From Kangiellaceae bacterium (lineage in GTDB: Bacteria > Pseudomonadota > Gammaproteobacteria > Enterobacterales > Kangiellaceae), in contig JAPHTP010000132.1 in NCBI GenBank assembly GCA_026196875.1, positions 1 through 62,636 of the forward strand: a DNA stretch of 62,636 nucleotides. The letters run 5' to 3'. The translations under genes were made by a program, and so were the position numbers. Positions 1 through 62,636 of this stretch are shown in pieces. The notes below the pieces were generated by a model. That model was not told the origin of the DNA, made no database searches, and worked only from the letters and a program-made list of their open reading frames with translations. The stretch's first letter is position 1, and each line of letters opens with the position of its first letter.

Positions 1-1
1 C

Positions 2-595
2 TATGTCACGGCAATCGTTAATGAAAGGTTGGGATTAGTATTGCAAGATATGAACAACTATGAGAAAGCAAAGGAACACTACGATGAAGTATTTAGGATA
101 CATAAAGAAATTGCTTCAGGAAAAAGAGTCGTTGCAAGAAGTTATCATTTTCCAGCTAAACTAGCCTTGCTCCAATCTGATTTTGGTTTAGCGGAAGAAT
201 ACTATGCAAAGGCGTTAGCGTCTCTTCCCCAAGGAAGTCTGCACAGATCGATTGCACAACTTGGTTTTAGCCAACTGCTAGTTGAAAAGGTGAGCATTGA
301 GAAAACAAGCATAGCAAATCATGTACTGGATGAAGCGGAGACCTTAGTTGTGAGCGCTCTCCCTATTTTAGAAAATTCCTTACCTAAATCTCACTCGTTA
401 ATAGCAGAAGCGAAGTTAACTTTAGGGCTAATTTTCTTGCTTTCAGGAAAAGAAGAGATAGGTGAATCATTAATTGAACCTGCTCAAGCTAACTTAAGCA
501 ATAAGCCAGTTTATCAATTTGGTCATAGAAAACTGCTGTTGACTAAGCTTGATAAAGTACGTTCAAAGCATGTCTCATTAAAACACTCTCAATAA
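2..595 (+). CDS. TPR-repeat protein, C-terminal part (5' truncated by window edge)
   Basis: The reading frame is open to the first bases of the window, so the gene starts upstream. What remains is all helical, with TPR-type signatures such as NNYEKAKEHYDEVF and LAEEYYAKALASLP, typical of a protein-protein interaction scaffold. The end (VRSKHVSLKHSQ) is basic and has no membrane segment. Such tails occur in Ser/Thr kinases with TPR_10 arrays and in stand-alone TPR proteins; which one cannot be told from the part seen. The next gene is on the other strand and converges. Confidence 0.75.
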   Translation, partial: YVTAIVNERLGLVLQDMNNYEKAKEHYDEVFRIHKEIASGKRVVARSYHFPAKLALLQSDFGLAEEYYAKALASLPQGSLHRSIAQLGFSQLLVEKVSIEKTSIANHVLDEAETLVVSALPILENSLPKSHSLIAEAKLTLGLIFLLSGKEEIGESLIEPAQANLSNKPVYQFGHRKLLLTKLDKVRSKHVSLKHSQ

Positions 596-692
596 AATTT
601 TTCGGATAAAACATCTCGAAAAAAGGTTGAGAGTTGAAATCGTCCTTGTTTTTTACCTATCTCTTTAAGTATTTCTATTTTTCCTCGGTTCG

Positions 693-1613
693 TCATTCAT
701 CGAACTTATCCGGCGGCACACACGCATAAACCGGTAATAATGTAAAACTTCCCACAGTTGAGTGATCATGAGTTGGAATATTGATATGCTGGTAGGTAAA
801 TCCCTCGGGACAAGACAAAGGCTCTTTTAAAATCCTAAATGAATCTCCAGGTTCAACTTTACATGGAAAGTCTATACCGCAAACATGAAGATAATTCTCT
901 GGCAAACAGAATCCATCAACTATTTTTCTAGACCAGTTAGCGGGACATTTCCCGACAGGTATTTCGAATTCATATTGTTCAGGCTCAGCGTTGCTCGCTA
1001 GTGTATTGGCAATGCAAAAGTGAAATCCAGGAGGCTTAATAAAGCCAGGATCACACTCCAAAGGCGGGGCTGCAAACAAGCCGGTTGCTTCATCCGGCGG
1101 AACCCCGGTCCCGTCGGTGGGAGCCACTAACGCGAGCTCACTGTGTAGTTCAATTAAAGAAAGCCTTTTTTCGACACATATGTCAGATTCCGGAGGGCGA
1201 GAATAGTTTTCCGGGCAATAACTACCAAACTCTCCCCCAATTAAGTAAAAGCTTTTATTTGCCGACAAAAAGTGATTTTTTTGAGTGCAAAATTTGGTTC
1301 CAACCATTTTCTCATAGTTACGCAAGCAGCGATTATCTGAGGATAGTTCTGTAACGACATTTAAGGTTAAATCTTCTGCAACACAAACATTTAGAATCCC
1401 GCTATGGTTAAACCCGCGTGGACAATCGGTAGCCGAAGAATTCGCTTCATCGATAGTTTTGGTCGTTTCAAAAGTATGACTCTCTTCAAAAACAAGGTGT
1501 TCTTGGCTTGAGCCTGATTCAGTTGCACTGAGTGGGTTAATAAAAAAAGGAAGAAATAATAATCCTTTGCTAATCTGGATTATCGCTCGGCGATTAGTGA
1601 TTAATTGCTTCAT
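693..1613 (-). CDS. secreted CPxGF-repeat protein (copy A)
   Basis: Predicted exported protein of 306 aa. I chose the ATG at 1613 (MKQLITNRR) rather than the one at 1631 because GAGG lies about 9 nt before it and it begins a basic-hydrophobic signal peptide ending near PLSATES. The mature part holds about six degenerate units of the pattern CPxGFxxPxxxxxCVAxxL, each with two cysteines about 14-16 residues apart, for example ECDPGFIKPPGFHFCIANTL. The even, regular cysteines suggest one disulfide per unit in the periplasm or outside the cell. It is a diverged paralogue of the next gene (1762-2670). I recognise no named family and propose no function. Confidence 0.8.
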   Translation of the reverse strand: MKQLITNRRAIIQISKGLLFLPFFINPLSATESGSSQEHLVFEESHTFETTKTIDEANSSATDCPRGFNHSGILNVCVAEDLTLNVVTELSSDNRCLRNYEKMVGTKFCTQKNHFLSANKSFYLIGGEFGSYCPENYSRPPESDICVEKRLSLIELHSELALVAPTDGTGVPPDEATGLFAAPPLECDPGFIKPPGFHFCIANTLASNAEPEQYEFEIPVGKCPANWSRKIVDGFCLPENYLHVCGIDFPCKVEPGDSFRILKEPLSCPEGFTYQHINIPTHDHSTVGSFTLLPVYACVPPDKFDE

Positions 1614-1761
1614 TATTTGGTCCTCAAACATTCCATGTTATACATCAGTTGTACCTCGTTTGCGTTCCGTTTTACCAGCACAGTTCAATTTGATAGAGAA
1701 GATTCAAATTGAACTTTAAAACACTACAACTAACGAAATACAACTATATTTCCAGCCGGTT

Positions 1762-2670
1762 TTAGTTAGCGCTGTTCGGCATATAACTTACAGATTGAGC
1801 TGCGCAGCTCCTAGTTTTGACAAAACCAACAATTTTTCCTGCTTTATCAAATACCGGCATGTCCCACCATAAATCGTATTCGCCTTTTGCACAAGAGGCA
1901 TCTGTACTAGACTTTAGGGTATTTTCAATTTTGATCAGGTCGTATTCACCGCCGGATCTTTCGTCATTGTGTTTTGTTGTCTTGTTTTCCGGCATGCAAA
2001 AACCGTTAGGGCCTCGATGCCAGCCTTCAGGGCAATCTCCTTCAGGAGCCCCAAGCGGATTTTCTAAATCATTGCCGAGATCAAGTACGTTTGTAGCAAC
2101 ACAAAAGCGAACGCCAGGTGGTCGAGTGAAGCCCGGAGGGCAGTCAGATAGTGAAGGCATTGGTAACTCTTTAGGCTTAAGGTTTTCCGCAATACAGAAT
2201 CTAACGCCAACAGGTTGATGAAATCCTTCGGGGCAATTAGGAATATACTTTACCAGCTTAACTTCACGTTCAACCGTATCTAAGACTAAATTATCAGCAA
2301 CGCAAATGCGCGAGCCGACAGGTCGAGAGAAGCCTTCAGGGCAGTCGCCGTTAATTACCGCTTCTAACAGCATCATTTCTTGAGGAATATCGATAGTCAA
2401 ATTCGCCGCGACGCAAAACCTAACACCAGGCACTCGTTCGAAACCTGGTGGACAGTCATGTGGCGGGGGTAACTCCATGACCGGATTAAAAGTCAAGTTG
2501 TCTGCGGCGCAAGCTAATCCTGAGGGTATTGGTGAAAAACCTTCAGGACATCCATTAATACTACCTTCTTGCGCTTGAGTATCACGGCTGCTTCCTGCAT
2601 AGCTATAGGTTGACGCTGACATCATTACTATCAACACCACGCCCACTAGTAATTTAAATAGTTCTTTCAT
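1762..2670 (-). CDS. secreted CPxGF-repeat protein (copy B)
   Basis: Exported protein of 302 aa. The ATG at 2670 (MKELFKLLVG) is preceded by GGAG at good spacing; the longer frame at 2685 would place that GGAG inside the coding region. After a signal peptide ending near TYSYAGS come six units close to DCPPGFxRPPGVRFCVAxNL, much better conserved than in copy A, joined by short linkers. The last unit (GDCPEGWHRGPNGFCMPEN) is shortened. A different C-terminal block with two cysteines (ASCAKGEYDL and TRSCAAQ) follows. Same orientation as copy A, about 150 bp apart, so a tandem duplication. Function unknown. Confidence 0.82.
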   Translation of the reverse strand: MKELFKLLVGVVLIVMMSASTYSYAGSSRDTQAQEGSINGCPEGFSPIPSGLACAADNLTFNPVMELPPPHDCPPGFERVPGVRFCVAANLTIDIPQEMMLLEAVINGDCPEGFSRPVGSRICVADNLVLDTVEREVKLVKYIPNCPEGFHQPVGVRFCIAENLKPKELPMPSLSDCPPGFTRPPGVRFCVATNVLDLGNDLENPLGAPEGDCPEGWHRGPNGFCMPENKTTKHNDERSGGEYDLIKIENTLKSSTDASCAKGEYDLWWDMPVFDKAGKIVGFVKTRSCAAQSVSYMPNSAN

Positions 2671-2761
2671 TACAATTATCTCCATTTAAGTATATTTAGA
2701 GGTACTCATTTGCCTCTATTAGGAGATAACAGCAACTCTCACAAAAACCGGACAGATAAAT

Positions 2762-4144
2762 TTAGTTGTTTAATAGTGCCAAGATTCTGCTTGCTTCACG
2801 TTGACCCGATAAAAAGGCTCCATGCACTGTCGAAGGATACTCACTATGAGTTGCTTCACCTGCAAAGAAAACCTGATTGTTAACTGGTGCCGCTAAATCT
2901 TGCCGCATGCTAGCCGTAGCTCCTTTGGGCACATACGAATAAGAACCAAAACTAAAGGGATCATTTGCCCAACGGGTGATAATCGAATCACTTGGTTCGG
3001 GAATGTTGTCACCGAAGAACTTTCTTAGTTGAACCATGGCTTGAGAAACAATTTCCTGGTTACTTAACGACTCGATTTCTGTACCAAAAGAAGCGACATT
3101 AAAACCTAGCAATATCGGTTGGCTTGTTAGTTTAGATAGGTTTATCCAGTAACTCCAATGACCTTTTTGTTCACTTATTTGGGCTAGATTATCTACGTTG
3201 TTATCCCAAAAAACTTCAGGAAATCTTAAATACACTTTGTTTAATACACCCATATCTAAGGCCTCGATCGCATTTAGCTTTTCTTGCGGAAGAGAAGGAT
3301 TAAACAAGATAACGTCTTTCTTTAACACGCCGAGGGGGACTGTCACAATGACATAGTCAGCGGTATAAGTCCCTTGTGAGGTTTGAACCGAGACAATAGA
3401 GCCTTGATAGTCGATTGCATTGACGTAAGTGTTTAGCTTAATGTCTAAACCGTCAGCTAGAGCGGTAACTAAAGTGTCATAGCCTTGTGGGAAAACGACA
3501 TCCGGCCCAAGGAAAGACTCGGTTGAGGTTAAAGCCGCGAAGGACACTTTGTCGGCATCAGCTGCAATGTCTTGCTCAAAACTTGAATTCACAAAGAACT
3601 CTAACTCGCGTTCAGTTAACTCATTAAGAGCGCCATTGCTACGCGTTTGATCAACGAGATCTTGCAACGTGATATTAGGATCGTTACTAGGCGTTGTATT
3701 GGCTGTTGCGAGCACAGCATCATTAGCTGATTCGATCTTTGTATCGATACTATTATCAATATTGCCACTTGCGTCATAAGTAGTTTGGTTATCGTAGTCC
3801 CACTCAACTAGTGGCGTATTTAGAGATTGCGCAAGCGTGTGAATTGGATTGCCCGAAATACCGTGGATCCAACTAGCACCCAAATCTACGGCAACACCCC
3901 AAGACCTGTCACTCCACGTACGGCCACCAATACGATCTCTTGCCTCTAGCACTTGTACTTGTAAGCCGGCATTTGCTAATTGATTGGCTGCTTTAATCCC
4001 GGACATACCGGCACCTATGACTATAATCTTCTTAGCGTTTGCTGGTGGGTTGGGTGGCGTTGTTTGCGGACTGGTGCTACTTCCACAAGCGGTCAAACCT
4101 AACACAATTGCTACTGGCATTAGCGTTGAAAACACTTTAAACAT
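2762..4144 (-). CDS. flavin amine oxidase family lipoprotein
   Basis: FAD-dependent amine oxidase of the MAO/polyamine-oxidase family, which oxidises primary or secondary amines and releases hydrogen peroxide. The dinucleotide fold shows IVIGAGMSGIKAANQLANAG near residue 42, followed by LEARDRIGGRTWS. The C-terminal FAD signature is FAGEATHSEYPSTVHGAFLSG. The N-terminus MFKVFSTLMPVAIVLGLTAC is a lipoprotein signal with lipobox LTAC (Cys20), so the enzyme is expected to be membrane-anchored outside the cytoplasm, with a Pro/Asn linker after the cysteine. The substrate cannot be inferred. Full length (460 aa) for the family. It appears monocistronic, with its own upstream gap of about 240 bp. 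Confidence 0.9.
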   Translation of the reverse strand: MFKVFSTLMPVAIVLGLTACGSSTSPQTTPPNPPANAKKIIVIGAGMSGIKAANQLANAGLQVQVLEARDRIGGRTWSDRSWGVAVDLGASWIHGISGNPIHTLAQSLNTPLVEWDYDNQTTYDASGNIDNSIDTKIESANDAVLATANTTPSNDPNITLQDLVDQTRSNGALNELTERELEFFVNSSFEQDIAADADKVSFAALTSTESFLGPDVVFPQGYDTLVTALADGLDIKLNTYVNAIDYQGSIVSVQTSQGTYTADYVIVTVPLGVLKKDVILFNPSLPQEKLNAIEALDMGVLNKVYLRFPEVFWDNNVDNLAQISEQKGHWSYWINLSKLTSQPILLGFNVASFGTEIESLSNQEIVSQAMVQLRKFFGDNIPEPSDSIITRWANDPFSFGSYSYVPKGATASMRQDLAAPVNNQVFFAGEATHSEYPSTVHGAFLSGQREASRILALLNN

Positions 4145-4383
4145 GGGACCCTCGTCACTAGCGATTAATTGGAAATGATTAATTGAAGACCTTCAGCTTA
4201 GCAATTGTTTAGCGAGACTTCCGTCAACCTCTGTGATGAATTGTCACCTACTGTAACCGCTAGTCGATAGTGCTTTATCGCCAAGAGTAGGGTGTTAACA
4301 TAGAATGGCTATACTAATCGGTAGGTAACTGGACGTTTGGTATTCTTAGTCAAACAACAGATTGAGAGCTGGGAGTTTAAATA

Positions 4384-5091
4384 GTGTCATTAGATAAATA
4401 TGCGTCATCAGAAATCCAGCCTGAGGTACTGATTGTTGAAGACGATCAGCGAATTGCTAAATTATTGGTGCAGTTCTTATCAATAGAAGGTTTCAAAGTC
4501 GACTGGTTAGAATCGGGCGAGGCGGCAGTTGAAAGAATAAAACGTCAACCTCCTGAGTTAGTGATATTAGATTTGATGTTGCCCAAAATGGATGGTGTGG
4601 AAGTTTGCCGGCAAGTTCGCCCCGACTTTGAAAACAGTATTCTTATGCTCACGGCCCATGAGGGCGATATTCAAGAAGTTACTGCGTTAAATGCCGGAGT
4701 TGACGACTTTTTAAATAAACCAATCCGTACCCATGTGTTATTAGCAAGGATCAATGCATTGCTGCGGCGACAGAGTAAGCCGACAAAAACTCTAATCCAG
4801 GTAAGCGATTTAATTATTGATCATAATAAAAGAACTGTTGTTAGACAGGATGAAGGTATCTCTCTAACTGATTCCGAATTTGAACTTTTATGGATACTAG
4901 CAAATAAGGCTGGCAGCATTGTAAAGAGAGAAGAGCTATTTCAAATGCTGCGTGGTAAAGATTATGACGGGCTTGATCGCTCAATAGATATGCGAATATC
5001 AAAGCTACGTAAAAAACTCTCAGCTGGCAATAAGTCGAAAGATTACGTTCGAACAATTCGTCAACTGGGCTACATTTTTGTAAAAGATTAG
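4384..5091 (+). CDS. OmpR-family response regulator
   Basis: DNA-binding response regulator of 235 aa. The receiver domain (about 15-125) has the acidic pocket EDD at 19-21, phospho-acceptor Asp63 in VILDLMLP, LTAHEGD and the switch lysine in FLNKPI. The C-terminal winged helix (about 140-232) includes LTDSEFELLWILA and the recognition region RSIDMRISKLRKKL. It starts at a GTG with GGGAG 8-9 nt upstream. It is followed after 17 bp by its sensor kinase, so the two form an operon. The regulon is not evident; the nearest divergent gene is the amine oxidase. Confidence 0.93.
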   Translation: MSLDKYASSEIQPEVLIVEDDQRIAKLLVQFLSIEGFKVDWLESGEAAVERIKRQPPELVILDLMLPKMDGVEVCRQVRPDFENSILMLTAHEGDIQEVTALNAGVDDFLNKPIRTHVLLARINALLRRQSKPTKTLIQVSDLIIDHNKRTVVRQDEGISLTDSEFELLWILANKAGSIVKREELFQMLRGKDYDGLDRSIDMRISKLRKKLSAGNKSKDYVRTIRQLGYIFVKD

Positions 5092-5108
5092 CGGAGTATT
5101 GGTAAGTC

Positions 5109-6455
5109 ATGCGCTCATTAGCAGCAATCTTATATTTGTTAATTCTTGGTTTCTTAGTTGTTGCGGGTTATTTCGTCGACGATATCGGTACCCGATACTA
5201 TAGAGAAGAAATCAGTGAAGAATATTTGCATTACTCAAGGTTAATCACTTCAGCGATTGAGCAAAATCTTGCTATGAAAGCAAGTGAACAAAACTCAACT
5301 AACACGAATAACCCAAAGACAATTGACAGCGCTGAGCTAAATCGAGTTCTAAATTTTTGGCGTAAGAATGTCGGTAAAGAACTGGTTAGTTTAAGTGTCG
5401 TTGATAGGCCGATAACGCTTTCTAATAACTTAAAAGGAACTGTAAGTAGCTTAAGTGTAACGGATAAAACAGATGAGTTAACGGTCTTGATCCCTTTATC
5501 GCAAAAGATAAATTCTAAAAAGGCGCTCAAGTTTGATTACACTAGTGAGTATTCTGAAGACTATATGATGTTTTACTACTTGAGCACTATAGCTGTTTAC
5601 TCTTTTATGGCGTTAATTATAACTTTAATTGCTTGGTCCATTTATCGTTATATTAATCAAATAAGCCGAGTTACTCATTCTGTGGCGGAAGGAGATTTCA
5701 ATTGGAAAATGTCGCCCAGCAAAATTCCTGCATTGAAAAAGCTTTCTGATGATATTAATAGTATGGCAAATTCAATAGAAGAAAAAACAGCCGAAAATCT
5801 GATATTAACTGGCGCGATACATCATGAGTTGCGTATCCCAATTACGAGAATGAGATTGGCACTGGATATTGCATTAAATGGGAAAGCAAATGGAGACTTA
5901 ACTGGAGAAGTATCAGAGTTATTGTCCGGTATGGATAATGACCTCGAAGAACTTGCATCATTAACAGAGGAGATTCTAACGATTTCGAGAATGCGACTTC
6001 GTTCAGTTGAAACCAGAAGTGACTCGCTGCATTTTCCAACTTTGTTAACCTCGCTCATTGCCTCGATCGAAAGTTCGAAAGTTACGCTATTAAAGTGTGA
6101 CGAGTTTACTTTAACGGCTAATCGGACATTGTTGGAAAGAGCTCTGATAAACATAATTGATAATGCAATAAAATATACCGAACAGGTTGTTGAAATTGCC
6201 GGAAAGCTTGAACAAGAGCGTTTTGTTTTAACTATAGTCGATGATGGTCCGGGAATTTCTTTAGACAAACGAGAAATGGTGCTTAAACCATTTTATCGGA
6301 CTGACAAAAGCCGTAACCGGGAAACCGGTGGATTTGGATTGGGGCTGGCAATCGCTGATATGGTCATTAAAGATTGTGGTGGCGAAATCAAAATTGGCGA
6401 AAGCCGGTTCGGTGGCGCAAGAGTTGATGTTTATTGGCCTTGCCCAACTAATTGA
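5109..6455 (+). CDS. membrane sensor histidine kinase
   Basis: Partner of the upstream OmpR-type regulator. One membrane helix at about residues 3-22, a periplasmic sensor of about 130 residues with no recognised fold, a second helix at about 155-180, then HAMP. The HisKA box GAIHHELRIPITRMR places the phosphorylated His at 239. The ATPase domain shows the N box (NIIDNAIKY), G1 (DDGPGIS) and G2 (GGFGLGLAI). All catalytic signatures are intact. The signal sensed is unknown. The gene converges with the CobW-type gene, with an imperfect hairpin between. Confidence 0.92.
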   Translation: MRSLAAILYLLILGFLVVAGYFVDDIGTRYYREEISEEYLHYSRLITSAIEQNLAMKASEQNSTNTNNPKTIDSAELNRVLNFWRKNVGKELVSLSVVDRPITLSNNLKGTVSSLSVTDKTDELTVLIPLSQKINSKKALKFDYTSEYSEDYMMFYYLSTIAVYSFMALIITLIAWSIYRYINQISRVTHSVAEGDFNWKMSPSKIPALKKLSDDINSMANSIEEKTAENLILTGAIHHELRIPITRMRLALDIALNGKANGDLTGEVSELLSGMDNDLEELASLTEEILTISRMRLRSVETRSDSLHFPTLLTSLIASIESSKVTLLKCDEFTLTANRTLLERALINIIDNAIKYTEQVVEIAGKLEQERFVLTIVDDGPGISLDKREMVLKPFYRTDKSRNRETGGFGLGLAIADMVIKDCGGEIKIGESRFGGARVDVYWPCPTN

Positions 6456-6463
6456 TGAAAGCT

Positions 6464-6495
6464 GGTTCCTTTTGTAAAAAATAAAAAAGGTAACC
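6464..6495. terminator. imperfect hairpin between convergent genes
   Basis: GGTTCCTTTT pairs with AAAAGGTAACC with one bulged A across an A-rich loop. It sits between the 3' ends of the kinase and the CobW-type gene. No clean T-run follows, so termination is inferred from position. Confidence 0.35.
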
Positions 6496-6537
6496 TTATA
6501 CTCAAGGGAATACTGATTATTTACCTGCCATCTGCTA

Positions 6538-7569
6538 TTAGTCTCTGTCAATACAGGACATGAGCTCTTGTTCCCATGAGTCGACGGATTTTGACGAAAT
6601 AATCTCTATTCGACTCTCCATACATTCATCTAATTCTACCTCGGTTAACATGTCGTCTGCCAAATTATATCCAAATATTCCCTCATTAGTAATAAATGCA
6701 GCTTTAACTCTTTCAACCGACAGACCATTTAGCCAGGAAAACAATCGGCGGCGATCAAATTCTAATTCTGGAGAAAATCGCCAACCTTGACTGCTAAAGC
6801 CTTCTCCTCGGTTTTCTGCTTTAATAAAGCCACTAGTAGGAAGTTCTTTTTCGTGCGAAAGTGGGGTAGGGCTATTTTGAGTGTCAGTACTATAAGAATG
6901 ATCATAGTGCTCTCGTCGGCTATTCAATTTTGACTGAGACTGCCCGGAGTCTTTGTTTAGTAACTCAAAAGAAAATCTACCTTGAACCGTAAACTCAATT
7001 TGATTTTTAGCAAGACCTATTTCTTGCGCGTAAGAAAATAAATTAACTCTGTCCTTTTCATCATAGCAATCTGTTTTGTTTGCAATTATTAAGTCAGCAA
7101 TCTGAATTTGTTGACGAAACGTTTCGTGTTCTGTATATCGTTTGTCCTTGAGTTTTCTGGCGTCGACTAAGGTAACCACCTTTTGAATATCTAGAATATC
7201 TTGGTAGTGCTCCGCTGAAAGCACATCAAGTACTTCTAGCGGGTGACCTAATCCTGTTGGTTCAATTAAAAGTCGGTCAGGTTTAGCATAAGCCAGCAGT
7301 CGATTGAGTGCTATTTGCATCGGCAAGCTTGCCGCACAACACATGCATCCACCTGGCACTTCTCGGATGAAAATACCATTTTCTTCGCTTTGTTGACCTT
7401 TAAACAAGCTTCCATCAATACCTATTTCCCCGAACTCATTGACAAGTACCGCCCAGCGTTCATTGCTTGGTTTACTTTTCAATAAATTAAGTATCGTGGT
7501 GGTTTTACCGACGCCGAGAAATCCGGTAATGATGCTGGTAGGGATGGCTGTGATTAGATCAGTCTGCAT
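6538..7569 (-). CDS. CobW/COG0523-type GTPase (metal handling)
   Basis: G3E-family GTPase of about 343 aa from the ATG at 7569; a TTG four codons earlier is possible. Walker A is GFLGVGKTT, the metal-binding CxCC motif is GGCMCCAAS near residue 75, the switch region is LLIEPTGLGHP and the base-specificity motif is NKTD. A His/Ser-rich linker (EHYDHSYSTD) leads to the C-terminal CobW_C domain. Members act as metal (often zinc) chaperones or insertases. It lies 55 bp after a MerC-like membrane protein in the same direction, behind a palindromic candidate operator, which fits a metal-responsive operon. The exact metal is inference. Confidence 0.88.
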   Translation of the reverse strand: MQTDLITAIPTSIITGFLGVGKTTTILNLLKSKPSNERWAVLVNEFGEIGIDGSLFKGQQSEENGIFIREVPGGCMCCAASLPMQIALNRLLAYAKPDRLLIEPTGLGHPLEVLDVLSAEHYQDILDIQKVVTLVDARKLKDKRYTEHETFRQQIQIADLIIANKTDCYDEKDRVNLFSYAQEIGLAKNQIEFTVQGRFSFELLNKDSGQSQSKLNSRREHYDHSYSTDTQNSPTPLSHEKELPTSGFIKAENRGEGFSSQGWRFSPELEFDRRRLFSWLNGLSVERVKAAFITNEGIFGYNLADDMLTEVELDECMESRIEIISSKSVDSWEQELMSCIDRD

Positions 7570-7624
7570 GGATTTGCCCAATAGAGTTTCGTGAAGAATA
7601 TTAATTTAGATATTCGCAAGTAAT

Positions 7625-8026
7625 CTAGCATTCACATTGGTGTTGTTTGCAAGTTCGGTAATTTTTGATATGGCCGATAGCGATGATAAACGCGCCGATT
7701 AAGGTTAACGACTGCTCTCCTAACTCCCCCACTTTATCATGACCAAGTAGGGAAGCTAGGAATAAGAAAGAGAGCCCGAAAGATCCCCATAAAATTATCG
7801 AAAATTGTTTATGTTGCCGGTAACCCTTGCTTAAAGCAAACGAACTGCTCATAAATACGGCCAAGAGTAACCATTGATGAAATGTCTCATCGTTGAACCA
7901 AAGAGTAGCCATTGAGGGCAAAATTAGAACTAATAGTGGCAACAATAAGCAGTGAATGACGCAGATTATGGAGAGGCTTATTGCTGCTTTGTCACCAAGT
8001 ATTTGGGAATTCAATTTTGTATCCAT
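7625..8026 (-). CDS. MerC-domain membrane protein
   Basis: Membrane protein of 133 aa with four predicted helices and the MerC-type feature of a cysteine pair in the first helix (SIICVIHCLLLPLL). The hydrophilic tail ends RTCKQHQCEC, giving three more cysteines for metal binding. MerC proteins move Hg(II) in mercury operons. Many relatives outside mer operons sit beside COG0523 GTPases under zinc control, as here, and no merA, merP, merT or merR is present. I therefore favour zinc or another soft metal, as inference. No strong ribosome site is visible. Confidence 0.8.
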   Translation of the reverse strand: MDTKLNSQILGDKAAISLSIICVIHCLLLPLLVLILPSMATLWFNDETFHQWLLLAVFMSSSFALSKGYRQHKQFSIILWGSFGLSFLFLASLLGHDKVGELGEQSLTLIGAFIIAIGHIKNYRTCKQHQCEC

Positions 8027-8080
8027 TAGTTTGTTGTGAGGGCGATTGTGTAGGTAATAGACAGTTTAACTTAGGTATTG

Positions 8081-8101
8081 ATATGATATATTGTATCATA
8101 T
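8081..8101. promoter_or_regulatory. palindromic candidate metal-regulator (Zur-like) operator
   Basis: Perfect 8-bp arms ATATGATA and TATCATAT around the spacer TATTG, centred about 65 bp before the MerC-like start. The AT-rich dyad loosely resembles gammaproteobacterial Zur boxes (TGTTATAnTATAACA type) but is not identical. The Zur assignment comes from position in front of the MerC/CobW pair. Confidence 0.45.
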
Positions 8102-8259
8102 TGGTTTTGATTGATAAAATAGGAAGTCGAATTTTATGACAGTTAATGGGCACATGTGAGCTCGATTTCAATATATGAACGGCGTACCAATGCGGCACGA
8201 AGAATAGACTAGAAGTATATTTCGGAATCTTGCATCCTCGATTAATAATTGAGATATCT

Positions 8260-9810
8260 ATGCTAAAATTATTGATATCGCCTTTTATGAAGAACAGACA
8301 AATGACCTTCACCAGGTACATTTTAGTAATCTTTATTCTCTTAGCTGGAAGCGACTTTTCTAATACATATGCCGAGGAAAAGGATAACGCTGGTATTCCT
8401 GAACTTGAACTCTCAAAGAGGAGTCAGAAAACACTCTCACTCGATAGTCGCTACGTACTCACAGAAGCAGAAGTAACTTGGCTGAAAAATCACTCAAGCT
8501 TCACCGTCGGTATTGATAAGCATTGGTATCCTTACGAATTTGTCGATGATCAAGGTCATTACGCGGGGATCGCGGCAGATTACCTGGAATTTGCGAGCCA
8601 AGTATTAGAGGTTGAATTTGATATTGTCGAAACGACTAACTGGAATGAAGCTCACAGATTATTTAAGCAGGGTAAAATTGATATTCTACCTGCAATGATA
8701 GCTACCGAAAGTCGGCAAAAAGAGACCCTTTTCAGCCAAGCTTACTTTACAACTCCGACAGTAATAGTTTCACGTAAAAATGCATTTTATGCTACATCGA
8801 TAGAATCGCTCGAAGGAAAAAGGCTGGCATTAGTTAAAGGGTATGCAATAGTTGAGTATGTTAAAACTAACTACCCCGAAATTGATATTTTCCTAGTTGA
8901 ATCAATTCAGCAAGGCTTAGACGCTGTTAATAATGGTGAGACACAAGCATATATAGGTGCTATTTCGGGAATTAATTCGGCGCTCAATAAAAGTGACTTT
9001 AGTCAACTAATCATTTCAGCATTTACTCCTTTTGATCTACAAGTCTCGATGGCAATTTCAAATAAAATTGAGCCAATGGCATCTATTTTAAATAAAGTTT
9101 TTAACACTATGTCAAATCGGCAGAAAGCTGCAATTGCAAATACTTGGCTATCAATTCATGTTGCTAAAGGAGTGAGTATTAAGAGTATTGCGCTTTGGGG
9201 TGGGCCGCCATTAGTTTTGCTAGTCGTTGTCGTATTTATTATCATCCGGCTTAATCAAGGACTAAAGAAAGAGATTGGCGTGAGACAAAAAGTAGAAGAA
9301 AAGCTGAAGCATTTAGCTCAACATGATCCTCTCACTAATTTACCTAATCGCAGACTGTTCGAAGAACTGGCTCATTTTTCATTGGCTAAAGCAAGAAGAG
9401 AGGACGAAAAGCATGCATTACTTTTTGTTGATATTGATGGGTTCAAGACTGTCAATGATAAGTATGGGCATCAAATCGGCGATGAGTTACTTCAGTCCAT
9501 AGCCGCTAGGCTGAGGGAAAATATACGCACCTCTGATATTGTTGCCAGGCACGGAGGTGATGAATTTTTGATTTTGCTCAGCAATGACGGTTGTCGCGAG
9601 TATTCGAAAAACACTGCAGAGAAAATAATCAACGAAATATCTAGGCCTTACCAGTTATCGAAAGAAATAAATAGCGTTGGAGCAAGTATTGGGATTTCGA
9701 CATACCCTGATGATGGAGAAGATCTTCAATCACTTGTAGAACTTGCGGATTCAGCGATGTATCAAGCGAAAAATGCAGGTAAAAATAGGTATTCTTTTAG
9801 TAGCGATTAA
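8260..9810 (+). CDS. periplasmic binding domain-GGDEF diguanylate cyclase
   Basis: Membrane-bound sensor that should make c-di-GMP. It has an N-terminal export segment, then a periplasmic SBP_bac_3 domain (roughly 65-290, beginning WLKNHSSFTVGIDKHWYPYE), one membrane helix at about 309-331, and a GGDEF domain. The active-site motif GGDEF is intact at 432-436 and an RxxD product-inhibition site (RTSD) lies just before it, so it is probably active and feedback-inhibited. The bound ligand may be an amino acid or other small molecule. The start is uncertain: I use the ATG at 8260 with a weak GAGA; a TTG at 8230 and ATGs at 8290 and 8305 are alternatives. Confidence 0.88.
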   Translation: MLKLLISPFMKNRQMTFTRYILVIFILLAGSDFSNTYAEEKDNAGIPELELSKRSQKTLSLDSRYVLTEAEVTWLKNHSSFTVGIDKHWYPYEFVDDQGHYAGIAADYLEFASQVLEVEFDIVETTNWNEAHRLFKQGKIDILPAMIATESRQKETLFSQAYFTTPTVIVSRKNAFYATSIESLEGKRLALVKGYAIVEYVKTNYPEIDIFLVESIQQGLDAVNNGETQAYIGAISGINSALNKSDFSQLIISAFTPFDLQVSMAISNKIEPMASILNKVFNTMSNRQKAAIANTWLSIHVAKGVSIKSIALWGGPPLVLLVVVVFIIIRLNQGLKKEIGVRQKVEEKLKHLAQHDPLTNLPNRRLFEELAHFSLAKARREDEKHALLFVDIDGFKTVNDKYGHQIGDELLQSIAARLRENIRTSDIVARHGGDEFLILLSNDGCREYSKNTAEKIINEISRPYQLSKEINSVGASIGISTYPDDGEDLQSLVELADSAMYQAKNAGKNRYSFSSD

Positions 9811-10692
9811 ATAACAGCAGAGCCTGAATAGTTTTTCAAACCGAGTATCAAGTTGCCAATCAGTTGTACGGCTCACACTTTTACCAAAAGCTTTCATACA
9901 AACCAGGAACAGTAATTGGAGCGGTGTAAATATCCCGCATAAATTCCGACTATACATAGTGCTTGGACATTACCTCTTAAACTAAAACGACTGAAGTTAA
10001 AACTATCGTGCTCTTCGCCATCACGCCTTAAACGTCCTTAAATAAATAATTGGTTATTAGTAACCGGAACGGTTGAATCTCACACCAGAATAATTAAGCC
10101 TAATTCGTGTGTAAGTTGAGATTTTTGGTTGTTAAAAATCTCATGTGGAGTTTTAGTGTTGAGGTGGTATGGAATTTAATGATAGGTATAAATTGACTTT
10201 TTTATTGATGCGAAACTTGTTGAGTCAAAGTCTTAAAATTATCTACCGGAAAATAATCTAGCGACCTTACGCTGAGCTATAGTTGAGCTATTAATTTCTG
10301 ACTAAATTTAAGGGTGTAACTTTAATTGCCTTTAGCTTCTGTATTTTAGGAAGCCATGTTTTAGTTACGTAAAAATCAAGTTTACATGCGATTGCCGCAT
10401 CTCTTTTTGTGATATTTTTTTGCAGAAAGAGATTGGTAATATTACCTGAATCACTTGGTTATTATTCACAAGTTTTTTCATTACGCCGCATGCTAGCATC
10501 ACCGAGGTCGGTGGAATTTTATTTCGTCGACGATTACTTCATCATGGAAAATGATGGGCCCTAAAATAACTTTGACAAAGTAAATCTCTTTTTGTGTGGA
10601 CAGGGTTAATGTTCATTTTTGCTTTACATTCAAAAATGCCGTTAATTGATTTTTACTTTGGAAGCTTCGAAGAATAAAAGGAAAGGCTAGAT
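9811..10692. other. long intergenic region with hairpins and a repeated 13-mer
   Basis: No convincing gene in 882 bp. It holds a perfect 9-bp hairpin (GAGATTTTT/AAAAATCTC, 10118-10142), an 8-bp direct repeat TGAGCTAT near 10276, an exact 13-mer ATCTCTTTTTGTG at 10399 and again at 10584, and a hairpin from the first copy to CAGAAAGAGAT near 10424. The final bases AAGGAAAGG are the ribosome site of the next gene. The layout suggests a long regulated leader, but no known riboswitch class was recognised. Confidence 0.5.
10118..10142. repeat. perfect 9-bp inverted repeat (hairpin)
   Basis: GAGATTTTT and AAAAATCTC pair perfectly around a 7-nt loop. No T-run follows on either side, so it is not an obvious terminator. 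It is about 300 bp after the GGDEF gene and 550 bp before the large surface protein. Confidence 0.5.
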
Positions 10693-13600
10693 ATGAAGAA
10701 CGTATTAGTGACTGCTATGGTTGCAGCACTGGGTGTAAATGCCCTTGACGTTTATGCCGAAAACACTCCCATAATAAAAACGCAGGTTTCAACATCTGCA
10801 AAGGTGAAAGTGTCGAAAGCAATTCGTGATTTACAACCGCTGCAAGAAATTACCCCTCAACGAAAAATTAAATTAAAAGCGAGTGGAGAAAAAGTTCCTG
10901 GAGAAGATTTGGTAAAGGAAGTTCCAAACAGATTCCCATTTAGTACCAAACTTCGACAAATGCAAGCAGGTGAGAAATACAATGATCCTGTGTTGCAAAA
11001 AGAAATTAAAAGATCGTTATATCAATCCAAAGCACCAGAAATAGGAGCGAACTTTGATGGTATGACGAACCCACAAGGGTATGTTCCACCAGATACTAAC
11101 GGTAGTGTTGGGCCAAATCACTACGTTCAAACGGTTAACGTTTCTCTTGCTATTTGGGACAAACTTGGCAACCAATTGGTTGCTCCTGTAGCAATTAATT
11201 CACTTTGGGCTGGTTTCGGCGGTATTTGTGAAACTAACAATAACGGTGACCCAATCGTACTTTATGATCGCCGTGCCGATCGCTGGATGATTAGCCAATT
11301 TGCGCTAGCTTCAGGTGACAACCACCAGTGTATTGCTATTTCACAAACTGGCGATCCAACAGGCGCTTATTACTTATATGATTTCCCATATGGTGCATTA
11401 ATGAATGATTACCCACACTTTGGGATTTTCGGTGATGCTTACTACATGGGTGTAAACCAGTTTGGTTCTGGATTCGCCGGTGGCGGTATGGCAGCTTACG
11501 AAAGAGATAAAATGCTCGTGGGTGCCGAAGCTAAACAAGTAATTATTAGTGGTGAAGGAATGTCTCCAACTGTCTTCACGCCAATGCCATTGGACGTAGA
11601 CGGAATTACCCAACCACCTGCTGATATGAATCAGTATTTCGTTTGGGCAAACGGTGACGGCCAAAGCAAACTTCATGTTTGGGAAATGGACGTTGATTGG
11701 AATGATATCAACGCCGCAACGTTTACAGAAGTTGCAGATCTTGACGTATCTACTTTTGCTGGCCCTTCAAATGCAACTCAGCCAAACGGTCAAGAGCTTG
11801 ACGCATTAGGTATTCGCTCAATGTTCCGTACTGCGTACCGCAACATTAACGGTCAAGGCAAAATCTTGTTTACCCACAACATCGCAGGTCCTTCCGGCCA
11901 GCCTGTTGCTCGCTGGTATGAGTTAGACGTTGACCATTCAAATGGTCATGCGGTTACTTTAAATCAGGAAGGTACTTTCTCTCCTGATTCTTCATTAGCT
12001 CCTTCTACCGCTGCTCGCTGGATGGTAAGTGGTGCAATGGATGCAAATGGAAATATCGCGATTGGCTATACTGTTTCAAGCGATAGTATCCATCCTTCCA
12101 TACACGCTGCGACTCGTTTATCAACTGATCCTGCTGGCCAAATGACTGATGAGTTTGTATTAGTTGAAGGAACTGGTTCTCAGGCGGCAGTTAATCGTGG
12201 TCGTTGGGCTGATTATGCTAGCATGAGCATCGACCCAGTTGATGATTGTACTTTCTGGTATACCAATGAGTACTACAAAGCTGAAAACGATAATACGTTG
12301 ACTTGGTCAACTCGTATTTCCAGCTTCAAAATTCCTTCTTGTACTATGGGGCCAACTGGAATGATTTCTGGTGTTGTTACTGATGAAACTTCAGGCGACC
12401 CAATTGCTAGTGCAACTGTATCTGCTGGAAATATTTCTACGGTTACCAATTCAAACGGTGAGTACTCTTTCGTGCTTCCAGTTGGTGATTATGATTTGGA
12501 AGTTTTCCGTTACGGTTGGGTTATGGCTCAACAAGCTGACGTAACAGTTGCGGAAGATGATGAGTTAACGAATAACTTTGCACTTGCAGCTGCGGCTCAA
12601 GTTGAGTTGACTGGTACTGTTACTGATAGTGGAAACTCAAACCCACTTTACGCAAAAGTAACCGCATCTGTACCTGGTGACAGTATTGTTGCTTACACAA
12701 ATCCCGAAACTGGTGAATATGTGCTTCCAGTTTTTGAAGGTACGACGATTAACATATCTACTATGGCGCAAATTGATGGTTATCAGTTGAATAGCCAGGA
12801 TGTATTGCCTATGGCTGATACTAGTGCACCAATGGCTCTGAGCTTTACTTTGGATGAAGACGGTACTTGTACTGCGCCAGGATTACAGTGGGTAGAGCCT
12901 TCATTTGTTCAACGCTTCGAAGGCGGTGTGTTCCCACCAACTGGTTGGACTGTTACTGAAGATGCTGGTGACGGCGTTGCATGGGGAAGTGCGCTTGCAG
13001 GTCGTGGTAACATCACCGGAACTGAAGGTGATGCGGCTCTTGCTGATAGTGACGCTGCTGGTCCAGGTAACGACGCTGACACTTCTTTGGTTTCTCCTGT
13101 AATTAACGTTGCTGATATTAGTTCAACAACACTTAATTTTGTAGCTAACTATCGTCCACTTGGCGACAACGCAGACCTTGATATTAATGTCGATGGTGCT
13201 GGCTGGACTAACGTAACTGCTCTAGTAAGTGGAACTCAGCAATACTCTATCGATTTAACTGCAACTCTAGCTGGTGCCACTAGCTTCCAGTTACGCTGGC
13301 GTTACTACAATGCTAACTGGGCATGGTATGTTTCTATCGACGACGTTACTTTTGGTGAAGGTACATGTGTAGCTGCTGCGGGTAACTTAGTAGCCAGTTA
13401 TGTAATGGATGAAAATACTGACCAATCATTAAACGGTGCGACTGTAACTGTTAATGGTGAAGCTGTTACCACCTCTATGTCTACTGACGAAGATGCAGCC
13501 TTAAATGATGGGTTCGTTTACTTCTTCATTCCACAAGATGGTGAAGTTTCTATTTCTGCTAACTACTATGCTACGAAAGCTGTTGCAGTTGGTGAAGTTG

Positions 13601-15228
13601 CTCTAGCAACACCTGTTTACTTACAAGCTGGTCAAATTGAAACTGCGTCTGATTCTTTGGCAACTACTTTAACTCAAGGTAGAACTGGCACTGAATCGCT
13701 TGACATCTCAAACACTGGTGGCGTAGATGCTAACTTCAATATCTTGTTAATTAACGGTAGCCCTGCTGTTACCTACGGCCCATTCGAACAATCGACTCGT
13801 CATATGGGACCAAAAGATGTTAATTTGCATAACGCTAAGAAAATCCGTTACTACCCAGATCTAAGCTACATTGAAAAATTGGCACCTGGAGAGCTAGTTG
13901 GAGTTCTGGACGCACCTTCAGGATTTGGTATTGCTCGCAACAGAGATACTGGAGAGTTCTGGAATGGTGAAATCACAGGTCTTGGGGCTGCTGCTGACGT
14001 AGCACGTCGCTATGCTGCTGACGGAACTGCATCAACTGACACTATCGACACCAGTTATGGTGGCGCATTTGCCGCAGATATGGCATTCAACCAACGCACT
14101 GGCATGTTATGGCAAGTGAACGTAGGCGGTGATAACTGTGTTTATGAATTGAATACCGAAACTCTAGCGCAAACAGGTAATACTATCTGTCCTGCTTTTG
14201 GTATTTCACAACGTGGTTTAGCTTACGATCCAGTATCTGACACGTTCTTCGCTGGTAGCTGGAATGACAGCATGGTTCACCAATTCACTACAAGCGGCGA
14301 AATTCTTCGTTCTGTAAATGTTGGCTTACCAATCGCTGGTCTAGCTTACAACCCAGGTACAGGCCATTTATTTGCAAGCTTGAACTCTCAATCTTCAGAT
14401 GGTTCTTTCGATATCGTCATCATGGACGCTATGACTGACACATTTGTTAAGGTTGGCGGTTATGACATCCAACTAGACATTGATGGCGACGGTGACATTG
14501 ATGATATCGGTACAGACTTTGGTCAAGCTGGTCTTGATATTGATTGTAACGGCGCACTATGGATGAACGAGATGAACTACAATCTTGCTTTGGGTATTGA
14601 TAGTGGTGAAACTGGAGTTTGTGATTGGAAGCCTAGCTGGGTAACTGCAACTTCGGCTGCTAACACCCTTGAAGCAAGCGCTTCACAATCAATTGAGTTA
14701 AGCTTCGATGGTAATCTTCCAGTAGGTACTCATGAAGCATCATTGGTTATTCTTAACGATACTCCATATGGTTCAAACACTGTTCCAGTGACTTTAACTA
14801 TCAATGAGCCTCAATACGGTACGCTTGAATTCCAAGTAACTAATATTGAAGTTAACGAAAAAGACACTGCTACTTTAACAGTTGAACGTATCGGTGGTGC
14901 TGATTATGCAGTTAGCATCGATTACGCAACCGTTGATGGAAGCGCTGTTGCAGGTACCGATTACACTGCGACTTCAGGTACGTTGGAGTGGGCTGATATG
15001 GACACTGCTGCGAAGACCATTACTGTTGCCACAAACGAGTTGGATTTACACAAAACCTTCACGGTTGTTCTTTCCAATTCTGCGGGTGGCGCGACTTCAG
15101 GTAGCAAGGTTGCAGCTTCTGTAACTATTGTTGATATACCTGCTGGTAGTGGTTCGCTAGGCGTTTCTTTACTTGCTTTGTTTGGTCTGGCTGGCTTGGC
15201 CCGTCGCAAACAGTTGAAAGCTGCTTAA
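10693..15228 (+). CDS. large multidomain surface protein with GlyGly-CTERM anchor
   Basis: Exported 1511-aa protein with a clear AAGGAAAGG ribosome site. A signal peptide (to about DVYA, 22) is followed by an N-terminal propeller-like region (about 110-550). Then come two carboxypeptidase-regulatory-like beta-sandwiches (about 556-635 and 637-725, each starting like SGVVTDETSGDPIASATV), and a choice-of-anchor-J/cleaved-adhesin-type domain (about 739-895, FPPTGWT). A second propeller-like region (about 1030-1310) and a Calx-beta domain (about 1374-1470, VDGSAVAGTDY) follow. The C-terminus GSGSLGVSLLALFGLAGLAR plus a basic tail is a GlyGly-CTERM signal, cut by rhombosortase in exporters that use type II secretion. 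No protease or hydrolase active site was recognised, so an adhesive or structural role is inference. Confidence 0.88.
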   Translation: MKNVLVTAMVAALGVNALDVYAENTPIIKTQVSTSAKVKVSKAIRDLQPLQEITPQRKIKLKASGEKVPGEDLVKEVPNRFPFSTKLRQMQAGEKYNDPVLQKEIKRSLYQSKAPEIGANFDGMTNPQGYVPPDTNGSVGPNHYVQTVNVSLAIWDKLGNQLVAPVAINSLWAGFGGICETNNNGDPIVLYDRRADRWMISQFALASGDNHQCIAISQTGDPTGAYYLYDFPYGALMNDYPHFGIFGDAYYMGVNQFGSGFAGGGMAAYERDKMLVGAEAKQVIISGEGMSPTVFTPMPLDVDGITQPPADMNQYFVWANGDGQSKLHVWEMDVDWNDINAATFTEVADLDVSTFAGPSNATQPNGQELDALGIRSMFRTAYRNINGQGKILFTHNIAGPSGQPVARWYELDVDHSNGHAVTLNQEGTFSPDSSLAPSTAARWMVSGAMDANGNIAIGYTVSSDSIHPSIHAATRLSTDPAGQMTDEFVLVEGTGSQAAVNRGRWADYASMSIDPVDDCTFWYTNEYYKAENDNTLTWSTRISSFKIPSCTMGPTGMISGVVTDETSGDPIASATVSAGNISTVTNSNGEYSFVLPVGDYDLEVFRYGWVMAQQADVTVAEDDELTNNFALAAAAQVELTGTVTDSGNSNPLYAKVTASVPGDSIVAYTNPETGEYVLPVFEGTTINISTMAQIDGYQLNSQDVLPMADTSAPMALSFTLDEDGTCTAPGLQWVEPSFVQRFEGGVFPPTGWTVTEDAGDGVAWGSALAGRGNITGTEGDAALADSDAAGPGNDADTSLVSPVINVADISSTTLNFVANYRPLGDNADLDINVDGAGWTNVTALVSGTQQYSIDLTATLAGATSFQLRWRYYNANWAWYVSIDDVTFGEGTCVAAAGNLVASYVMDENTDQSLNGATVTVNGEAVTTSMSTDEDAALNDGFVYFFIPQDGEVSISANYYATKAVAVGEVALATPVYLQAGQIETASDSLATTLTQGRTGTESLDISNTGGVDANFNILLINGSPAVTYGPFEQSTRHMGPKDVNLHNAKKIRYYPDLSYIEKLAPGELVGVLDAPSGFGIARNRDTGEFWNGEITGLGAAADVARRYAADGTASTDTIDTSYGGAFAADMAFNQRTGMLWQVNVGGDNCVYELNTETLAQTGNTICPAFGISQRGLAYDPVSDTFFAGSWNDSMVHQFTTSGEILRSVNVGLPIAGLAYNPGTGHLFASLNSQSSDGSFDIVIMDAMTDTFVKVGGYDIQLDIDGDGDIDDIGTDFGQAGLDIDCNGALWMNEMNYNLALGIDSGETGVCDWKPSWVTATSAANTLEASASQSIELSFDGNLPVGTHEASLVILNDTPYGSNTVPVTLTINEPQYGTLEFQVTNIEVNEKDTATLTVERIGGADYAVSIDYATVDGSAVAGTDYTATSGTLEWADMDTAAKTITVATNELDLHKTFTVVLSNSAGGATSGSKVAASVTIVDIPAGSGSLGVSLLALFGLAGLARRKQLKAA

Positions 15229-15238
15229 TGTTGTTTTT

Positions 15239-15265
15239 CTCGAAGCAAGCATGGCTTGCTTCGAG
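15239..15265. repeat. perfect 12-bp hairpin between surface-protein and beta-barrel genes
   Basis: CTCGAAGCAAGC and GCTTGCTTCGAG flank a 3-nt ATG. It lies 10 nt after the stop of the large protein and 45 nt before the next gene. No T-run follows on either strand, so it looks more like an mRNA-stabilising or processing hairpin than a terminator. Confidence 0.6.
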
Positions 15266-15310
15266 ATTTCAAAAAACAGCTTTCTAACACTGTGAGTAAG
15301 GAGTTTAAAA

Positions 15311-15895
15311 ATGAAATCAAAAATATTTATTGGAGCCTGTCTGTCTTTGGTCTCTTTAGGAAGTTTAGCTGATTCAAGTGTAAGCAATTATGTTGAAGTC
15401 GGCTATTCTTCGCAGGAGCATGATGTACTGGAAGGTGACTACAAAGGTTTCGAATTAGCTGGAAGTTATCAGCTAAATGAAGATTTTTTTGTATCTGCAA
15501 AGTATATTTCGACGGAAGAAGATCGTGATTTAGAATTCGTCAGAAAGTCGCTTGGTGTAGGCTTTGTTATTAGCGCTGATGACGATAGTACCTGGTACAC
15601 TCAGTTTGATGCGGTTAACGTTTTATTTGATCGCGACTACGCTGCTAGCTTTGATCAAAACGGATTTCAATTGGGATTCGGTTATCAAAGGACACTTTCC
15701 GATGCTTTCTCATTTAATGTGGAAATAAGCCGGTTACATGCTAGAAAAGTAGACGATACGTTCGGCGACTTCAGCCCTACTTATTTGACTTTGGGCGGCA
15801 AGTATCAATTCTCTGACGCATTTAGCGTTTACGGAGACTTTGAATACGAAGACGAAGGAGAAAGGGCGACACTGGGTTTGAGATATAGTTTCTAG
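15311..15895 (+). CDS. small outer-membrane beta-barrel protein
   Basis: A 194-aa protein with a signal peptide (cut near SLADSS) and a mature part made of alternating beta strands, such as NYVEVGYSS, FQLGFGYQRTL and YLTLGGKYQF. It ends ATLGLRYSF with the terminal Phe typical of BAM substrates. Eight strands seem likely from the length, as in OmpX/OmpW-sized barrels, and there is no added domain. TAAGGAG before the ATG is a good ribosome site. It is 82 bp after the GlyGly-CTERM gene and probably partly co-transcribed. A link in function is inference. Confidence 0.8.
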   Translation: MKSKIFIGACLSLVSLGSLADSSVSNYVEVGYSSQEHDVLEGDYKGFELAGSYQLNEDFFVSAKYISTEEDRDLEFVRKSLGVGFVISADDDSTWYTQFDAVNVLFDRDYAASFDQNGFQLGFGYQRTLSDAFSFNVEISRLHARKVDDTFGDFSPTYLTLGGKYQFSDAFSVYGDFEYEDEGERATLGLRYSF

Positions 15896-15926
15896 ATCTG
15901 TCCCTCAATTTTGTCATAGAGGTATT

Positions 15927-15956
15927 AAGGGTTGACTTTGCAGTTAGCCCTTTTTT
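15927..15956 (+). terminator. rho-independent terminator after beta-barrel gene
   Basis: AAGGGTT pairs with AGCCCTT (one G-T pair) around a 12-nt loop and runs directly into six T. Confidence 0.75.
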
Positions 15957-16005
15957 GTGTTTACTAGCGTTTAATAATGTATAAATGGCCAGTGATGTGA
16001 ATAGT

Positions 16006-16353
16006 ATGAGTATGGATAAACTACTTTTAATAATCTTAAGCATGGTATTTCTTTTTTCATGTGCAGATAAAGCGAAAAACAGCTCTGAAGAAGAGGCCAA
16101 AAGTAAAGCTGAAAAGGCAGAGGTGACTGTTGTGGAAAAGGAAGATAAGTCGATTAGGTCTAGCTCGAGTATTCCTAAGTCATCAAAACCAATATCTGAT
16201 CTAAAACCTGTTGATGAAAGTGAAAAAAACAGTGAAGTAAAGATTGTTCCCAATCAATACCCTCTGGAGCATATTCAAAAGGAAAAGGAAAAGGAAAAGG
16301 AAAAAAAGAAAAGTAGCGACGAGAAGAAAAGTGAAGATGACACGAAGCCTTAA
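16006..16353 (+). CDS. charged low-complexity lipoprotein
   Basis: A predicted small lipoprotein: a hydrophobic signal (DKLLLIILSMVFLFSC) ends in lipobox LFSC, and the mature part is almost entirely Lys, Glu, Ser and Asp. It includes a KE repeat (near 16278-16306) and an acidic-basic tail EKKSEDDTKP. Such tails are disordered and extend from the membrane. No family recognised. The start is uncertain: ATG at 16006 or 16012 fits the signal peptide best, while ATG at 15985 is also in frame and no strong ribosome site decides. Confidence 0.6.
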   Translation: MSMDKLLLIILSMVFLFSCADKAKNSSEEEAKSKAEKAEVTVVEKEDKSIRSSSSIPKSSKPISDLKPVDESEKNSEVKIVPNQYPLEHIQKEKEKEKEKKKSSDEKKSEDDTKP

Positions 16354-16524
16354 ATTGAAGGGCTAGTAAGCCAGCAGATGCTAAAGGGAATTCTGAGTCT
16401 TAAATTTGTATAATTATTTTCAATTACCCCCCTCACAAAAATATCCACGTAACTATCAAATGGCGTTTCTAACCAGCGGTTGAATCGATCGAAGATGTTA
16501 TTTCCCGGTGAACTTAATTCCCGC

Positions 16525-16555
16525 TTGGTGTAATATCAACTCTTATCGTTATAAT
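16525..16555 (+). promoter_or_regulatory. candidate sigma-70 promoter
   Basis: TTGGTG and a perfect -10 TATAAT are separated by 19 bp, longer than the usual 17. They sit about 33 bp before the ATG at 16588. The -10 match carries the call. Confidence 0.3.
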
Positions 16556-16587
16556 AAGACAATGCTGTAACTCAAGAAAAAATCGCC

Positions 16588-17460
16588 ATGCTTAATTTAT
16601 TTAGCCGCAACAAACAACTACTCGATGAAGACATTATTGAATGGATTTTCAATTGTTATGCTTGGGCCTTTGAGCAATTTGATAAAGATGTTTTCGCTAA
16701 CGAAACTGTTTTAGTTGTACCTGACAATCAGCATTTTCCTGGCAAGGAAACTACTGCTGAAGGTATGGCTAGTCTGATATTTGACCAAGTTAAAGAGTAT
16801 GCTGGTATGTCTCACTGGCCAACGCGATTATACAATATGGAAAACCGTGAGCGCCCAATACCACCTAACCAGCCAATAACTATAAGTGGTGCATTGCGCG
16901 GTAAAAATGCTCCAGCTAAATTAGGGCAAACTGCGGCACAAGGCGAGGACATACAGCTGGCAATGCCTGTCTCATCTATGCCCGTTTCTTCTATGCCTAT
17001 GTCATCGATACCACAGCCAGATGATAAAATTGCGTTTACCTACCATGCACAACAGCTTAAAAGCCCGGAAGGGATAATTGCCCACTTTGCTCATAACTTA
17101 TCTCACCAACTTGCCGGAACCGCTAAAGCGCTACCCCCCGGAGGACCAGATTATTTGCCCATGGCAGGAGAGGTTACTGGAATATTTATGGGGTTTGGAA
17201 TCATGTTTGCTAATAGTGCAATCGTTCCTCGCGCAGGCGGATGTGGAGGCTGTGGTGGTGGCCAGTCGCCGGCCAGACAAGTCTTCTTGAACGAAGAAGA
17301 AGCGACTTACGCCTTAGCCGTATTTTGTCATTTAAAATCGATAGAAAGTAGCAAAGTGACGAAACATTTGAAAAAACATTTGAGGGGATTTTTCAAAGCA
17401 GCACTTAAAGATTGTAAACATCGATTACAAGGTCGTTCTGATTTGAAGTTGCTTGGTTAG
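16588..17460 (+). CDS. hypothetical protein with His-rich segment and CGGCGGG motif
   Basis: A 290-aa soluble protein with no signal peptide or membrane helix. The N-terminal part (LDEDIIEWIFNCYAWAFEQF) is helical. A linker at about residues 130-145 contains short repeats of MPVSS. A central segment, IIAHFAHNLSHQLAG, has three histidines at helical spacing followed by GEVTGIFMGFG, a possible metal site by inference. A Gly/Cys turn GGCGGCGGG precedes a basic helical C-terminus. It resembles conserved hypothetical proteins of marine gammaproteobacteria, but I cannot name a family. A terminator follows directly, so it ends its own transcript. Confidence 0.75.
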   Translation: MLNLFSRNKQLLDEDIIEWIFNCYAWAFEQFDKDVFANETVLVVPDNQHFPGKETTAEGMASLIFDQVKEYAGMSHWPTRLYNMENRERPIPPNQPITISGALRGKNAPAKLGQTAAQGEDIQLAMPVSSMPVSSMPMSSIPQPDDKIAFTYHAQQLKSPEGIIAHFAHNLSHQLAGTAKALPPGGPDYLPMAGEVTGIFMGFGIMFANSAIVPRAGGCGGCGGGQSPARQVFLNEEEATYALAVFCHLKSIESSKVTKHLKKHLRGFFKAALKDCKHRLQGRSDLKLLG

Positions 17461-17466
17461 AGATAG

Positions 17467-17503
17467 AGTCGTCGAGGATGCAAGGCAACCCGACGACTTT
17501 TTT
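17467..17503 (+). terminator. rho-independent terminator
   Basis: AGTCGTCG pairs perfectly with CGACGACT around a 16-nt loop, followed by a T-run. It lies between convergent genes. Confidence 0.8.
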
Positions 17504-17515
17504 CTTGCGTCTGAT

Positions 17516-18019
17516 CTAGTCTGAAGCGCTCTGATGGTCAAAACTTAACACTCGCTTAAGCTTCCATTTATCATCTTCTAGTATCCAAAGGTGGGTAAAC
17601 TTAGCGATCCCCGTTTTGTATAGTGGTTTGCCTTTTTCTTTAATATAAAACTCATGAATTCCGCGCTGAATCATCCCATAAAGGACACCGTCTTTTTTAA
17701 GGGAGAATAGTTCCATGGTATTTGGTACAAGTTTTCGGATCGGTTTATTGTTCATATTGGAACAGATATTCTGTTTTACGGATTTTAAAAAGCTGTCTCT
17801 GTGTTGCACACCGGCAACGTCGTGGTAAAACTCAAAATCCTCAGAAATAATAGGGTTGAGAGCTTCTAGGTGGCAGTTATTAAAGCTTTCTTCAAAAATA
17901 ATATTGTCAAGTTCTATAAACTTCGTCTTTAATTCGTTGTCTGTTTCGGATTTTGCATAAACTGTTAGGTTAAATATTGCAGTTATAAACAGGAGGAGGG
18001 TTGTTATTTTCTTCTTCAT
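17516..18019 (-). CDS. exported NTF2/SnoaL-like (DUF4440-type) protein
   Basis: A 167-aa protein. The start is the ATG at 18019, with AAGGA upstream and MKKKITTLLLFITAIFNLTVYA as signal peptide; the longer frame adds seven unlikely residues. The mature part has the cone-shaped NTF2-like pattern: an N-terminal helix (FIELDNIIFEESFNNCHLEAL), then FEFYHDVAGVQHRDSFLKSV, and closing strands with THLWILEDDKWKLKRVLSFDH. Such proteins bind small ligands or act as simple enzymes or immunity-like folds; no catalytic residues can be assigned. It appears monocistronic. Confidence 0.72.
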   Translation of the reverse strand: MKKKITTLLLFITAIFNLTVYAKSETDNELKTKFIELDNIIFEESFNNCHLEALNPIISEDFEFYHDVAGVQHRDSFLKSVKQNICSNMNNKPIRKLVPNTMELFSLKKDGVLYGMIQRGIHEFYIKEKGKPLYKTGIAKFTHLWILEDDKWKLKRVLSFDHQSASD

Positions 18020-18234
18020 TTCATATCCTTTTTGAGCCAAGTAGCCGAATTGATTTTAGGAACACACCAAGAATTATTAACAATATTTGTGCCAATGAAA
18101 AAGCTTGAAAATCCTTAATTTGTGACTTTATTGGCGGACACTTTTAGTCAAATAGGCTAATTAATAGTCTCGATTTTCAAAAAATCTAATTAGTGATAAC
18201 ACCCGCAACATAATTTCAAAAGGAAGTGAGCGCG

Positions 18235-20256
18235 ATGAGACCGTGGAGTAAAAGTTTAACAATAGGTATAAACTCTGTTTTTCTATTATCTGCCTTAGTA
18301 TTGCCTACAGAGATTTTTGGGCTGAATTCAACTGAATCTTCATCCGATAAGCTGGACAAAAATACGGCCATACTTGTGTTGGATGCATCTGGCAGTATGT
18401 GGGGACAAATTGACGGTAAAGCCAAGATCACAATTGCTCGAGAAGTAATATCCGAAATTGTGAAAGATTGGGAGCAAGGCTCTTCGCTTGGATTAATTGC
18501 CTATGGTCATAATAATAAAGGTGACTGCAATGATATTGAGTTACTACAGCGACCGGAAGTAATCGACAAAAGTACATTTCTTAAGAAAATTCACAAGCTC
18601 AACCCAAAAGGTAAAACGCCACTAACCGCAGCGGTTAAGCGAGCGGCTGAAGTCTTAAAGTACACTGAAGATAAGGCAACCGTTGTTTTAATCAGTGACG
18701 GAAAAGAAACTTGTAATCTCGATCCATGTGAAGCGGGGAGGGCATTACGAAAAGCGGGTATTGACTTTACTACCCATGTAATTAGTTTTGACGTACCAGA
18801 AACTGAAAGTGCCGGACTTCGGTGTTTGGCCCGTGAAACTGGTGGGCTATTTCTGGCTGCAGACAATGCTGATGAATTAAAGGACGCACTGAGTGAAACG
18901 AGTAAAATAGTTACTGACAAGGAAGAGTTAAAAATAACGGATGCTTCTGTTAATGTACCGAACAAAGTAATCGCAGGCTCCCAATTTGAAGCTGAATGGA
19001 AAGGACCCAAAAACAAGTACGATAAACTGATCATTAAATCGCCTGACGGGAAACGACTGTTTGATGCAACCTATATCGGCCGAGAAGACATAAGCTCCCC
19101 AAGTAAAATTACCGCACCGGAAACACCCGGTGAGTATTTTGTCCATTATTATCTAAGGGACAATCGTTCACTCGCAAAAACTAAATTAAAGGTAATCCCG
19201 GCTAAGGCGAGCATAAAAGCGGCAGCCAGTATTACCGCTGGTTCCGAGTTTGAAGTCGAATGGAGTGGGCCTAAAAATAAATTCGACGTGCTAGGGGTAT
19301 TTAAAGCAAACAGTAAAGACAGGCTTACTTACACTTACATATTTAGAGATGAAGATGAATCTCCCGCAAAGGTAAAAGCTCCCGAGCAACCTGGAGAATA
19401 TGAAGTTCGTTATTTCACCAATGGTAAAAACACCCTAGCTAAACAGGCAATTACTATTGTTCCTGCGCTGGCGAGCGTAAAGGCCCCTGGAAAAATTGTA
19501 GCTGGCTCCGCATTTGACGTTGAATGGTCTGGACCTAAAAATAAATTTGATGTCGTCGCCGTATTTAAACCAAATGCTCGAAATTATCTTAGTCATACCT
19601 ATATTTTTCGAGATAACGATGAATCGCCTGCTCGTGTGACGGCGCCGGAGCAGCCGGGAGATTATGAACTTAGGTATTATACAAACGGTAAGAAAACACT
19701 CGCTAAGCAGTTGATTAAGGTTATTCCGGCGACCGCTTCGGTAAGGGTACCTGAGCAAGTAATAGCCGGTGCTAAATTTGAAGTTGAATGGAGCGGACCA
19801 AAGAATAAATTCGATGTTGTTGCTGTATTTAAACCCAACGCACGCAAATATCTTAATCACACATATATTTTTCGTGAAAGGGATAAGTCTCCTGCATTTG
19901 TTAACGCACCAGAAACGCCTGGAACCTATGAAGTACGTTATTATACCAATGGAAAGAGAACCTTGGCCAAACAGAACTTTACTGTAATTCCTGCAACTGC
20001 AAGTGTTAGTGCACCCAGTCAAGTTAAGGCTGGGATGAAGTTTTCGGTAGAATGGCAAGGGCCAAAAAATAAGTTTGATGTTGTAACAGTGTTTTCAGAC
20101 GATGGTAAAAAGCAATTTGACAAAAAATATATTCGAGATAACTCGAAGTCTCCGATAAGTCTAAAAGCGCCTAAAGTGCCGGGCAAATATCAAGTTAGGT
20201 ATTTTACTAATGGGAAAAACACTCTGGCTAGTCAGAAGTTCGAGGTAGTAGAGTAA
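18235..20256 (+). CDS. secreted von Willebrand A protein with five 88-aa repeats
   Basis: The ATG at 18235 has AAGGAAG at good spacing; the in-frame GTG at 18226 overlaps that site. A signal peptide (to about EIFG) precedes a VWA domain (about 44-230) with an intact MIDAS motif DASGS at 50-54 and paired cysteines (CNLDPC). The C-terminal two-thirds is five tandem units of exactly 88 aa, each containing FxVEWSGPKNKFD, YIFRD, APExPGxYEVRYYTNGK and a closing VIPA. These look like beta-sandwich modules. A Ca/Mg-dependent adhesive or scaffold role outside the cytoplasm is inference. It stands alone between terminators. Confidence 0.88.
   Translation: MRPWSKSLTIGINSVFLLSALVLPTEIFGLNSTESSSDKLDKNTAILVLDASGSMWGQIDGKAKITIAREVISEIVKDWEQGSSLGLIAYGHNNKGDCNDIELLQRPEVIDKSTFLKKIHKLNPKGKTPLTAAVKRAAEVLKYTEDKATVVLISDGKETCNLDPCEAGRALRKAGIDFTTHVISFDVPETESAGLRCLARETGGLFLAADNADELKDALSETSKIVTDKEELKITDASVNVPNKVIAGSQFEAEWKGPKNKYDKLIIKSPDGKRLFDATYIGREDISSPSKITAPETPGEYFVHYYLRDNRSLAKTKLKVIPAKASIKAAASITAGSEFEVEWSGPKNKFDVLGVFKANSKDRLTYTYIFRDEDESPAKVKAPEQPGEYEVRYFTNGKNTLAKQAITIVPALASVKAPGKIVAGSAFDVEWSGPKNKFDVVAVFKPNARNYLSHTYIFRDNDESPARVTAPEQPGDYELRYYTNGKKTLAKQLIKVIPATASVRVPEQVIAGAKFEVEWSGPKNKFDVVAVFKPNARKYLNHTYIFRERDKSPAFVNAPETPGTYEVRYYTNGKRTLAKQNFTVIPATASVSAPSQVKAGMKFSVEWQGPKNKFDVVTVFSDDGKKQFDKKYIRDNSKSPISLKAPKVPGKYQVRYFTNGKNTLASQKFEVVE
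18943..20256 (+). repeat. five in-frame tandem 264-bp repeats
   Basis: Units begin at 18943, 19207, 19471, 19735 and 19999, each exactly 264 bp apart; the last is 255 bp before the stop. Units 3 and 4 are closest to each other in protein sequence; units 1 and 5 are the most diverged. Confidence 0.9.
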
Positions 20257-20271
20257 TTTATTTGTATAAAA

Positions 20272-20295
20272 AAATGCCGTGTTTCCACGGCATTT
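20272..20295. terminator. hairpin terminator, better on the minus strand
   Basis: AAATGCCGTG pairs perfectly with CACGGCATTT around TTTC. A run of A before it gives a T-run only for minus-strand transcripts; on the plus strand only TTT follows. It may serve as a bidirectional stop after the VWA gene. Confidence 0.55.
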
Positions 20296-20334
20296 AAGTA
20301 TGACTTTACAGTAAAGAACTCCCGTAAGAAGTTC

Positions 20335-20356
20335 TTGGGGATCAACGGATCCCCAA
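20335..20356. repeat. perfect 9-bp hairpin with tetraloop
   Basis: TTGGGGATC and GATCCCCAA flank AACG. Very stable; no T-run. An overlapping weaker hairpin (AAGAACT/AGTTCTT) lies just before it, so the two could be alternative structures. Confidence 0.5.
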
Positions 20357-20616
20357 TGTAAAGAGATTAACGAAATTGTTCTCACAATTAGAATAATTGG
20401 CAGAAAAATCTTATTCAGTGTGCAAGAACATAGAGTTTGATATACACCGAACAAGGTAGTTCAATAAAATTAGTCTACTTTACAAAACTTTACTTTATGT
20501 CAGTTTAAGAGAAGAAGGTTTAATCAGGGGCTTTTTATGAGAATAGCTCCTTTACTGTAACAAAATCATCCAAAAGCTATCCTATACTCAGATAACACTT
20601 TGATCGGATAAAGACT

Positions 20617-21837
20617 ATGGCTTCTCGACGCTCCAGAATAGAATTTGTAAGCAATGGGATCAAACTCGCGGGTTTGTTAGAAACACCGTCAAATGGTGCC
20701 GTTGCCTACGCCTTGTTTGCCCACTGTTTTACCTGCGGAAAAGACATTGCTGCGGCATCTAGGATTGCTCGAGCGTTAGTTGAGCGTGGCATCGCTGTGT
20801 TAAGATTTGATTTCACCGGACTTGGAAATAGCGACGGCGATTTTGCTAATACAAATTTTTCATCAAACATAGAAGATCTGCTCGCAGCAGCAGACTATCT
20901 GCGTGAGAACTATTTAGCCCCTCAAATTCTAATTGGTCATAGTCTGGGTGGTGCAGCTGTGCTTAATGCTGCTCAAAGAGTTGAAGAAAGCCTCGCTGTA
21001 GTCACGATTGGCGCACCAGCCGATGCAACTCATGTGTCCAGGCAGTTTGAGTGTGACGTTGCTGAAATTGTGAAGAAAGGTAAGGCATCCGTAAGTTTAG
21101 CAGGGCGTCCTTTTACGATTAAAAAACAGTTCTTGGATGATATTGCCAAGTCAAACACTGAGCAGATAGGTCAACTAAAGAAAGCACTGTTGGTAATGCA
21201 TTCGCCTTTAGATTCTGTGGTATCAATCGAGCAGGCTGAAAAGATTTATGTTGCTGCAAAGCATCCGAAGAGCTTTATTAGTCTTGATAAAGCAGATCAC
21301 TTAGTTTCAAACAAAGATGATGCTGAGTACATTGCCGAGAGTATTGCTGCTTGGGTAACCCATTACTTACCTGGTTATCAGGTATTAAGAAAGAAAACTA
21401 CCGGAGCGGATAAAGGTAAGGTTATCGTTAATGAAAGAAATAAAGAGTTTACTCGTGAAGTTCTGAGTGATTCCCATTTCTGGTTAGCTGATGAACCCGT
21501 AAATTTCGGCGGCGCGAACTTAGGTCCCGATCCTTACGAGCATTTATTAGCGGCTCTGGGTACATGCACCTCTATGACGGTTCGAATGTATGCCAATCGT
21601 AAGGGCTGGCCTTTAGAGAGTGTGTCGGTAGAGCTTTCCCATGAAAGAAAACATGGGGAGGATTGTGAAGAATGCGAGACACCAAATCAGAAAATTGAAG
21701 TGCTTTCGAGGGAACTGTCTTTTACTGGAGGACTTTCTAAAGAACAAACCCAAAGACTAATTGAAATTGCGGACAAATGTCCGGTCCATAAAACGTTGGA
21801 AGGGGAGCTCAGGATATCCACTCACTTAAAAGAATGA
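20617..21837 (+). CDS. alpha/beta hydrolase-OsmC fusion protein
   Basis: A 406-aa fusion of two domains. Residues 1 to about 260 form a serine hydrolase with HCFTCGKD (oxyanion region), nucleophile elbow GHSLGG, and a late acid/base pair ending in [11 protein letters not shown]. Residues about 275-406 are an OsmC/Ohr-like domain with redox cysteines at about 315 (LGTCTSMT) and 388 (CPVHKTLEG), which reduce organic hydroperoxides in this family. The same fusion is known widely, annotated as bifunctional alpha/beta hydrolase/OsmC protein. The hydrolase substrate is unknown. The gene is alone on its transcript. Confidence 0.92.
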
Positions 21838-21964
21838 GGTGTATGAACTTAACTTCTTAGCTTGAGGGCGTAATTTCCATTCAGCTCCGATTAAGTTTGA
21901 TTTGACGATACTTTGATAATTCTGTATCTGTCGGTGAATAAAACTACGATAATGAGGGACTTAC

Positions 21965-23182
21965 GTGAGATTCCATAAACTTCGTATTGTGGTGATAATT
22001 CTGACTTCGATACTACTCTCAGTAAAAACTTCTTTTGCTCTTAATAATTTGGAAGTCTTTAAGACTAAGTCGACGGTAGATGGCACTCAATATTCCCAAG
22101 TAATACCTATTGAGCTCCGCGGTAATAAAATCTTCTTACACGCCTCAATTAATAACAAATCCTTTGAGTTTATTTTTGATACGGGTTCTCCAACCGTTAT
22201 CACGAAACGAGTCGCGAATGAGTTAGGTTTAAAAATAGCCGGTAAAAATGTTGGAAAAGATGCTAATGGAAATGCAGTTGAAATGGATTTGGCTATTGTG
22301 GAAAAACTCTCATTAGGAGAAGTTAACTTTAGGAATGTCCCTGTGTTTATTTTTGATTATACGGGTTTGCCGATGGCCAGTTGTTATTTTGATGGAGGAG
22401 TCATTGGATCTGAAATCCTGCCTTTAGCCAAGTGGCAAATTGACTTTGATCGAAAGCAACTTGTAATTACAGATGAACTAAATAGTCTCAAGCATCTTAA
22501 AGGTGCAAAGACGGCAGAGTTAAAGTCTTTTGGTTACCCACATGCCCCTATATTGGTTCACAAGCTAAACGGCGAGTTTACTGACCACGCAATGTTTGAT
22601 ACAGGGAACTCAGAACTTATTCAACTTAATAAATTGGCATATGAGGAACTCAAAAAGCGCGGGTTACTTAAGAAAGATGCAAATCAGGCTTTTGGCTCTT
22701 TTGGTGAGTCAGCCGGCGGTTTAGGTCAAATGACCAATTATTCTCAGTTTGAATTGGACGAGCTGACTATTGGTAGTTTGGGTTTGAACAATGTGGATGT
22801 TTGGACTCGACCTATTGTCCCAACCTTGATAGGTGCGAAAATTCTAGAGTCCCATATTGTCACATTAGATTTTTCAGGCAGTCAGATCTTCTTTTATCCA
22901 TTTACTAAGCCTAATTTAAAGGAGCGCACATTTGGATTTAGAAGTTATTTTGAAGATGGGGTATTTCGTATTGGATTCTTGTCACAAAACTCTCAGCTCG
23001 CCAAAGCCGGAGTTAAAGTAGGCGATCAAGTTCTAAGAATAAACAATCATAAGCTAGGAGATGTTTCTCAAGACAAACTTTGTTCGGTTATTGAGAGTAT
23101 TAATGCCGCAACTCAGGCTGACAATATTAACATGACCGTCTTACATAAAGGAGAACATAAGCATTTTGTTTTGACTAAGTAA
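21965..23182 (+). CDS. exported retropepsin-like aspartic protease with PDZ domain
   Basis: The start is a GTG with GAGGGA 6 nt upstream. A signal peptide ends near KTSFA. Two copies of the aspartic protease half-site appear: FIFDTGSPTVI (Asp72) and MFDTGNSELIQL (Asp212), so one chain carries both halves. The C-terminal 70 residues form a PDZ domain (about 335-400, QLAKAGVKVGDQVLRINNHK), which usually binds the C-terminal ends of substrates. The expected location is the periplasm, in line with peptidoglycan- or protein-quality-linked relatives. Substrate unknown. Confidence 0.88.
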   Translation: MRFHKLRIVVIILTSILLSVKTSFALNNLEVFKTKSTVDGTQYSQVIPIELRGNKIFLHASINNKSFEFIFDTGSPTVITKRVANELGLKIAGKNVGKDANGNAVEMDLAIVEKLSLGEVNFRNVPVFIFDYTGLPMASCYFDGGVIGSEILPLAKWQIDFDRKQLVITDELNSLKHLKGAKTAELKSFGYPHAPILVHKLNGEFTDHAMFDTGNSELIQLNKLAYEELKKRGLLKKDANQAFGSFGESAGGLGQMTNYSQFELDELTIGSLGLNNVDVWTRPIVPTLIGAKILESHIVTLDFSGSQIFFYPFTKPNLKERTFGFRSYFEDGVFRIGFLSQNSQLAKAGVKVGDQVLRINNHKLGDVSQDKLCSVIESINAATQADNINMTVLHKGEHKHFVLTK

Positions 23183-23266
23183 GCGGCATTCTATATTTTT
23201 GACTTGGCTATCGAAAACAAACTCCAGGAATACCGCATTTACAAGATCCTATTAATATTATTAAGG

Positions 23267-26200
23267 TCACTTATCTTTCATCAGGCTAACTAATAGTGCA
23301 GGCAAAAAGCTTAAAGTTAGTAGAGTAGAGAATAATATACCTGTCAACACGATAATCCCGACACCTCGATATAATTCAGTTCCTTCTCCTGGAATAAATA
23401 CCAAAGGTGCCAATCCAAAAATGGTAGTTGCTGTTGACATCAGTATTGGCATCAGTCGCTTATTGACAGCATGTTTAACCGCGTCAACAACTTGAGTTCC
23501 TTGTTGCTGTAAATACTTTCTGGTTTCATCGACAATTAAAATTGGATTGTTTACCACTGTACCTAACAAAATTAAAAAGCCTAGCATGGTAATCATATCA
23601 AAAGGCTGATGGAAGCCATGTAAACCTATACTCGCCAGTAAGCTATTTATGCCGTTTACGGTAATTAGGCCAAGCAAGCCTCCGGCCATTCCTAATGGCA
23701 CTGTTGCTAAAATAAATAAAGGATAACGCCAGTGAACGAATATTGCGACGAGAAGCAGGTAGCTCAAGACAATGGAGATCAAAAAATTTGAAGATAGAGA
23801 GGCTTTGGTGGATTCAAGTTGGTCAGCTGCGCCGCTGATATTTACGAATATTCCCTGTGCAATTTTTCCCTGTTGCCACAAGGAAGGCAGCATTTGATTC
23901 CTCACAATTTGTTCAGCTGTTTCAAGCGCGACCTTTCTGGGAGGGATAATATATACAGTAACTGTCCGATTGCCATCCACTCGTCTTATGCTATTGCTTC
24001 CCTTTGTAACTGCCAGATCTGTCAAAGCGTTTAGCGGCATGACTTTACCTGCTGGCGTAATTATAGGGGAGTTAGCAAGCTGTTCGATGTTTTGTTGGTT
24101 GCCAGCGCTACTAAACAGGAAAATGTCAATCTTATCATCTTCCAAAATAAATTCGTCTACATAAGCACCATCACTTAACGCCGATACCGCGTAACCCAAT
24201 TCATTACTCGTTAGCCCTAGTTCAGCGATACGATCCCAGCGAGGCGTAATTTCAATCATGGGTTGATTCAAACTCAAAGAGCGAGGATCTGAGTTGATTT
24301 GTGGGTTTTCGAAGGCTGATTCGGCTGCCTTATAGATTGCCTCGGCCGCCTGATAAAGTTCTTTTATTCTTGGCCCGGAGATATCTACGGCAACGGCTCG
24401 AGTACCGCCGTCGTTGCTGGAAATTATTGACCCTCTTGAAGAGAACGCGCGCATACCGTCATAGCTTTTAAACTTTTTGGTAATTGCATCCATCATCGCT
24501 TGGATGTTGGTATGGTCAACTGGTGCGCTCAATACCCAAATTCGACCTATGCTCACTCGCAAACTGTAATAAGCAAGCGGCGGCATATCATTTTTACCAT
24601 TGACGAAGTCTGAATCTGACGTATTAACGTGTCTGTCAAAATATTCTCTTAGTTCGTCACCGATCGTTTTCATTTGTGAAAGGTTATAGCTGGGAGGTGC
24701 AATCATCATCGAAAAAGCTTTTGGCTCTTCACCTTCCGGTAAATATTCTGCCGCCGGCATTAAAGAGTAAGCCGCGCCTATGACTACCAAAACTATCGCT
24801 AATACGGAGCTTCGTGCAACTCGCTTGCTTTGGATAAAAAAGCTAACAAAGGTGAGCCACTTATTGGAGAGTTGGATTTGCTGTTTTTCGTTAATCGCAT
24901 CTTTTTTACTCACGTTTGCCAAAGCTACAGGCACCACGAATATTGCTACGAGCATTGAGGTAATAATCGCGGCGGAAATAGCGATTGCAATGTCAGAGTA
25001 AAGTTGGCCTGCTTCCTGTTGGACAAAAAGAATTGGTGCAAAAACTAACACTGTAGTGGTGGTTGAAGCGAGAACTGCGGGCCAGACTTCTTGTACTCCA
25101 CTCACCGCCGCTCGTAATCGACTTATACCTTTCTTTTTGGCTTGCATAATACTTTCTAAAACGACAATCGAATTATCTACTGTCATGCCTATTGCGAACG
25201 CTACACCGGCTAGTGAAATGACGTTAATAGTACGGTTGAATAACAATAATCCTAAAAATGCAGCAATAGTACATAAGGGGATCCCGAGAACACCTATGAT
25301 TGTTGCCTGGGTTGAACGCAGAAATATGTACATAACCAGCGTTGCTAAAATTGCACCTAACGCTAAGTTAAACCACACATTTTTTAATGAACTCTGGACG
25401 TATTTGACATCGTCACTGGTGAGTTTTAATTCGAGCCCATTGTGTTGTAGCAAATCCTTATTTATCTGTTCGACAACGTCCAACATTTTTGACTTAATGT
25501 CGACCACGTTCGATCCTGACTCTCGTCGAACCGACATGCTTAAGGTTCGCTCACCATTAAAATAGGAAATTGAGCGTGTTTCAAAGTGATCCAGACTTAT
25601 CGTTGCAACATCACCTAAATAAATGTTGGCATTTGCTTCTCGGGAAATAATCAGCGATTCTAGTTCATCCACCTGCTTGAATCTGCCAATCATTCTGATC
25701 AAGTATCGTTCCTTTCCGCTTTCAATATCACCGGCAGAAGCATCTTTATTACGCTGCCGAATTGCATTGCGTACCTGTGCCAGGCTGATACCTCTCTGCG
25801 CAATCCGCGACGGGTCGATCTTTATCTGAATTTGGCGAGCAGCACCGCCGCCTAATCTAACTTCTGATACTCCTGGCACCGTTTCCATTCGAGGACGTAC
25901 GTAGTCCTCGGCATAATCTCTGATTAAGTCCATATCCAGTTCAAGCGGGTTTCCTTCTTGAGGTCGTAAGGTAAAGTACATAAATGCGTTGCTAGAGAAT
26001 GAACTGGCAAAAATTCGCGGCTGATCAACATTCTCTGGATAAGATGGAACTTGGCTCAGCGCATTATTAACGCTTAACAGTGCATCGCTAACATCAACGC
26101 CAAAAGGAAATTCGAGCTCTATTGATGCCGATCCCATTTCGGCGTAAGAGGTCATTCGTTTTAAGTTAGGAAGACTACGTAGATACCTTTCTTGCTCAAT

Positions 26201-26386
26201 CAGAATTTCTTTTTCCACATCTTGCGGGGTTGCTCCCGACCAACCCGTCGCCACTCTGATCGTACGAACCTCAAGATCCGGAATCATTTGGACGGGAATT
26301 TTTAATGCGCCGACAACACCAAGAATAGTTACGATAAAGACAACAACTGCGACCAGGGTGCCGTGTTTAACTGCAGAATGAAACAC
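23267..26386 (-). CDS. RND efflux transporter, inner-membrane permease
   Basis: AcrB-type proton-driven exporter of 1039 aa, full length. The N-terminal helix is followed by the porter start MIPDLEVRTIRVATGWSGATPQDVEKEI (two parts), and a second porter region follows the seventh helix. The proton-relay helix 4 reads GMTVDNSIVVLE: the first relay Asp is kept and the second position of AcrB (DD) is Asn. The start is GTG overlapping the adaptor stop by one base (TAGTG), showing tight translational coupling. The drug or metabolite carried cannot be told. No outer-membrane channel gene is adjacent, so a TolC-like channel from elsewhere would be used. Confidence 0.93.
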   Translation of the reverse strand: MFHSAVKHGTLVAVVVFIVTILGVVGALKIPVQMIPDLEVRTIRVATGWSGATPQDVEKEILIEQERYLRSLPNLKRMTSYAEMGSASIELEFPFGVDVSDALLSVNNALSQVPSYPENVDQPRIFASSFSSNAFMYFTLRPQEGNPLELDMDLIRDYAEDYVRPRMETVPGVSEVRLGGGAARQIQIKIDPSRIAQRGISLAQVRNAIRQRNKDASAGDIESGKERYLIRMIGRFKQVDELESLIISREANANIYLGDVATISLDHFETRSISYFNGERTLSMSVRRESGSNVVDIKSKMLDVVEQINKDLLQHNGLELKLTSDDVKYVQSSLKNVWFNLALGAILATLVMYIFLRSTQATIIGVLGIPLCTIAAFLGLLLFNRTINVISLAGVAFAIGMTVDNSIVVLESIMQAKKKGISRLRAAVSGVQEVWPAVLASTTTTVLVFAPILFVQQEAGQLYSDIAIAISAAIITSMLVAIFVVPVALANVSKKDAINEKQQIQLSNKWLTFVSFFIQSKRVARSSVLAIVLVVIGAAYSLMPAAEYLPEGEEPKAFSMMIAPPSYNLSQMKTIGDELREYFDRHVNTSDSDFVNGKNDMPPLAYYSLRVSIGRIWVLSAPVDHTNIQAMMDAITKKFKSYDGMRAFSSRGSIISSNDGGTRAVAVDISGPRIKELYQAAEAIYKAAESAFENPQINSDPRSLSLNQPMIEITPRWDRIAELGLTSNELGYAVSALSDGAYVDEFILEDDKIDIFLFSSAGNQQNIEQLANSPIITPAGKVMPLNALTDLAVTKGSNSIRRVDGNRTVTVYIIPPRKVALETAEQIVRNQMLPSLWQQGKIAQGIFVNISGAADQLESTKASLSSNFLISIVLSYLLLVAIFVHWRYPLFILATVPLGMAGGLLGLITVNGINSLLASIGLHGFHQPFDMITMLGFLILLGTVVNNPILIVDETRKYLQQQGTQVVDAVKHAVNKRLMPILMSTATTIFGLAPLVFIPGEGTELYRGVGIIVLTGILFSTLLTLSFLPALLVSLMKDK

Positions 26387-27471
26387 TAGAGATTTCCTTT
26401 ATTTCTGACGGTTTTGACTGTTTGATTATCCTTTAATAATTCTGTTCCTGAAATTACTACAGCTGAGCCGTTTGGTAGGCCAATAACTGCCACCTTATCT
26501 AGTTCACTTTTAACAAGGGTTATTTTGTGTCTTTTGACTTTATTTGCCTTGACGGTAAACACGCTATTGCCGCCATCGGGATGGCGCTTTAACGCAGATT
26601 TAGGTAGCCAGGTGAGTTGTGCACTCTGGCTTGACAGATTGAATTTTGCTCTAGCCGACATGCCTGGAATAAGATTGGTATTGTCAGGTAAGTCGATTCT
26701 AATTTGAACTGTGCGACTAACTGGCTCTGACACTGCAACTATGCTGGATAGTTTCAGCCGATATTGTCGTTCGGGCAATACATCGGGAATAACTAATACT
26801 TCCGCGTCTTGCGTTTGTGAAACAATACTTATGTGCTCTTGAGGCAAATCAACGACTAAACGAAGTGATTTGCTAGAAACTAACTGAAAAATCTGACTTT
26901 GCTGTCCGATCCATTCTCCTACATCGACGTTGCGTTTTGCTATTACTCCTCCAAATGGTGCAGATAAAGTATGGCGTTTAACAATCTCAGACTGTAGCGC
27001 GACTTGCGCTTTAGTACTCGATAAAGCTGCATTAGCGCTGGCAAGAGCTGCTTTACGTTCAGATAATAAACTATCTGAAACTACTTTTCTTTTAGCTAAG
27101 GAGACTACTTCGTTATATTGTCGGAGGGCTTCTGCTTGGCGAACTTGTGCAGATAGGTGGTCGGCCTCGACCTGAGACAGACGCAATTTAGTAAGTGTGT
27201 CATCCAACGACAGAAGTTTTTGGCCTGATTCAACTTTATCACCCGCTTCGACGTATATTGATTTTACCAAGCCGGCTTCTAATGATGAGAGTTGGGCATC
27301 TTGTTCGGCAACGATCGTGCCACTCAAATTAATAGTCGGTTTATGTGCATCCTGCTGCGGGTAGATAATTTCAACCTCAACTTCTGCCTCTGCTTCTAAC
27401 GAATCAGCCGATTGGGCCATAGGCGCACTAGCTAGGAATAGGCTAAAAACAGAACCAATAACTTTTCTCAT
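26386..27471 (-). CDS. RND efflux periplasmic adaptor (membrane-fusion protein)
   Basis: A 361-aa adaptor linking the RND pump to an outer-membrane channel. Signal peptide to about APMAQSA. Lipoyl/barrel-sandwich halves are GTIVAEQDAQLSSLEAGLVK and LSAPFGGVIAKRNVDVGEW, separated by a coiled-coil hairpin (about 85-160). Then come the beta-barrel and membrane-proximal domains (SRTVQIRIDLPDNTNLIPGM). GAGG precedes the ATG. The first gene of a two-gene operon, with a Fur-type box ending 8 nt upstream of the start. Confidence 0.92.
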   Translation of the reverse strand: MRKVIGSVFSLFLASAPMAQSADSLEAEAEVEVEIIYPQQDAHKPTINLSGTIVAEQDAQLSSLEAGLVKSIYVEAGDKVESGQKLLSLDDTLTKLRLSQVEADHLSAQVRQAEALRQYNEVVSLAKRKVVSDSLLSERKAALASANAALSSTKAQVALQSEIVKRHTLSAPFGGVIAKRNVDVGEWIGQQSQIFQLVSSKSLRLVVDLPQEHISIVSQTQDAEVLVIPDVLPERQYRLKLSSIVAVSEPVSRTVQIRIDLPDNTNLIPGMSARAKFNLSSQSAQLTWLPKSALKRHPDGGNSVFTVKANKVKRHKITLVKSELDKVAVIGLPNGSAVVISGTELLKDNQTVKTVRNKGNL

Positions 27472-27478
27472 GAATGCC

Positions 27479-27497
27479 TCAAATGATAATCATTGTT
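27479..27497. promoter_or_regulatory. Fur-type box upstream of RND operon
   Basis: The core AATGATAATCATT (27482-27494) is a perfect dyad and matches 14 of 19 positions of the Fur consensus GATAATGATAATCATTATC. It lies just before the GAGG ribosome site of the adaptor gene, where bound Fur would block transcription. This predicts expression under iron limitation. Confidence 0.6.
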
Positions 27498-27658
27498 ATT
27501 GGCGGTTATTATGCATCGATTGAGATTTATGGAACAGTCTTTTTTGCTAATTATCTAGGTGTGAGAAGGTCAGTTTTTGATGATTTCGTTGCAATAAGAG
27601 TCAGGCGTTATGGCTAGTACCTGAGCTGAGTTGTAGGAAAGACGAAGGAACTCTCCTT

Positions 27659-28753
27659 TTATTCAACAAAAGAACTCTTGCGATAATTTCCGGGAGTTTC
27701 GCCTATCACTTTTAAGAACCATCGATGAAAAGAGCGAGGTTCACTGAATCCTAGCAGCTCGCTAATTTCCGTCATTATGTACGGGGTGTTTGTTAGTAGA
27801 TAAATTGCCATTTCTCGCCGAGTATTATCGAGTAATTGTTGAAAGTTAGTCGATTCATTTTTTAACTTTCTTTGCAGGGTTTTTGCACTCATTCCCATTA
27901 GGTTGGCTATGTAGACTTGATTGATTCTGCCTGTCGGCAGGTTTTTTTGAATTAATTGAGTCACTTGATCGACAATGGTTTGATGTTGAAATCGTGTCTT
28001 GATTTGCTGCTCAGCCAACGATTCTAATGTAGACAATATTTGTTTGTTGCCTTTGTTTAAAGGCAGCTCCAGCATTGATTGGTAGAAAAAAATACTATTA
28101 TTGGGTTGAGAATAAAAGACCGGGCAGTTAAACAGTTGTTGGTATTCAAGAGACTCTTTTTTCGAGTCGGGCTTTGCTCTGGTTAGACTGACCTGAATAG
28201 GATCGTAATTTTTACCGACTAAATAACGTGCAAAAGTAACCCATGAGGCCAAGCAATTGTCGATCATATGGCGCCTGACCAGAGGGTCGGTAAAAATGCA
28301 GTTCCAATTGATTTTCAATATCGCATTTTCGTTGTCACTCTCAGCAATTTGAGCGTTTTTTTCATTCATGAGTGATGCAGGTTCAATCGAAGTTGTCCCC
28401 ATATCGCCAACTAACTTTTCGAAGGGTTGAATTTTGGTCAGTGCTTCACCTAACGTCGTACAGTTCATACAAATGTATCCGAGAACATTGTAAGAACCTG
28501 GTTGAACAAATTGGGCAGTGTGTAAACCAAATAGTGGGTCTTTCGAGTATTTTACTAATTGGGCGATGAGCTGCTGAAATTGTAGTCCACTGATCATTGC
28601 ATCGTTATCAGCTAAGTCTGTTTCTGATAACTCAACGGTTTTTAATATTTGGTCAAGATTAATCCCTTGTGCTTTAGCTAGCTGCAAATACTGATTGACG
28701 GCTGGCACTGAAGCTTTCCCTAGAGAATGTAACAATTGTGGTTTGTTCTTCAT
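27659..28753 (-). CDS. AraC-family transcriptional regulator
   Basis: A 364-aa regulator of the OruR/GliR-like group with an Arabinose_bd-type N-terminal ligand domain (about 20-210, including GYICMNCTTLGEALTKIQPF). The C-terminal double helix-turn-helix spans about 275-360: NQVYIANLMGMSAKTLQRKL and ITEISELLGFSEPRSFHRWF without the first residue. It is divergent from the flavoenzyme/GlpD/FGGY kinase genes across a 230-bp gap that carries repeated TGTCC sites, so it most likely controls them. The inducer is unknown but should be a substrate or intermediate of that pathway. Confidence 0.9.
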   Translation of the reverse strand: MKNKPQLLHSLGKASVPAVNQYLQLAKAQGINLDQILKTVELSETDLADNDAMISGLQFQQLIAQLVKYSKDPLFGLHTAQFVQPGSYNVLGYICMNCTTLGEALTKIQPFEKLVGDMGTTSIEPASLMNEKNAQIAESDNENAILKINWNCIFTDPLVRRHMIDNCLASWVTFARYLVGKNYDPIQVSLTRAKPDSKKESLEYQQLFNCPVFYSQPNNSIFFYQSMLELPLNKGNKQILSTLESLAEQQIKTRFQHQTIVDQVTQLIQKNLPTGRINQVYIANLMGMSAKTLQRKLKNESTNFQQLLDNTRREMAIYLLTNTPYIMTEISELLGFSEPRSFHRWFLKVIGETPGNYRKSSFVE

Positions 28754-28832
28754 CTTGACTCGCCTTGTTAACTTCTGCTTATTCGGATCCCATTCAGTTG
28801 TTAGAGCACGGTGTTTTACATTCTCTCAACCC

Positions 28833-28875
28833 AAATGTCCCGTTTTGTCCCTAATTCTGTCTTTTGAGGACATTT
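28833..28875. promoter_or_regulatory. candidate AraC-regulator operator (TGTCC repeats)
   Basis: Direct half-sites TGTCC at 28836 and 28846 and TGTC at 28858, then inverted GGACA at 28868. The outer pair AAATGTCC/GGACATTT is a perfect 8-bp inverted repeat. The 10- and 12-bp phasing puts half-sites on one DNA face, as AraC-family proteins need. Confidence 0.5.
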
Positions 28876-28983
28876 TACGATGACAGTTGCTTTTGTATCA
28901 TAGGTTGGACCAGTAGGGCAATTTTCGTAAATAGGTCAAGCAAATCAGCCTGTTTGTGCGATTAATATTTAAAGAGAAAATTA

Positions 28984-30603
28984 ATGAGACGTTGGAACGG
29001 TTGGGGCGATGAAGCCAATGGTATGCACTTGCCGCAAAGTGCTGAGCTATTTTTAAAACAGTTAATTGGCACTGCCAGTCCGCTGCAAGATGCTTCGTTA
29101 GAAGAAGTCATCAAAAAAGTCCCCGATAGCCGGTTACCCGAACATGACCTTATAAGCACAGATCCTGAAATTCGAGTCAGGCATGCTAAAGGGCAATCAT
29201 TGCCCGATTGGCTAGCCATGCGTAGTGGCCGAATAGCAGCATTTCCTGACGGCGTTTGCTTCCCTGAGAATCGGAAGCAAGTGCAAAGAATTCTACAGCT
29301 TGCCCAACAAAACGATATAGAGTTAATTCCTTACGGAGGTGGCACAAGTGTCGCCGGGCACATAAATCCCAGGCAGTCTAATCGAGCAATTTTAACTGTC
29401 GACATGAGTCGCATGAATCAGCTGTTGCATTTGAATCAAGAAAGTCAGATTGCAGCTTTTGGAGCAGGTACACCTGGGCCTATGGTGGAAGCGCAATTGC
29501 GTGCTCAAGGGTACACCTTAGGTCATTTTCCCCAGTCGTTTGAACTATCCACTATTGGGGGTTGGATCGCAAGCCGCTCTAGTGGGCAGCAATCACTTCG
29601 TTATGGAAGGATAGAGCAGCTGTTCGCCGGAGGTTATTTGGAAACTTTTGATGGGACCTTCAAACTGCCAACTTTTCCTGCATCTTCAGCCGGACCTGAT
29701 TTTCGAGAATTAATCCTGGGCAGCGAAGGACGCTTTGGTATATTAAGTGAAGTGAAAGTGCGAGTGAGTAAGCTTGCAGAAAAAGAAGAATTTCGCGTAC
29801 TTTTTTTCCCAAACTGGCGCAAGGCTGTTGAATTTTGCCAAAGCGTTGTACAACAGCGAATTCCTCTTTCAATGCTACGAGTGAGTAATTCGGTTGAGAC
29901 AAAAACTCAGCTCAAACTAGCAGGAAAAGAAAGAGCTATTGCCTGGTTGGAGCGATATTTAAGTGTGCGCGGTTGCGGTGAAGACAAATGTATGTTGACT
30001 TTGGGCTTGACCGGCAGTCGCCAACAAGTAGATTCTTCATTAAGTCAATTAAACAAGATGAGCAGACAATGTAACGGCGTAGGGACAGGCACGCTACTCG
30101 GCAAACGTTGGCAGGAAAATCGTTTTAAGCTGCCTTATTTAAGAGAAACTCTTTGGCAAAAAGGTTACCTGGTTGACACTTTTGAAACAGCAACTGATTG
30201 GCAAAATTTAGATAACTTGATGCAAAAAATGGAGTCTTCGCTGCAACCGGCACTTGAAGAATCAGTCAATAATAATCAAGAAAAAGTTCACGCTTTTACT
30301 CATTTGTCGCATGTTTACGGGCAAGGCGCTAGCTTATACACGACCTATTTATTTCGTGCTGATTCAGATTATCCGCGCACACTTGAGCGATGGAAAAAGT
30401 TAAAACACGCTGCCAGTAATGCCGTAGTTAACAATGGCGGAACCATTAGTCACCAACATGGGGTAGGAAAAGATCATGCTCCCTATTTGCCGGTTGAAAA
30501 AGGTGAGCTTGGGATGAATTTGTTAAACCGGCTGTGCAATCATTTTGACCCTAAAAATCAGCTTAATCCAGGTACTTTGGTCTCCAATGAAGTATCAAAG
30601 TGA
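28984..30603 (+). CDS. alkyl-DHAP synthase-like FAD-binding oxidoreductase
   Basis: A 539-aa VAO-fold flavoprotein. The start MRRWNGWGDE matches the N-terminal motif of alkylglycerone-phosphate synthases. The FAD-binding loop is LIPYGGGTSVAGHI, followed by GGWIASRSSGQQSLRYG and LGSEGRFGILSEV. The C-terminal active-site motif is ISHQHGVGKDHAPYL, as in AGPS (HHGVGK type). AGPS swaps the acyl chain of acyl-DHAP for a fatty alcohol to make ether lipids; bacterial relatives may work in either direction or oxidise other glycerol compounds. It is the first gene of a three-gene set with GlpD-like and FGGY kinase genes, divergent from the AraC regulator. Confidence 0.85.
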   Translation: MRRWNGWGDEANGMHLPQSAELFLKQLIGTASPLQDASLEEVIKKVPDSRLPEHDLISTDPEIRVRHAKGQSLPDWLAMRSGRIAAFPDGVCFPENRKQVQRILQLAQQNDIELIPYGGGTSVAGHINPRQSNRAILTVDMSRMNQLLHLNQESQIAAFGAGTPGPMVEAQLRAQGYTLGHFPQSFELSTIGGWIASRSSGQQSLRYGRIEQLFAGGYLETFDGTFKLPTFPASSAGPDFRELILGSEGRFGILSEVKVRVSKLAEKEEFRVLFFPNWRKAVEFCQSVVQQRIPLSMLRVSNSVETKTQLKLAGKERAIAWLERYLSVRGCGEDKCMLTLGLTGSRQQVDSSLSQLNKMSRQCNGVGTGTLLGKRWQENRFKLPYLRETLWQKGYLVDTFETATDWQNLDNLMQKMESSLQPALEESVNNNQEKVHAFTHLSHVYGQGASLYTTYLFRADSDYPRTLERWKKLKHAASNAVVNNGGTISHQHGVGKDHAPYLPVEKGELGMNLLNRLCNHFDPKNQLNPGTLVSNEVSK

Positions 30604-30672
30604 TAGTTTCATAACAAAAGTTTCCATTGAGCAGTAAATATATAACAAATATGTCGCTGGGCATTTACTAAT

Positions 30673-32295
30673 ATGCAACCAAATTTGGCAGACAATCTTA
30701 AGCTTACCAGGCAACAACGGCTTGCCTTACTCAAAGAGAATAAGTGTTGGGATTTAATCGTAATAGGCGGCGGTATCTGCGGGGCTGGTATTTTCAAACT
30801 TGCATCTCAATTAGGTTTGAAGGTACTGCTACTCGAACAAAATGATTTTGCCTGGGGGAGTTCCAGCCGCTCTTCCAAAATGGTACATGGCGGTTTGCGC
30901 TACGTGGTTGAAGGCCAAATAGGGCTAACAATGGAATCGGTTAAAGAGAGGCAAAGACTTTTAAAAGACGCACAACATTTAGTTATCCAGGAAAGCTTTA
31001 TCGTAAGTCACTATCGCAATAAATTTCCGTGGCGGTGGGCATTTAATTTTCTTCTTTATGTTTACGGTCTTTTGGCGGGAAGAAAACTTCACCATAGTTG
31101 GAAAGCTGATGAGTATTCGTATCTTGCTCCTGGAAGTCAGCAAGAAAATTCTACTGGTGGTAGCCAGTTTTTTGATGCTATGACTGATGACAGTCGCTTA
31201 GTTTTACGGCTATTACAAGAAGGTCAGCAGCTCGGCGGTCTGGCAGTAAATTATCTTAGAGTGGCAGAATTAATTCAGCAAAGGGAGCGTGTAGTTGGGG
31301 TGAAAGCGGAGGCCGAGGGAAGCAAACATAGTATTTCTATTTCGGCTTCTATGGTGGTCAATGCGACTGGCGCTTGGAGCAACCAACTACTGCCATCAAA
31401 AAAGTTAGAACTTCGTCCACTGCGAGGGAGTCATCTGGTCGTTCCGGGATGGCGCCTACCGGTTGCCTCGGCCGTTGCAGTTATGCACCCAAAAGATAAA
31501 AGGCCGGTACAGATCTTTCCATGGCAAAATACGACAGTTATTGGTACTACGGATGTTGAGCACGAACAGCCTCTAAGTAATGAACCTGCAATTAGTCAGT
31601 CTGAACTTGAGTATCTACTTGAGTGTGTTGACCATCAATTTCCACAGGCTAAATTAACCGAAGAAGACATTATTTCAACCTTTGCTGGAGTTCGACCGGT
31701 TATCAGCAAAGGAACAAAGGTTGCGCCTTCTAAAGAAAGTCGCTCCCATAGCATTTTGAAACAACCGGGATTGGTGACGGTTGCGGGTGGAAAGCTGACA
31801 ACGTTTCGATTGATTGCAAGTGAAGTGTTGCAAAATGTCTGCAACGACAAACATTTTGAAAAGTCGCACGATGGGTTAAAGTTAAAACTAGCCGAATTTG
31901 AAAATCATCCCATTTTTGAACCTTACAAAGATTTGTTAGACGCCGAGCTCGATATGCATGTTGCCGCGCACATTTTAGGTTGCTATGGCGATTTAGCGAA
32001 AAACTTCCTGATTGCTGTCGACCCTAAGGACCTGTCTCCGATTAGCTATACTAAGAATTTGTGGGCTGAACTGCATTGGGCAGCAAAATATGAACAGGTT
32101 TTCCATTTAGACGACTTGCTATTAAGGCGCACCCGTATCGGTCATTTGTTGCCGCAAGGTGGGTTAAAAAAAATTGACCGAATTAAGCGAACTTGCGATT
32201 CGCTCTTAGGATGGGATGAACAACGCTGGCAAGTAGAAATCTCTCGTTATAAAAAGCTCTGGCAAAAATGTTATAGTTTGCCGAAGAAGAGGTAA
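30673..32295 (+). CDS. glycerol-3-phosphate dehydrogenase/oxidase family protein
   Basis: FAD-dependent GlpD-type enzyme of 540 aa. It shows the Rossmann motif VIGGGICGAGIFKLA, the family signature SSRSSKMVHGGLRYV, GTTDVEHEQPL, FAGVRPVIS and the C-terminal GlpD domain (about 390-520). GlpD oxidises sn-glycerol-3-phosphate to DHAP and feeds electrons to quinone. Beside an AGPS-like enzyme it might instead oxidise 1-alkyl-glycerol-3-phosphate to alkyl-DHAP; that is inference. It lies 69 bp after the flavoenzyme and 99 bp before the kinase, same strand. Confidence 0.88.
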   Translation: MQPNLADNLKLTRQQRLALLKENKCWDLIVIGGGICGAGIFKLASQLGLKVLLLEQNDFAWGSSSRSSKMVHGGLRYVVEGQIGLTMESVKERQRLLKDAQHLVIQESFIVSHYRNKFPWRWAFNFLLYVYGLLAGRKLHHSWKADEYSYLAPGSQQENSTGGSQFFDAMTDDSRLVLRLLQEGQQLGGLAVNYLRVAELIQQRERVVGVKAEAEGSKHSISISASMVVNATGAWSNQLLPSKKLELRPLRGSHLVVPGWRLPVASAVAVMHPKDKRPVQIFPWQNTTVIGTTDVEHEQPLSNEPAISQSELEYLLECVDHQFPQAKLTEEDIISTFAGVRPVISKGTKVAPSKESRSHSILKQPGLVTVAGGKLTTFRLIASEVLQNVCNDKHFEKSHDGLKLKLAEFENHPIFEPYKDLLDAELDMHVAAHILGCYGDLAKNFLIAVDPKDLSPISYTKNLWAELHWAAKYEQVFHLDDLLLRRTRIGHLLPQGGLKKIDRIKRTCDSLLGWDEQRWQVEISRYKKLWQKCYSLPKKR

Positions 32296-32394
32296 GTTGT
32301 AGCCTGTAGGTAGGCTGGTTGCCATATTCTGCAGGTATCGATAACGTTTCAAGCATAGAGCAAAAAATTTAAAATTATTAGAAGTAATAAAGCA

Positions 32395-34023
32395 ATGAAC
32401 CAACCAACCAAATTAAAATCACCTGAGTCTGGCCAATTTACGGCTGATAAAAAAACGCTTCATTCTGATGATTTGATTTTAACTATCGACAACGGAACAC
32501 AAAGTGTTCGTGCTTTGATTTTCGATCTGCAAGGACAGTTAATTGCCAAAAGTAAAGTTGAAATTGAACCTTACTTTTCTGAAAAGCCGGGGTGGGCTGA
32601 GCAGCATGCAGACTATTTTTGGCAGATGGTTTCGAAAGCCTGTCAAAATCTCTGGGCGCAAGATGATGTTACACAAAATAAATTACAGGATAGAATTGTT
32701 GCGTTTTCGGTAACCACACAGCGGAATTCAGTGGTCAATTTAGATCATCAGGGTAAGCCGTTAAGACCTGCGATACTGTGGTTAGATCAGCGCTTAGCGG
32801 AGCAACCGAAAAGTGTACCTTGGTATTGGAGATTGTTATTTCGCATTGCAGGACAAACCAAAGTCATCAATTATTTTCAGCGAAAAGCTCAAGCTAATTG
32901 GATCGTTGAAAAGCAGCCTGAAGTTTGGCGTAACACAAATAAGTTTCTGTTACTTTCCGGCTATCTTACTTACAAGCTAACAGGTCAGTATATCGATTCG
33001 GTAGCCAATATCGTCGGCTATCTTCCACTTGACTATAAAAAGCAGCAATGGGCGGGGGCTTTTGATTGGCGATGGCGTGCAATGCCAATTACAAAAGATA
33101 TGCTTCCTCAACTAGTAAAGCCTGGAGACAAAATTGGAGAGATTACTGAAGCTGCGGCTCAGGCAACCGGCATTAAAACCGGAACACCGATGATTGCCGC
33201 GGCTTCCGATAAGGCTTGTGAAGTATTAGGCTCGGGCTGTTTTGAGCCCAGCACCGCGAGCCTTAGTTACGGAACAACAGCAACTATTAATATTAATACT
33301 CGCCATTATGTTGAACCGCTTCCTTTCATCCCACCGTATCCTTCTGCAATTCCCGGTTACTACAATAGTGAAGTTATGATCTATCGAGGCTTCTGGATGG
33401 TCAGTTGGTTTAAACAGCAGTTTGGTTTAAGTGAGGTGCTTGCTGCAGACAAGCAAGGAATGCCTGCTGAAGCATTGTTCGATGAACTGGTGAACCAAGT
33501 TCCTCCTGGTTCCATGGGGCTAATGTTGCAGCCTTACTGGTCGCCCGGAATTAAAAACTTAGAAGCAAAAGGTGCAGTTATCGGATTTGGTGATGTACAC
33601 ACCCGGGCGCACCTGTATCGATCAATTCTTGAAGGCCTTTGCTATGCATTAAGAGAAGGGAAAGAAAAGTTGGAAAAACGTCAGCGAAAGAAAATTACGC
33701 GTTTGGTTGTATCGGGAGGTGGGTCACAATCCAAAGCTGCAATGCAACTCACTGCGGATATTTTTAACTTGCCGGCCAATCGCCCCCATACTTATGAGAC
33801 TTCCGGCTTAGGTGCTGCAATCAATGTAGCCGTTGGGCTCGGTTATTTTAAAGACTATGCGGGTGCGGTTAAAGCTATGACTCATATTAGTGAAACTTTT
33901 ATGCCCAATCCTGAGCATGTCGATCTGTATGATAATTTGTATCGACGGGTGTATAAGAAAATGTACGAGAAACTGAAGAAAATCTATCAAGAAATCAAAA
34001 TAATCACGGGATACCCTGAATAA
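32395..34023 (+). CDS. FGGY-family carbohydrate kinase
   Basis: ATP-dependent kinase of 542 aa in the glycerol/xylulose kinase superfamily. The first ATPase motif is LTIDNGTQSVRALIFD, then PGWAEQHADYFW, AILWLDQR (substrate loop), SLSYGTTATININ (phosphate 2) and VVSGGGSQSKAAMQLTADIF (adenosine motif). It is somewhat longer than GlpK. It would phosphorylate glycerol, dihydroxyacetone or a glycerol-like polyol, giving the substrate of the preceding GlpD-like enzyme. No glycerol facilitator gene is adjacent. Last gene of the set. Confidence 0.88.
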   Translation: MNQPTKLKSPESGQFTADKKTLHSDDLILTIDNGTQSVRALIFDLQGQLIAKSKVEIEPYFSEKPGWAEQHADYFWQMVSKACQNLWAQDDVTQNKLQDRIVAFSVTTQRNSVVNLDHQGKPLRPAILWLDQRLAEQPKSVPWYWRLLFRIAGQTKVINYFQRKAQANWIVEKQPEVWRNTNKFLLLSGYLTYKLTGQYIDSVANIVGYLPLDYKKQQWAGAFDWRWRAMPITKDMLPQLVKPGDKIGEITEAAAQATGIKTGTPMIAAASDKACEVLGSGCFEPSTASLSYGTTATININTRHYVEPLPFIPPYPSAIPGYYNSEVMIYRGFWMVSWFKQQFGLSEVLAADKQGMPAEALFDELVNQVPPGSMGLMLQPYWSPGIKNLEAKGAVIGFGDVHTRAHLYRSILEGLCYALREGKEKLEKRQRKKITRLVVSGGGSQSKAAMQLTADIFNLPANRPHTYETSGLGAAINVAVGLGYFKDYAGAVKAMTHISETFMPNPEHVDLYDNLYRRVYKKMYEKLKKIYQEIKIITGYPE

Positions 34024-34091
34024 GTAGATCTGAATAAGAAGACCTGAACAATTCGGACATGCTAAAATTATAGTCATATCGACTAATTTTT

Positions 34092-36005
34092 GTGCATATG
34101 CCGTTTTTCAACCCGTTATCAAAAAAACTAAGCGTGTTCGTTCAGAGGATACTGATTGTAGCCTCTTTGCTCACTGGCTTTTCACCTGTGCTAAGTGCGT
34201 CGGAATCAAATAACCTCCAAGTCGATATCGCAAGGTTTGAGCAAGAGCTGCAAACGTACAAGTCCTCACAAGATGCGCTCAAATTTTTATCGAAGTATGA
34301 AAAGCAAGTTGAGGGCTGGTCTTCGCCCAATAAGGCGCGATTTCTTTACCTGCGAGGATTCCAAAAAGAAGGGGTGAGCGACTTTGAAGGTGCAATCTCG
34401 GACTACACTCAAGCGATAGATTTATCAGACACTTCAAATCCCGATGATACTTTAATCGAAAGTTTGCTTGACCGTTCGTATGTTATTTATTTACAGACAT
34501 TCGACACTTCAGATTATTGTCCCGACAGAAAGCTAGCTGTTAATTATTCAAAAAATATTACAAATAATGATCTGAGAGCTAAAGCATTAACGCAATATGC
34601 ATTCTGTTTTAGAGATAGTGATAATTTTAAACAAGGATTAGTGCTTCTAGAAGAGGCGATGACTCTTGCGAATAACAGTGATCTATCTTTGAATAGAAAG
34701 GCGATGATTCACAACGCGACTGGAGAGTTATACAGCCACAATTACTTGTTTGAGTATGCTTATGAGCATATCAAACACGCATATGAATTATGGAGTCAGG
34801 CTAATGATTATCAAGATATGTTTAATATGTTGCATACATTGGTCGGGTTATCTAATCAATTGGCTCACTGGGAGGTTGCCGAAAAGTATTTGGCTGAGCT
34901 ACATTTACTCGCCGATACGCAAACCGAGTTTAAAGACTTTAAGTTCTTTGCCTTTTTCAACGAAGGACGTTTACGTTTCAGCCAAAAACAATTCGCGGAA
35001 GCTGAGTTCGCACTAAAACAGGCACTTAGTCTAAAAGATACAACGCCAGAAAAGTTTTTTGTTCGCAGAAGTTACACTTACCTGGCGATTAGTTTGGCTC
35101 GGCTCGACCGAACTGAAGAAGCTCATGAATATATTCATCAAGCAATGGCGACAGAAGAGAAAATAAGTAAACCGTTGGCATATGCTTTAAAGGCGGTTGA
35201 TGCTATCCATCATGGAGAGGTGTTTCAAAGTACCGAGTATCTTTTTAAAAAGTCTGACGAAGAAATTAAAGTGTTACGCAAGAGAATAAATAATCAGGCT
35301 GTTTACTTATTACTTGAACATCGAGCAAATAGAGCTGTTTTTGAAAACAAGCTTCTCGAAAATGAATTGGCAATTAATCAGTTAAAGCTGAATAATGAAC
35401 TGTCGAAAAATGAAAATGCTACTCAGCGACTGACTATTTCCATACTAGTGGTTCTTATCCTGGTGTTCTTTTCTTTATTTATGTATAAGTCCAGAAAAGT
35501 ATTTAAGCATCGGGCACACACCGATGCACTAACCGGAATTGCTAACCGCCGGTATTGTTTTGAACAAAGTGAAAAGCACTTTAAAAAGTGCTCTAGCAAG
35601 CGTCAGCCAATTAGTGTTTTGATTTTCGATATTGATCACTTTAAAAAAATTAATGACAACTATGGGCATAAGACGGGAGACGAAGCGATAAGAATGGTGG
35701 CTCATCAAGCCGAACATTGGTTGAAATCTGGCGATGTATTAGGGCGAATTGGTGGAGAAGAGTTTTTGGTGGTACTACCCAACACCGGATTAGACGAAGC
35801 TGAACAAGTAGCAGAAAGGCTGCGAAATGGAATAGCTAATAAAGTGTTTGAACGTTCGTCCGATAAAATAAATTTGACCGTTAGTATCGGTGTATCCAGT
35901 GTTTCTGAGGATACAGAGTCTCTTTATCAATTAATCAATATTGCTGACAAGGCGCTTTACTCAGCTAAACAGTCAGGAAGAAATAAAACCTGCTTAGCGG
36001 AATAA
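34092..36005 (+). CDS. TPR-GGDEF diguanylate cyclase
   Basis: A 637-aa membrane protein with an N-terminal export segment (LIVASLLTGFSPVLSAS), then a periplasmic array of TPR-like helices (about 50-370, for example FEGAISDYTQAIDLSD). A coiled coil (NKLLENELAINQLKLNNEL) leads to one membrane helix at about 446-466 and a cytoplasmic GGDEF domain with intact active site GGEEF at 554-558. It should synthesise c-di-GMP in response to protein contacts outside the membrane. The start is GTG 34092 or ATG 34098; neither has a clear ribosome site. Confidence 0.88.
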   Translation: MHMPFFNPLSKKLSVFVQRILIVASLLTGFSPVLSASESNNLQVDIARFEQELQTYKSSQDALKFLSKYEKQVEGWSSPNKARFLYLRGFQKEGVSDFEGAISDYTQAIDLSDTSNPDDTLIESLLDRSYVIYLQTFDTSDYCPDRKLAVNYSKNITNNDLRAKALTQYAFCFRDSDNFKQGLVLLEEAMTLANNSDLSLNRKAMIHNATGELYSHNYLFEYAYEHIKHAYELWSQANDYQDMFNMLHTLVGLSNQLAHWEVAEKYLAELHLLADTQTEFKDFKFFAFFNEGRLRFSQKQFAEAEFALKQALSLKDTTPEKFFVRRSYTYLAISLARLDRTEEAHEYIHQAMATEEKISKPLAYALKAVDAIHHGEVFQSTEYLFKKSDEEIKVLRKRINNQAVYLLLEHRANRAVFENKLLENELAINQLKLNNELSKNENATQRLTISILVVLILVFFSLFMYKSRKVFKHRAHTDALTGIANRRYCFEQSEKHFKKCSSKRQPISVLIFDIDHFKKINDNYGHKTGDEAIRMVAHQAEHWLKSGDVLGRIGGEEFLVVLPNTGLDEAEQVAERLRNGIANKVFERSSDKINLTVSIGVSSVSEDTESLYQLINIADKALYSAKQSGRNKTCLAE

Positions 36006-36048
36006 TGTAAAAAAATGGTTTTTTCCGACTTCCCGTATACAGAAATTT

Positions 36049-36849
36049 TTAGTTCCACCTGAAACAACTTAATTGCATTTTAAAGAGCTCACAAGAATAA
36101 ACTTGTTCCGCTTTTCCTCCCGCCAAACCATAACAAATGTGCAGTGGAATTAAGTGTTCTTCGCGCGGATGACAGAATCGCGCGTTAGGCGCTGTTTTCC
36201 AATTAACTAATGAGTTTTGCCTGGCTGCTTCTGAAAGTTTGGAGTCACTCAAAGTGCGATTAAGCCATCGGTGAAACTCATCATTCATATGCTTCTCTTG
36301 CTCACTCGGATTAAAGAAGTGCTGCAAATTATGAAAACTTGAGCCCGAGCCGACGAATAAAATATTTCTTTCTTTAAATGCTCTTAAGGATTGGCCAAGT
36401 TTGATATGCAACTCAGGGTCAAGATTCCTTGACAAAGATATTTGAACGCAAGGTATATCTGCTTGCGGATACATAATCTTTAAAGGCACAAACATACCGT
36501 GATCAAAACCTCGAGTTTCGTTAAGTGAAACAGAAATGCCGCTAGCGCTTATTGTATTAGCCATTTCGCCCGCGAGTCGGGGATTACTTTTAGCCGGATA
36601 TCGGATTGAATAAGATTCTTCCGCGAAACCAAAATAATCGTAAATTAAAGAAGGCTCTGTTGCGCTGGTAATTTCAACGCTATTGGTTTCCCAATGAGCG
36701 CTAAAGATAACTATCGTATCAGGCTTAGGAATCGGCTGAGCGCATAATTGTAAGGTTTCAATCAGGGGCTTATGCGCGGGGTCACCAAGCAGCGGCAGTG
36801 GTCCTCCGCCATGTGAAAGATAGATGATTGAGCTTTGATTTGTTGACAT
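36049..36849 (-). CDS. ygiD: class III extradiol dioxygenase, 4,5-DOPA dioxygenase (YgiD) family
   Basis: A 266-aa LigB-fold enzyme. Metal ligands are visible: YLSHGGGP near residue 12, FSAHWET near 50, FDHGMFVPL near 120 and GSGSSFHNL near 170. This pattern and length match the DODA/YgiD family, which cleaves the ring of DOPA-like catechols with Zn(II) or Fe(II). The natural substrate in bacteria is unclear. Monocistronic, with no other aromatic-degradation genes nearby. Confidence 0.88.
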   Translation of the reverse strand: MSTNQSSIIYLSHGGGPLPLLGDPAHKPLIETLQLCAQPIPKPDTIVIFSAHWETNSVEITSATEPSLIYDYFGFAEESYSIRYPAKSNPRLAGEMANTISASGISVSLNETRGFDHGMFVPLKIMYPQADIPCVQISLSRNLDPELHIKLGQSLRAFKERNILFVGSGSSFHNLQHFFNPSEQEKHMNDEFHRWLNRTLSDSKLSEAARQNSLVNWKTAPNARFCHPREEHLIPLHICYGLAGGKAEQVYSCELFKMQLSCFRWN

Positions 36850-37086
36850 AAGGTAAATCGATTAAATGGGGGCTAGGCTAAGAGTACGGTTAGTCTAGCT
36901 TATGGCAACGACTGGAAAAACACAGCTTAAGCGAATTGATTGTTCTTATCTGGAGAACTTTTCAGAAAGAACGGCAAAGCTGTAACTTATGAAGGGGATA
37001 CCAACAAACACTACTCTGGTTTGTTTGTGAAGATGCCTGGCTCACCTGAAGTAAGTTTGGCTGTGGCGTCGCTATATGTGGGTTTG

Positions 37087-37102
37087 TACACATGCATGTG
37101 TA
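37087..37102. promoter_or_regulatory. 16-bp perfect palindrome
   Basis: TACACATGCATGTGTA reads the same on both strands. It is about 240 bp before YgiD-type and 590 bp before PuuD-like genes. It could be an operator; no regulator is implied by the sequence. Confidence 0.35.
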
Positions 37103-37311
37103 GATGTAATCCTGTTCGCTTTTGTTCTACCCTTATGTAATTCTTTTGTTGCGCAGGGGAGGAAGTTACGGTGAATAGTGATGGGACTTCTAGCGTTTGT
37201 GAACCAGGAACATGACCGAGCGGACCAGCGGTGGCTAGTGCGCTTCGTAAGTTTTTAAGAAGCCTTTACCGAGGTTGCCGATAGGGGACAGATTGGACTT
37301 AACGTAATGCT

Positions 37312-37440
37312 TTAAAATTGCTTCCAGCTATAGGTATTAATATCGCGTTCGATTAACAGCATGGTTAAAGACTGCTGATTTTCGGCTTCTAAAAAAGCGA
37401 TACTTTCGAGTTTATGCTGATAAGAGCAATTCGCAAACGA
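37312..37440 (-). pseudogene. possible C-terminal gene remnant
   Basis: A 42-codon minus-strand frame between two stops ends ERDINTYSWKQF and includes LESIAFLEAENQQSLTMLL. It has no start codon or ribosome site. The amphipathic, charged character is more protein-like than the surrounding frames, and a neighbouring frame (SSFHYKGFSSRLRIAL) just upstream could be its continuation after a frameshift. No family recognised; a chance frame is possible. Confidence 0.25.
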
Positions 37441-37695
37441 CTACTAAATCCTTTATAGTGGAACGAGGAGGCTGGTTTGCGCTTATAAAATAGAACCGGA
37501 AAAATATCAGGTTATAAGTGCTTCCGACTTTCTATCAGACTTGTCCGTAAACAGAAATGTTTACAAAGTACTGAATCTGAATGACTAGCCCTGCCACGAT
37601 AGGCCAACGGTGGTAGGAATGCCAAATGCGCAATGCTAGGAGGATTCAAATTGTACTTTGTCAAAAAAATACAAATAGAAAAATAGGAGAAGACG

Positions 37696-38328
37696 ATGGA
37701 ACTCGAAATGATCGTTAATATGTTAGCCCGCTGGAGTCATTTACTATTCGGTGTAACCTGGATAGGGATGCTCTATTATTTTAATTTTGTTCAGGGTGGA
37801 TACTTTAAATCCGCTTCTCCGGAAGGTCTCGCAGATGCTAAAGCTAAATTAGCGCCTGAAGCCCTTTGGTGGTTCCGTTGGGGAGCAATGTTCACTTTCT
37901 TAACCGGTTTAGTATTATTGCACGGCGTGCAAAAAATGGGGCAAATGAATAGTTACATAGTGCTTGGAGCTTTGCTTGGAACGTTTATGTTTCTTAATGT
38001 CTGGTTGGTCATTTGGCCTAATCAAAAGATTGCATTAGGAATGGTAGAGGGGGATGCCGCTGCTGCAGGTGCCAAAGCGTTGCTAGCTTCCCGAACTAAT
38101 ACCCTTTTTTCGGCGCCTATGGCTTTTTGTATGTTGGCAGGCCCGCACTTTATCGGTTATGCCAAGACTGTTCCCTCGATGGCAATGTGGATTACTATAG
38201 GATTAACTGTGGTCTTAGAAGCTAATGCGTTGTTTGGTAAGCAAGGACCGCTAGCGAGTGTCAGAGGAGTAATTGTGAGCAGTTTAGTACTAACGGGTGT
38301 AATGGTTGCCATTTTAGAAATGCTTTAA
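37696..38328 (+). CDS. PuuD-like urate hydroxylase family membrane domain
   Basis: A 210-aa integral membrane protein with five or six helices and conserved features of the PuuD (DUF989) membrane domain: LARWSHLLFGVTWIGMLYYF with a helix His, PEALWWFRWGAMFTFLTG, and NVWLVIWPNQK. PuuD oxidises urate and carries a C-terminal cytochrome c; that domain is absent here. No purine genes are nearby, so a urate role is unproven and a general heme/electron-transfer membrane role is possible. Strong ribosome site AGGAGAAG; strong terminator downstream. Confidence 0.82.
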   Translation: MELEMIVNMLARWSHLLFGVTWIGMLYYFNFVQGGYFKSASPEGLADAKAKLAPEALWWFRWGAMFTFLTGLVLLHGVQKMGQMNSYIVLGALLGTFMFLNVWLVIWPNQKIALGMVEGDAAAAGAKALLASRTNTLFSAPMAFCMLAGPHFIGYAKTVPSMAMWITIGLTVVLEANALFGKQGPLASVRGVIVSSLVLTGVMVAILEML

Positions 38329-38351
38329 AATAGAAAACCTTTGTACTCGGA

Positions 38352-38380
38352 AAAAAAGGCCGAAAATATCGGCCTTTTTT
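38352..38380. terminator. bidirectional rho-independent terminator
   Basis: AAAAAAGGCCGA pairs perfectly with TCGGCCTTTTTT around AAATA, giving T-runs on both strands. It separates the convergent PuuD-like gene and the kinase partner gene and touches the latter's stop. Confidence 0.9.
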
Positions 38381-39704
38381 ATTCAATTTCTCGGAAAAGT
38401 TTAACGAATCTCGGTGAGAAAAAAGATTCATCAAAATTCTCTTCTAACTGGATTTCTTTTGCCTTTTTTATATAGTGGCTAGCTTTCTCTATTGCTTCAG
38501 ATTCTTTCAATTTAGGGTCATAAAAGTAAGCTGCAGCAATAAATAAATTTCGAAAATAACGACTTTTATCTTGTTGCACTTCAGCTTTGGAAAGCAACAT
38601 GATTGATTTGCCATAACTACCCGAAAAAAATGCGTTGACCCCTCGGTAAATAACTTTTTTTTCCTTTTCCAAGACAGTGCTGGCTGACGCTATTTTGTTT
38701 TTTGCGTAGTCTAATAGTGAATCGAGTTGTCCATTAATTTCGGTGGCCTTTCTTGCAAGAACTTTACTGGTTACTATTGCGCTAGCTAGTTCTTCTTGAT
38801 TGGTGACTAAAAATATCGACTTGCTTTGTAAACTCAAATCTTGCTTTTCATTAGTTAGTTGTAGCAGGCTTCTAGTTAACTTTCCTGTTTTTTGCCAATC
38901 ATCAGATAGTGCTTCATCCGTCTTTATTCTTGCAAGGGTGTCCAACGACTTGTCTATCTTTTGAAGTGCTACTTTTAGTTTTCTGAGCAAACTGCTGTAG
39001 TTGCTCAAGCCATCAATAAATTGCTGGCTGTTCTTTAACTGCGTGCTTAGCCGGCTATTTAGGCGAACTATATAGTCTCTATTTTCTTTCGAGTAGGGCA
39101 TCAGTCGAATCTTATCTATTTCTCTTTGAGCTGCTCCTACTTGCTGATTAGTTCTACTTAAACGTGTTTCGAAAAAATTGCTTTTACTCCAACTCGACTT
39201 TAATAGAGGTTCTTGCTTTATTTTATTAAGCGAATTTCTATTTTTGGCTAATTGAAACGCTTTATTAATTGCCGTCTTGGTTAGCTTCTCAAGCTTGTTT
39301 ACGTATTTACCATCGATAAGGCGCGAACGACAAACCTCCCGCATTTGCTTGAGTTTGTTGTACTTGGTTTCAAATTCTTTGATAACCTGTTGGGCGAGCG
39401 ATGATATAAAGTTTCTTTCCGCCAGCGCGCATTGTTCCAGGTTAAAAGCTGCTAGCCCTTTGTAATACTTGGGGAGATAAGGGATGGGTTTTCCATTGCC
39501 CATTGTTAAACTCCTCAATTCTTGTTGTTCTATTTCTGGGATGCGGTTAAGCAGGTTCAAGCCCTGTTGAAATTGCCCTTGTTGGATTCGTTTTATTGCG
39601 TCTTGGTAATCATTTTTGTAGTCAGCAAATACGTCTAAGCTGTAAGTCAACGAGGTACTAATTGACAGCACAATAATGAGAGTGCGAAACCAATTAAAAC
39701 TCAT
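38379..39704 (-). CDS. exported helical partner of the Ser/Thr kinase
   Basis: A 441-aa protein starting at an ATG that overlaps the kinase stop by one base (TGATG), so the two are translationally coupled. The signal peptide is MMSFNWFRTLIIVLSISTSLTYSLDVFA in two parts, cut before DYKNDY. The mature part is helical: a TPR-like N-terminal block (AIKRIQQGQFQQGLNLLNRI, then YYKGLAAFNLEQCALAERNF), a long Lys-rich coiled-coil middle, and a TPR-like end (GVNAFFSGSYGKSIMLLSKA). It likely assembles in the periplasm with the kinase's outer domain. No family name recognised. Confidence 0.78.
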   Translation of the reverse strand: MSFNWFRTLIIVLSISTSLTYSLDVFADYKNDYQDAIKRIQQGQFQQGLNLLNRIPEIEQQELRSLTMGNGKPIPYLPKYYKGLAAFNLEQCALAERNFISSLAQQVIKEFETKYNKLKQMREVCRSRLIDGKYVNKLEKLTKTAINKAFQLAKNRNSLNKIKQEPLLKSSWSKSNFFETRLSRTNQQVGAAQREIDKIRLMPYSKENRDYIVRLNSRLSTQLKNSQQFIDGLSNYSSLLRKLKVALQKIDKSLDTLARIKTDEALSDDWQKTGKLTRSLLQLTNEKQDLSLQSKSIFLVTNQEELASAIVTSKVLARKATEINGQLDSLLDYAKNKIASASTVLEKEKKVIYRGVNAFFSGSYGKSIMLLSKAEVQQDKSRYFRNLFIAAAYFYDPKLKESEAIEKASHYIKKAKEIQLEENFDESFFSPRFVKLFREIE

Positions 39705-42670
39705 CAATAATCAACCTTTTTAAAGAAGTTTTCTGCAGTAATTGTGTCAAATACGACTTCTTCTGTTGATGTATCTTGAGCAACTTTTACATCGAGAGAA
39801 CGGTGCTTATACGAAGGATTGGTCAGAAGGATCTGATAGTTACCGGGTAGGAGCTTTAATGTTATCGGAGTGTGGCGTTGCTCACCTAGAATAACTTCTT
39901 TACCATCAGAGCCAATGACTCTAGCGACTTTGCCCCAGGGGCGAGCATTAATACGAAGTTCCACTTTAAGTTTTTCTAAGCGATCCAATTCGAGTTGGGT
40001 TAACATTTTTCGCTTCACGATTGCTTGGCCGGCGAGTTGCGTTATTTCTGATTGGGACTTAGCTATTGATGAGGAGTCAGCAAAACTAATCTTAGTCGCC
40101 AAATCTATCACCTTAAGTATCAGGTCTATCTCTTCAAGCGACTTAGTCGAGGGAATAAGTTGTTCAAGGTTCTCGGAAATAAATGAAAAACTCTCTACCA
40201 CAGTAGCTTCAGACTCACTGTGTTGGGCCAGAGAATTAACTAACTCTGCAGCTTTGGTAAGTTCACTAATAGACACAGACTTCAGGTTAATTATTTTATT
40301 TAACTCCGATTGCTGTTTGCTCAATTGCTGCAAGCTTTGATAGTTGACTTTCGAATCTAAAATTTGCCTCTCTAGTTCAATTAAAGGCTTGTTTTTAGGG
40401 AAGCTTTTTAATCCTAGAGAATATAGCTGGTCGACTAAATCAAAGTTTTGGTTAGAAATTTCGTGATTGATCTGTTCTATCAATCGGCTGGGCAATGAAT
40501 TGATTAATTGTCTCGCTGCTTTGTGGTTTGGATGGTCGATTAAAATTTTTCGCAACGCGCTATGGGCATTGTTGTTTTCAGGGAAAACTATATTTCCCTT
40601 GTCAATTGCCTGCGTCGCTATGATAAATGTTTGCTCGGTAGAGTTATTTTGTTCAATTATCTTATCGCTTACAGTTTTTTTTAATTGTAGCAATGCAGTT
40701 TGATGGGGAATGGCTCTTAGTCCATTATCGATAGACAATAAGGCTTGGGAATAGTTTTTTTTTGATATTTTTTCTCGAGCTTCGCTTTCCATAAGTGCTG
40801 CAATTGCTGTCAGCCGTTTGGTCGCTGTTTTATTTGTGGGTTGTAGTTGCAAGACTTTTTTATACGAGGAGAGAGCATTGTCTCTATCTGGTTGAACGTA
40901 ACGTCCATTTGTGAAGTGGGATTCGGCTTGAGCGAGCAATCCAGAGACTTCATTTTGCAGGCTCTTTTGCTTTTCGCTTTCAGCAATTTTGAACTTGATA
41001 TCTCTCAGCTTTGTACTTGTTGGTAGTAGGGTGATTAGTTGTTCAATATCCTTTTTTATAGAGCTTAACTTATTTCGTTTGAACTTGTTGTTAATATCAT
41101 TTTCTATGATTGTTTGAATCTTTTCCCTGTATCCAAGTGCAGTTAAATTCTCAGGATCCAACGAAAGAACCCTTTTAACCTCCTGCAAGGCATTCTCATT
41201 AGCCGGACGAATGTACTGTTTTCTTTTATAGAGCTGTTCAATCTTTGCTAATTTTTTTTTTACTGTTTTTTGAGTCTCTAACTTGTTTAGTTCATCGTCC
41301 AAAAGCTGTTGAACAGAAAGTAACCCCTTGTGGCTGGGAGAAAATCTAAATCCTTTTTCAAGTTGCGTTTTAACTTTGTCGAATTCCTTTTTCGCCAGAT
41401 AGTCACGGGCTTCTATTTCAAAAGTTGTTGCTACATCATCGAGCATTTGAATTGCTGGTTGATGGTTAGGCTCCAGCTCAATGATCTTCATGAGCGTTTC
41501 ATGAGCATTATTGCCTGTGGGTTCTAAAAGCTGCGACAAGGCTACTTGTCTTTCTGCCTTTCGCATCAGCACGGGAACAAACCGATCTGATTCAGAAATT
41601 GGTTGTTGTTGTTTCAACCAGAATTCGTGGTAGTAGTAATGTCCGGCGAAACCAACTGTCGCAAAGAAAAATAACACCACAAGCCAGGGTCTGGCGCGAG
41701 TCTTTCCCCAGAATTCGTCTTCTGTGGGAATATCCAGCCCCGAAGGTTCGATAAAAGGAGAGCTTTCTTGCCATGATTGTTGTTGATTTAGATGGGTTTC
41801 GCTCGTACCTTCTACGGAAATCTTTTGAGTGACCTCGTGCATATGGTCCTGTAGAGAATCTTCACCCAGTATTTCGTTTAGTACCCTGCAAAACTCGGCT
41901 ACTGACGAAAATCTGCGCTTGGGGTCTTTGTCCATCCCTATATCGATTATCGGCTGCAGCGCAGCTAGGTTTTCCGGTAATTTAGGTACGGGTTCGGTTA
42001 CTTGTTTCATTGCCACAGCAATTGAGTCGGTGGCGTCGAAAGGTAAGTAGCCGGTTATCATTTCAAAGAATAGAATGCACAATGAGTATTGATCGGAACG
42101 ACCATCCAAAGCTAAGCCACGGCATTGTTCAGGACTCATATACGAAGGAGTCCCTAATAAGGCTCCTGTTTTGGTAATTCGGGTGTTCCTTTTAGTATTT
42201 TTGGCAATGCCGAAATCGGTCAGTACTGGAGTTAACTTGTCTCTAAAAAGAATATTACTGGGTTTTAAATCGCGGTGAATAATATTATTTTGATGGGCGC
42301 ACTCTAAAGCACTGCCGATTTGAATAATTATTTTAAAGGCATCAACCAGACTTACTCCTGTTACCATTCTATCGGTAAGAGAACCAGCCTTTAAGAGTTC
42401 CATTGCATAGTAATAAGTTTCTCCAGTGTGAGAAATGTCGTGAATAGTTACTATGTTAGGGTGTTGTAGAGCGGCTAAATCTTGGCCTTCGTGCATAAAC
42501 CGATCTTTATATTCGGTACTGCTAGAGTCCAACTCAGGATGACTGGACTCCATTTCGTGCATAACCTTTAATGCAACATCTCGACCGAGCGAATCTTGGG
42601 TAGCGAGGAATACCGTCGCCATCCCTCCAGAGCCGATTTCTTTATGTATGGTGTATCCTGGGATATTCAT
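39704..42670 (-). CDS. transmembrane Ser/Thr protein kinase with periplasmic TPR-like array and PEGA domain
   Basis: A 988-aa Hanks-type kinase. The kinase domain (about 5-265) has the Gly loop IGSGGMATVFLA, VALKVM lysine, HRDLKPSNILF, DFGIAKN (Asp near 152) and PSYMSPEQ; all catalytic residues are kept. One membrane helix lies at about 323-345 (WLVVLFFFATVGFAGHYYY). The periplasmic part has four related TPR-like modules, each with a PxxxNA...L.P pattern, for example PDRDNALSSYKKVLQLQP. The last 80 residues resemble a PEGA domain (ITLKLLPGNYQILLTNPSY). It heads a two-gene operon with the coupled partner gene. Targets unknown; a small FHA gene lies 2.4 kb upstream. Confidence 0.92.
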   Translation of the reverse strand: MNIPGYTIHKEIGSGGMATVFLATQDSLGRDVALKVMHEMESSHPELDSSSTEYKDRFMHEGQDLAALQHPNIVTIHDISHTGETYYYAMELLKAGSLTDRMVTGVSLVDAFKIIIQIGSALECAHQNNIIHRDLKPSNILFRDKLTPVLTDFGIAKNTKRNTRITKTGALLGTPSYMSPEQCRGLALDGRSDQYSLCILFFEMITGYLPFDATDSIAVAMKQVTEPVPKLPENLAALQPIIDIGMDKDPKRRFSSVAEFCRVLNEILGEDSLQDHMHEVTQKISVEGTSETHLNQQQSWQESSPFIEPSGLDIPTEDEFWGKTRARPWLVVLFFFATVGFAGHYYYHEFWLKQQQPISESDRFVPVLMRKAERQVALSQLLEPTGNNAHETLMKIIELEPNHQPAIQMLDDVATTFEIEARDYLAKKEFDKVKTQLEKGFRFSPSHKGLLSVQQLLDDELNKLETQKTVKKKLAKIEQLYKRKQYIRPANENALQEVKRVLSLDPENLTALGYREKIQTIIENDINNKFKRNKLSSIKKDIEQLITLLPTSTKLRDIKFKIAESEKQKSLQNEVSGLLAQAESHFTNGRYVQPDRDNALSSYKKVLQLQPTNKTATKRLTAIAALMESEAREKISKKNYSQALLSIDNGLRAIPHQTALLQLKKTVSDKIIEQNNSTEQTFIIATQAIDKGNIVFPENNNAHSALRKILIDHPNHKAARQLINSLPSRLIEQINHEISNQNFDLVDQLYSLGLKSFPKNKPLIELERQILDSKVNYQSLQQLSKQQSELNKIINLKSVSISELTKAAELVNSLAQHSESEATVVESFSFISENLEQLIPSTKSLEEIDLILKVIDLATKISFADSSSIAKSQSEITQLAGQAIVKRKMLTQLELDRLEKLKVELRINARPWGKVARVIGSDGKEVILGEQRHTPITLKLLPGNYQILLTNPSYKHRSLDVKVAQDTSTEEVVFDTITAENFFKKVDY

Positions 42671-43323
42671 TATTGGGTTATGTACTGGCCTTAGCGGAGT
42701 AAGAGACTTTTTTGCTCAGTTTTGCCCATATGATGTGTATGCAGATTATGCATTTCTAGTCAGATCTCCCAGATAAATCTATGTCTTTGAATTATAGACG
42801 TTTGTTTTAATTATTGAATAAATTAAGCATACCAGAAATTAGGTGAATTTATGAAGCCAAAATATCTAATTTTAATCGGATTAGCGCATCTCAGATTACT
42901 TTCGTATTGGCTTGTTATTTTGGGCTACTTAAATGCCTAAATAAAGAACAAAGTGAGGCTGAGCCACATCTTCGAGCTATTTCCAAAATGTGTTCTGTCG
43001 AAGATTGGTTTTTCTAAGAAATACCGGTTAATTCATCTAATTTGGCCAGATGGCGAAATTGTTAATACGTCGAAGCTCCTATTTTTTATAAGAAATTGTC
43101 ATATACGAAATATCGATTCATCTCAAATAGGTAGTGTTTCAATTTCTCTTGAGAGGCTAATTATTGACTAGGTGAAATTATTATCGCTTTAACGGGATTT
43201 AAAATTGAGGTCATATCGGGTAACGGGACTTTGCGTAATTTGGCGTAATGCGCTATCTCATTTTTATGGTCTAGGATGATCACTACACTTCTCGTTCGAT
43301 GGTGTTACTCACAAGGAGAAATT
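42671..43323. other. AT-rich intergenic region
   Basis: No certain gene in 653 bp. It separates the divergent kinase and cytochrome-like genes and should hold both promoters. A 29-codon frame with a ribosome site (42851-42940) is listed separately. The last bases (AAGGAG) belong to the next gene. Confidence 0.5.
42851..42940 (+). CDS. possible 29-aa membrane peptide
   Basis: ATG with AGGTG 6-7 nt upstream opens a 29-codon frame that is strongly hydrophobic (KYLILIGLAHLRLLSYWLVI). A single-pass small protein is possible. The AT-rich setting makes chance likely too. Confidence 0.22.
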   Translation: MKPKYLILIGLAHLRLLSYWLVILGYLNA

Positions 43324-44964
43324 ATGATCACAAGTTCTAATAAGAAGAAATTTGGTTTGCCTCTTACGTCACTAATTTTGGCGTTTATTTTGAGCTTTAA
43401 TAGCTACGCGACCAATCATTTTGCCGAAAAAGCGAGGCTGCCTAATGACGTAAAACCAACTTGTACCGCTAATATCACGCCATGGTTTGGTGGTAGGGTT
43501 ACGGTCAACGGATGGGTCCAACCGGCCAACAGCTTGGCTCCAATATTTGCTGATTTTAATAATAATACACGATGCGACTTCTATAAGTGGGGATCGCAAA
43601 TGTTTTTGTGGCTGACTTCCGGGGCGGGCGCTAAACATGTCTTTAATACCTCACCTGGATTCTACAACGTGTCGGTTGAAGAAAATAAAAAGCGCCAATT
43701 TTTAGCTTCAGATGGGTTAATGAAATTAACCGTTCGTAAAGGCAAAACAGATAAAGAAATTGAGCTTGGCCAAGCGGGAGGCGGAGATGTTCTTTTGTCG
43801 CAAAAAGACTCATTAGTTTACTATGGCTTACATGCTAACGACGTATTCGCTCTGTATACGACAGGACAAAAACAGGGGGCATTTAATAATACGGTTTGGA
43901 TATCTTCTGATGAAGATAAGGCGTGTTTAGCAGCATATAAAGCCTGCGCCTCCGAAGTTAAGGGGCTATGTAAAAAGCAGTTTAAACAATGTACCCACAA
44001 TAATTTTCCTAGTACATCAACCCAATTAAAGGCAGTAACCGATTTCGCGAAGAGTTACGGTTACCCCATTACTGATGGCAAAGCATTAGCAATAGAATTA
44101 AAGACTTCTTGGATAGACGCAGCGACTCTTTCTAAAAGTGAATTAAAACAATACGTAATAACGCAGGCTATTGTACCTACTTTTAACCGTAGTAACCCGA
44201 ATGGCCCATGGCCCGTCAATGGGACCGCCGAAAAAACACTGGCATTGGTAGGAATGCATGTAGTCGGAACAGTTAACGGACACCCTGAAATGGTTTGGTC
44301 AACATTTGAGCATGTTAATAATGTGCCGGATAACAATTACATCTATACAACAAAAAATAATGTCGCTAAAACCGTCACTTACAATTCCAAAGGTTCCTGG
44401 AATTTCCTACCCACTAATGCGGTTATGCCGCAAGCAATAGATGCCAACGCAAAGGTGGATTCTGCAAGTGGAAGTAGTTTACCGACTAGCATCGTTAGCA
44501 CAGCATCTCAGGCAAGCCCAATTACACCAATAAACAACTTTCGGCTTGATCCCTGGGGAAACGAACACTCAAACGGTTCACAAGCTGATGTATCTAACAA
44601 TACTGACTTGGTATCAATTAACGCATCGGTTTTATCTCAATTGAAATCCGGTGATATTAGAGGTAACTATGTACAAACTGGTGGAGTTTGGACTGCTAAA
44701 GGCCAGATCCCAGCAAGCGGTACTGATGCAAACTTACGTGGCTCGCTCAATTTAGCTAACACTACAATGGAGACTTTTTATCAAACGCCTAATCCTAATG
44801 GCTTTGTACCCAAAAACTGTTTTGGTTGTCATGCTTCTTCGGAAACTCAAGCCACCGGAGTTAGTCATATTTATGGAGCTCTTCAACCGCTACCCAAACG
44901 ACAATCTACCAATAAATTATCGAACGGGGCCAAAGACTCTAAAAATTTGAATTCTGGTGATTAG
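43324..44964 (+). CDS. exported c-type cytochrome-like protein (single CxxCH)
   Basis: A 546-aa protein. The ATG at 43324 has AAGGAG at ideal spacing; the longer frame from 43276 lacks a site. The signal peptide ends near SFNSYATN. A large N-terminal domain contains four cysteines (CLAAYKACASEVKGLCKKQ region) and a central block ALVGMHVVGTVNGHPEMVW shared by a family of exported heme proteins. Near the C-terminus NCFGCHASS (residues 499-503) is a covalent heme site. No enzyme activity can be assigned; electron transfer or oxidation in the periplasm is likely. It stands alone between the kinase and FHA genes. Confidence 0.8.
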   Translation: MITSSNKKKFGLPLTSLILAFILSFNSYATNHFAEKARLPNDVKPTCTANITPWFGGRVTVNGWVQPANSLAPIFADFNNNTRCDFYKWGSQMFLWLTSGAGAKHVFNTSPGFYNVSVEENKKRQFLASDGLMKLTVRKGKTDKEIELGQAGGGDVLLSQKDSLVYYGLHANDVFALYTTGQKQGAFNNTVWISSDEDKACLAAYKACASEVKGLCKKQFKQCTHNNFPSTSTQLKAVTDFAKSYGYPITDGKALAIELKTSWIDAATLSKSELKQYVITQAIVPTFNRSNPNGPWPVNGTAEKTLALVGMHVVGTVNGHPEMVWSTFEHVNNVPDNNYIYTTKNNVAKTVTYNSKGSWNFLPTNAVMPQAIDANAKVDSASGSSLPTSIVSTASQASPITPINNFRLDPWGNEHSNGSQADVSNNTDLVSINASVLSQLKSGDIRGNYVQTGGVWTAKGQIPASGTDANLRGSLNLANTTMETFYQTPNPNGFVPKNCFGCHASSETQATGVSHIYGALQPLPKRQSTNKLSNGAKDSKNLNSGD

Positions 44965-45001
44965 CGAAATCGATTTTTACAAAACTATTCTCGCTGGATA
45001 A

Positions 45002-45034
45002 AGAGAGCCTCCTGCTTTATGCGAAAGGTTCTCT
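45002..45034. terminator. hairpin between convergent genes
   Basis: AGAGAGCCT pairs with AGGTTCTCT (one G-T pair) around a 15-nt loop, between the stops of the cytochrome-like and FHA genes. Only a weak T-rich tail follows. Confidence 0.5.
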
Positions 45035-45039
45035 ATTCA

Positions 45040-45414
45040 TTAATCTTCTAAATAATACATTCCAGGGATCCAACTTTTCTTAAACGCTTTGGTTTGCGCT
45101 AACTTCTCGTTTTCGTCGTCAATGTACTTGAAGTGTTTGGTCCCTATGTTAATTAAATCTTGGTCGGCAAGTAGATGAGTCTTGACTTCGCTGTTGTTTA
45201 CAAAGGTATGGTTAGTACTTTCCAGGTCATGTAAAAAACAAACGTAGGCTCCATCAGTTAATTGTTTAAGCTCAATCTGGGCGTGTTTCTGGCTTACCGA
45301 AGGGTCATCTAGGTAAATATCATTATTTATTGAATGTCCAATGCTTAACCCTTTCTTGCCAATTTTAAATTTGTTTAATACTTCGCCTTCCAGCAGTTGC
45401 ACTAAAACCGCCAT
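45040..45414 (-). CDS. small FHA-domain protein
   Basis: A 124-aa protein that is essentially one forkhead-associated domain, a phosphothreonine reader. Strand landmarks are LSIGHSINNDIYLDDPSVSQ, KHAQIEL and LHDLESTNHTFVNN. The usual GR...SR..H pattern is altered: the Gly-Arg is Gly-His (IGHS) and the SRxH is SQKH, so phosphopeptide binding may be changed. It is a plausible partner of the Ser/Thr kinase at 39.7-42.7 kb but is not in its operon. Confidence 0.87.
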   Translation of the reverse strand: MAVLVQLLEGEVLNKFKIGKKGLSIGHSINNDIYLDDPSVSQKHAQIELKQLTDGAYVCFLHDLESTNHTFVNNSEVKTHLLADQDLINIGTKHFKYIDDENEKLAQTKAFKKSWIPGMYYLED

Positions 45415-45736
45415 GTTAATTCTCGCTTACCTTAGTTATGAACTAGACCTGATGCTATGAGCTAGATCTGAGGTTATTAAGTTAAATCAGAAATTTGATT
45501 CGGCCTTACAAGGTACAAGATCTGGTGAGATATTAAAAGTGTATGTAAGCGATATTAGAGAAGATAAAAAGAAAATGGGCGCTAATTGGCATAACTTATG
45601 AGTCGAGGGTCATAAGTGGGGGATATGCCGCGCCCGCTTCAAACACCTTAAATGTTGATGATTAGATCAAATGAATACATCTTTGATAGGAGACCTGCAG
45701 ACTGAAAGGCTGCTTGATAAAGCCAAGGTCTCAATC
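45415..45736. other. intergenic region
   Basis: No gene seen in 322 bp. Near its end GAGACCT (45690-45696) and AGGTCTC (45726-45732) form a 7-bp stem around a 29-nt loop that can fold further (GCAG/CTGC). It lies just past the stop of the 53-aa gene and may end its transcript. Confidence 0.4.
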
Positions 45737-45898
45737 TTAACCAACAACAATGGTTAAAGTTTTACTTTTTTCAGCACCACTTTTGGCCATATTTGATTCT
45801 TCAACATAGCAACCAACCTGATGGACAGTCGCTAGTCCAATGCCAATTGCCAAAAATAATAAGCAGACTTTTTCCTTTACCGCTTGTGTCGTTTTCAT
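45737..45898 (-). CDS. 53-aa membrane or exported peptide
   Basis: A short frame starting ATG with GGGAA about 7 nt upstream. The first 25 residues are basic then hydrophobic (EKVCLLFLAIGIGLATVHQV), like a signal or membrane anchor, followed by GCYVEES and a Lys/Ser tail ending TLTIVVG. The Cys after VG is not a good lipobox, because the -3 residue is Gln. No family recognised. Codon use and ribosome site support a real gene. Confidence 0.5.
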   Translation of the reverse strand: MKTTQAVKEKVCLLFLAIGIGLATVHQVGCYVEESNMAKSGAEKSKTLTIVVG

Positions 45899-46246
45899 TT
45901 CAATTCCCAATTAGAGTTCTATCTAACGTTAAAGTTGATGGTTTATTGCAAATATATTCTAAATAAGCACTAAATATGCCAATATTTCACGCATCTCTAA
46001 CTTGTTGATTTTAAAAGATTATGTTCTTGGTCGAAGCTAACTATCAAGTTTAAGTGTTCGCTTTTGAGAAAATAACCTGTCCCACTGTCCGCATATCGGA
46101 CACTTGTTTCGGCCAGTCGCTGTCCAATTAAAGGAAAATAAAACGAGAGAATTCCGAGTGTGGGGTTAGCTAAATTTGCTAAAGCAGGCCGAAACGAAAT
46201 TCGTTATAATCGCCTCGAATTAGCTGTTATACCAATAGAGAAAACA
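45899..46246. other. intergenic region with inverted repeat
   Basis: No gene seen in 348 bp. It contains TGTCCG CATAT CGGACA (46086-46102), perfect 6-bp arms, about 145 bp before the SlyD start, a possible operator or hairpin. An open frame joins from 46160 to SlyD but lacks a ribosome site. Confidence 0.4.
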
Positions 46247-46732
46247 ATGAAAATCGAAAAAGATAAGGTAGTGCTGTTTAAATATCGATTAAGCGACGCG
46301 AACGATTCACTGCTGGAACAAAGTGATGATAAAGTTCCCATGGCTTACTTGCACGGCCATAATAATGTATTGAAAGCACTAGAAAAAGAAATGGATGGGA
46401 AATCTGCGGGGGATAGCTTCTCGGTTACCTTGGCTCCAGAAGATGCTTATGGTCCTGTAAAACCGGATGCAGAACAACGTATTCCAGTAAAGCATTTAAG
46501 TGGTGCTAAAAAATGGAAAAAAGGCATGGTGGGTGTTGTAGAAACTGAGCAAGGAAGACGTCAGGTGACGGTCGTGAAAGTGGGCAAATTTATGGTTACA
46601 GTGGATTTTAATCACCCATTTGCAGGCAAAACCTTAAAGTTCGACGTGGATATTGAAGATGTTCGTGAAGCTACTGGAGAAGAAGTCTCCCATGGGCATG
46701 CTCACGGGCCAGGCGGGCATCACCACCATTAA
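46247..46732 (+). CDS. slyD: FKBP-type peptidyl-prolyl isomerase, SlyD-like
   Basis: A 161-aa cytosolic proline isomerase and chaperone. The start is the ATG at 46247 (MKIEKDKVV), matching SlyD homologues; the upstream frame to 46160 is not used. The FKBP half is split around an insert-in-flap domain (PEDAYGPVKPDAEQRIPVKH region, about 70-125), and the tail GHAHGPGGHHHH binds nickel and other divalent metals in this family. E. coli SlyD helps nickel insertion into hydrogenase; no hydrogenase is seen here. Confidence 0.92.
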   Translation: MKIEKDKVVLFKYRLSDANDSLLEQSDDKVPMAYLHGHNNVLKALEKEMDGKSAGDSFSVTLAPEDAYGPVKPDAEQRIPVKHLSGAKKWKKGMVGVVETEQGRRQVTVVKVGKFMVTVDFNHPFAGKTLKFDVDIEDVREATGEEVSHGHAHGPGGHHHH

Positions 46733-46775
46733 TTTGTTTCAGCAGATTTGATAATTGCGACTGCAGGTCAATAAA

Positions 46776-46798
46776 AAGCTCTCACAGTAAGAGAGCTT
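46776..46798 (+). terminator. hairpin after slyD
   Basis: AAGCTCTC pairs perfectly with GAGAGCTT around 7 nt. The T-run is short, so termination may be partial. Confidence 0.5.
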
Positions 46799-46948
46799 CT
46801 ACAGGATTAGCAATTTTAGAATCTGCGATTTCGCTTCTTATTTGAACTTGCTTTTGTAAATTTATTGCACCGCTGCTCATTTGCACGTTTTTGCTACAAT
46901 CTGTAGATATCGTATCAAACATTAAGTGTCTGTCATCGACCAATTGAA

Positions 46949-47620
46949 TCAAGATTTATCTCTAGACAAGATCCCTTTTTCCCAAGCATGAACTGCAGCC
47001 TGAGTTCTATCTCTTAAATGTAACTTGCTGAGAATATTACTGACATGACAGCGAACGGTTTTAATTGCAATACATAGTTCATCGGCTATCTCGTAATTAT
47101 TCTTTCCCGAACCAATTAATTTTAAAACTTGTAACTCTCTTTCACTAAGTGGACTTGCGGCTGGTTCAGATGTGTAATTGGGCTGCATTTCTTCTACGAT
47201 TCGTTTCGCAACCATTGGGGAAAGCAGTGACTGGCCTAGTGAGGCCTTTTGAATTGCCTGGTAAAGTTCTTTCGGATGAATGTCTTTTAATAAGTAGGAG
47301 AGCGCTCCCGCTTTTATTGCGGGAAAAATGTGCTCGTCGCTATGGAATGAAGTCAGTACGATAATTTTGCATGATGGACAACTTTGTTTTATTTGACGGG
47401 TGGCTTCAATGCCATTAATTCCTTCGCCAAGATTAAGATCCATCAATATAACATCGGGTAACTTTTCGCTGGCATATCGAACTGCCTCGCTACCGGTTCC
47501 GACGCTTGCGATTATTTCAATATCAGTTTGGGCTCCGAGAAAACTCTCTATACCTTGTCGCACAAGGTGATGATCGTCAACTGTCATAACTGATATTTTT
47601 TCATTCACATATTTATTCAT
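46949..47620 (-). CDS. NarL/LuxR-family response regulator
   Basis: A 223-aa regulator. The receiver has DD at 15-16, phospho-acceptor Asp61 in VILMDLNLGEG, LTSFHSD and LLKDI. The C-terminal LuxR helix-turn-helix spans about 157-213: LSERELQVLKLIGSGKNNYE and IKTVRCHVSNILSKL. Its ATG follows the kinase TAG with no gap, so it is the second gene of that operon. The divergent ABC exporter is the likely target. Confidence 0.93.
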   Translation of the reverse strand: MNKYVNEKISVMTVDDHHLVRQGIESFLGAQTDIEIIASVGTGSEAVRYASEKLPDVILMDLNLGEGINGIEATRQIKQSCPSCKIIVLTSFHSDEHIFPAIKAGALSYLLKDIHPKELYQAIQKASLGQSLLSPMVAKRIVEEMQPNYTSEPAASPLSERELQVLKLIGSGKNNYEIADELCIAIKTVRCHVSNILSKLHLRDRTQAAVHAWEKGILSRDKS

Positions 47621-49087
47621 CTATAAAGGGATACTCGCATTTAATACAAAATGGCTAGCCTTATTGGTTGAGCTAATTTTAATGTCGAGACTCCCCTTTA
47701 AGGAATTGATTCTCTTTTCCATAAGGCTGAGTCCTTGTCCATAGCGAAGCTCCGAAGGGCTTACAACAGGGTTGGATACCTGCCATTCAATCTTATTGTC
47801 AGTCTGACTTAATTGAATATTTACCTGATTTGAATTCGAGTGTTTAAAAACATTCTGCAGGGCTTCCATAATACTACGATAGATAGCTAGCTGCTTTGGT
47901 TCTGCAATTTCCGCAATTGGCATTAGATTTTGAGTTACTAAAATGCCTGTCTTAATTTGCCATTTATCAATTGCGTCACTCAGTGCTTTAACTAGATCTT
48001 CCCCAATATGGATCGGATTAAGTGAGACTATCAGATCATTTATTTGAGAAAATGCTTTTTGATTTTGTTCAATACATTGCTGCAAAATTTTTTTTGACTC
48101 TTCGGATTCCGAAGATAACATATGTTCTGCAGTGGAAAGTTTTAGGTTAGTTGCAAATAGTTGTTGTTTCACCGTGTCATGGAGCTCGGCTGCGAGTTGT
48201 TGCCTTTCCTCAATACTAGCTGTCTCTCTTAACTCATTTTGTAGTATACCAAGTTTGTAAGCCATTTGATTAAGTCGGTGGAAAGATTGAGCGATTTCAT
48301 CATTACCCAACACGTTTAATTTAGGTAAAAAATTTCCGTTTTCCCAATGCGCAATTGTAGAATTAAAGTGGCTTAGTTTTTTAGACACGACACGAGCAAC
48401 AATTAACCCCAGTACAAGTGTAGAAGGGATGATCCAAATGAAGCTTGATATTGTATATCCTAATGCGAGCAAAACCGCTTGAAATAAAGGAATGTAGAAT
48501 AGCGGTCCTCGGTCTTGGGAAAATTGCCAGTATTGAGTTGTTATTAGTGCACCAAGTATTTCGCTTTGAGAGTTTAAGATTGGTCTAATCACTAAATAGC
48601 CATTATTTCCAACAGGCTCTATTCCGCTATTATTTCTACCTTCCAGCGCATCTGATAAGTCGTCTCTTGATGCGATGGGTAGTTGATTTCCAATATCTCC
48701 TGGTTGAAGTGGGGAGTTATTTGATTGGGTAACTAAAATTGACTGTTTGTCTACAATTGCAAAAGATTCTAGCGTTAATTCTGTAAACAGCAAGCCATTA
48801 TGTTCTACTCGATGTACACCTTGTGAAATTAGTCGGCTCAAGTGATTATTAGTTTCAAGCAAGACCTGTGAGCCTAATTTAAGCTCAGAGCCACTTCCGA
48901 TGATTTGAGTTATCGGTTTTTCGACTTCTCTTTTTTGCCATTCTCGCACCGGGTATTGGCGCATAGTGTAACTGATATCGGACGTTCCGATTAAGAATAA
49001 CACCAGATGGATCAAGAAACTGGTCAAGAAGCCAATTAAGGTTAACCAGAATATTAGTTTCCATTTCAACGAAAGCCTTGAAAGCAT
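47621..49087 (-). CDS. HisKA_3 sensor histidine kinase
   Basis: A 488-aa NarX/DesK-class kinase. Helix 1 at about 10-32, a periplasmic sensor of about 160 residues, helix 2 at about 205-230, then HAMP. The dimerisation box ERQQLAAELHDTVKQQL has the His at 303. ATPase motifs are EALQNVFKHS (N box) and YGQGLSLMEKRI (G2). It pairs with the downstream regulator. With the divergent ABC genes the layout resembles envelope-stress or peptide-sensing systems (LiaSR-like), which is inference. Confidence 0.91.
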   Translation of the reverse strand: MLSRLSLKWKLIFWLTLIGFLTSFLIHLVLFLIGTSDISYTMRQYPVREWQKREVEKPITQIIGSGSELKLGSQVLLETNNHLSRLISQGVHRVEHNGLLFTELTLESFAIVDKQSILVTQSNNSPLQPGDIGNQLPIASRDDLSDALEGRNNSGIEPVGNNGYLVIRPILNSQSEILGALITTQYWQFSQDRGPLFYIPLFQAVLLALGYTISSFIWIIPSTLVLGLIVARVVSKKLSHFNSTIAHWENGNFLPKLNVLGNDEIAQSFHRLNQMAYKLGILQNELRETASIEERQQLAAELHDTVKQQLFATNLKLSTAEHMLSSESEESKKILQQCIEQNQKAFSQINDLIVSLNPIHIGEDLVKALSDAIDKWQIKTGILVTQNLMPIAEIAEPKQLAIYRSIMEALQNVFKHSNSNQVNIQLSQTDNKIEWQVSNPVVSPSELRYGQGLSLMEKRINSLKGSLDIKISSTNKASHFVLNASIPL

Positions 49088-49150
49088 TCCATTCTAATTT
49101 GTTGTTCATAGATGATTATTATTATAAACCGCTCTTTTGTAATCTGCATC

Positions 49151-49199
49151 GGTCTCTAGACCTAATCAAAATTATCAGAAAATACGCATCAGGCCTGAT
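49151..49199. promoter_or_regulatory. two palindromes in the kinase/ABC divergent promoter region
   Basis: GGTCT CT AGACC (49151-49162) and the 12-bp perfect palindrome ATCAGGCCTGAT (49188-49199) lie between the divergent kinase and ABC genes. They are candidate sites for the NarL-type regulator. Confidence 0.4.
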
Positions 49200-49262
49200 C
49201 CAAAGATAATAATGCTATGTTCAAATAGTAGCCAATTAGTTCTTAAGTATCGGAGTTTCCTG

Positions 49263-50246
49263 TTGGATAAAGTCATTGAAGTAAATCAACTTACCAAGCG
49301 ATTTGGCGAAAAAACCGTATTGCAAAACGTCAGCTTGGAAGTACCGCAAGGCGCTGTATTTGGATTTCTTGGAAACAATGGAGCCGGAAAGTCTACTTTT
49401 ATTCGACTGATCCTAAACCTGCTTAGAGCTGATTATGGGCAAATACATTTGTTTGGAAAGGAGATTGCATTTGGGGAGTTTAGTTACCGCAAAAATCTAG
49501 GCTGTTTGGTTGAATCACCAAGTCTGTATTTACATCTGACACCTACCGAGTATTTGACAATAAGTCAAAAGATAAAGGGGTTATCTAAAACTGCAATTGA
49601 AAGGTCGTTGCATTTAGTTGGCATGCAAAAGTTCGCCAAACAGAAAATGAGGGAGTTTTCCTTAGGGATGAAACAGCGAATAGCTCTGGCAAATGCGCTG
49701 ATGGGAGAACCTAAGCTGCTTATTCTGGATGAACCAACCAATGGGCTCGATCCACGTGGCATACAAGAAATAAGAGAGCTTTTAAAAGATTTGCCCAACC
49801 GATTGCAAACAACCGTTTTTTTATCTAGTCATTTACTTGACGAGATTGAGAAAACAGCAACTCACATAGCAATTTTGGACGAGGGCACAATCAAAGCACA
49901 GTCAACTTTATCTAGGCTTTTGCATGGGCAGAAGGCTTTTCTTGAGATTGATTCTTCCGAAGCTGTTCAGGTTTTTAAAATGTTATCGAAAAATAATTTT
50001 TCACTCGAGCTAAAGTCATCAAGCCGAGTGAAGGTAGTGATTGAAGATGAGTTGGATTGCCCAAGAATTCATCGCCTAATCTTCGAAGCCAATCTTCCTT
50101 TGTTTCAATCTAATTTTATTCGTCCTACCTTAGAAAACATTTTCCTTGATACAACTGGAGACGAATCGACAATTTCCGGCATATCTGACTTGGACAGGTT
50201 TAACTTGACGAGTTTAGTAGTGACCGACAGCCATGCTAGCGTTTAG
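49263..50246 (+). CDS. ABC transporter ATP-binding protein
   Basis: A 327-aa ATPase from a TTG at 49263 with CGGAG at good spacing; an ATG at 49212 in frame is the alternative. Walker A is GNNGAGKST, the signature FSLGMKQR, Walker B LLILDEPTNGLDP, and the switch His is in FLSSHLLDE. A long C-terminal extension (about 220-327) is typical of DrrA/BcrA-type exporters. It is followed after 9 bp by the permease. Likely export of or resistance to a peptide or lipid-active compound. Confidence 0.92.
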   Translation: MDKVIEVNQLTKRFGEKTVLQNVSLEVPQGAVFGFLGNNGAGKSTFIRLILNLLRADYGQIHLFGKEIAFGEFSYRKNLGCLVESPSLYLHLTPTEYLTISQKIKGLSKTAIERSLHLVGMQKFAKQKMREFSLGMKQRIALANALMGEPKLLILDEPTNGLDPRGIQEIRELLKDLPNRLQTTVFLSSHLLDEIEKTATHIAILDEGTIKAQSTLSRLLHGQKAFLEIDSSEAVQVFKMLSKNNFSLELKSSSRVKVVIEDELDCPRIHRLIFEANLPLFQSNFIRPTLENIFLDTTGDESTISGISDLDRFNLTSLVVTDSHASV

Positions 50247-50255
50247 GAGAGCAAT

Positions 50256-50990
50256 ATGTTCAATTTAATCTATCTTGAGTTATTAAAAACCAAAAGAAGC
50301 CTTGCTTTCCTCATGATGCTTTTGTCACCTGCAGCAGTAGTGTTAGTGAACTCATTGTTACTTATTAATAATGAGGGAGCCATGGTAGCAGAGCGGGGTT
50401 GGTCGATCTTCTGGCTTAGCAATTACTCAATGTGGGGCTATTTTACGCTACCACTCTATATAGCGTTAATAACCGCTTTACTAAATGGTATTGAGCATAA
50501 GGTAGGTGGTTGGCGTTCGATGCTAAGTATGCCCCTGAGTCAATGGCAGCTATTTATTGCTAAATTTATTCTGGCTTGGTTGTATGTATTAGGAGCAAAT
50601 CTAGTTCTATTTCTCCAAGTGAGTCTAGTAATCGGCTTGTTTACTCTGGTTGGGTACCAAGGTATAGATTGGTGGAGCCTGGACATCAGTGTCAATCTTG
50701 CTTACACACTAGGTGCTTGTATGGCGATATTAATTATCCAGCATATGGTTAGCTGGCATTGGGAAAATATAGTAGCGCCTCTTACATTAGGAGTTATTGC
50801 AACTATGAGTATTGTACAGGTTGGAAGCTCAAAATATTGGAAATACGACCCTTGGACTTACTTATTAATGGCGACTAATGGTGCTAATAGTGAAAACAGG
50901 CTATGGGCCATAGGTCTTGCCGTCGGTTGCACACTCATATGTCTCGTGATTTCAAAATTTTGGTTGGGGCGACGGGAGATTACTTGCTAA
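50256..50990 (+). CDS. ABC-2 type transporter permease
   Basis: A 244-aa membrane protein with six predicted helices, of the ABC-2 class related to lantibiotic-immunity and bacitracin-type permeases. It starts MFNLIYLELLKTKRSLAF, a hallmark of the group, and has GIEHKVGGWRSMLSMPLSQW in the coupling region. It forms the membrane part of the exporter with the preceding ATPase. GGAG precedes the start. Confidence 0.88.
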   Translation: MFNLIYLELLKTKRSLAFLMMLLSPAAVVLVNSLLLINNEGAMVAERGWSIFWLSNYSMWGYFTLPLYIALITALLNGIEHKVGGWRSMLSMPLSQWQLFIAKFILAWLYVLGANLVLFLQVSLVIGLFTLVGYQGIDWWSLDISVNLAYTLGACMAILIIQHMVSWHWENIVAPLTLGVIATMSIVQVGSSKYWKYDPWTYLLMATNGANSENRLWAIGLAVGCTLICLVISKFWLGRREITC

Positions 50991-51038
50991 ACTTGGTTTT
51001 ACATTAAACCTCGGCTACAACATGTGGAGACAGTTGAT

Positions 51039-51704
51039 ATGTCTAAAGTTGTTTTAATTACCGGTGCGAATCGTGGGATTGGTTTAAGTCTAAGTAAAGT
51101 TTATATTGCACGTGGTGAAACCGTAATTGGCGTGTGTAGGAATTCTTCCGATGAACTTGAAAAAAGCGGCGCAGAAGTAATCGATGGTGTCGATGTAGCA
51201 ACACTGGAAGGCTGTGATCGACTAAAAGAAGAACTGGGTAATAAATCTGTCGATATCCTAATCAACAACGCAGGAATTCTGCGAGGCACCAGCTTAGAGA
51301 ACTTGGATTTTGAACTGATATTAGCTCAGTTTGAAGTGAATGCTGTAGCACCGCTCAGAGTTGTAAGTGCATTAAAAGATAATATTCACTCAGGTGCCAA
51401 AATCGCAATGATCACCAGTCGAATGGGATCGATTGACGATAATGACTCTGGCGGTTCTTACGGGTATCGTATGTCGAAAACGGCTTTAAATGCGGCAGGT
51501 AAATCATTAGCAATCGACCTTAAGCCTAAGGGAATTGCGGTTGCTTTGTTGCATCCAGGTTGGGTTAATACTGAAATGGTAAATTTCAACGGACTGATTG
51601 AACCAGAAGAGTCCGCCGCCGGTTTAATTGCTCGTATCGATGCACTAAATCTAGATAATACTGGCGGATTCTGGCATTCCAACGGCGATGAGCTTCCCTG
51701 GTAA
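51039..51704 (+). CDS. short-chain dehydrogenase/reductase
   Basis: A 221-aa classical SDR. The ATG at 51039 has GGAG upstream; the in-frame GTG at 51024 overlaps that site. Cofactor motif TGANRGIG, NNAG in ILINNAGIL, catalytic Ser in ITSRMGSI, and YxxxK in YGYRMSKTAL. Similar to the CsgA/sniffer-like short SDRs. Substrate unknown. It is 48 bp after the ABC permease on the same strand and may share its transcript. Confidence 0.9.
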   Translation: MSKVVLITGANRGIGLSLSKVYIARGETVIGVCRNSSDELEKSGAEVIDGVDVATLEGCDRLKEELGNKSVDILINNAGILRGTSLENLDFELILAQFEVNAVAPLRVVSALKDNIHSGAKIAMITSRMGSIDDNDSGGSYGYRMSKTALNAAGKSLAIDLKPKGIAVALLHPGWVNTEMVNFNGLIEPEESAAGLIARIDALNLDNTGGFWHSNGDELPW

Positions 51705-51790
51705 GATATATTCTTTCCCCCCGCCCCAAAAAAAAATTTATAACAAACAGTTAAGCTCTTTTCGGGGGGGATTGAATTCAAACTAGGTGG

Positions 51791-53836
51791 TTAAACACAA
51801 ATATTGGGAATTTCTTGTGGTTTAACAGGTTTCGACAGATAGAAGCCTTGTACCAGATCGCAATTATGTTCGATAAGAAAGTTCAATTGCTCTTCAGTTT
51901 CAACTCCTTCTGCCACCAACTCAAGCCCTAAACTGTGTGCCAAGATAACCGTTGAACGAACGATACCTTCACTGGCTGCATTAGAGTTAAGACTTTGAAT
52001 GAACATGCCGTCAAGCTTTAATGTGTCTGCCGGGAAGTTCTGAATGTATTGTAGAGAAGAGTATCCGGTACCAAAGTCATCAATAGCAATTTGCGCACCC
52101 ATTTCTTTGAGCGCTTTTAAGGTCTCAATGGTCCGTTCAGTGTGCTCAACAAAAACTGCCTCGGTAATTTCAATTTCAATTTGTTTGGCACTTACTTGAT
52201 TAATGATCAATTCTTCCTTTAAGTGTTCAAGCAGCGTATCACTAATCAGATGGCCTGCAGAAACATTGATGGCGATAGTTAGATCTTTAACTCCTACCTT
52301 GTTCCAAAGCGCGATCTGTTTACAAACTTCTGAAATAACCCATAAGTCTATTTGATTAATTAAACCGGTTTCTTCGGCAATAGGGATGAAGACTCCGGGA
52401 GAGATCTCTCCAAGTTGAGGGTTGTTCCAACGTAGTAGTGCCTCGGCATTGCGGTAAGTATTTTCTTTTAGTCGCTTTTGCGGTTGGTACATTAAATAGA
52501 GCTCACCATTTTCGATGGCGCTACGTAGGTTGCTCTCAATTTCAAGTCGCTCTAGAGAAGTCTGGTTCATTTCTTGAGAATAAAAGCTGAAATTTCCGGG
52601 TCCCTTTTCTTTTGCGTGATACATACTAATGTCGGCGTTCTTAAGCAGAATTTTATCGTCTTCACCATCTTGCGGATAAATGCTAATGCCGATCGAAGTC
52701 GACATATGTAGTATGTGGTCCTGCAATCTGAATGGTGTTTTAAAACAATCTATAATTCGGTTCGCAGAACGCGCGGCATCCTTAGGTGACTTTAAGTTTT
52801 CCAACAAGAAAACAAACTCGTCGCCGCCGAGTCGAGCCACCGTATCACCCTGGCGGGAAACTTTAGATAATCTTTTAGCGACTTCTTTGAGTAGTTGATC
52901 TCCATTTTGGTGACCCAAGTTATCGTTTATAACCTTAAAGCGATCAAGGTCGAGGAACAACAGAGCTAAGATTGATTTGGAGCGAGACGATTTAGAGATT
53001 GCCTGATGTAGTCTGTCGACGAGTAAGTAGCGATTAGGCAAGCCGGTTAATGAGTCAAAATGGGCTTTTTGATAGAGTTGTTCCGTCCTTACTTCGACTA
53101 ATCGTTGTAACTGTTTTCCATGCATGGTGAGATCGTTTTCACGTTCCTGCACGGCGTCTAGCATTTGGTTAAATCCTTTAATCAGTCTTCCAACTTCGTC
53201 GTCGCTTCTCGGTTTCAAGCGTTTTTCAAAATTACCGGTTTTATATATGTTATTTATGTGGCTCACCATTCGACGGATAGGGTGGGTGAGTAGTTTCTGG
53301 AATTGGCCCGCAGCGAAAATTGAGAGCACACTCATTACAACCAAAAGAATTCCAATAAATGCCCAGGTTTCAAGATTTACCGGGAGCAACTGATCTTTGT
53401 TATGTTTAACATACACGTAGCCTAATAGCTTACCCCCATCTGTGATGGGTTGGTTGATTATGTATTCATCGTCGGAAACGATAAGCTGTTGGCTTAAATC
53501 TGCTTCTGGTAAAGGAAGCCCTGGTGTTCGGGCATAATAACCCAACACACTGCCATTGGTTTGAAATATGGCTGCAGTGTTGACTGACGGACTTTTGCCG
53601 AAAGATGCTGCTAATTGATCGGCTTGCTCATTATTAAAGGAGCGTAGGGCAACTTTAGCTTTTTCGCCTACCAACATGGCTTGGTTTTGAGCTGTACCTA
53701 ATTTTAAAGAATTGGAATTGGCTTCAATTACAAAAAGGATGAATCCACCAATTAATGCCAAAGTTAGCATTATGATGGTTATCATCATTACGGATAATTT
53801 AATCCGAAAAGAAGTTGGGGCGCGTTTATTTTTCAC
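51791..53836 (-). CDS. HAMP-GGDEF-EAL c-di-GMP protein
   Basis: A 681-aa membrane protein with helix 1 at about 13-35, a periplasmic domain of about 120 residues, helix 2 at about 160-180, HAMP (about 182-235), GGDEF with intact motif at 337-341 (RLGGDEFVFLL) and EAL with intact motif (AEALLRW, Glu465). DDFGTGYSS and the EGVE loop are also present. Both cyclase and phosphodiesterase sites look functional, so which activity dominates is not predictable from sequence. Monocistronic. Confidence 0.92.
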   Translation of the reverse strand: MKNKRAPTSFRIKLSVMMITIIMLTLALIGGFILFVIEANSNSLKLGTAQNQAMLVGEKAKVALRSFNNEQADQLAASFGKSPSVNTAAIFQTNGSVLGYYARTPGLPLPEADLSQQLIVSDDEYIINQPITDGGKLLGYVYVKHNKDQLLPVNLETWAFIGILLVVMSVLSIFAAGQFQKLLTHPIRRMVSHINNIYKTGNFEKRLKPRSDDEVGRLIKGFNQMLDAVQERENDLTMHGKQLQRLVEVRTEQLYQKAHFDSLTGLPNRYLLVDRLHQAISKSSRSKSILALLFLDLDRFKVINDNLGHQNGDQLLKEVAKRLSKVSRQGDTVARLGGDEFVFLLENLKSPKDAARSANRIIDCFKTPFRLQDHILHMSTSIGISIYPQDGEDDKILLKNADISMYHAKEKGPGNFSFYSQEMNQTSLERLEIESNLRSAIENGELYLMYQPQKRLKENTYRNAEALLRWNNPQLGEISPGVFIPIAEETGLINQIDLWVISEVCKQIALWNKVGVKDLTIAINVSAGHLISDTLLEHLKEELIINQVSAKQIEIEITEAVFVEHTERTIETLKALKEMGAQIAIDDFGTGYSSLQYIQNFPADTLKLDGMFIQSLNSNAASEGIVRSTVILAHSLGLELVAEGVETEEQLNFLIEHNCDLVQGFYLSKPVKPQEIPNICV

Positions 53837-54138
53837 TGCTTAATTATTATCGTTAGAATTATCATTACGCAACTTAGAAGTGCGTTATAAGATATTTATT
53901 AGAATAACCTAAAATTTAGCTAAGGCAATAAGTATTCGACATTTGCTATTCCTTTTTTAGATAAAAAGAATTTTAGTATAATTTTTAGGCCGATGTTAAG
54001 TTTGTTTTGAGATGTGGTGTTATTTTTCGATTTTATTTTGAAATATCGTTAAGAATCGTTGATAAATAAGGGTTAGGAGCGGCTTTGCAAATATGTTAAA
54101 GTAGCGCCGGCTTAAATTAATTGAAATGAGGACTGAAG
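53837..54138. other. divergent intergenic region with promoter-like elements
   Basis: No gene seen in 302 bp of AT-rich DNA. It has a perfect TATAAT at 53977-53982 facing the cystathionine genes, with a poor -35. GATAAT-type sequence lies near 53845-53868 just upstream of the GGDEF-EAL start. Confidence 0.4.
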
Positions 54139-55125
54139 ATGTCTCATCGCCCTACACTGAATGTTCATGATAACGCACTGGAATTGATCGGAAATACGCC
54201 TATGGTCGAGTTAACTCAGCTTGATACTGGGCCTTGCCGGTTGTTCGCCAAGTTGGAACTGCAAAATCCGACAGGTTCCATCAAAGATCGGATTGCCTTA
54301 AAAATGATCGATACTGCAGAAAAGCAAGGTTTGCTTAAACCTGGTGACACAATTGTCGAAGCAACTGCAGGCAATACCGGATTGGGTTTGGCTTTGGTAG
54401 CTGCACAAAAAGGTTATCCTTTGGTAATTGTGCTTCCAGATAAGATGAGCATGGAGAAGGAATATAACCTTCGCGCTATGGGGGCCGAAGTAATACGAAC
54501 ACGTTCAGACGTAAACAAGGGCCATCCTCAACATTATCAAGACTTGGCCGAATCGATTGCCGAAGAAAGAGGCGCATTTTACGTAAACCAATTTGGAAAT
54601 CCGGCCAATGTTGCAGCTCATTATGAGACCACTGCACCAGAAATATGGGAACAAATGCAAGGAGAGTTAGATGCATTTGTATGCGGAGTTGGCTCGAGTG
54701 GTACTTTGTCTGGCGTTGGTAAATTCCTTAAAGAGAAAAATGAGCAGATCGAAATGGTACTGGCAGATCCTAATGGTTCAATTTTGGCACCATTAATTAA
54801 TACTGGAGTTGCTCCGGAGCCGGGTAGCTGGCTGGTTGAAGGGATTGGTGAAGACTTCATTCCTTCAATTTGTAATTTAGACCTGGTTGATAAGGCATAT
54901 ACCATAACCGATAAGCAGGCAATGTTGGCTTCGCGCGAACTACTGCTTAAAGAAGGGATCATGGCTGGGTCATCGACTGGCGTATTATTGCAGGCTGCGT
55001 TAAATTATTGCCGGGAACAAACAGAGCCTAAGAAAGTGGTTACTTTAGTGTGTGACACTGGTAATCGTTACCTGTCAAAACTGTACAGTGATGACTGGAT
55101 GAAACAGCAAGGATTTTTAGATTAG
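54139..55125 (+). CDS. cystathionine beta-synthase (PLP-dependent)
   Basis: A 328-aa fold-type II PLP enzyme. The PLP lysine is Lys49 in TGSIKDR, the phosphate cup is GSSGT and the substrate loop is EATAGNTG. The C-terminal CDTGNRYLSKLYSDDWM is characteristic of CBS rather than CysK. It has no regulatory CBS-pair domain. It condenses homocysteine with serine (or O-acetylserine) to cystathionine. ATGAGGA precedes the ATG. The next gene acts on cystathionine, so the pair forms a reverse transsulfuration route. Confidence 0.87.
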   Translation: MSHRPTLNVHDNALELIGNTPMVELTQLDTGPCRLFAKLELQNPTGSIKDRIALKMIDTAEKQGLLKPGDTIVEATAGNTGLGLALVAAQKGYPLVIVLPDKMSMEKEYNLRAMGAEVIRTRSDVNKGHPQHYQDLAESIAEERGAFYVNQFGNPANVAAHYETTAPEIWEQMQGELDAFVCGVGSSGTLSGVGKFLKEKNEQIEMVLADPNGSILAPLINTGVAPEPGSWLVEGIGEDFIPSICNLDLVDKAYTITDKQAMLASRELLLKEGIMAGSSTGVLLQAALNYCREQTEPKKVVTLVCDTGNRYLSKLYSDDWMKQQGFLD

Positions 55126-55198
55126 TAGACTTTTTAGGTTAATCTATTAGTCTTGTTGAATTAAAGCTATTGGTTGTATTTAAATAGTCATCTAAAAG

Positions 55199-56383
55199 AT
55201 GCATGAGAAATATAAAATGAGTGAAAACAAAGATCTTAAATTTGATAGTTTGGTTATTCATGGGGGGCAAGAGGTTGACCCTACTACTGGGGCGGTAATG
55301 CCACCTATTTACCAAACATCTACTTACGTTCAAGCGGCACCTGGTGAACATCAAGGATTCGAGTATTCTCGATCGCAGAATCCGACCCGATTTGCATATG
55401 AGCGTTGTATCGCTTCACTTGAAGGCGGAACTCGAGGGTATGCATTTGCTTCGGGGATGGCTGCAACTTCAACAATTTTGGAGTTAGTGGATTCAGGCCA
55501 ACATGTAATTGCGATGGACGACCTCTATGGAGGTACTTTCCGTTTGTTTGATAAGGTCCGCAAGCGTTCAGCCGGTGTAGAATTTGATTTTGTCGATCTT
55601 ACCGATTTAGACGCTTTAAAAGCGGCAATTAAGCCAAATACTCGTATGATTTGGGTTGAAACCCCAACTAACCCAATGCTAAAGCTAGTCGACTTAAAAG
55701 CAGTTGCGGCTATTGCTAAAGAGCATGGCTTGATCGCGGTGGCGGATAATACCTTTGCGACGCCTTATAATCAAAAACCATTGAGTATGGGCTTCGATAT
55801 TGTGATGCATTCAGCTACTAAATATATTAATGGCCATTCCGATATGGTTGGTGGTTTAGCTGTTGTAGGTGATAACGCCGAGTTGGCTGAAGAGATGGCA
55901 TTTCTGCAGAATTCATGTGGTGCAATTGCAGGGCCATTTGATAGTTATCTAGGATTGCGCGGTCTTAAGACATTATCTGTTCGTATGCAGCGCCACAATC
56001 AAAGCGGGATCCGGATTGCGCAATGGTTAACAGCTCACCCAAAAGTTGAAAAAATATACTTTCCTGGACTACCAGATCATCCTCAGTTTGACTTAGCTAA
56101 CATTCAAATGAGTGGTTACGGTGGGATGATCTCGATCTTAGTTAAAGGTGGACAAAAAGCGGCTAGCCAGTTTATGCAAAACCTCGAAGTATTTGCCTTA
56201 GCGGAAAGCTTGGGGGGAGTCGAGAGTCTGGTTAATCATCCCGCGATAATGACCCATGCATCAGTGCCTAAGGATATTCGCAAAAAGCTGGGCATTGAAG
56301 ATAATCTGGTCAGATTGTCTGTCGGTATTGAAGATGTAGAAGATCTTATCGAGGATATACGCCAAGCTCTAGATAGACTGTAA
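55199..56383 (+). CDS. cystathionine gamma-lyase/gamma-synthase family enzyme
   Basis: A 394-aa Cys/Met-metabolism PLP enzyme. It has the N-terminal PPIYQTSTYVQ and YSRSQNPTR, and PLP lysine 208 in HSATKYINGHSD. The C-terminal ESLGGVESLVNHPA includes the Glu position often used to separate gamma-lyases from gamma-synthases. Placement after cystathionine beta-synthase favours gamma-lyase, making cysteine, ammonia and 2-oxobutyrate. The start may be the ATG at 55199 or at 55217; neither ribosome site is strong. Confidence 0.88.
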   Translation: MHEKYKMSENKDLKFDSLVIHGGQEVDPTTGAVMPPIYQTSTYVQAAPGEHQGFEYSRSQNPTRFAYERCIASLEGGTRGYAFASGMAATSTILELVDSGQHVIAMDDLYGGTFRLFDKVRKRSAGVEFDFVDLTDLDALKAAIKPNTRMIWVETPTNPMLKLVDLKAVAAIAKEHGLIAVADNTFATPYNQKPLSMGFDIVMHSATKYINGHSDMVGGLAVVGDNAELAEEMAFLQNSCGAIAGPFDSYLGLRGLKTLSVRMQRHNQSGIRIAQWLTAHPKVEKIYFPGLPDHPQFDLANIQMSGYGGMISILVKGGQKAASQFMQNLEVFALAESLGGVESLVNHPAIMTHASVPKDIRKKLGIEDNLVRLSVGIEDVEDLIEDIRQALDRL

Positions 56384-56436
56384 GTCCTGAATCAGCTGAT
56401 TAATTTGATGTGCTTTAAGAGATTAAGCCATTGAAC

Positions 56437-56473
56437 AAACAAAAAAGAGAGCTTGAAGCTCTCTTTTTTGTTT
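56437..56473. terminator. strong bidirectional terminator
   Basis: A 16-bp stem (AAAC plus AAAAAAGAGAGC against GCTCTCTTTTTT plus GTTT) with a 5-nt loop and T-runs on both strands. It lies between the lyase gene and the convergent 58-aa gene. Confidence 0.92.
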
Positions 56474-56497
56474 TTGAACTGATGGGCTCGCTTATTT

Positions 56498-56674
56498 TTA
56501 GCTAGCCTTTGAGAGCTTTATCATACTTCTCAAATAAAACGAAATTTCATGTTCTGCAGAACGCCTACTAGGAAAAGGCCCCATATCTAAGCCTTCGCGA
56601 GTAGCAAAGTACCAGCCGTTCTTTTTATGGAATATGCGATCAGGTTGTGGATTTTTCGATTGTTCTAACGACAT
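56498..56674 (-). CDS. 58-aa DUF6316-like small protein
   Basis: A compact soluble protein with the segment NGWYFATREGLDMGPFPSRR followed by SAEHEISFYL, a pattern I associate with the small DUF6316-type proteins of gammaproteobacteria. GGGA sits 8 nt before the ATG, and a strong terminator follows. No function is known. Its frame is clean and hydrophilic, unlike chance frames nearby. Confidence 0.72.
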   Translation of the reverse strand: MSLEQSKNPQPDRIFHKKNGWYFATREGLDMGPFPSRRSAEHEISFYLRSMIKLSKAS

Positions 56675-56812
56675 GACTCATTCCCTTGCGCTTCAAATTA
56701 TAATCGAATTTTACATTTTGAGATGCTTTGAGGGTAGAGGAGATCTGCTAGTTGTTTTGTGAGATATTGTCCATTTCAAACATGAAATTCAGACAAAATT
56801 AAACGGCTTAGG

Positions 56813-59437
56813 TTAGTTCTTCTCAGGTTGTAGCCAAGGTTGGGGTTTTTCGATGTAGTATCCTTGCGCAAAATCTACCCCAATTCCTTTTAGCAATTCA
56901 AAAACCACCTCTGACTCCACATATTCCGCGACAGTTTTTATCCCCATTTGGCTGGAAATTTTTTGAATAGCCTCAATGAATGCAAAATCGATAGGGTTAT
57001 GTTCAATATCTTTCACAAATAAACCATCTATTTTCAGGAAGTCTATGGGAAGTTTTTTCAAATAGTCAAAAGATGCGAGTCCGGTACCAAAATCATCCAA
57101 AGAGAAAGTGCATCCTCTGGATTTCATGTTGTGCATAAATTCCAGGGCGTTCTCTAGATAGGAAATGGCGGAAGTTTCTGTTATTTCAAAGTTAATGTCC
57201 TGAGGATTGATCTTGTAGTGATTGAAAAGTGAATCTACAAACTCTGATATTTTTTTGTCGGTTAAAGTTATGCTGGATAAGTTTACGTTGTAAATTGTTC
57301 TTTGTTCCTCTTTTAGAGTAGATAAATGTCGGAATGTGTTATCCAGTACCCATCGATCGATTTTGGCCATTAACCCATATTTTTCGGCCACCGGAATAAA
57401 TAGTCCGGGTGGAACTATATTTCCGGAATGATCTAACATTCTTATTAATAGCTCATATTTCTTCGGCGTGCCGATGGAAGGCTGAGTTGGAATAATGGCT
57501 TGTCGATAAATCGCAAATCGATTTTCCGCGATCGCTTTTTCGAGATCGGCATGACGAGTGATTTCTTCTGCACGACGTTTAATATCCGGATCGTCGGTAA
57601 GATAATATTGGGTAACATTTGTGCCTTTGGTCTTTGCTAAACGGCAAGCATGGTCAGCAGCTGCCAGGATTTGGTTGGTGTTCTCGAATTGTGCGTCAAT
57701 AATCACTACACCTAAACAGGCGCTTGTAGTTATTACTTCCTCTTGCCAGCTAAATTCAAATGATTTAAAAGCGTTCTTTATTTGGTCACAAAGCAATTCA
57801 AGCTGAGGCTCTTCAATTCCTGATGCAATTACCGCAAATTCATCCGAACTCAATCGACTTAACTTGTGTGATTGGTCAATATTTTGTCTGAGCAAAATCG
57901 CAACTCGTTTTAAGAACTCGTCGCCAGCTTCGAATCCGTAGGATGTGTTTAATATTTGGAACTTATCTAAATCTATTAGCACAATTGCAGAGATAGACTG
58001 TTGAGAGTCTTCAATTGCTGCACTGCCTTTCACGTCACCCAGTATGCTACTGAGTTCCTTTTCTAATTGTCGACGGTTTATTAATCCTGTCAGGCTATCA
58101 CGGCTTTCATGAAAAATGAGCCGTTTACCCAGTTCTACGGCGGTAGTTAAATCTTCTAGAGTTATCGTGTAACCATCGACTTTGCCCGAAACGGAAAGGA
58201 TCGGCGCCAATTTGACCGCAACCGGGATGTTAGTCTGTTCGTCTACCATTAAAGTTAAATTGCAGCACTCGGATATTTCATTATTTTGAAAGGCTTTTAA
58301 GATGTCTGCAAAATACTTTTTCTCCCCCGCTTCGTGGTTGTATAGGTGGCAGATTTCCGAAAAAGCTTGCCCCAATATTTGCTCCATCCGCAGACCTAGC
58401 ATCGATCTCGCCCGTTCGTTGGCGAAAGTCACCTTGTGGTTTGAGTCGACCGAAAAAACTGATTCATTGACAGAGTTAACAATAGTGTTGGCTTGCTGTT
58501 GAGAGCGACGCAATTCGAGTTCTGTCTGGTGTTTAGACTGCAAGTTTTTGCGAATTAAATGGAATGCAAAATAGAGCAAAATTGTTACCACACTCCAAGT
58601 CGTAAATGATTGTTGAAGAGCAGTATTAAAAATCTCAGACTTTGTTTGGGGGTCAAGTCTTATCGCGAAACTCCAACGAGTATCGGGAATTTCGAGTGCA
58701 TATTCGAAATCAGAAAGCGCTTTCTCCGATAAATATTCTGTACTTAAAAGTCCGCTAGTTTGTTCGGTAGATACTTCGATAAAGCCTTTTTTATCATTTC
58801 TAAGTAAAAACAGCTGCTGGAATGGCAGCTGGTATTTGTGCAATATTTCACTGATAGGATTAATATTAAAAGCGACAAAAATATAGCCTTGATTAATATC
58901 CTTTGGGTCCCTAAGTTGGATTAAGTCATAGTGAGATGAAGTACTGCTTCTATGCAAAAACAAATGTTTTTGATGAGTGAGTTTAACCGTTTCTGTAACC
59001 TCTAGTTTACAGTCAGGTAGGAAGGAACCAGTGATATGCTCGAGCACGTTGATTCCTTGTGGTGAAATCACCGTAAATAGTCGGCTTTGGGTGAACTCGC
59101 TCCTGAGTTGTTTGAGTACATCCATATAGGCATCGTTTGAGACTTCTTTTGAGTGATGGTAAAAGCGGTCAAATTGATTTCGATTTTGACTCGCGAATAA
59201 TGCAATTTTTAATCTCTGAGTTGTTAACAGTTGGCTAAGTTCTTTTAATACAGACTGGCTAACCGAAGACATTAGCTCTTTTTGATAGTTATATTGAATC
59301 CGACTGATTGATACGGCCTGAATAAACAAGAGTAGGGCAAAGCACAGCGCTGCTAGCGCAAATAGGCGCCTTAAAGCTTTTATCTGGACAATATCTTTAT
59401 AATCATTGTCTTTGATGTCGGAAGACTGCTTTTGCAT
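56813..59437 (-). CDS. PAS-GGDEF-EAL protein, probable c-di-GMP phosphodiesterase
   Basis: An 874-aa membrane protein with helix 1 at about 27-47, a large periplasmic sensor (about 50-275), helix 2 at about 280-300, PAS (about 318-430), a degenerate GGDEF (SSDEF near 530, in LSRLSSDEFAVI) and an EAL domain. The EAL motif reads ELL (Glu662 in KKYELLIRM), with NFEITET, DDFGTGLAS and KTVAEYVES kept, so phosphodiesterase activity is likely while cyclase activity is not. Monocistronic; about 145 bp separate it from the flagellar-type pair. Confidence 0.9.
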   Translation of the reverse strand: MQKQSSDIKDNDYKDIVQIKALRRLFALAALCFALLLFIQAVSISRIQYNYQKELMSSVSQSVLKELSQLLTTQRLKIALFASQNRNQFDRFYHHSKEVSNDAYMDVLKQLRSEFTQSRLFTVISPQGINVLEHITGSFLPDCKLEVTETVKLTHQKHLFLHRSSTSSHYDLIQLRDPKDINQGYIFVAFNINPISEILHKYQLPFQQLFLLRNDKKGFIEVSTEQTSGLLSTEYLSEKALSDFEYALEIPDTRWSFAIRLDPQTKSEIFNTALQQSFTTWSVVTILLYFAFHLIRKNLQSKHQTELELRRSQQQANTIVNSVNESVFSVDSNHKVTFANERARSMLGLRMEQILGQAFSEICHLYNHEAGEKKYFADILKAFQNNEISECCNLTLMVDEQTNIPVAVKLAPILSVSGKVDGYTITLEDLTTAVELGKRLIFHESRDSLTGLINRRQLEKELSSILGDVKGSAAIEDSQQSISAIVLIDLDKFQILNTSYGFEAGDEFLKRVAILLRQNIDQSHKLSRLSSDEFAVIASGIEEPQLELLCDQIKNAFKSFEFSWQEEVITTSACLGVVIIDAQFENTNQILAAADHACRLAKTKGTNVTQYYLTDDPDIKRRAEEITRHADLEKAIAENRFAIYRQAIIPTQPSIGTPKKYELLIRMLDHSGNIVPPGLFIPVAEKYGLMAKIDRWVLDNTFRHLSTLKEEQRTIYNVNLSSITLTDKKISEFVDSLFNHYKINPQDINFEITETSAISYLENALEFMHNMKSRGCTFSLDDFGTGLASFDYLKKLPIDFLKIDGLFVKDIEHNPIDFAFIEAIQKISSQMGIKTVAEYVESEVVFELLKGIGVDFAQGYYIEKPQPWLQPEKN

Positions 59438-59585
59438 TCACAAATACGAGTTATTTTTATGCTAATTTAATTATAGGCACTATTTTTGAATCATCCCTAT
59501 TTTTAACTATGGGGATGTCAACCGTTGTCCAGGTATCAGACTCGATGATTGTGCTGCGATGCTTTATTAACAAGTTAGCGGTTGA

Positions 59586-59933
59586 TTACGACTTTTGACT
59601 ATCCTGATCAGAGTTGCTTCCAGGAAGGGCTATTTGTGGTGAGTCTTGACTTGCATGATGGTATTCCGGGTGTTTTCCTTGAATGAAATAAGCGAAGGCA
59701 ATTATTTTGGCTACAGCGAGATAAAGCTGTTCGGGGATTTCATCACCCAGCTCAAGTTTGCTCAAGACCTCTAGTAACACCGGGTCATTATGGATGTGTA
59801 CTTCGTTTTGTTCGGCTATCTCAATCATTTGGCGTGCAACTTCGCCATAGCCTTTAGCGACTACAGTTGGTGCATTTTGACCATCATATTTAAGTGCTGC
59901 CGCGCGAGTAATGTCGGAATTATTTTCGTTCAT
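59586..59933 (-). CDS. FlhB C-terminal-domain homologue (export-switch type)
   Basis: A 115-aa protein equal to the cytoplasmic domain of FlhB/YscU, without the membrane part. It contains AAALKYDGQNAPTVVAKGYG, ARQMIEIAEQNEVHIHNDPV and LLEVLSKLELGDEIPEQLY. The self-cleaving NPTH loop of FlhB is replaced by DGQNAP, so no autocleavage is expected. Its ATG overlaps the FliK-like stop (ATGA). Such proteins (YlqH/FhlB type) modulate flagellar export. Confidence 0.88.
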   Translation of the reverse strand: MNENNSDITRAAALKYDGQNAPTVVAKGYGEVARQMIEIAEQNEVHIHNDPVLLEVLSKLELGDEIPEQLYLAVAKIIAFAYFIQGKHPEYHHASQDSPQIALPGSNSDQDSQKS

Positions 59934-61960
59934 ATGCGGATATCTACTTTTTCTTCAGTCGCCTTCGCTAACTCTTCAGCTGCGAGTTGTTCGGGGACTA
60001 ATCCTTGCTGTCCACCTAAGCGTTCTATATCTAACCCTGCGCCCAACAGGCTATTGTGCAATTTATCCAGGTGTTGGTTGATCAAATCTGAAGTAGATTT
60101 TTGTTTGGCATAAAAATCAGTTGTGATGCGTTCGTCGTTAAGTGAAACTCTGGCAAATACGGGGCCAAGAGGTTCTAATTCGAATCGAATCGTTACCTTC
60201 CATTGGCGACAGGATTTCAAATTTCGTTTGGAATTTTTCCCGTCGAATAACATCTCAAATGAATCGATATGAGAGTTATGGTGGATTGGCAAATCTACCA
60301 AATATTGAATTAATCCCATATTAGCGGCACGTGCGGATAGTAGTTGATTGGTTTCGATACGTTGCAGCATTGCCTCGCTTGATTTGTGTAAGTTACCGAG
60401 CAACTCTTTGTAAGCTTGGATATCCAACTGTTGATTGTTATTTAGTTTAGCTTTGTTATGGGACGGTTTAAGCTGGAGCCAGTTAACATAGTGGCCTAAG
60501 AGTTCTATAGTACGCGCTGAAAAATTAAGGTTTTGGGTCAAGTTCGGTAAATTGGAAGTTAAGTTTGTCAGCTGATTTAACGGGACTATGTTGGTTTGTA
60601 CAAGTTTAGAATTGGTGTTCTGTGATTCCGAAGTTGAATGGGATAGAACAAGCGTCGAAGCGGCTAAATTCAGATTAGAATTATGAGAAGTATTAACAGA
60701 GTTTTTTGCCAAAACCTGATTAAGAGCACTCTGCAATAATGGACTCTGGGCAAGCTTTTGGATTAATGGTGTTAGTTTGTTGTTTTGCTCAATAAATTGC
60801 CCGAAGTGTTTGCTATGTTGATAAAAATCTTTAAGGATGAATTTTAAATCTAGTGGTTGAGAAGAAGTCCTGGAATTAGGCAAATTAACTTGTTTCGACT
60901 GAGCTGAATCCACGTAAGTTTGACTAACTTGATTTATCGTCGAAGTGCTTTGGGGGGGAGTTCGTTTAACCGGGGCTTGTGCTAAGTTAGACTCCATAAA
61001 ATTCCCACTTTGAAGTAAGCGGTTTTGGATAGAAACGCTCGCTTTTTTATCTGATGGGTTAGCTATTGCTTGGATTTGTTGAAACGAATTGAGTAAATTT
61101 AAGAGTGACCTTAACCCGGCCGCTAATTTATTATTAATCGGCAAATAGTTTGCCTGGACCAGTTCTTTTAGCAGAGTTACAGAGTCGTTAAGTTTAAAAT
61201 TCGAATATAAAGTATTTGGAGCCTCATTTTTAGAGAGTCCTAATATCCGCTGAGCCAATAAGTGCGTATTCTCATTTAGCTGATTAAAGTGCTTAGCAAC
61301 AGTTGAGTTAGCCGACCCTGTATCATTTTTTAGAATTGCTTTTAAGGCTTGAGAAATTAGCTGCTGTGTATGTTCATTTGGCTGGCCCGTATTTGCTTTT
61401 GTTGAGTGTGTTGACCCCTTGAGTAAAGACGTTGGTGGCGGTTGTCTTAGCTCATTTGCTCTTACCTTGTCGTTTGATAGATTGTTTTGAGTGGACGACA
61501 GAGCATTAGATGATTCGCTCCGTCCGGCTAACTCACCCTTATTTATTAGGTTTGCTAACAAAACAGTCTGCTTATCTACTGCTACAACTTTAGTGAAAGC
61601 TAGAGTTTGTATCAGTGGTTGAGACGATTGGTTTTGATTCGAAATTGGTACGGTGGTTTTAAGTTGGATAGTGTTTCCAATACGGTTGAGTACAATTTGT
61701 TGGCTACCGCTAAGTAATTTTGTTAGTTGCGACTGTGATAATTCCAACAACAGGTTTTTAGGAATATCAGCCGTTTTCGCTGTTGAATTTGAAGACTGTG
61801 GAGTTAACAGCGTGATTTGGGTTAATCGATTGGACTTCATTAAAACTGACTCAATCTGCAACGGTTTATCTAGTAATTTGCCCGCCACTTCCATATCTAG
61901 CGGAGTAGAGCGTGAGTTTAGGCTAGATAGCTTATCCGAATCGGTAATCTGTAGCTTCAC
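59930..61960 (-). CDS. flagellar hook-length control (FliK)-like protein
   Basis: A 676-aa protein, low-complexity and rich in Asn, Gln, Ser and Thr over most of its length, as in FliK rulers. The C-terminal 120 residues fold like the FliK switch domain, with WKVTIRFELEPLGPVFARVS and a tail helix LHNSLLGAGLDIERLGGQQG. It is coupled by a 4-bp overlap to the FlhB-C-domain gene, the domain FliK contacts in flagella. The start is uncertain: GTG at 61960 lies inside an 11-bp repeat, and an in-frame ATG at 61894 is possible. Confidence 0.8.
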   Translation of the reverse strand: MKLQITDSDKLSSLNSRSTPLDMEVAGKLLDKPLQIESVLMKSNRLTQITLLTPQSSNSTAKTADIPKNLLLELSQSQLTKLLSGSQQIVLNRIGNTIQLKTTVPISNQNQSSQPLIQTLAFTKVVAVDKQTVLLANLINKGELAGRSESSNALSSTQNNLSNDKVRANELRQPPPTSLLKGSTHSTKANTGQPNEHTQQLISQALKAILKNDTGSANSTVAKHFNQLNENTHLLAQRILGLSKNEAPNTLYSNFKLNDSVTLLKELVQANYLPINNKLAAGLRSLLNLLNSFQQIQAIANPSDKKASVSIQNRLLQSGNFMESNLAQAPVKRTPPQSTSTINQVSQTYVDSAQSKQVNLPNSRTSSQPLDLKFILKDFYQHSKHFGQFIEQNNKLTPLIQKLAQSPLLQSALNQVLAKNSVNTSHNSNLNLAASTLVLSHSTSESQNTNSKLVQTNIVPLNQLTNLTSNLPNLTQNLNFSARTIELLGHYVNWLQLKPSHNKAKLNNNQQLDIQAYKELLGNLHKSSEAMLQRIETNQLLSARAANMGLIQYLVDLPIHHNSHIDSFEMLFDGKNSKRNLKSCRQWKVTIRFELEPLGPVFARVSLNDERITTDFYAKQKSTSDLINQHLDKLHNSLLGAGLDIERLGGQQGLVPEQLAAEELAKATEEKVDIRI

Positions 61961-61979
61961 TTATAGTTCTTCACTTATA
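61955..61979. repeat. 11-bp direct repeat at the FliK-like start
   Basis: CTTCACTTATA occurs twice, 14 bp apart. The first copy covers the GTG start on the minus strand and duplicates it, so two candidate GTGs exist (out of frame with each other). Confidence 0.5.
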
Positions 61980-62449
61980 ACTGGAGAATTTATGTTGTAT
62001 GGAATGGTAAAAGGCTCAATAGCAATGTTTTAGTCGCTCCAATAGATAGTATATCGGCCAATAGCAAGACAATCTTTAGCAAAGGCAACGCTGTTAAGAC
62101 AAAAAGGACTATATTGTTCAATATTATTGAAAATACGACTATCTGATGCTTATTTGTGACGAATTGCACAAAATGCGGTTGCAAATGCAAATGAGCTAGT
62201 GCATCTTAGGCAGTGAGATTGCGCATCTGGCGATGTTAAATCTCAAAAAGCAAATAAAATCAATAATATAGTGAATCTTAATGTTGATAAATATTGGCTG
62301 TTTGAAGAAGGAATACCTGACATTCGGTTGGTAAATTTTCTCAACTTACAGGTGTAACATTTAGAAAATAGCGAACTCTAAAAGGTACCTAACTTTATCA
62401 GGTAATTAGCCCGTTTTGGGTTCATTTTTTAACTAGGAGCAAAACTCTC
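61961..62449. other. divergent intergenic region
   Basis: No gene seen in 489 bp. It carries promoters for the FliK-like gene and for the HvfA-like gene. Near the latter are GGTACCTAACTTTATCAGGTA (ends only inverted) and the ribosome site TAGGAG at 62434. Confidence 0.4.
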
Positions 62450-62636
62450 ATGAAAAAACTATCTAAGATTGTAGCACTGGTCGGGGCTTTCTTTATGGCC
62501 ACTATGTACGCGAATGTAGCTTCAGCAGAAGCTAATCCTTTCGCTAAGAATGACCAAATCCAAACCATTGCCGGTGATGGCGACGGCAAATGCGGCGAAG
62601 GCAAGTGTGGCGAAGGTAAAAAAGGCAAAAAAGGTA
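62450..62636 (+). CDS. HvfA-like Cys-repeat metallophore precursor, 3' truncated by window edge
   Basis: Exported precursor; the first 62 codons are visible. TAGGAG precedes the ATG by about 11 nt. The signal peptide MKKLSKIVALVGAFFMATMY runs on to ANVASA. The mature part begins EANPFAKND and passes into DGKCGEGKCGEGK and then GKKGKKG. EGKCG repeats in a small exported protein define the HvfA (BufA2-like) group. In characterised members the cysteines are modified by a DUF692/MNIO iron enzyme with its partner protein, giving copper-binding peptides. The expected maturation genes lie past the window end, so the assignment rests on the precursor alone. Confidence 0.82.
   Translation, partial: MKKLSKIVALVGAFFMATMYANVASAEANPFAKNDQIQTIAGDGDGKCGEGKCGEGKKGKKG

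What the first reader, a model, noticed from the sequence alone, without database searches (positions are those of the whole stretch)
62450..62636. HvfA-like precursor at the window edge: likely copper-peptide biosynthesis locus
The exported peptide has EGKCG repeats, as in precursors whose cysteines are turned into oxazolone/thioamide copper ligands by an MNIO (DUF692) enzyme and a partner protein. Only the precursor start is visible. The neighbours cut off by the window should hold the enzyme pair and often a DoxX-type membrane protein. This is the most likely undescribed natural-product system here.
Basis: partly seen in the sequence, partly recalled or inferred. Interest (0 to 1): 0.7.

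Follow-up and report, generated by a model that had tools for sequence, protein, structure and literature searches.

The report
Copper-peptide precursor without its enzymes
The window ends inside a gene for a secreted cysteine-repeat peptide of a family that is normally chemically modified to bind copper, but in the close relatives that could be read the two modifying-enzyme genes are gone from that place while the peptide gene is still kept by natural selection, which suggests that it works unmodified.

Summary
In detail: window 62450-62635 starts an exported HvfA-type (EGKCG) peptide, cut by the end of the contig (C161, 62,636 bases). The predicted enzyme pair is not supported. The 6.28-Mb assembly has no MNIO (PF05114) and no DUF2063 gene, although it also lacks the DNA just downstream.

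In four other-genus relatives the order is ccm-hvfA-hvfB-hvfC-mlaA. The window's genus (Aliikangiella relatives) and a second genus carry hvfA-mlaA with hvfBC missing, in 11 of 11 genomes with the locus intact. Seven of these 11 have no MNIO anywhere, including near-complete A. marina.

The orphan peptide is not decaying: leader dN/dS is 0.06-0.46, and a promoter-like TGTAAC-N16-NNTC, shared with enzyme-linked family members, precedes 12 of 12 main-locus copies. Yet the leader motif L..GY is lost, and the E and G of EGKCG have relaxed while K-C-G stays.

Best reading: a former RiPP precursor now used unmodified as a stress-induced periplasmic thiol/metal sink. A second enzyme-free group exists. 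Orphans were known as rare (67 of 2,583 genomes, PMC12452194) and thought possibly dead; a selected, clade-wide case is the new part. No chemistry was tested.

The parts
62450..62636 (+). 5' part of the orphan HvfA-like precursor gene (62 codons, cut by the contig end)
   Evidence: full-length orthologues of 103-146 aa in 11 relatives
62450..62527 (+). Sec-type signal peptide, ending ASA (site judged by eye)
   Evidence: conserved in 12 aligned leaders
62528..62587 (+). Linker EANPFAKNDQIQTIAGDGDG: keeps the ANPF anchor but lacks the L..GY motif found in 41 of 45 enzyme-linked precursors
62588..62635 (+). Start of the K-C-G repeat core (KCGEGKCGEGKKGKKG)
62353..62378 (+). Promoter-like TGTAAC-N16-ACTC, ECF-sigma type (inferred from comparison)
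   Evidence: present in 12 of 12 main-locus orphans and 23 of 23 enzyme-linked genes of the family; not significant within the window alone
62435..62439 (+). Shine-Dalgarno-like AGGAG
   Evidence: alignment of upstream regions
59930..61960 (-). fliK-like gene (Flg_hook), divergent neighbour; synteny anchor only
   Evidence: Pfam PF02120; directly beside the precursor in G002, G003 and G005, farther off with ccm genes between in others

Best explanation
This is an orphan captophorin/oxazolin (HvfA) precursor. In the common ancestor of the window's genus and a second genus, the MNIO and DUF2063 genes between hvfA and mlaA were deleted (absence shown in relatives; a single loss and the same state in this strain are inferred). 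The peptide gene stayed under selection with the family's promoter-like element (shown by comparison). The product is exported and most likely works with free cysteine thiols, as a disordered, Lys/Cys-rich periplasmic metal (copper) or thiol buffer induced by envelope or metal stress (inferred). The leader motif and the E-G part of EGKCG decayed because no enzyme reads them any more, while K-C-G stayed because thiols still do the work (inferred from residue statistics).
For: Synteny: ccm-hvfA-hvfB-hvfC-mlaA in 4 linked relatives read (G009, G010, G011, G013), hvfA-mlaA in 11 of 11 orphan-genus genomes with the locus intact. No PF05114 in 8 of 13 and no PF09836 in 9 of 13 genomes of the two genera, including A. 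marina (8 contigs, 100% complete) and Aliikangiella sp. G2MR2-5 (names). The MNIOs looked at in G001, G002, G008 and G018 sit with a DUF2282 or another Cys-rich precursor. No hvfB/hvfC remnant at E<=1. Leader dN/dS 0.06-0.46 where dS is not saturated. TGTAAC-N16-NNTC in 12 of 12 main-locus orphans; shuffles give 0.07 per 13. L..GY in 41 of 45 linked and 0 of 18 unlinked peptides. E at -3 of Cys: 460/466 linked against 67/116 orphan; K at -1: 116/116 in orphans.
Against: The window strain's own downstream DNA is missing, so an intact hvfBC there is not strictly excluded. L..GY is also absent from 4 of 45 linked precursors (3 of family f8, and L022 with GF), so its loss does not prove loss of modification. 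Five of 13 genomes keep some MNIO that could act in trans. Sequences are related, so counts are not independent events; most dS values are near saturation. K at -1 is partly favoured by how the ORFs were picked. The promoter pattern is missing from A. marina's second copy, from 6 of 6 f7 orphans and from 19 of 22 linked genes outside the family. A terminator-like hairpin also lies between hvfA and hvfB in enzyme-linked G010, so the orphans' terminators are no special sign. In Microbulbifer an EGKCG cluster was not detected in proteomes with added copper (PMC12538549, passages). No expression, metal-binding or mass data. AlphaFold gave an unreliable, mostly disordered model (pLDDT 42), without an enzyme-linked control.
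Confidence: 0.6

Rival explanations
1. The peptide is still modified, in trans, by a bufferin-type MNIO elsewhere or by an unrelated, unrecognised enzyme acting on the K-C-G repeats.
For: G001, G002, G008 and G018 keep MNIO and DUF2063 genes; published FonBC tolerates many substitutions at positions 1-2 of the repeat (PMC13097082, section 12); the peptide is clearly selected.
Against: 8 of 13 genomes have no PF05114 at all, yet their peptides look the same; the MNIOs looked at have their own precursors; the leader, which helps recognition by HvfBC (PMC13419390, passages), has changed; some orphans lost the double-repeat spacing (L127, L128, L130).
Confidence: 0.2
2. The window strain is an ordinary HvfABC locus and the enzyme genes simply fell into the assembly gap.
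For: The gap is real: mlaA is also absent and contig C34 ends inside the conserved response-regulator gene further along.
Against: All five congeners with the locus intact (G002-G006) lack hvfBC there; the window's leader is of the orphan type, without L..GY.
Confidence: 0.06
3. A dead or dying gene: a precursor left behind after loss of the pathway, no longer functional.
For: Suggested in general terms for rare orphans in PMC12452194 (Discussion, read in full); recent homogenisation of repeats can preserve cysteines without selection on each.
Against: Intact ORF and signal-like N-terminus in each of 12 complete copies across two genera and the promoter-like motif in 11 of these 12; dN/dS well under 1; A. 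marina even has a second, diverged copy (L088).
Confidence: 0.05
4. The unmodified peptide is retained for a role unrelated to metals, for example a polycationic envelope or redox peptide that buffers disulphide stress.
For: Core more positive than in linked peptides (mean net charge per residue 0.166 against 0.064); neighbours in many orphans are ccm-type genes (haem-thiol handling) and mlaA.
Against: The promoter type resembles that of metal-stress peptide operons and K-C-G is kept; no direct evidence either way.
Confidence: 0.15

Closest known systems
HvfA / oxazolin / captophorin precursors (Buf_EGKCG family; HvfABC, FonABC, MmrABC)
   Same: Sec signal peptide, repeated K-C-G units, often in pairs; same genomic slot before mlaA as the enzyme-linked genes of its own bacterial family
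   Different: No MNIO (HvfB) and no DUF2063 partner (HvfC) beside it in 11 of 11 readable relatives, no MNIO in 8 of 13 genomes; L..GY leader motif lost; E and G of EGKCG relaxed
Stand-alone Buf_EGKCG precursors counted in PMC12452194 (67 of 2,583 genomes with the precursor lack MNIO)
   Same: Precursor without enzyme in the genome
   Different: In the sections read they are only counted; here a lineage with conserved locus, promoter-like element, selection on the leader and a motif shift is described
Bufferins (DUF2282 and 6/12-Cys) and the Caulobacter sigma-F regulon
   Same: Promoter architecture (GTAACC-N16-CGAA in Caulobacter, PMC3511200, passages; TGTAAC-N16-NNTC here) and exported Cys peptides
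   Different: Other precursor families; linked to MNIO-DUF2063-DoxX; different -10 element
Metallothioneins and Csp copper-storage proteins (recalled)
   Same: Would work alike: many cysteine thiols binding Cu(I)
   Different: No sequence relation shown; no solved structure matched A. marina's peptide at E<=0.01

Membership tests
HvfA/captophorin RiPP precursor (modified product) | Exported peptide with EGKCG repeats | tested here: met
   Window: truncated, 1 EGKCG + 1 DGKCG. Full-length orphans have 7-12 KCG; exact EGKCG fraction 0-0.90, mean 0.54 in 12 orphan copies
HvfA/captophorin RiPP precursor (modified product) | NCBIfam cut-offs NF050137 (19.5) and NF050188 (95 bits) | tested here: inconclusive
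   Window 15.1 and 33.5 bits, truncated. Orphans L124 and L122 pass NF050137, L127 has no hit; enzyme-linked L099 and L095 also miss NF050188
HvfA/captophorin RiPP precursor (modified product) | MNIO gene (PF05114) next to the precursor | tested here: not met
   In relatives 0 of 11 readable loci; in the window strain the DNA is missing
HvfA/captophorin RiPP precursor (modified product) | MNIO anywhere in the genome | tested here: not met
   Own genome 0; none in 8 of 13 genomes of the two genera, some MNIO in 5 of 13
HvfA/captophorin RiPP precursor (modified product) | DUF2063/PME1 partner (PF09836) | tested here: not met
   Own genome none at E<=0.001 (best E 0.54 with stops inside)
HvfA/captophorin RiPP precursor (modified product) | Leader/linker motif for enzyme recognition (L..GY, a marker proposed here, role not tested) | tested here: not met
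   0 of 18 unlinked against 41 of 45 linked
HvfA/captophorin RiPP precursor (modified product) | 5-thiooxazole on Cys | not testable with these tools
   needs mass spectrometry
ECF-sigma-regulated stress peptide | GTAAC -35 with N16 spacing upstream | tested here: met
   12 of 12 main-locus orphans, 0.07 expected per 13 by shuffling; in the window alone 2 hits against 1.54 expected
ECF-sigma-regulated stress peptide | Cognate sigma factor and metal induction | not tested
   the sigma gene was not searched for; induction needs an experiment

The most novel reading that the evidence does not exclude
RiPP precursors can shed their enzymes and live on as a secreted, encoded metallothionein-like class. 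It happened in perhaps two gammaproteobacterial lineages (Aliikangiella plus a second genus; and family f7 near dus/apt/dnaX genes), each time with loss of the leader motif and relaxation of EGKCG to K-C-G, while export, repeats and (first lineage) the stress-type promoter were kept.
Probability: 0.45. Interest if true: 0.7.

Novelty: new variant of a known kind. Interest (0 to 1): 0.52.

Why it matters
It asks whether the modification is always needed for copper-buffering EGKCG peptides. A natural series of enzyme-linked and enzyme-free orthologues in one bacterial family, with the same promoter-like element and locus, makes this directly testable: a similar peptide with and without thiooxazoles. 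It also warns genome miners that EGKCG peptides do not always mark a RiPP pathway.

Tried and rejected
Looked for the missing enzymes in the own genome with PF05114 and PF09836: none. Looked for the other side of the gap with MlaA (not found) and the response regulator (found at the end of C34). Considered decay and rejected it. Considered that genomes with an MNIO use it on this peptide: the MNIOs looked at sit with a DUF2282 or another Cys-rich precursor; not excluded. G002 has a third PF09836 match (C9) whose surroundings I did not read. Pfam, PADLOC and a PDB sequence search gave nothing. AlphaFold on an alignment of 10 orphans: pLDDT 42, uninformative; the beta-helix published for a family member (PMC12452194) could be neither confirmed nor refuted, and no linked control was run. 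The promoter pattern inside the window alone is at chance level. The pattern is absent from G004's second copy and from 6 of 6 f7 orphans. I first took the terminators after the orphan genes as a sign of a new single-gene unit; enzyme-linked G010 has a similar hairpin there, so I do not lean on it. Tree of MlaA plus response regulator puts the two orphan genera on one side of a branch with only moderate support, 76/81: a single loss is the simplest reading, not shown.

Rows dropped: L068 (truncated duplicate of L085) and L058 (contig ends at the gene, a linked-type leader) were set aside from the orphan counts; one search counts L058 as linked. G004's second copy is counted among orphans for motifs but not as a main-locus copy. 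G001 has no readable precursor because its contig starts about 260 bp before mlaA. L093 holds an identical precursor on another contig of the same MAG as L092 and is counted once.

Full report
What is there. The window is the whole of contig C161 of a 6.28-Mb, 188-contig genome. Its last 187 bases hold the start of an ORF with a signal-like N-terminus and K-C-G repeats. The HvfA model matches at E 4.9e-8 but below its cut-off; two complete enzyme-linked homologues also miss that cut-off.

Who carries it. Searching 40 genomes of the same family with the repeat model gave a match at E<=1 in 37; two of the other three (G015, G024) do carry the gene when read. The window is therefore from an Aliikangiella-like species whose own name was not obtained. 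A scan of the genome-contig collection (84,980 species) with the orphan leader alignment gave 11 loci, with titles Aliikangiella (3), Kangiellaceae or Kangiella MAGs (5) and three MAGs named only at class or order level.

The enzymes are missing. In G009, G010, G011 and G013 (other genera of the family) the order is ccm-type genes, hvfA, MNIO, DUF2063 protein, mlaA. The MNIO of all four is a PF05114 hit, and the DUF2063 gene of G009, G010 and G011 a PF09836 hit. In the window's genus (g1) and a second genus (g3) the order is hvfA, mlaA, PilZ, response regulator. Upstream there are ccm-type genes in G004, G006, G008, G012, G015, G018, G021 and G024, but the divergent fliK in the window, G002, G003 and G005. 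Of the 13 genomes of these two genera, 11 have the locus intact, and in all 11 the mlaA-like frame opens 103-308 bp after the hvfA stop (G015's mlaA is split in two frames). tblastn with two HvfB and two HvfC proteins found no remnant at E<=1 in 15 orphan-genus stretches (one of them the window) and 6 f7 stretches. Genome-wide, PF05114 is absent from 8 of 13 (G000, G003, G004, G005, G012, G015, G021, G024) and PF09836 from 9 of 13 (the same plus G006). G006 has only an MNIO fragment at a contig end. The MNIOs of G001 (a fragment), G002 (one of two), G008 and G018 follow a DUF2282 precursor; the second of G002 follows a 13-Cys protein without a Pfam match.

The window strain itself. No PF05114, no PF09836 at E<=0.001, but also no mlaA. 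The conserved response regulator is cut by the end of contig C34 (25,181 bases). So a stretch between hvfA and the response regulator is missing from the assembly. Absence of hvfBC is inferred from five congeners and from the window's orphan-type leader.

The gene is maintained. Leaders (47-49 codons compared) of 13 copies show dN/dS of 0.06-0.46 wherever dS is not saturated; most dS values are high, and the closest pair, G021/G024, has dS 0.50 and dN 0.05. Each of the 12 complete copies has an intact ORF with 7-12 KCG. A T-run preceded by a hairpin begins 47-82 nt after the stop in 12 of 12 complete copies, without a shuffle control; enzyme-linked G010 also has a hairpin and T-run between hvfA and hvfB, so this is not specific to orphans. 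A TGTAAC-N16-NNTC motif lies upstream of 12 of 12 main-locus copies, the window included (62353-62378), and of 23 of 23 enzyme-linked family members, where five matches lie inside an over-long called ORF. Outside the family 3 of 22 linked genes have it. Mononucleotide shuffles give 0.07 per set of 13, at most 2 in 300 sets. The motif is absent from A. marina's second copy, and in the window alone it is at chance level. It resembles the sigma-F element GTAACC-N16-CGAA before the MNIO operons of Caulobacter (PMC3511200, passages) and ECF16 (T/C)GTAAC-N17-CGAA (PMC8315932, passages); the -10 part differs.

The enzyme-specific signals have faded. L..GY between signal peptide and core occurs in 41 of 45 precursors with an MNIO within 1.5 kb. 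The four without it are three of family f8 and one with GF. It occurs in 0 of 18 unlinked ones after setting aside a truncated duplicate and a contig-end case. At position -3 of the cysteine, E is found in 460 of 466 linked and 67 of 116 orphan sites of the two genera; G at -2 in 460 of 466 and 89 of 116; K at -1 in 457 of 466 and 116 of 116 (the ORFs were picked by [KSQ]CG content, which favours K). Mean exact EGKCG share per peptide is 0.96 against 0.54 (Mann-Whitney p 7e-8; related sequences, so indicative only). Published work says that the Sec signal peptide helps recognition by HvfBC (PMC13419390, passages) and that FonBC modified only the substrate with two repeats (PMC13097082, section 12).

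A second group. In 248 genomes of the order, 69 have an HvfA match at E<=1e-4; of the 49 outside the family, 46 have PF05114 and 3 do not (G102, G175, G205), all in family f7. With G042, G153 and G241, whose MNIOs lie elsewhere, six f7 genomes carry an unlinked EGKCG peptide: five next to a dus-like gene, and four with apt- and dnaX-like genes downstream (Pfam of the three neighbours for G102 only). Their leaders also lack L..GY and 26 of 76 sites have K at -3. They lack the TGTAAC motif. Whether they arose separately from the Aliikangiella orphans was not tested by a tree.

What is known. PMC12452194 (sections 15, 20 and 21 in full, other passages) counts 67 of 2,583 precursor-bearing complete genomes without MNIO and says that such peptides may need no modification or be no longer expressed or functional. 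The listings of searches for HvfA/MNIO, EGKCG/DUF692, oxazolin, bufferin stand-alone, Aliikangiella and captophorin, and the passages and sections I read, showed no description of a maintained orphan lineage; the library holds open-licence papers only and most listed papers were not read. Against a simple copper story, an EGKCG cluster of Microbulbifer was not detected in proteomes with added CuSO4 (PMC12538549, passages).

Judgement. Loss of the enzymes at this locus in the relatives is about 95% sure, in the window strain about 90%. Maintenance by selection about 90%. Use in the unmodified state about 70%. A metal (copper) buffering role about 55%. The last two are inference and need chemistry.

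Noticed in passing
window 20556-20581, before 20617-21837 (+): A second TGTAAC-N16-NNTC match lies about 60 bp before a fused alpha/beta-hydrolase-OsmC gene, a plausible stress gene; the match is at chance level in the window (2 found, 1.54 expected).
   Followed up: partly
window 693-1631 and 1762-2685 (-): Two neighbouring proteins with signal-like N-termini and 14 cysteines each and no convincing Pfam family (one weak CPW_WPC match, 24.4 bits against cut-off 23).
   Followed up: no
window 6538-8026 (-): A CobW-type GTPase next to a MerC-type membrane protein, possibly metal homeostasis.
   Followed up: no
L088:6202-6573 (A. marina, G004:C7): A second, diverged orphan EGKCG peptide gene between a Colicin_V-domain gene and a DUF6491 gene, without the TGTAAC motif.
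   Followed up: partly
L118:4475-5246 (G015): mlaA appears split into two frames in this MAG; could be an assembly error.
   Followed up: no
L131, L132, L133, L134, L135, L151: Six genomes of family f7 carry unlinked EGKCG peptides, mostly near dus/apt/dnaX-like genes; three of the genomes have no MNIO at all.
   Followed up: partly

Follow-up and report, generated by a model that had tools for sequence, protein, structure and literature searches.

The 62,636-nt window analysed here, which is the entire contig C161 of a 6.28 Mb Kangiellaceae assembly (188 contigs), ends inside the gene of an HvfA-family peptide. This peptide probably descends from a RiPP precursor and now serves, unmodified, as a periplasmic thiol buffer that would bind metals. 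Taken separately, it is very likely that no MNIO modifies the peptide, and a function as thiol metal buffer is the probable one. As a family member the peptide is ordinary; the locus is that of a maintained precursor outliving its enzymes. We propose that in the ancestor of Aliikangiella (g1, the window's genus) and of genus g3, whose genomes are MAGs, the genes hvfB (MNIO) and hvfC (DUF2063 partner) were deleted from a ccm-hvfA-hvfBC-mlaA arrangement. Such a deletion would have left hvfA beside mlaA, as seen in the relatives and as we infer for the window. The following features of the window bear on this proposal:

59586..59933, minus strand: FlhB C-terminal-like protein, a synteny marker (PF01312, E = 6e-17)

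59930..61960, minus strand: FliK (flagellar hook-length control) gene, a synteny marker outside the system (PF02120, E = 9.8e-14)

62353..62382, plus strand: ECF-sigma-like putative promoter TGTAACA-N16-CTC, with a −35-like element at 62353-62359 and a −10-like element at 62376-62378 (genome pattern search)

62408..62432, plus strand: terminator-like hairpin with a T run in the 5′ leader, just upstream of the ribosome-binding site (consensus scan only)

62435-62439, plus strand: AGGAG ribosome-binding site (from the sequence)

62450..62527, plus strand: predicted signal peptide (from the sequence and 13 aligned copies)

62450..62636, plus strand: orphan HvfA-family peptide gene, N-terminal part (open reading frame running off the contig end)

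The open reading frame at 62450-62635 (plus strand) begins with ATG and continues for 62 codons without a stop up to the contig end at 62636; as the preliminary description had stated, only the start of the precursor is visible. GGAG was found 5′ of the start codon in 12 out of 12 aligned hvfA copies of g1 and g3. The peptide begins with a putative Sec-type signal peptide (...VASA/EANPF), for which we placed cleavage after VASA by eye, and HvfA-family alignments, also judged by eye, contain a signal peptide as well. The EGKCG repeats described earlier were borne out in part: a repeat region does begin here, and its visible portion consists of one DGKCG, one EGKCG and one EGKKG, that is, a single exact EGKCG and not several. 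In its visible part, the peptide matched the NCBIfam HvfA model NF050188 with 33.5 bits (E = 4.9e-8; below the cut-off of 95) and the KCGExKCG model NF050137 with 15.1 bits (below the cut-off of 19.5, the protein being truncated), and a Pfam search with the truncated peptide gave no match. Over the first 61 residues it was 77% identical to the copy of A. coralliicola (G002), a genome assigned to this species by a 100% protein match. HvfA-like genes were present in all 40 Kangiellaceae genomes examined, which include three Aliikangiella isolates (G002, A. coralliicola M105; G004, A. marina GYP-15; G005, Aliikangiella sp. G2MR2-5), Pleionea (G011, G013, G019) and Kangiella (G044). Together with the signal peptide and the NF050188 match, this confirmed beyond chance, at the level of sequence comparison, the exported HvfA-like precursor that had been proposed.

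Membership of the HvfA / Buf_EGKCG family follows, by sequence, through the orthologues of the window peptide. Four of five scanned full-length orphans, as we call hvfA copies without adjacent hvfB and hvfC, scored above the NF050137 cut-off (91.4 bits vs 19.5 for G002), and the G015 orphan matched neither NF050137 nor NF050188. The 95 bits of NF050188 were reached by none of these five and likewise by none of the three linked HvfA (those with adjacent hvfB and hvfC) scanned alongside. Full orphan copies (n = 13) contain 7–12 cysteines in 103–146 residues. In AlphaFold2 models the repeats were disordered, with a mean pLDDT of 43.6 for the orphan modelled (A5, 11 rows) and of 39.0 for the linked HvfA (A6, 4 rows); for 17-residue repeats, a beta-helix is reported in the available text of Antoine et al. 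(PMC12452194), and these models speak neither for nor against it.

Among the 13 genomes of g1 and g3, hvfA was followed directly by mlaA, without hvfB or hvfC, in 11 out of 11 with a visible downstream side (the contigs of the window's genome, G000, and of G001 end before the next gene). The two genes lay 102–307 bp apart with no gene between them. Searching these 11 intervals for hvfBC remnants with tblastn gave a best E value of 0.008 (17 residues, G004), the other ten yielding values of at least 0.08 or no match, and at this level of sequence similarity we treat the intervals as remnant-free. In g2, g4, g5 and g6, hvfB and hvfC followed hvfA in 27 out of 27 genomes, 22 of which have an intact hvfA (in G007, G016, G049, G051 and G052 the contig boundary truncates it or its reading frame is broken), and mlaA came after hvfBC in 26, the contig of G007 ending first. 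Genes for cytochrome c maturation (ccm) preceded linked hvfA wherever the upstream side was visible. Gene labels at these loci were checked against Pfam on representatives. The ccm - hvfABC - mlaA order extends across Kangiella and Pleionea (e.g. L058). This ccm/mlaA setting of hvfABC hints at a connection with the handling of thiols or haem in the envelope. A fliK / flhB-like pair replaces the ccm genes beside hvfA in the window (56813-61960) and in G002, G003 and G005; one flank has therefore been rearranged within the genus. The fliK gene neighbours hvfA in L044, L047 and L049.

Up to eight neighbouring proteins per genome, from 37 of the 40 genomes (all except G049, G051 and G052), gave an unrooted tree in which a single branch (UFBoot support 100%) set g1 and g3 apart from all others, consistent with a single loss in g1 and g3 if one assumes that the root does not fall inside them. 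Beyond the family, a Saccharospirillaceae record (L125) carries hvfB/hvfC-like genes upstream of mlaA, with one other gene between, and in other families of the order hvfA adjoins a gene for an HvfB-like MNIO, which makes loss in g1 and g3 more economical than gain elsewhere. Record OB12 (L106) starts just before mlaA and is uninformative on hvfA. A. marina (G004) has an additional orphan hvfA, the second in this genome, whose locus is unrelated (L046:8217-8573).

For the window itself, the preliminary description had expected a DUF692/DUF2063 gene pair next door, and the stretch in question falls into an assembly gap. In other genomes too, G016, G049 and G052 at least, contigs end inside the hvfA repeat, which makes the repeat the most likely cause of the break. 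The response-regulator orthologue of the window genome (77% identical from residue 54) is cut by the end of contig C34, and therefore C34 most likely follows C161. Comparison with four relatives put the missing stretch at ∼1.8–2.3 kb, roughly 2 kb; in the relatives, its counterpart is taken up by the remainder of hvfA, by mlaA and PilZ, and by the first part of the response-regulator gene. An ordinary hvfABC locus with hvfB and hvfC hidden in this gap is very unlikely. The gap could hide other genes, as mlaA had no match in the window's own assembly (a search without positive control, thus weak) and the response-regulator gene is cut, but the readable g1/g3 genomes without hvfBC at this place include A. 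coralliicola, the best match to the window peptide. The leader of the window peptide (NPFAKNDQIQTIAG) is also of the orphan type, without GY, which argues against hvfBC in the gap. Profile searches of the window's own genome gave no match for PF05114 (MNIO/DUF692) and none for PF09836 (DUF2063). Although its own downstream sequence lies in the gap, we consider it very likely that the enzymes are absent from the locus in the window's organism. With neither profile matched in its genome and mlaA next in all 11 readable relatives, where no DUF692 gene stands downstream, the expected pair is very probably wrong.

Across the family, PF05114 was matched in 32 and PF09836 in 31 of the 40 genomes. The eight MNIO-free genomes all belong to g1 and g3 (8 of 13, the window's included), yet keep the peptide gene. 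Five of them are drafts that are 75–95% complete, a point against reading them as enzyme-free, and three are rated 100%, among the latter the named isolates G004 (A. marina, 8 contigs) and G005 (40 contigs). PF09836 found no match in nine of the 13 g1/g3 genomes. Unlinked MNIO-DUF2063 pairs are carried by G001, G002, G008 and G018, and a bufferin-type pair of this kind, encoded elsewhere, might mature the orphan peptide in trans, which the available text of Antoine et al. names as one possibility (PMC12452194). Against such modification stand the eight genomes that keep the peptide while being MNIO-free, and the position of every placeable MNIO outside the HvfB clade; we regard it as very unlikely. 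In the MNIO tree, which contained all but three of the 27 HvfB (G049, G051, G052) and left aside the G001 C232 and G006 fragments, the HvfB clade comprised 24 linked HvfB together with G029, G038 and G040 (support 0.93). The MNIO genes of G001 (C180; 225 aa, partial), G002, G008 and G018 fell outside this clade and grouped with bufferin-type enzymes.

In G002, G008 and G018, the MNIO gene has a bufferin-like, Cys-rich precursor as its neighbour at all four loci. Three of the four have DUF2282 (Pfam), and the fourth, L067, encodes a 12-Cys peptide without Pfam match; in G001, the C232 MNIO fragment adjoins a DUF2282 peptide. Two of these peptides were scanned against NCBIfam: L070 had a weak bufferin match (30.7 bits; cut-off 60) and L068 had none. 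Bufferins (DUF2282, 6 or 12 Cys) are described in the available text of PMC12452194 as exported Cys-rich copper peptides matured by MNIO-DUF2063. They form a different sequence family from orphan HvfA and, with loci in some g1/g3 genomes, still have their enzymes adjacent. One observation speaks against the loss of HvfB: in the g1 MAG G006, the end of a contig that does not carry the hvfA locus (C387, L074:4801-4968) encodes 56 HvfB-like residues. This fragment is 59% identical to Pleionea HvfB, the match stopping where an unrelated gene begins, and may be a gene remnant, a product of chimeric assembly or a genuine copy located elsewhere.

Orphan and linked copies differed in leader and core. 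Linked leaders carry NPF/SPF...GY, and GY was present in 22 out of 22 linked copies vs none of 14 orphans. The EGKCG context surrounded 234 of 240 cysteines in the 22 linked copies, compared with 65 of 125 in the 14 orphans. These motif counts, like the promoter and terminator counts below, are without the five linked genomes whose hvfA is cut or out of frame and without the second, identical copy of G021. We read the E/G drift as a sign of relaxed constraint and not as proof against modification, because FonBC fully modifies DGKCG and tolerates most changes at positions 1–2; every single Ala change before the core is tolerated as well (available text of Gadgil et al. 2026, PMC13097082).

The cysteines themselves were kept, with K before C in 125 of 125 cases and G after it in 124 of 125 (14 sequences). 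Three of nine hand-chosen pairs, the closest orphans, had Nei-Gojobori dN/dS values of 0.12/0.72, 0.10/0.82 and 0.09/1.32 (∼0.07–0.17), dS being >1.5 or undefined in the other six. No internal stop was present inside any orphan copy. Judging from these substitution patterns, orphan hvfA is maintained by purifying selection: the low dN/dS, KCG at 124 of 125 cysteines, the promoter in 13 of 14 copies and the terminators indicate that it is not decaying. A non-functional leftover of the lost pathway would fit the missing enzymes and the repeat structure, which varies strongly from species to species. It would not fit the lack of internal stops, a dN/dS well below 1 where dS is unsaturated, the retained cysteines and promoter, the strong terminators or the second copy in A. 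marina, and is extremely unlikely.

The promoter motif, TGTAACA-N16-NTC, was located 68–134 nt upstream of the start in 13 of 14 orphan and 22 of 22 linked hvfA copies; the copy without it is the relocated second hvfA of A. marina, which has a strong terminator. Judged by its shape, the motif looks like an ECF sigma promoter. We found it by alignment in a strict version ending in GTC, which fit seven of 14 orphans and 13 of 22 linked copies, and the higher counts resulted from relaxing this to NTC and moving linked start codons to the conserved Met. All 20 strict matches have a 16-nt spacer, so the fixed spacing does not depend on the relaxation alone; with [GC]TC, we counted 33 matches at 16 nt and at most two at any other spacing from 10 to 23. 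A sigma-70 scan of the window edge returned nothing on the plus strand. The window's genome contains two further sites, of the form TGTAACA-N16-GTCTAA. One (C38:16816-16844; L185:1501-1529) falls where an ECF sigma gene ends (its 3′ side) and a zf-HC2 (anti-sigma-like) gene is about to begin, and the other (C115:36968-36996; L188) precedes an uncharacterised long ORF. The ECF sigma factor at C38 is a candidate driver of hvfA. A looser pattern had eight matches in the genome vs three for a reversed control, so single matches are weak. A shared 5′-UTR fold, seen by eye as a weak YCC...GGG hairpin, found no support in RNAalifold on 10 orphan copies (0 pairs), and we do not claim it.

Directly behind orphan hvfA, we detected an intrinsic terminator that beat 50 out of 50 shuffles in 11 of 13 copies. 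Between linked hvfA and hvfB, a scan run without shuffles found three strong terminators, three weak ones and none in 16 of 22 copies. The G003 terminator was scored on the wrong T run (−6.6 kcal/mol, 1 of 50 shuffles as low); by eye, a GC-rich hairpin with a T run lies behind this gene. The scan of G001 covered just 50 nt.

By sequence, hvfA has stayed under purifying selection and has kept its old ECF-type promoter, and most copies are followed by a terminator; in the mechanism that we propose, the peptide would be induced by envelope or metal stress. It would be exported by Sec, and without HvfB its cysteines would not be turned into 5-thiooxazoles. With free or metal-bound thiols, the peptide would then act in the periplasm as a metallothionein-like, Cys/Lys-rich buffer that takes up Cu(I) or another soft metal. 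Bacterial metallothioneins are short, cysteine-rich and bind metals through thiols. Compared by description, the orphan peptide resembles them in shortness, cysteine content and probable thiol metal binding, and differs in being exported, in its regular KCG repeats and in its derivation from a RiPP precursor. There is a small but real chance that the cysteines are modified by some other class of enzyme encoded away from hvfA, or that they pair up in disulfides and serve a redox or structural purpose instead of handling metal. The conservation of cysteines, flanking Lys/Gly and signal peptide in the orphans would suit either, and an envelope redox role would fit the neighbours, namely the ccm genes (a thiol-redox pathway) and MlaA, whereas the gene-free hvfA-mlaA interval speaks against another enzyme.

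We also looked for orphan-like copies outside the Kangiellaceae. In an order-wide sample of 197 genomes, 54 had a KCGExKCG domain (a search that misses some orphans, the window copy and G015 among them), and the four of these 54 without an MNIO match (G108, G178, G190, G221) all belong to family f7. Of 41 genomes with the KCG domain outside the Kangiellaceae, 24 were inspected, 20 of them linked and four not. GY was present in the leader of 18 of the 20 linked copies (absent in G222 and G070). In f7, it was absent from four of four inspected copies (G108 and G178 not being among them), which occupy a different locus with 11–14 kb around hvfA free of MNIO; G030 and G166 do have MNIOs, but not near hvfA. 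The f7 loci without nearby MNIO are L192, L196, L197 and L198. Labelled by eye, a dus-like gene lies at or near hvfA in L192, L196 and L198, and TonB-system-type genes lie near hvfA in at least L192 and L196. Among the best 120 of 4067 database homologues, loose patterns assigned a G[YF] leader to 88 and a likeness to the Kangiellaceae orphans to 15. Because sequences within a lineage are related, the GY losses count as about two independent events and not as eighteen, and the f7 copies may have lost HvfBC or merely parted from them. Our tentative generalization, which we hold with slightly less than even confidence, is that in two separate gammaproteobacterial lineages HvfA-family peptides stopped being RiPPs once HvfBC had been lost or had become separated from them, shed an enzyme-read GY leader motif and became unmodified, stress-induced periplasmic thiol metal buffers; the GY segment would then be the HvfBC recognition site.

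The preliminary description had called the locus the most likely undescribed natural-product system of the window, a view that does not hold, as the enzyme-bearing form is the already described oxazolin/captophorin pathway. With oxazolin HvfA-HvfB-HvfC of Haemophilus influenzae (captophorins; Buf_EGKCG), the orphans share a Sec-exported precursor, KCG repeats and the match to the NCBIfam HvfA family; unlike it, they have no adjacent hvfB or hvfC in the 11 readable g1/g3 genomes. Relative to the linked Kangiellaceae copies, the basis of this comparison in place of the H. influenzae sequence, the orphans have no leader GY and have lost much of the E-G context. For the modified peptides, the available text of Gadgil et al. 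2026 describes 5-thiooxazoles and copper binding (PMC13097082), and that of Manley et al. 2026 reports that HvfBC prefers the signal-peptide-bearing precursor and that HvfC is required (PMC13419390). In the accessible part of Antoine et al. 2025, 67 of 2583 Buf_EGKCG genomes are without MNIO, and such MNIO-less peptides are suggested to be active unmodified or no longer functional (PMC12452194). These stand-alone Buf_EGKCG precursors represent, as far as that text describes them, the same phenomenon as the g1/g3 orphans. Beyond what it covers, our analysis traces a whole clade to one locus, with promoter and cysteines kept, a terminator, and drift in leader and core. Our literature search, which did not extend to most subscription journals, turned up no account of a Kangiellaceae clade that has lost these enzymes.

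An HvfA match alone is thus no ground for calling a natural-product cluster. The g1 and g3 genomes amount to a natural knock-out of the peptide-modifying enzyme pair in which the substrate is still under selection. This allows one to test if unmodified EGKCG/KCG peptides are functional in their own right, as raised in the available text of Antoine et al. 2025 (PMC12452194). It also makes testable which part of the precursor HvfBC recognises, a question on which the accessible parts of two reports bear through the preference for the signal peptide (PMC13419390) and the tolerance of Ala changes (PMC13097082).
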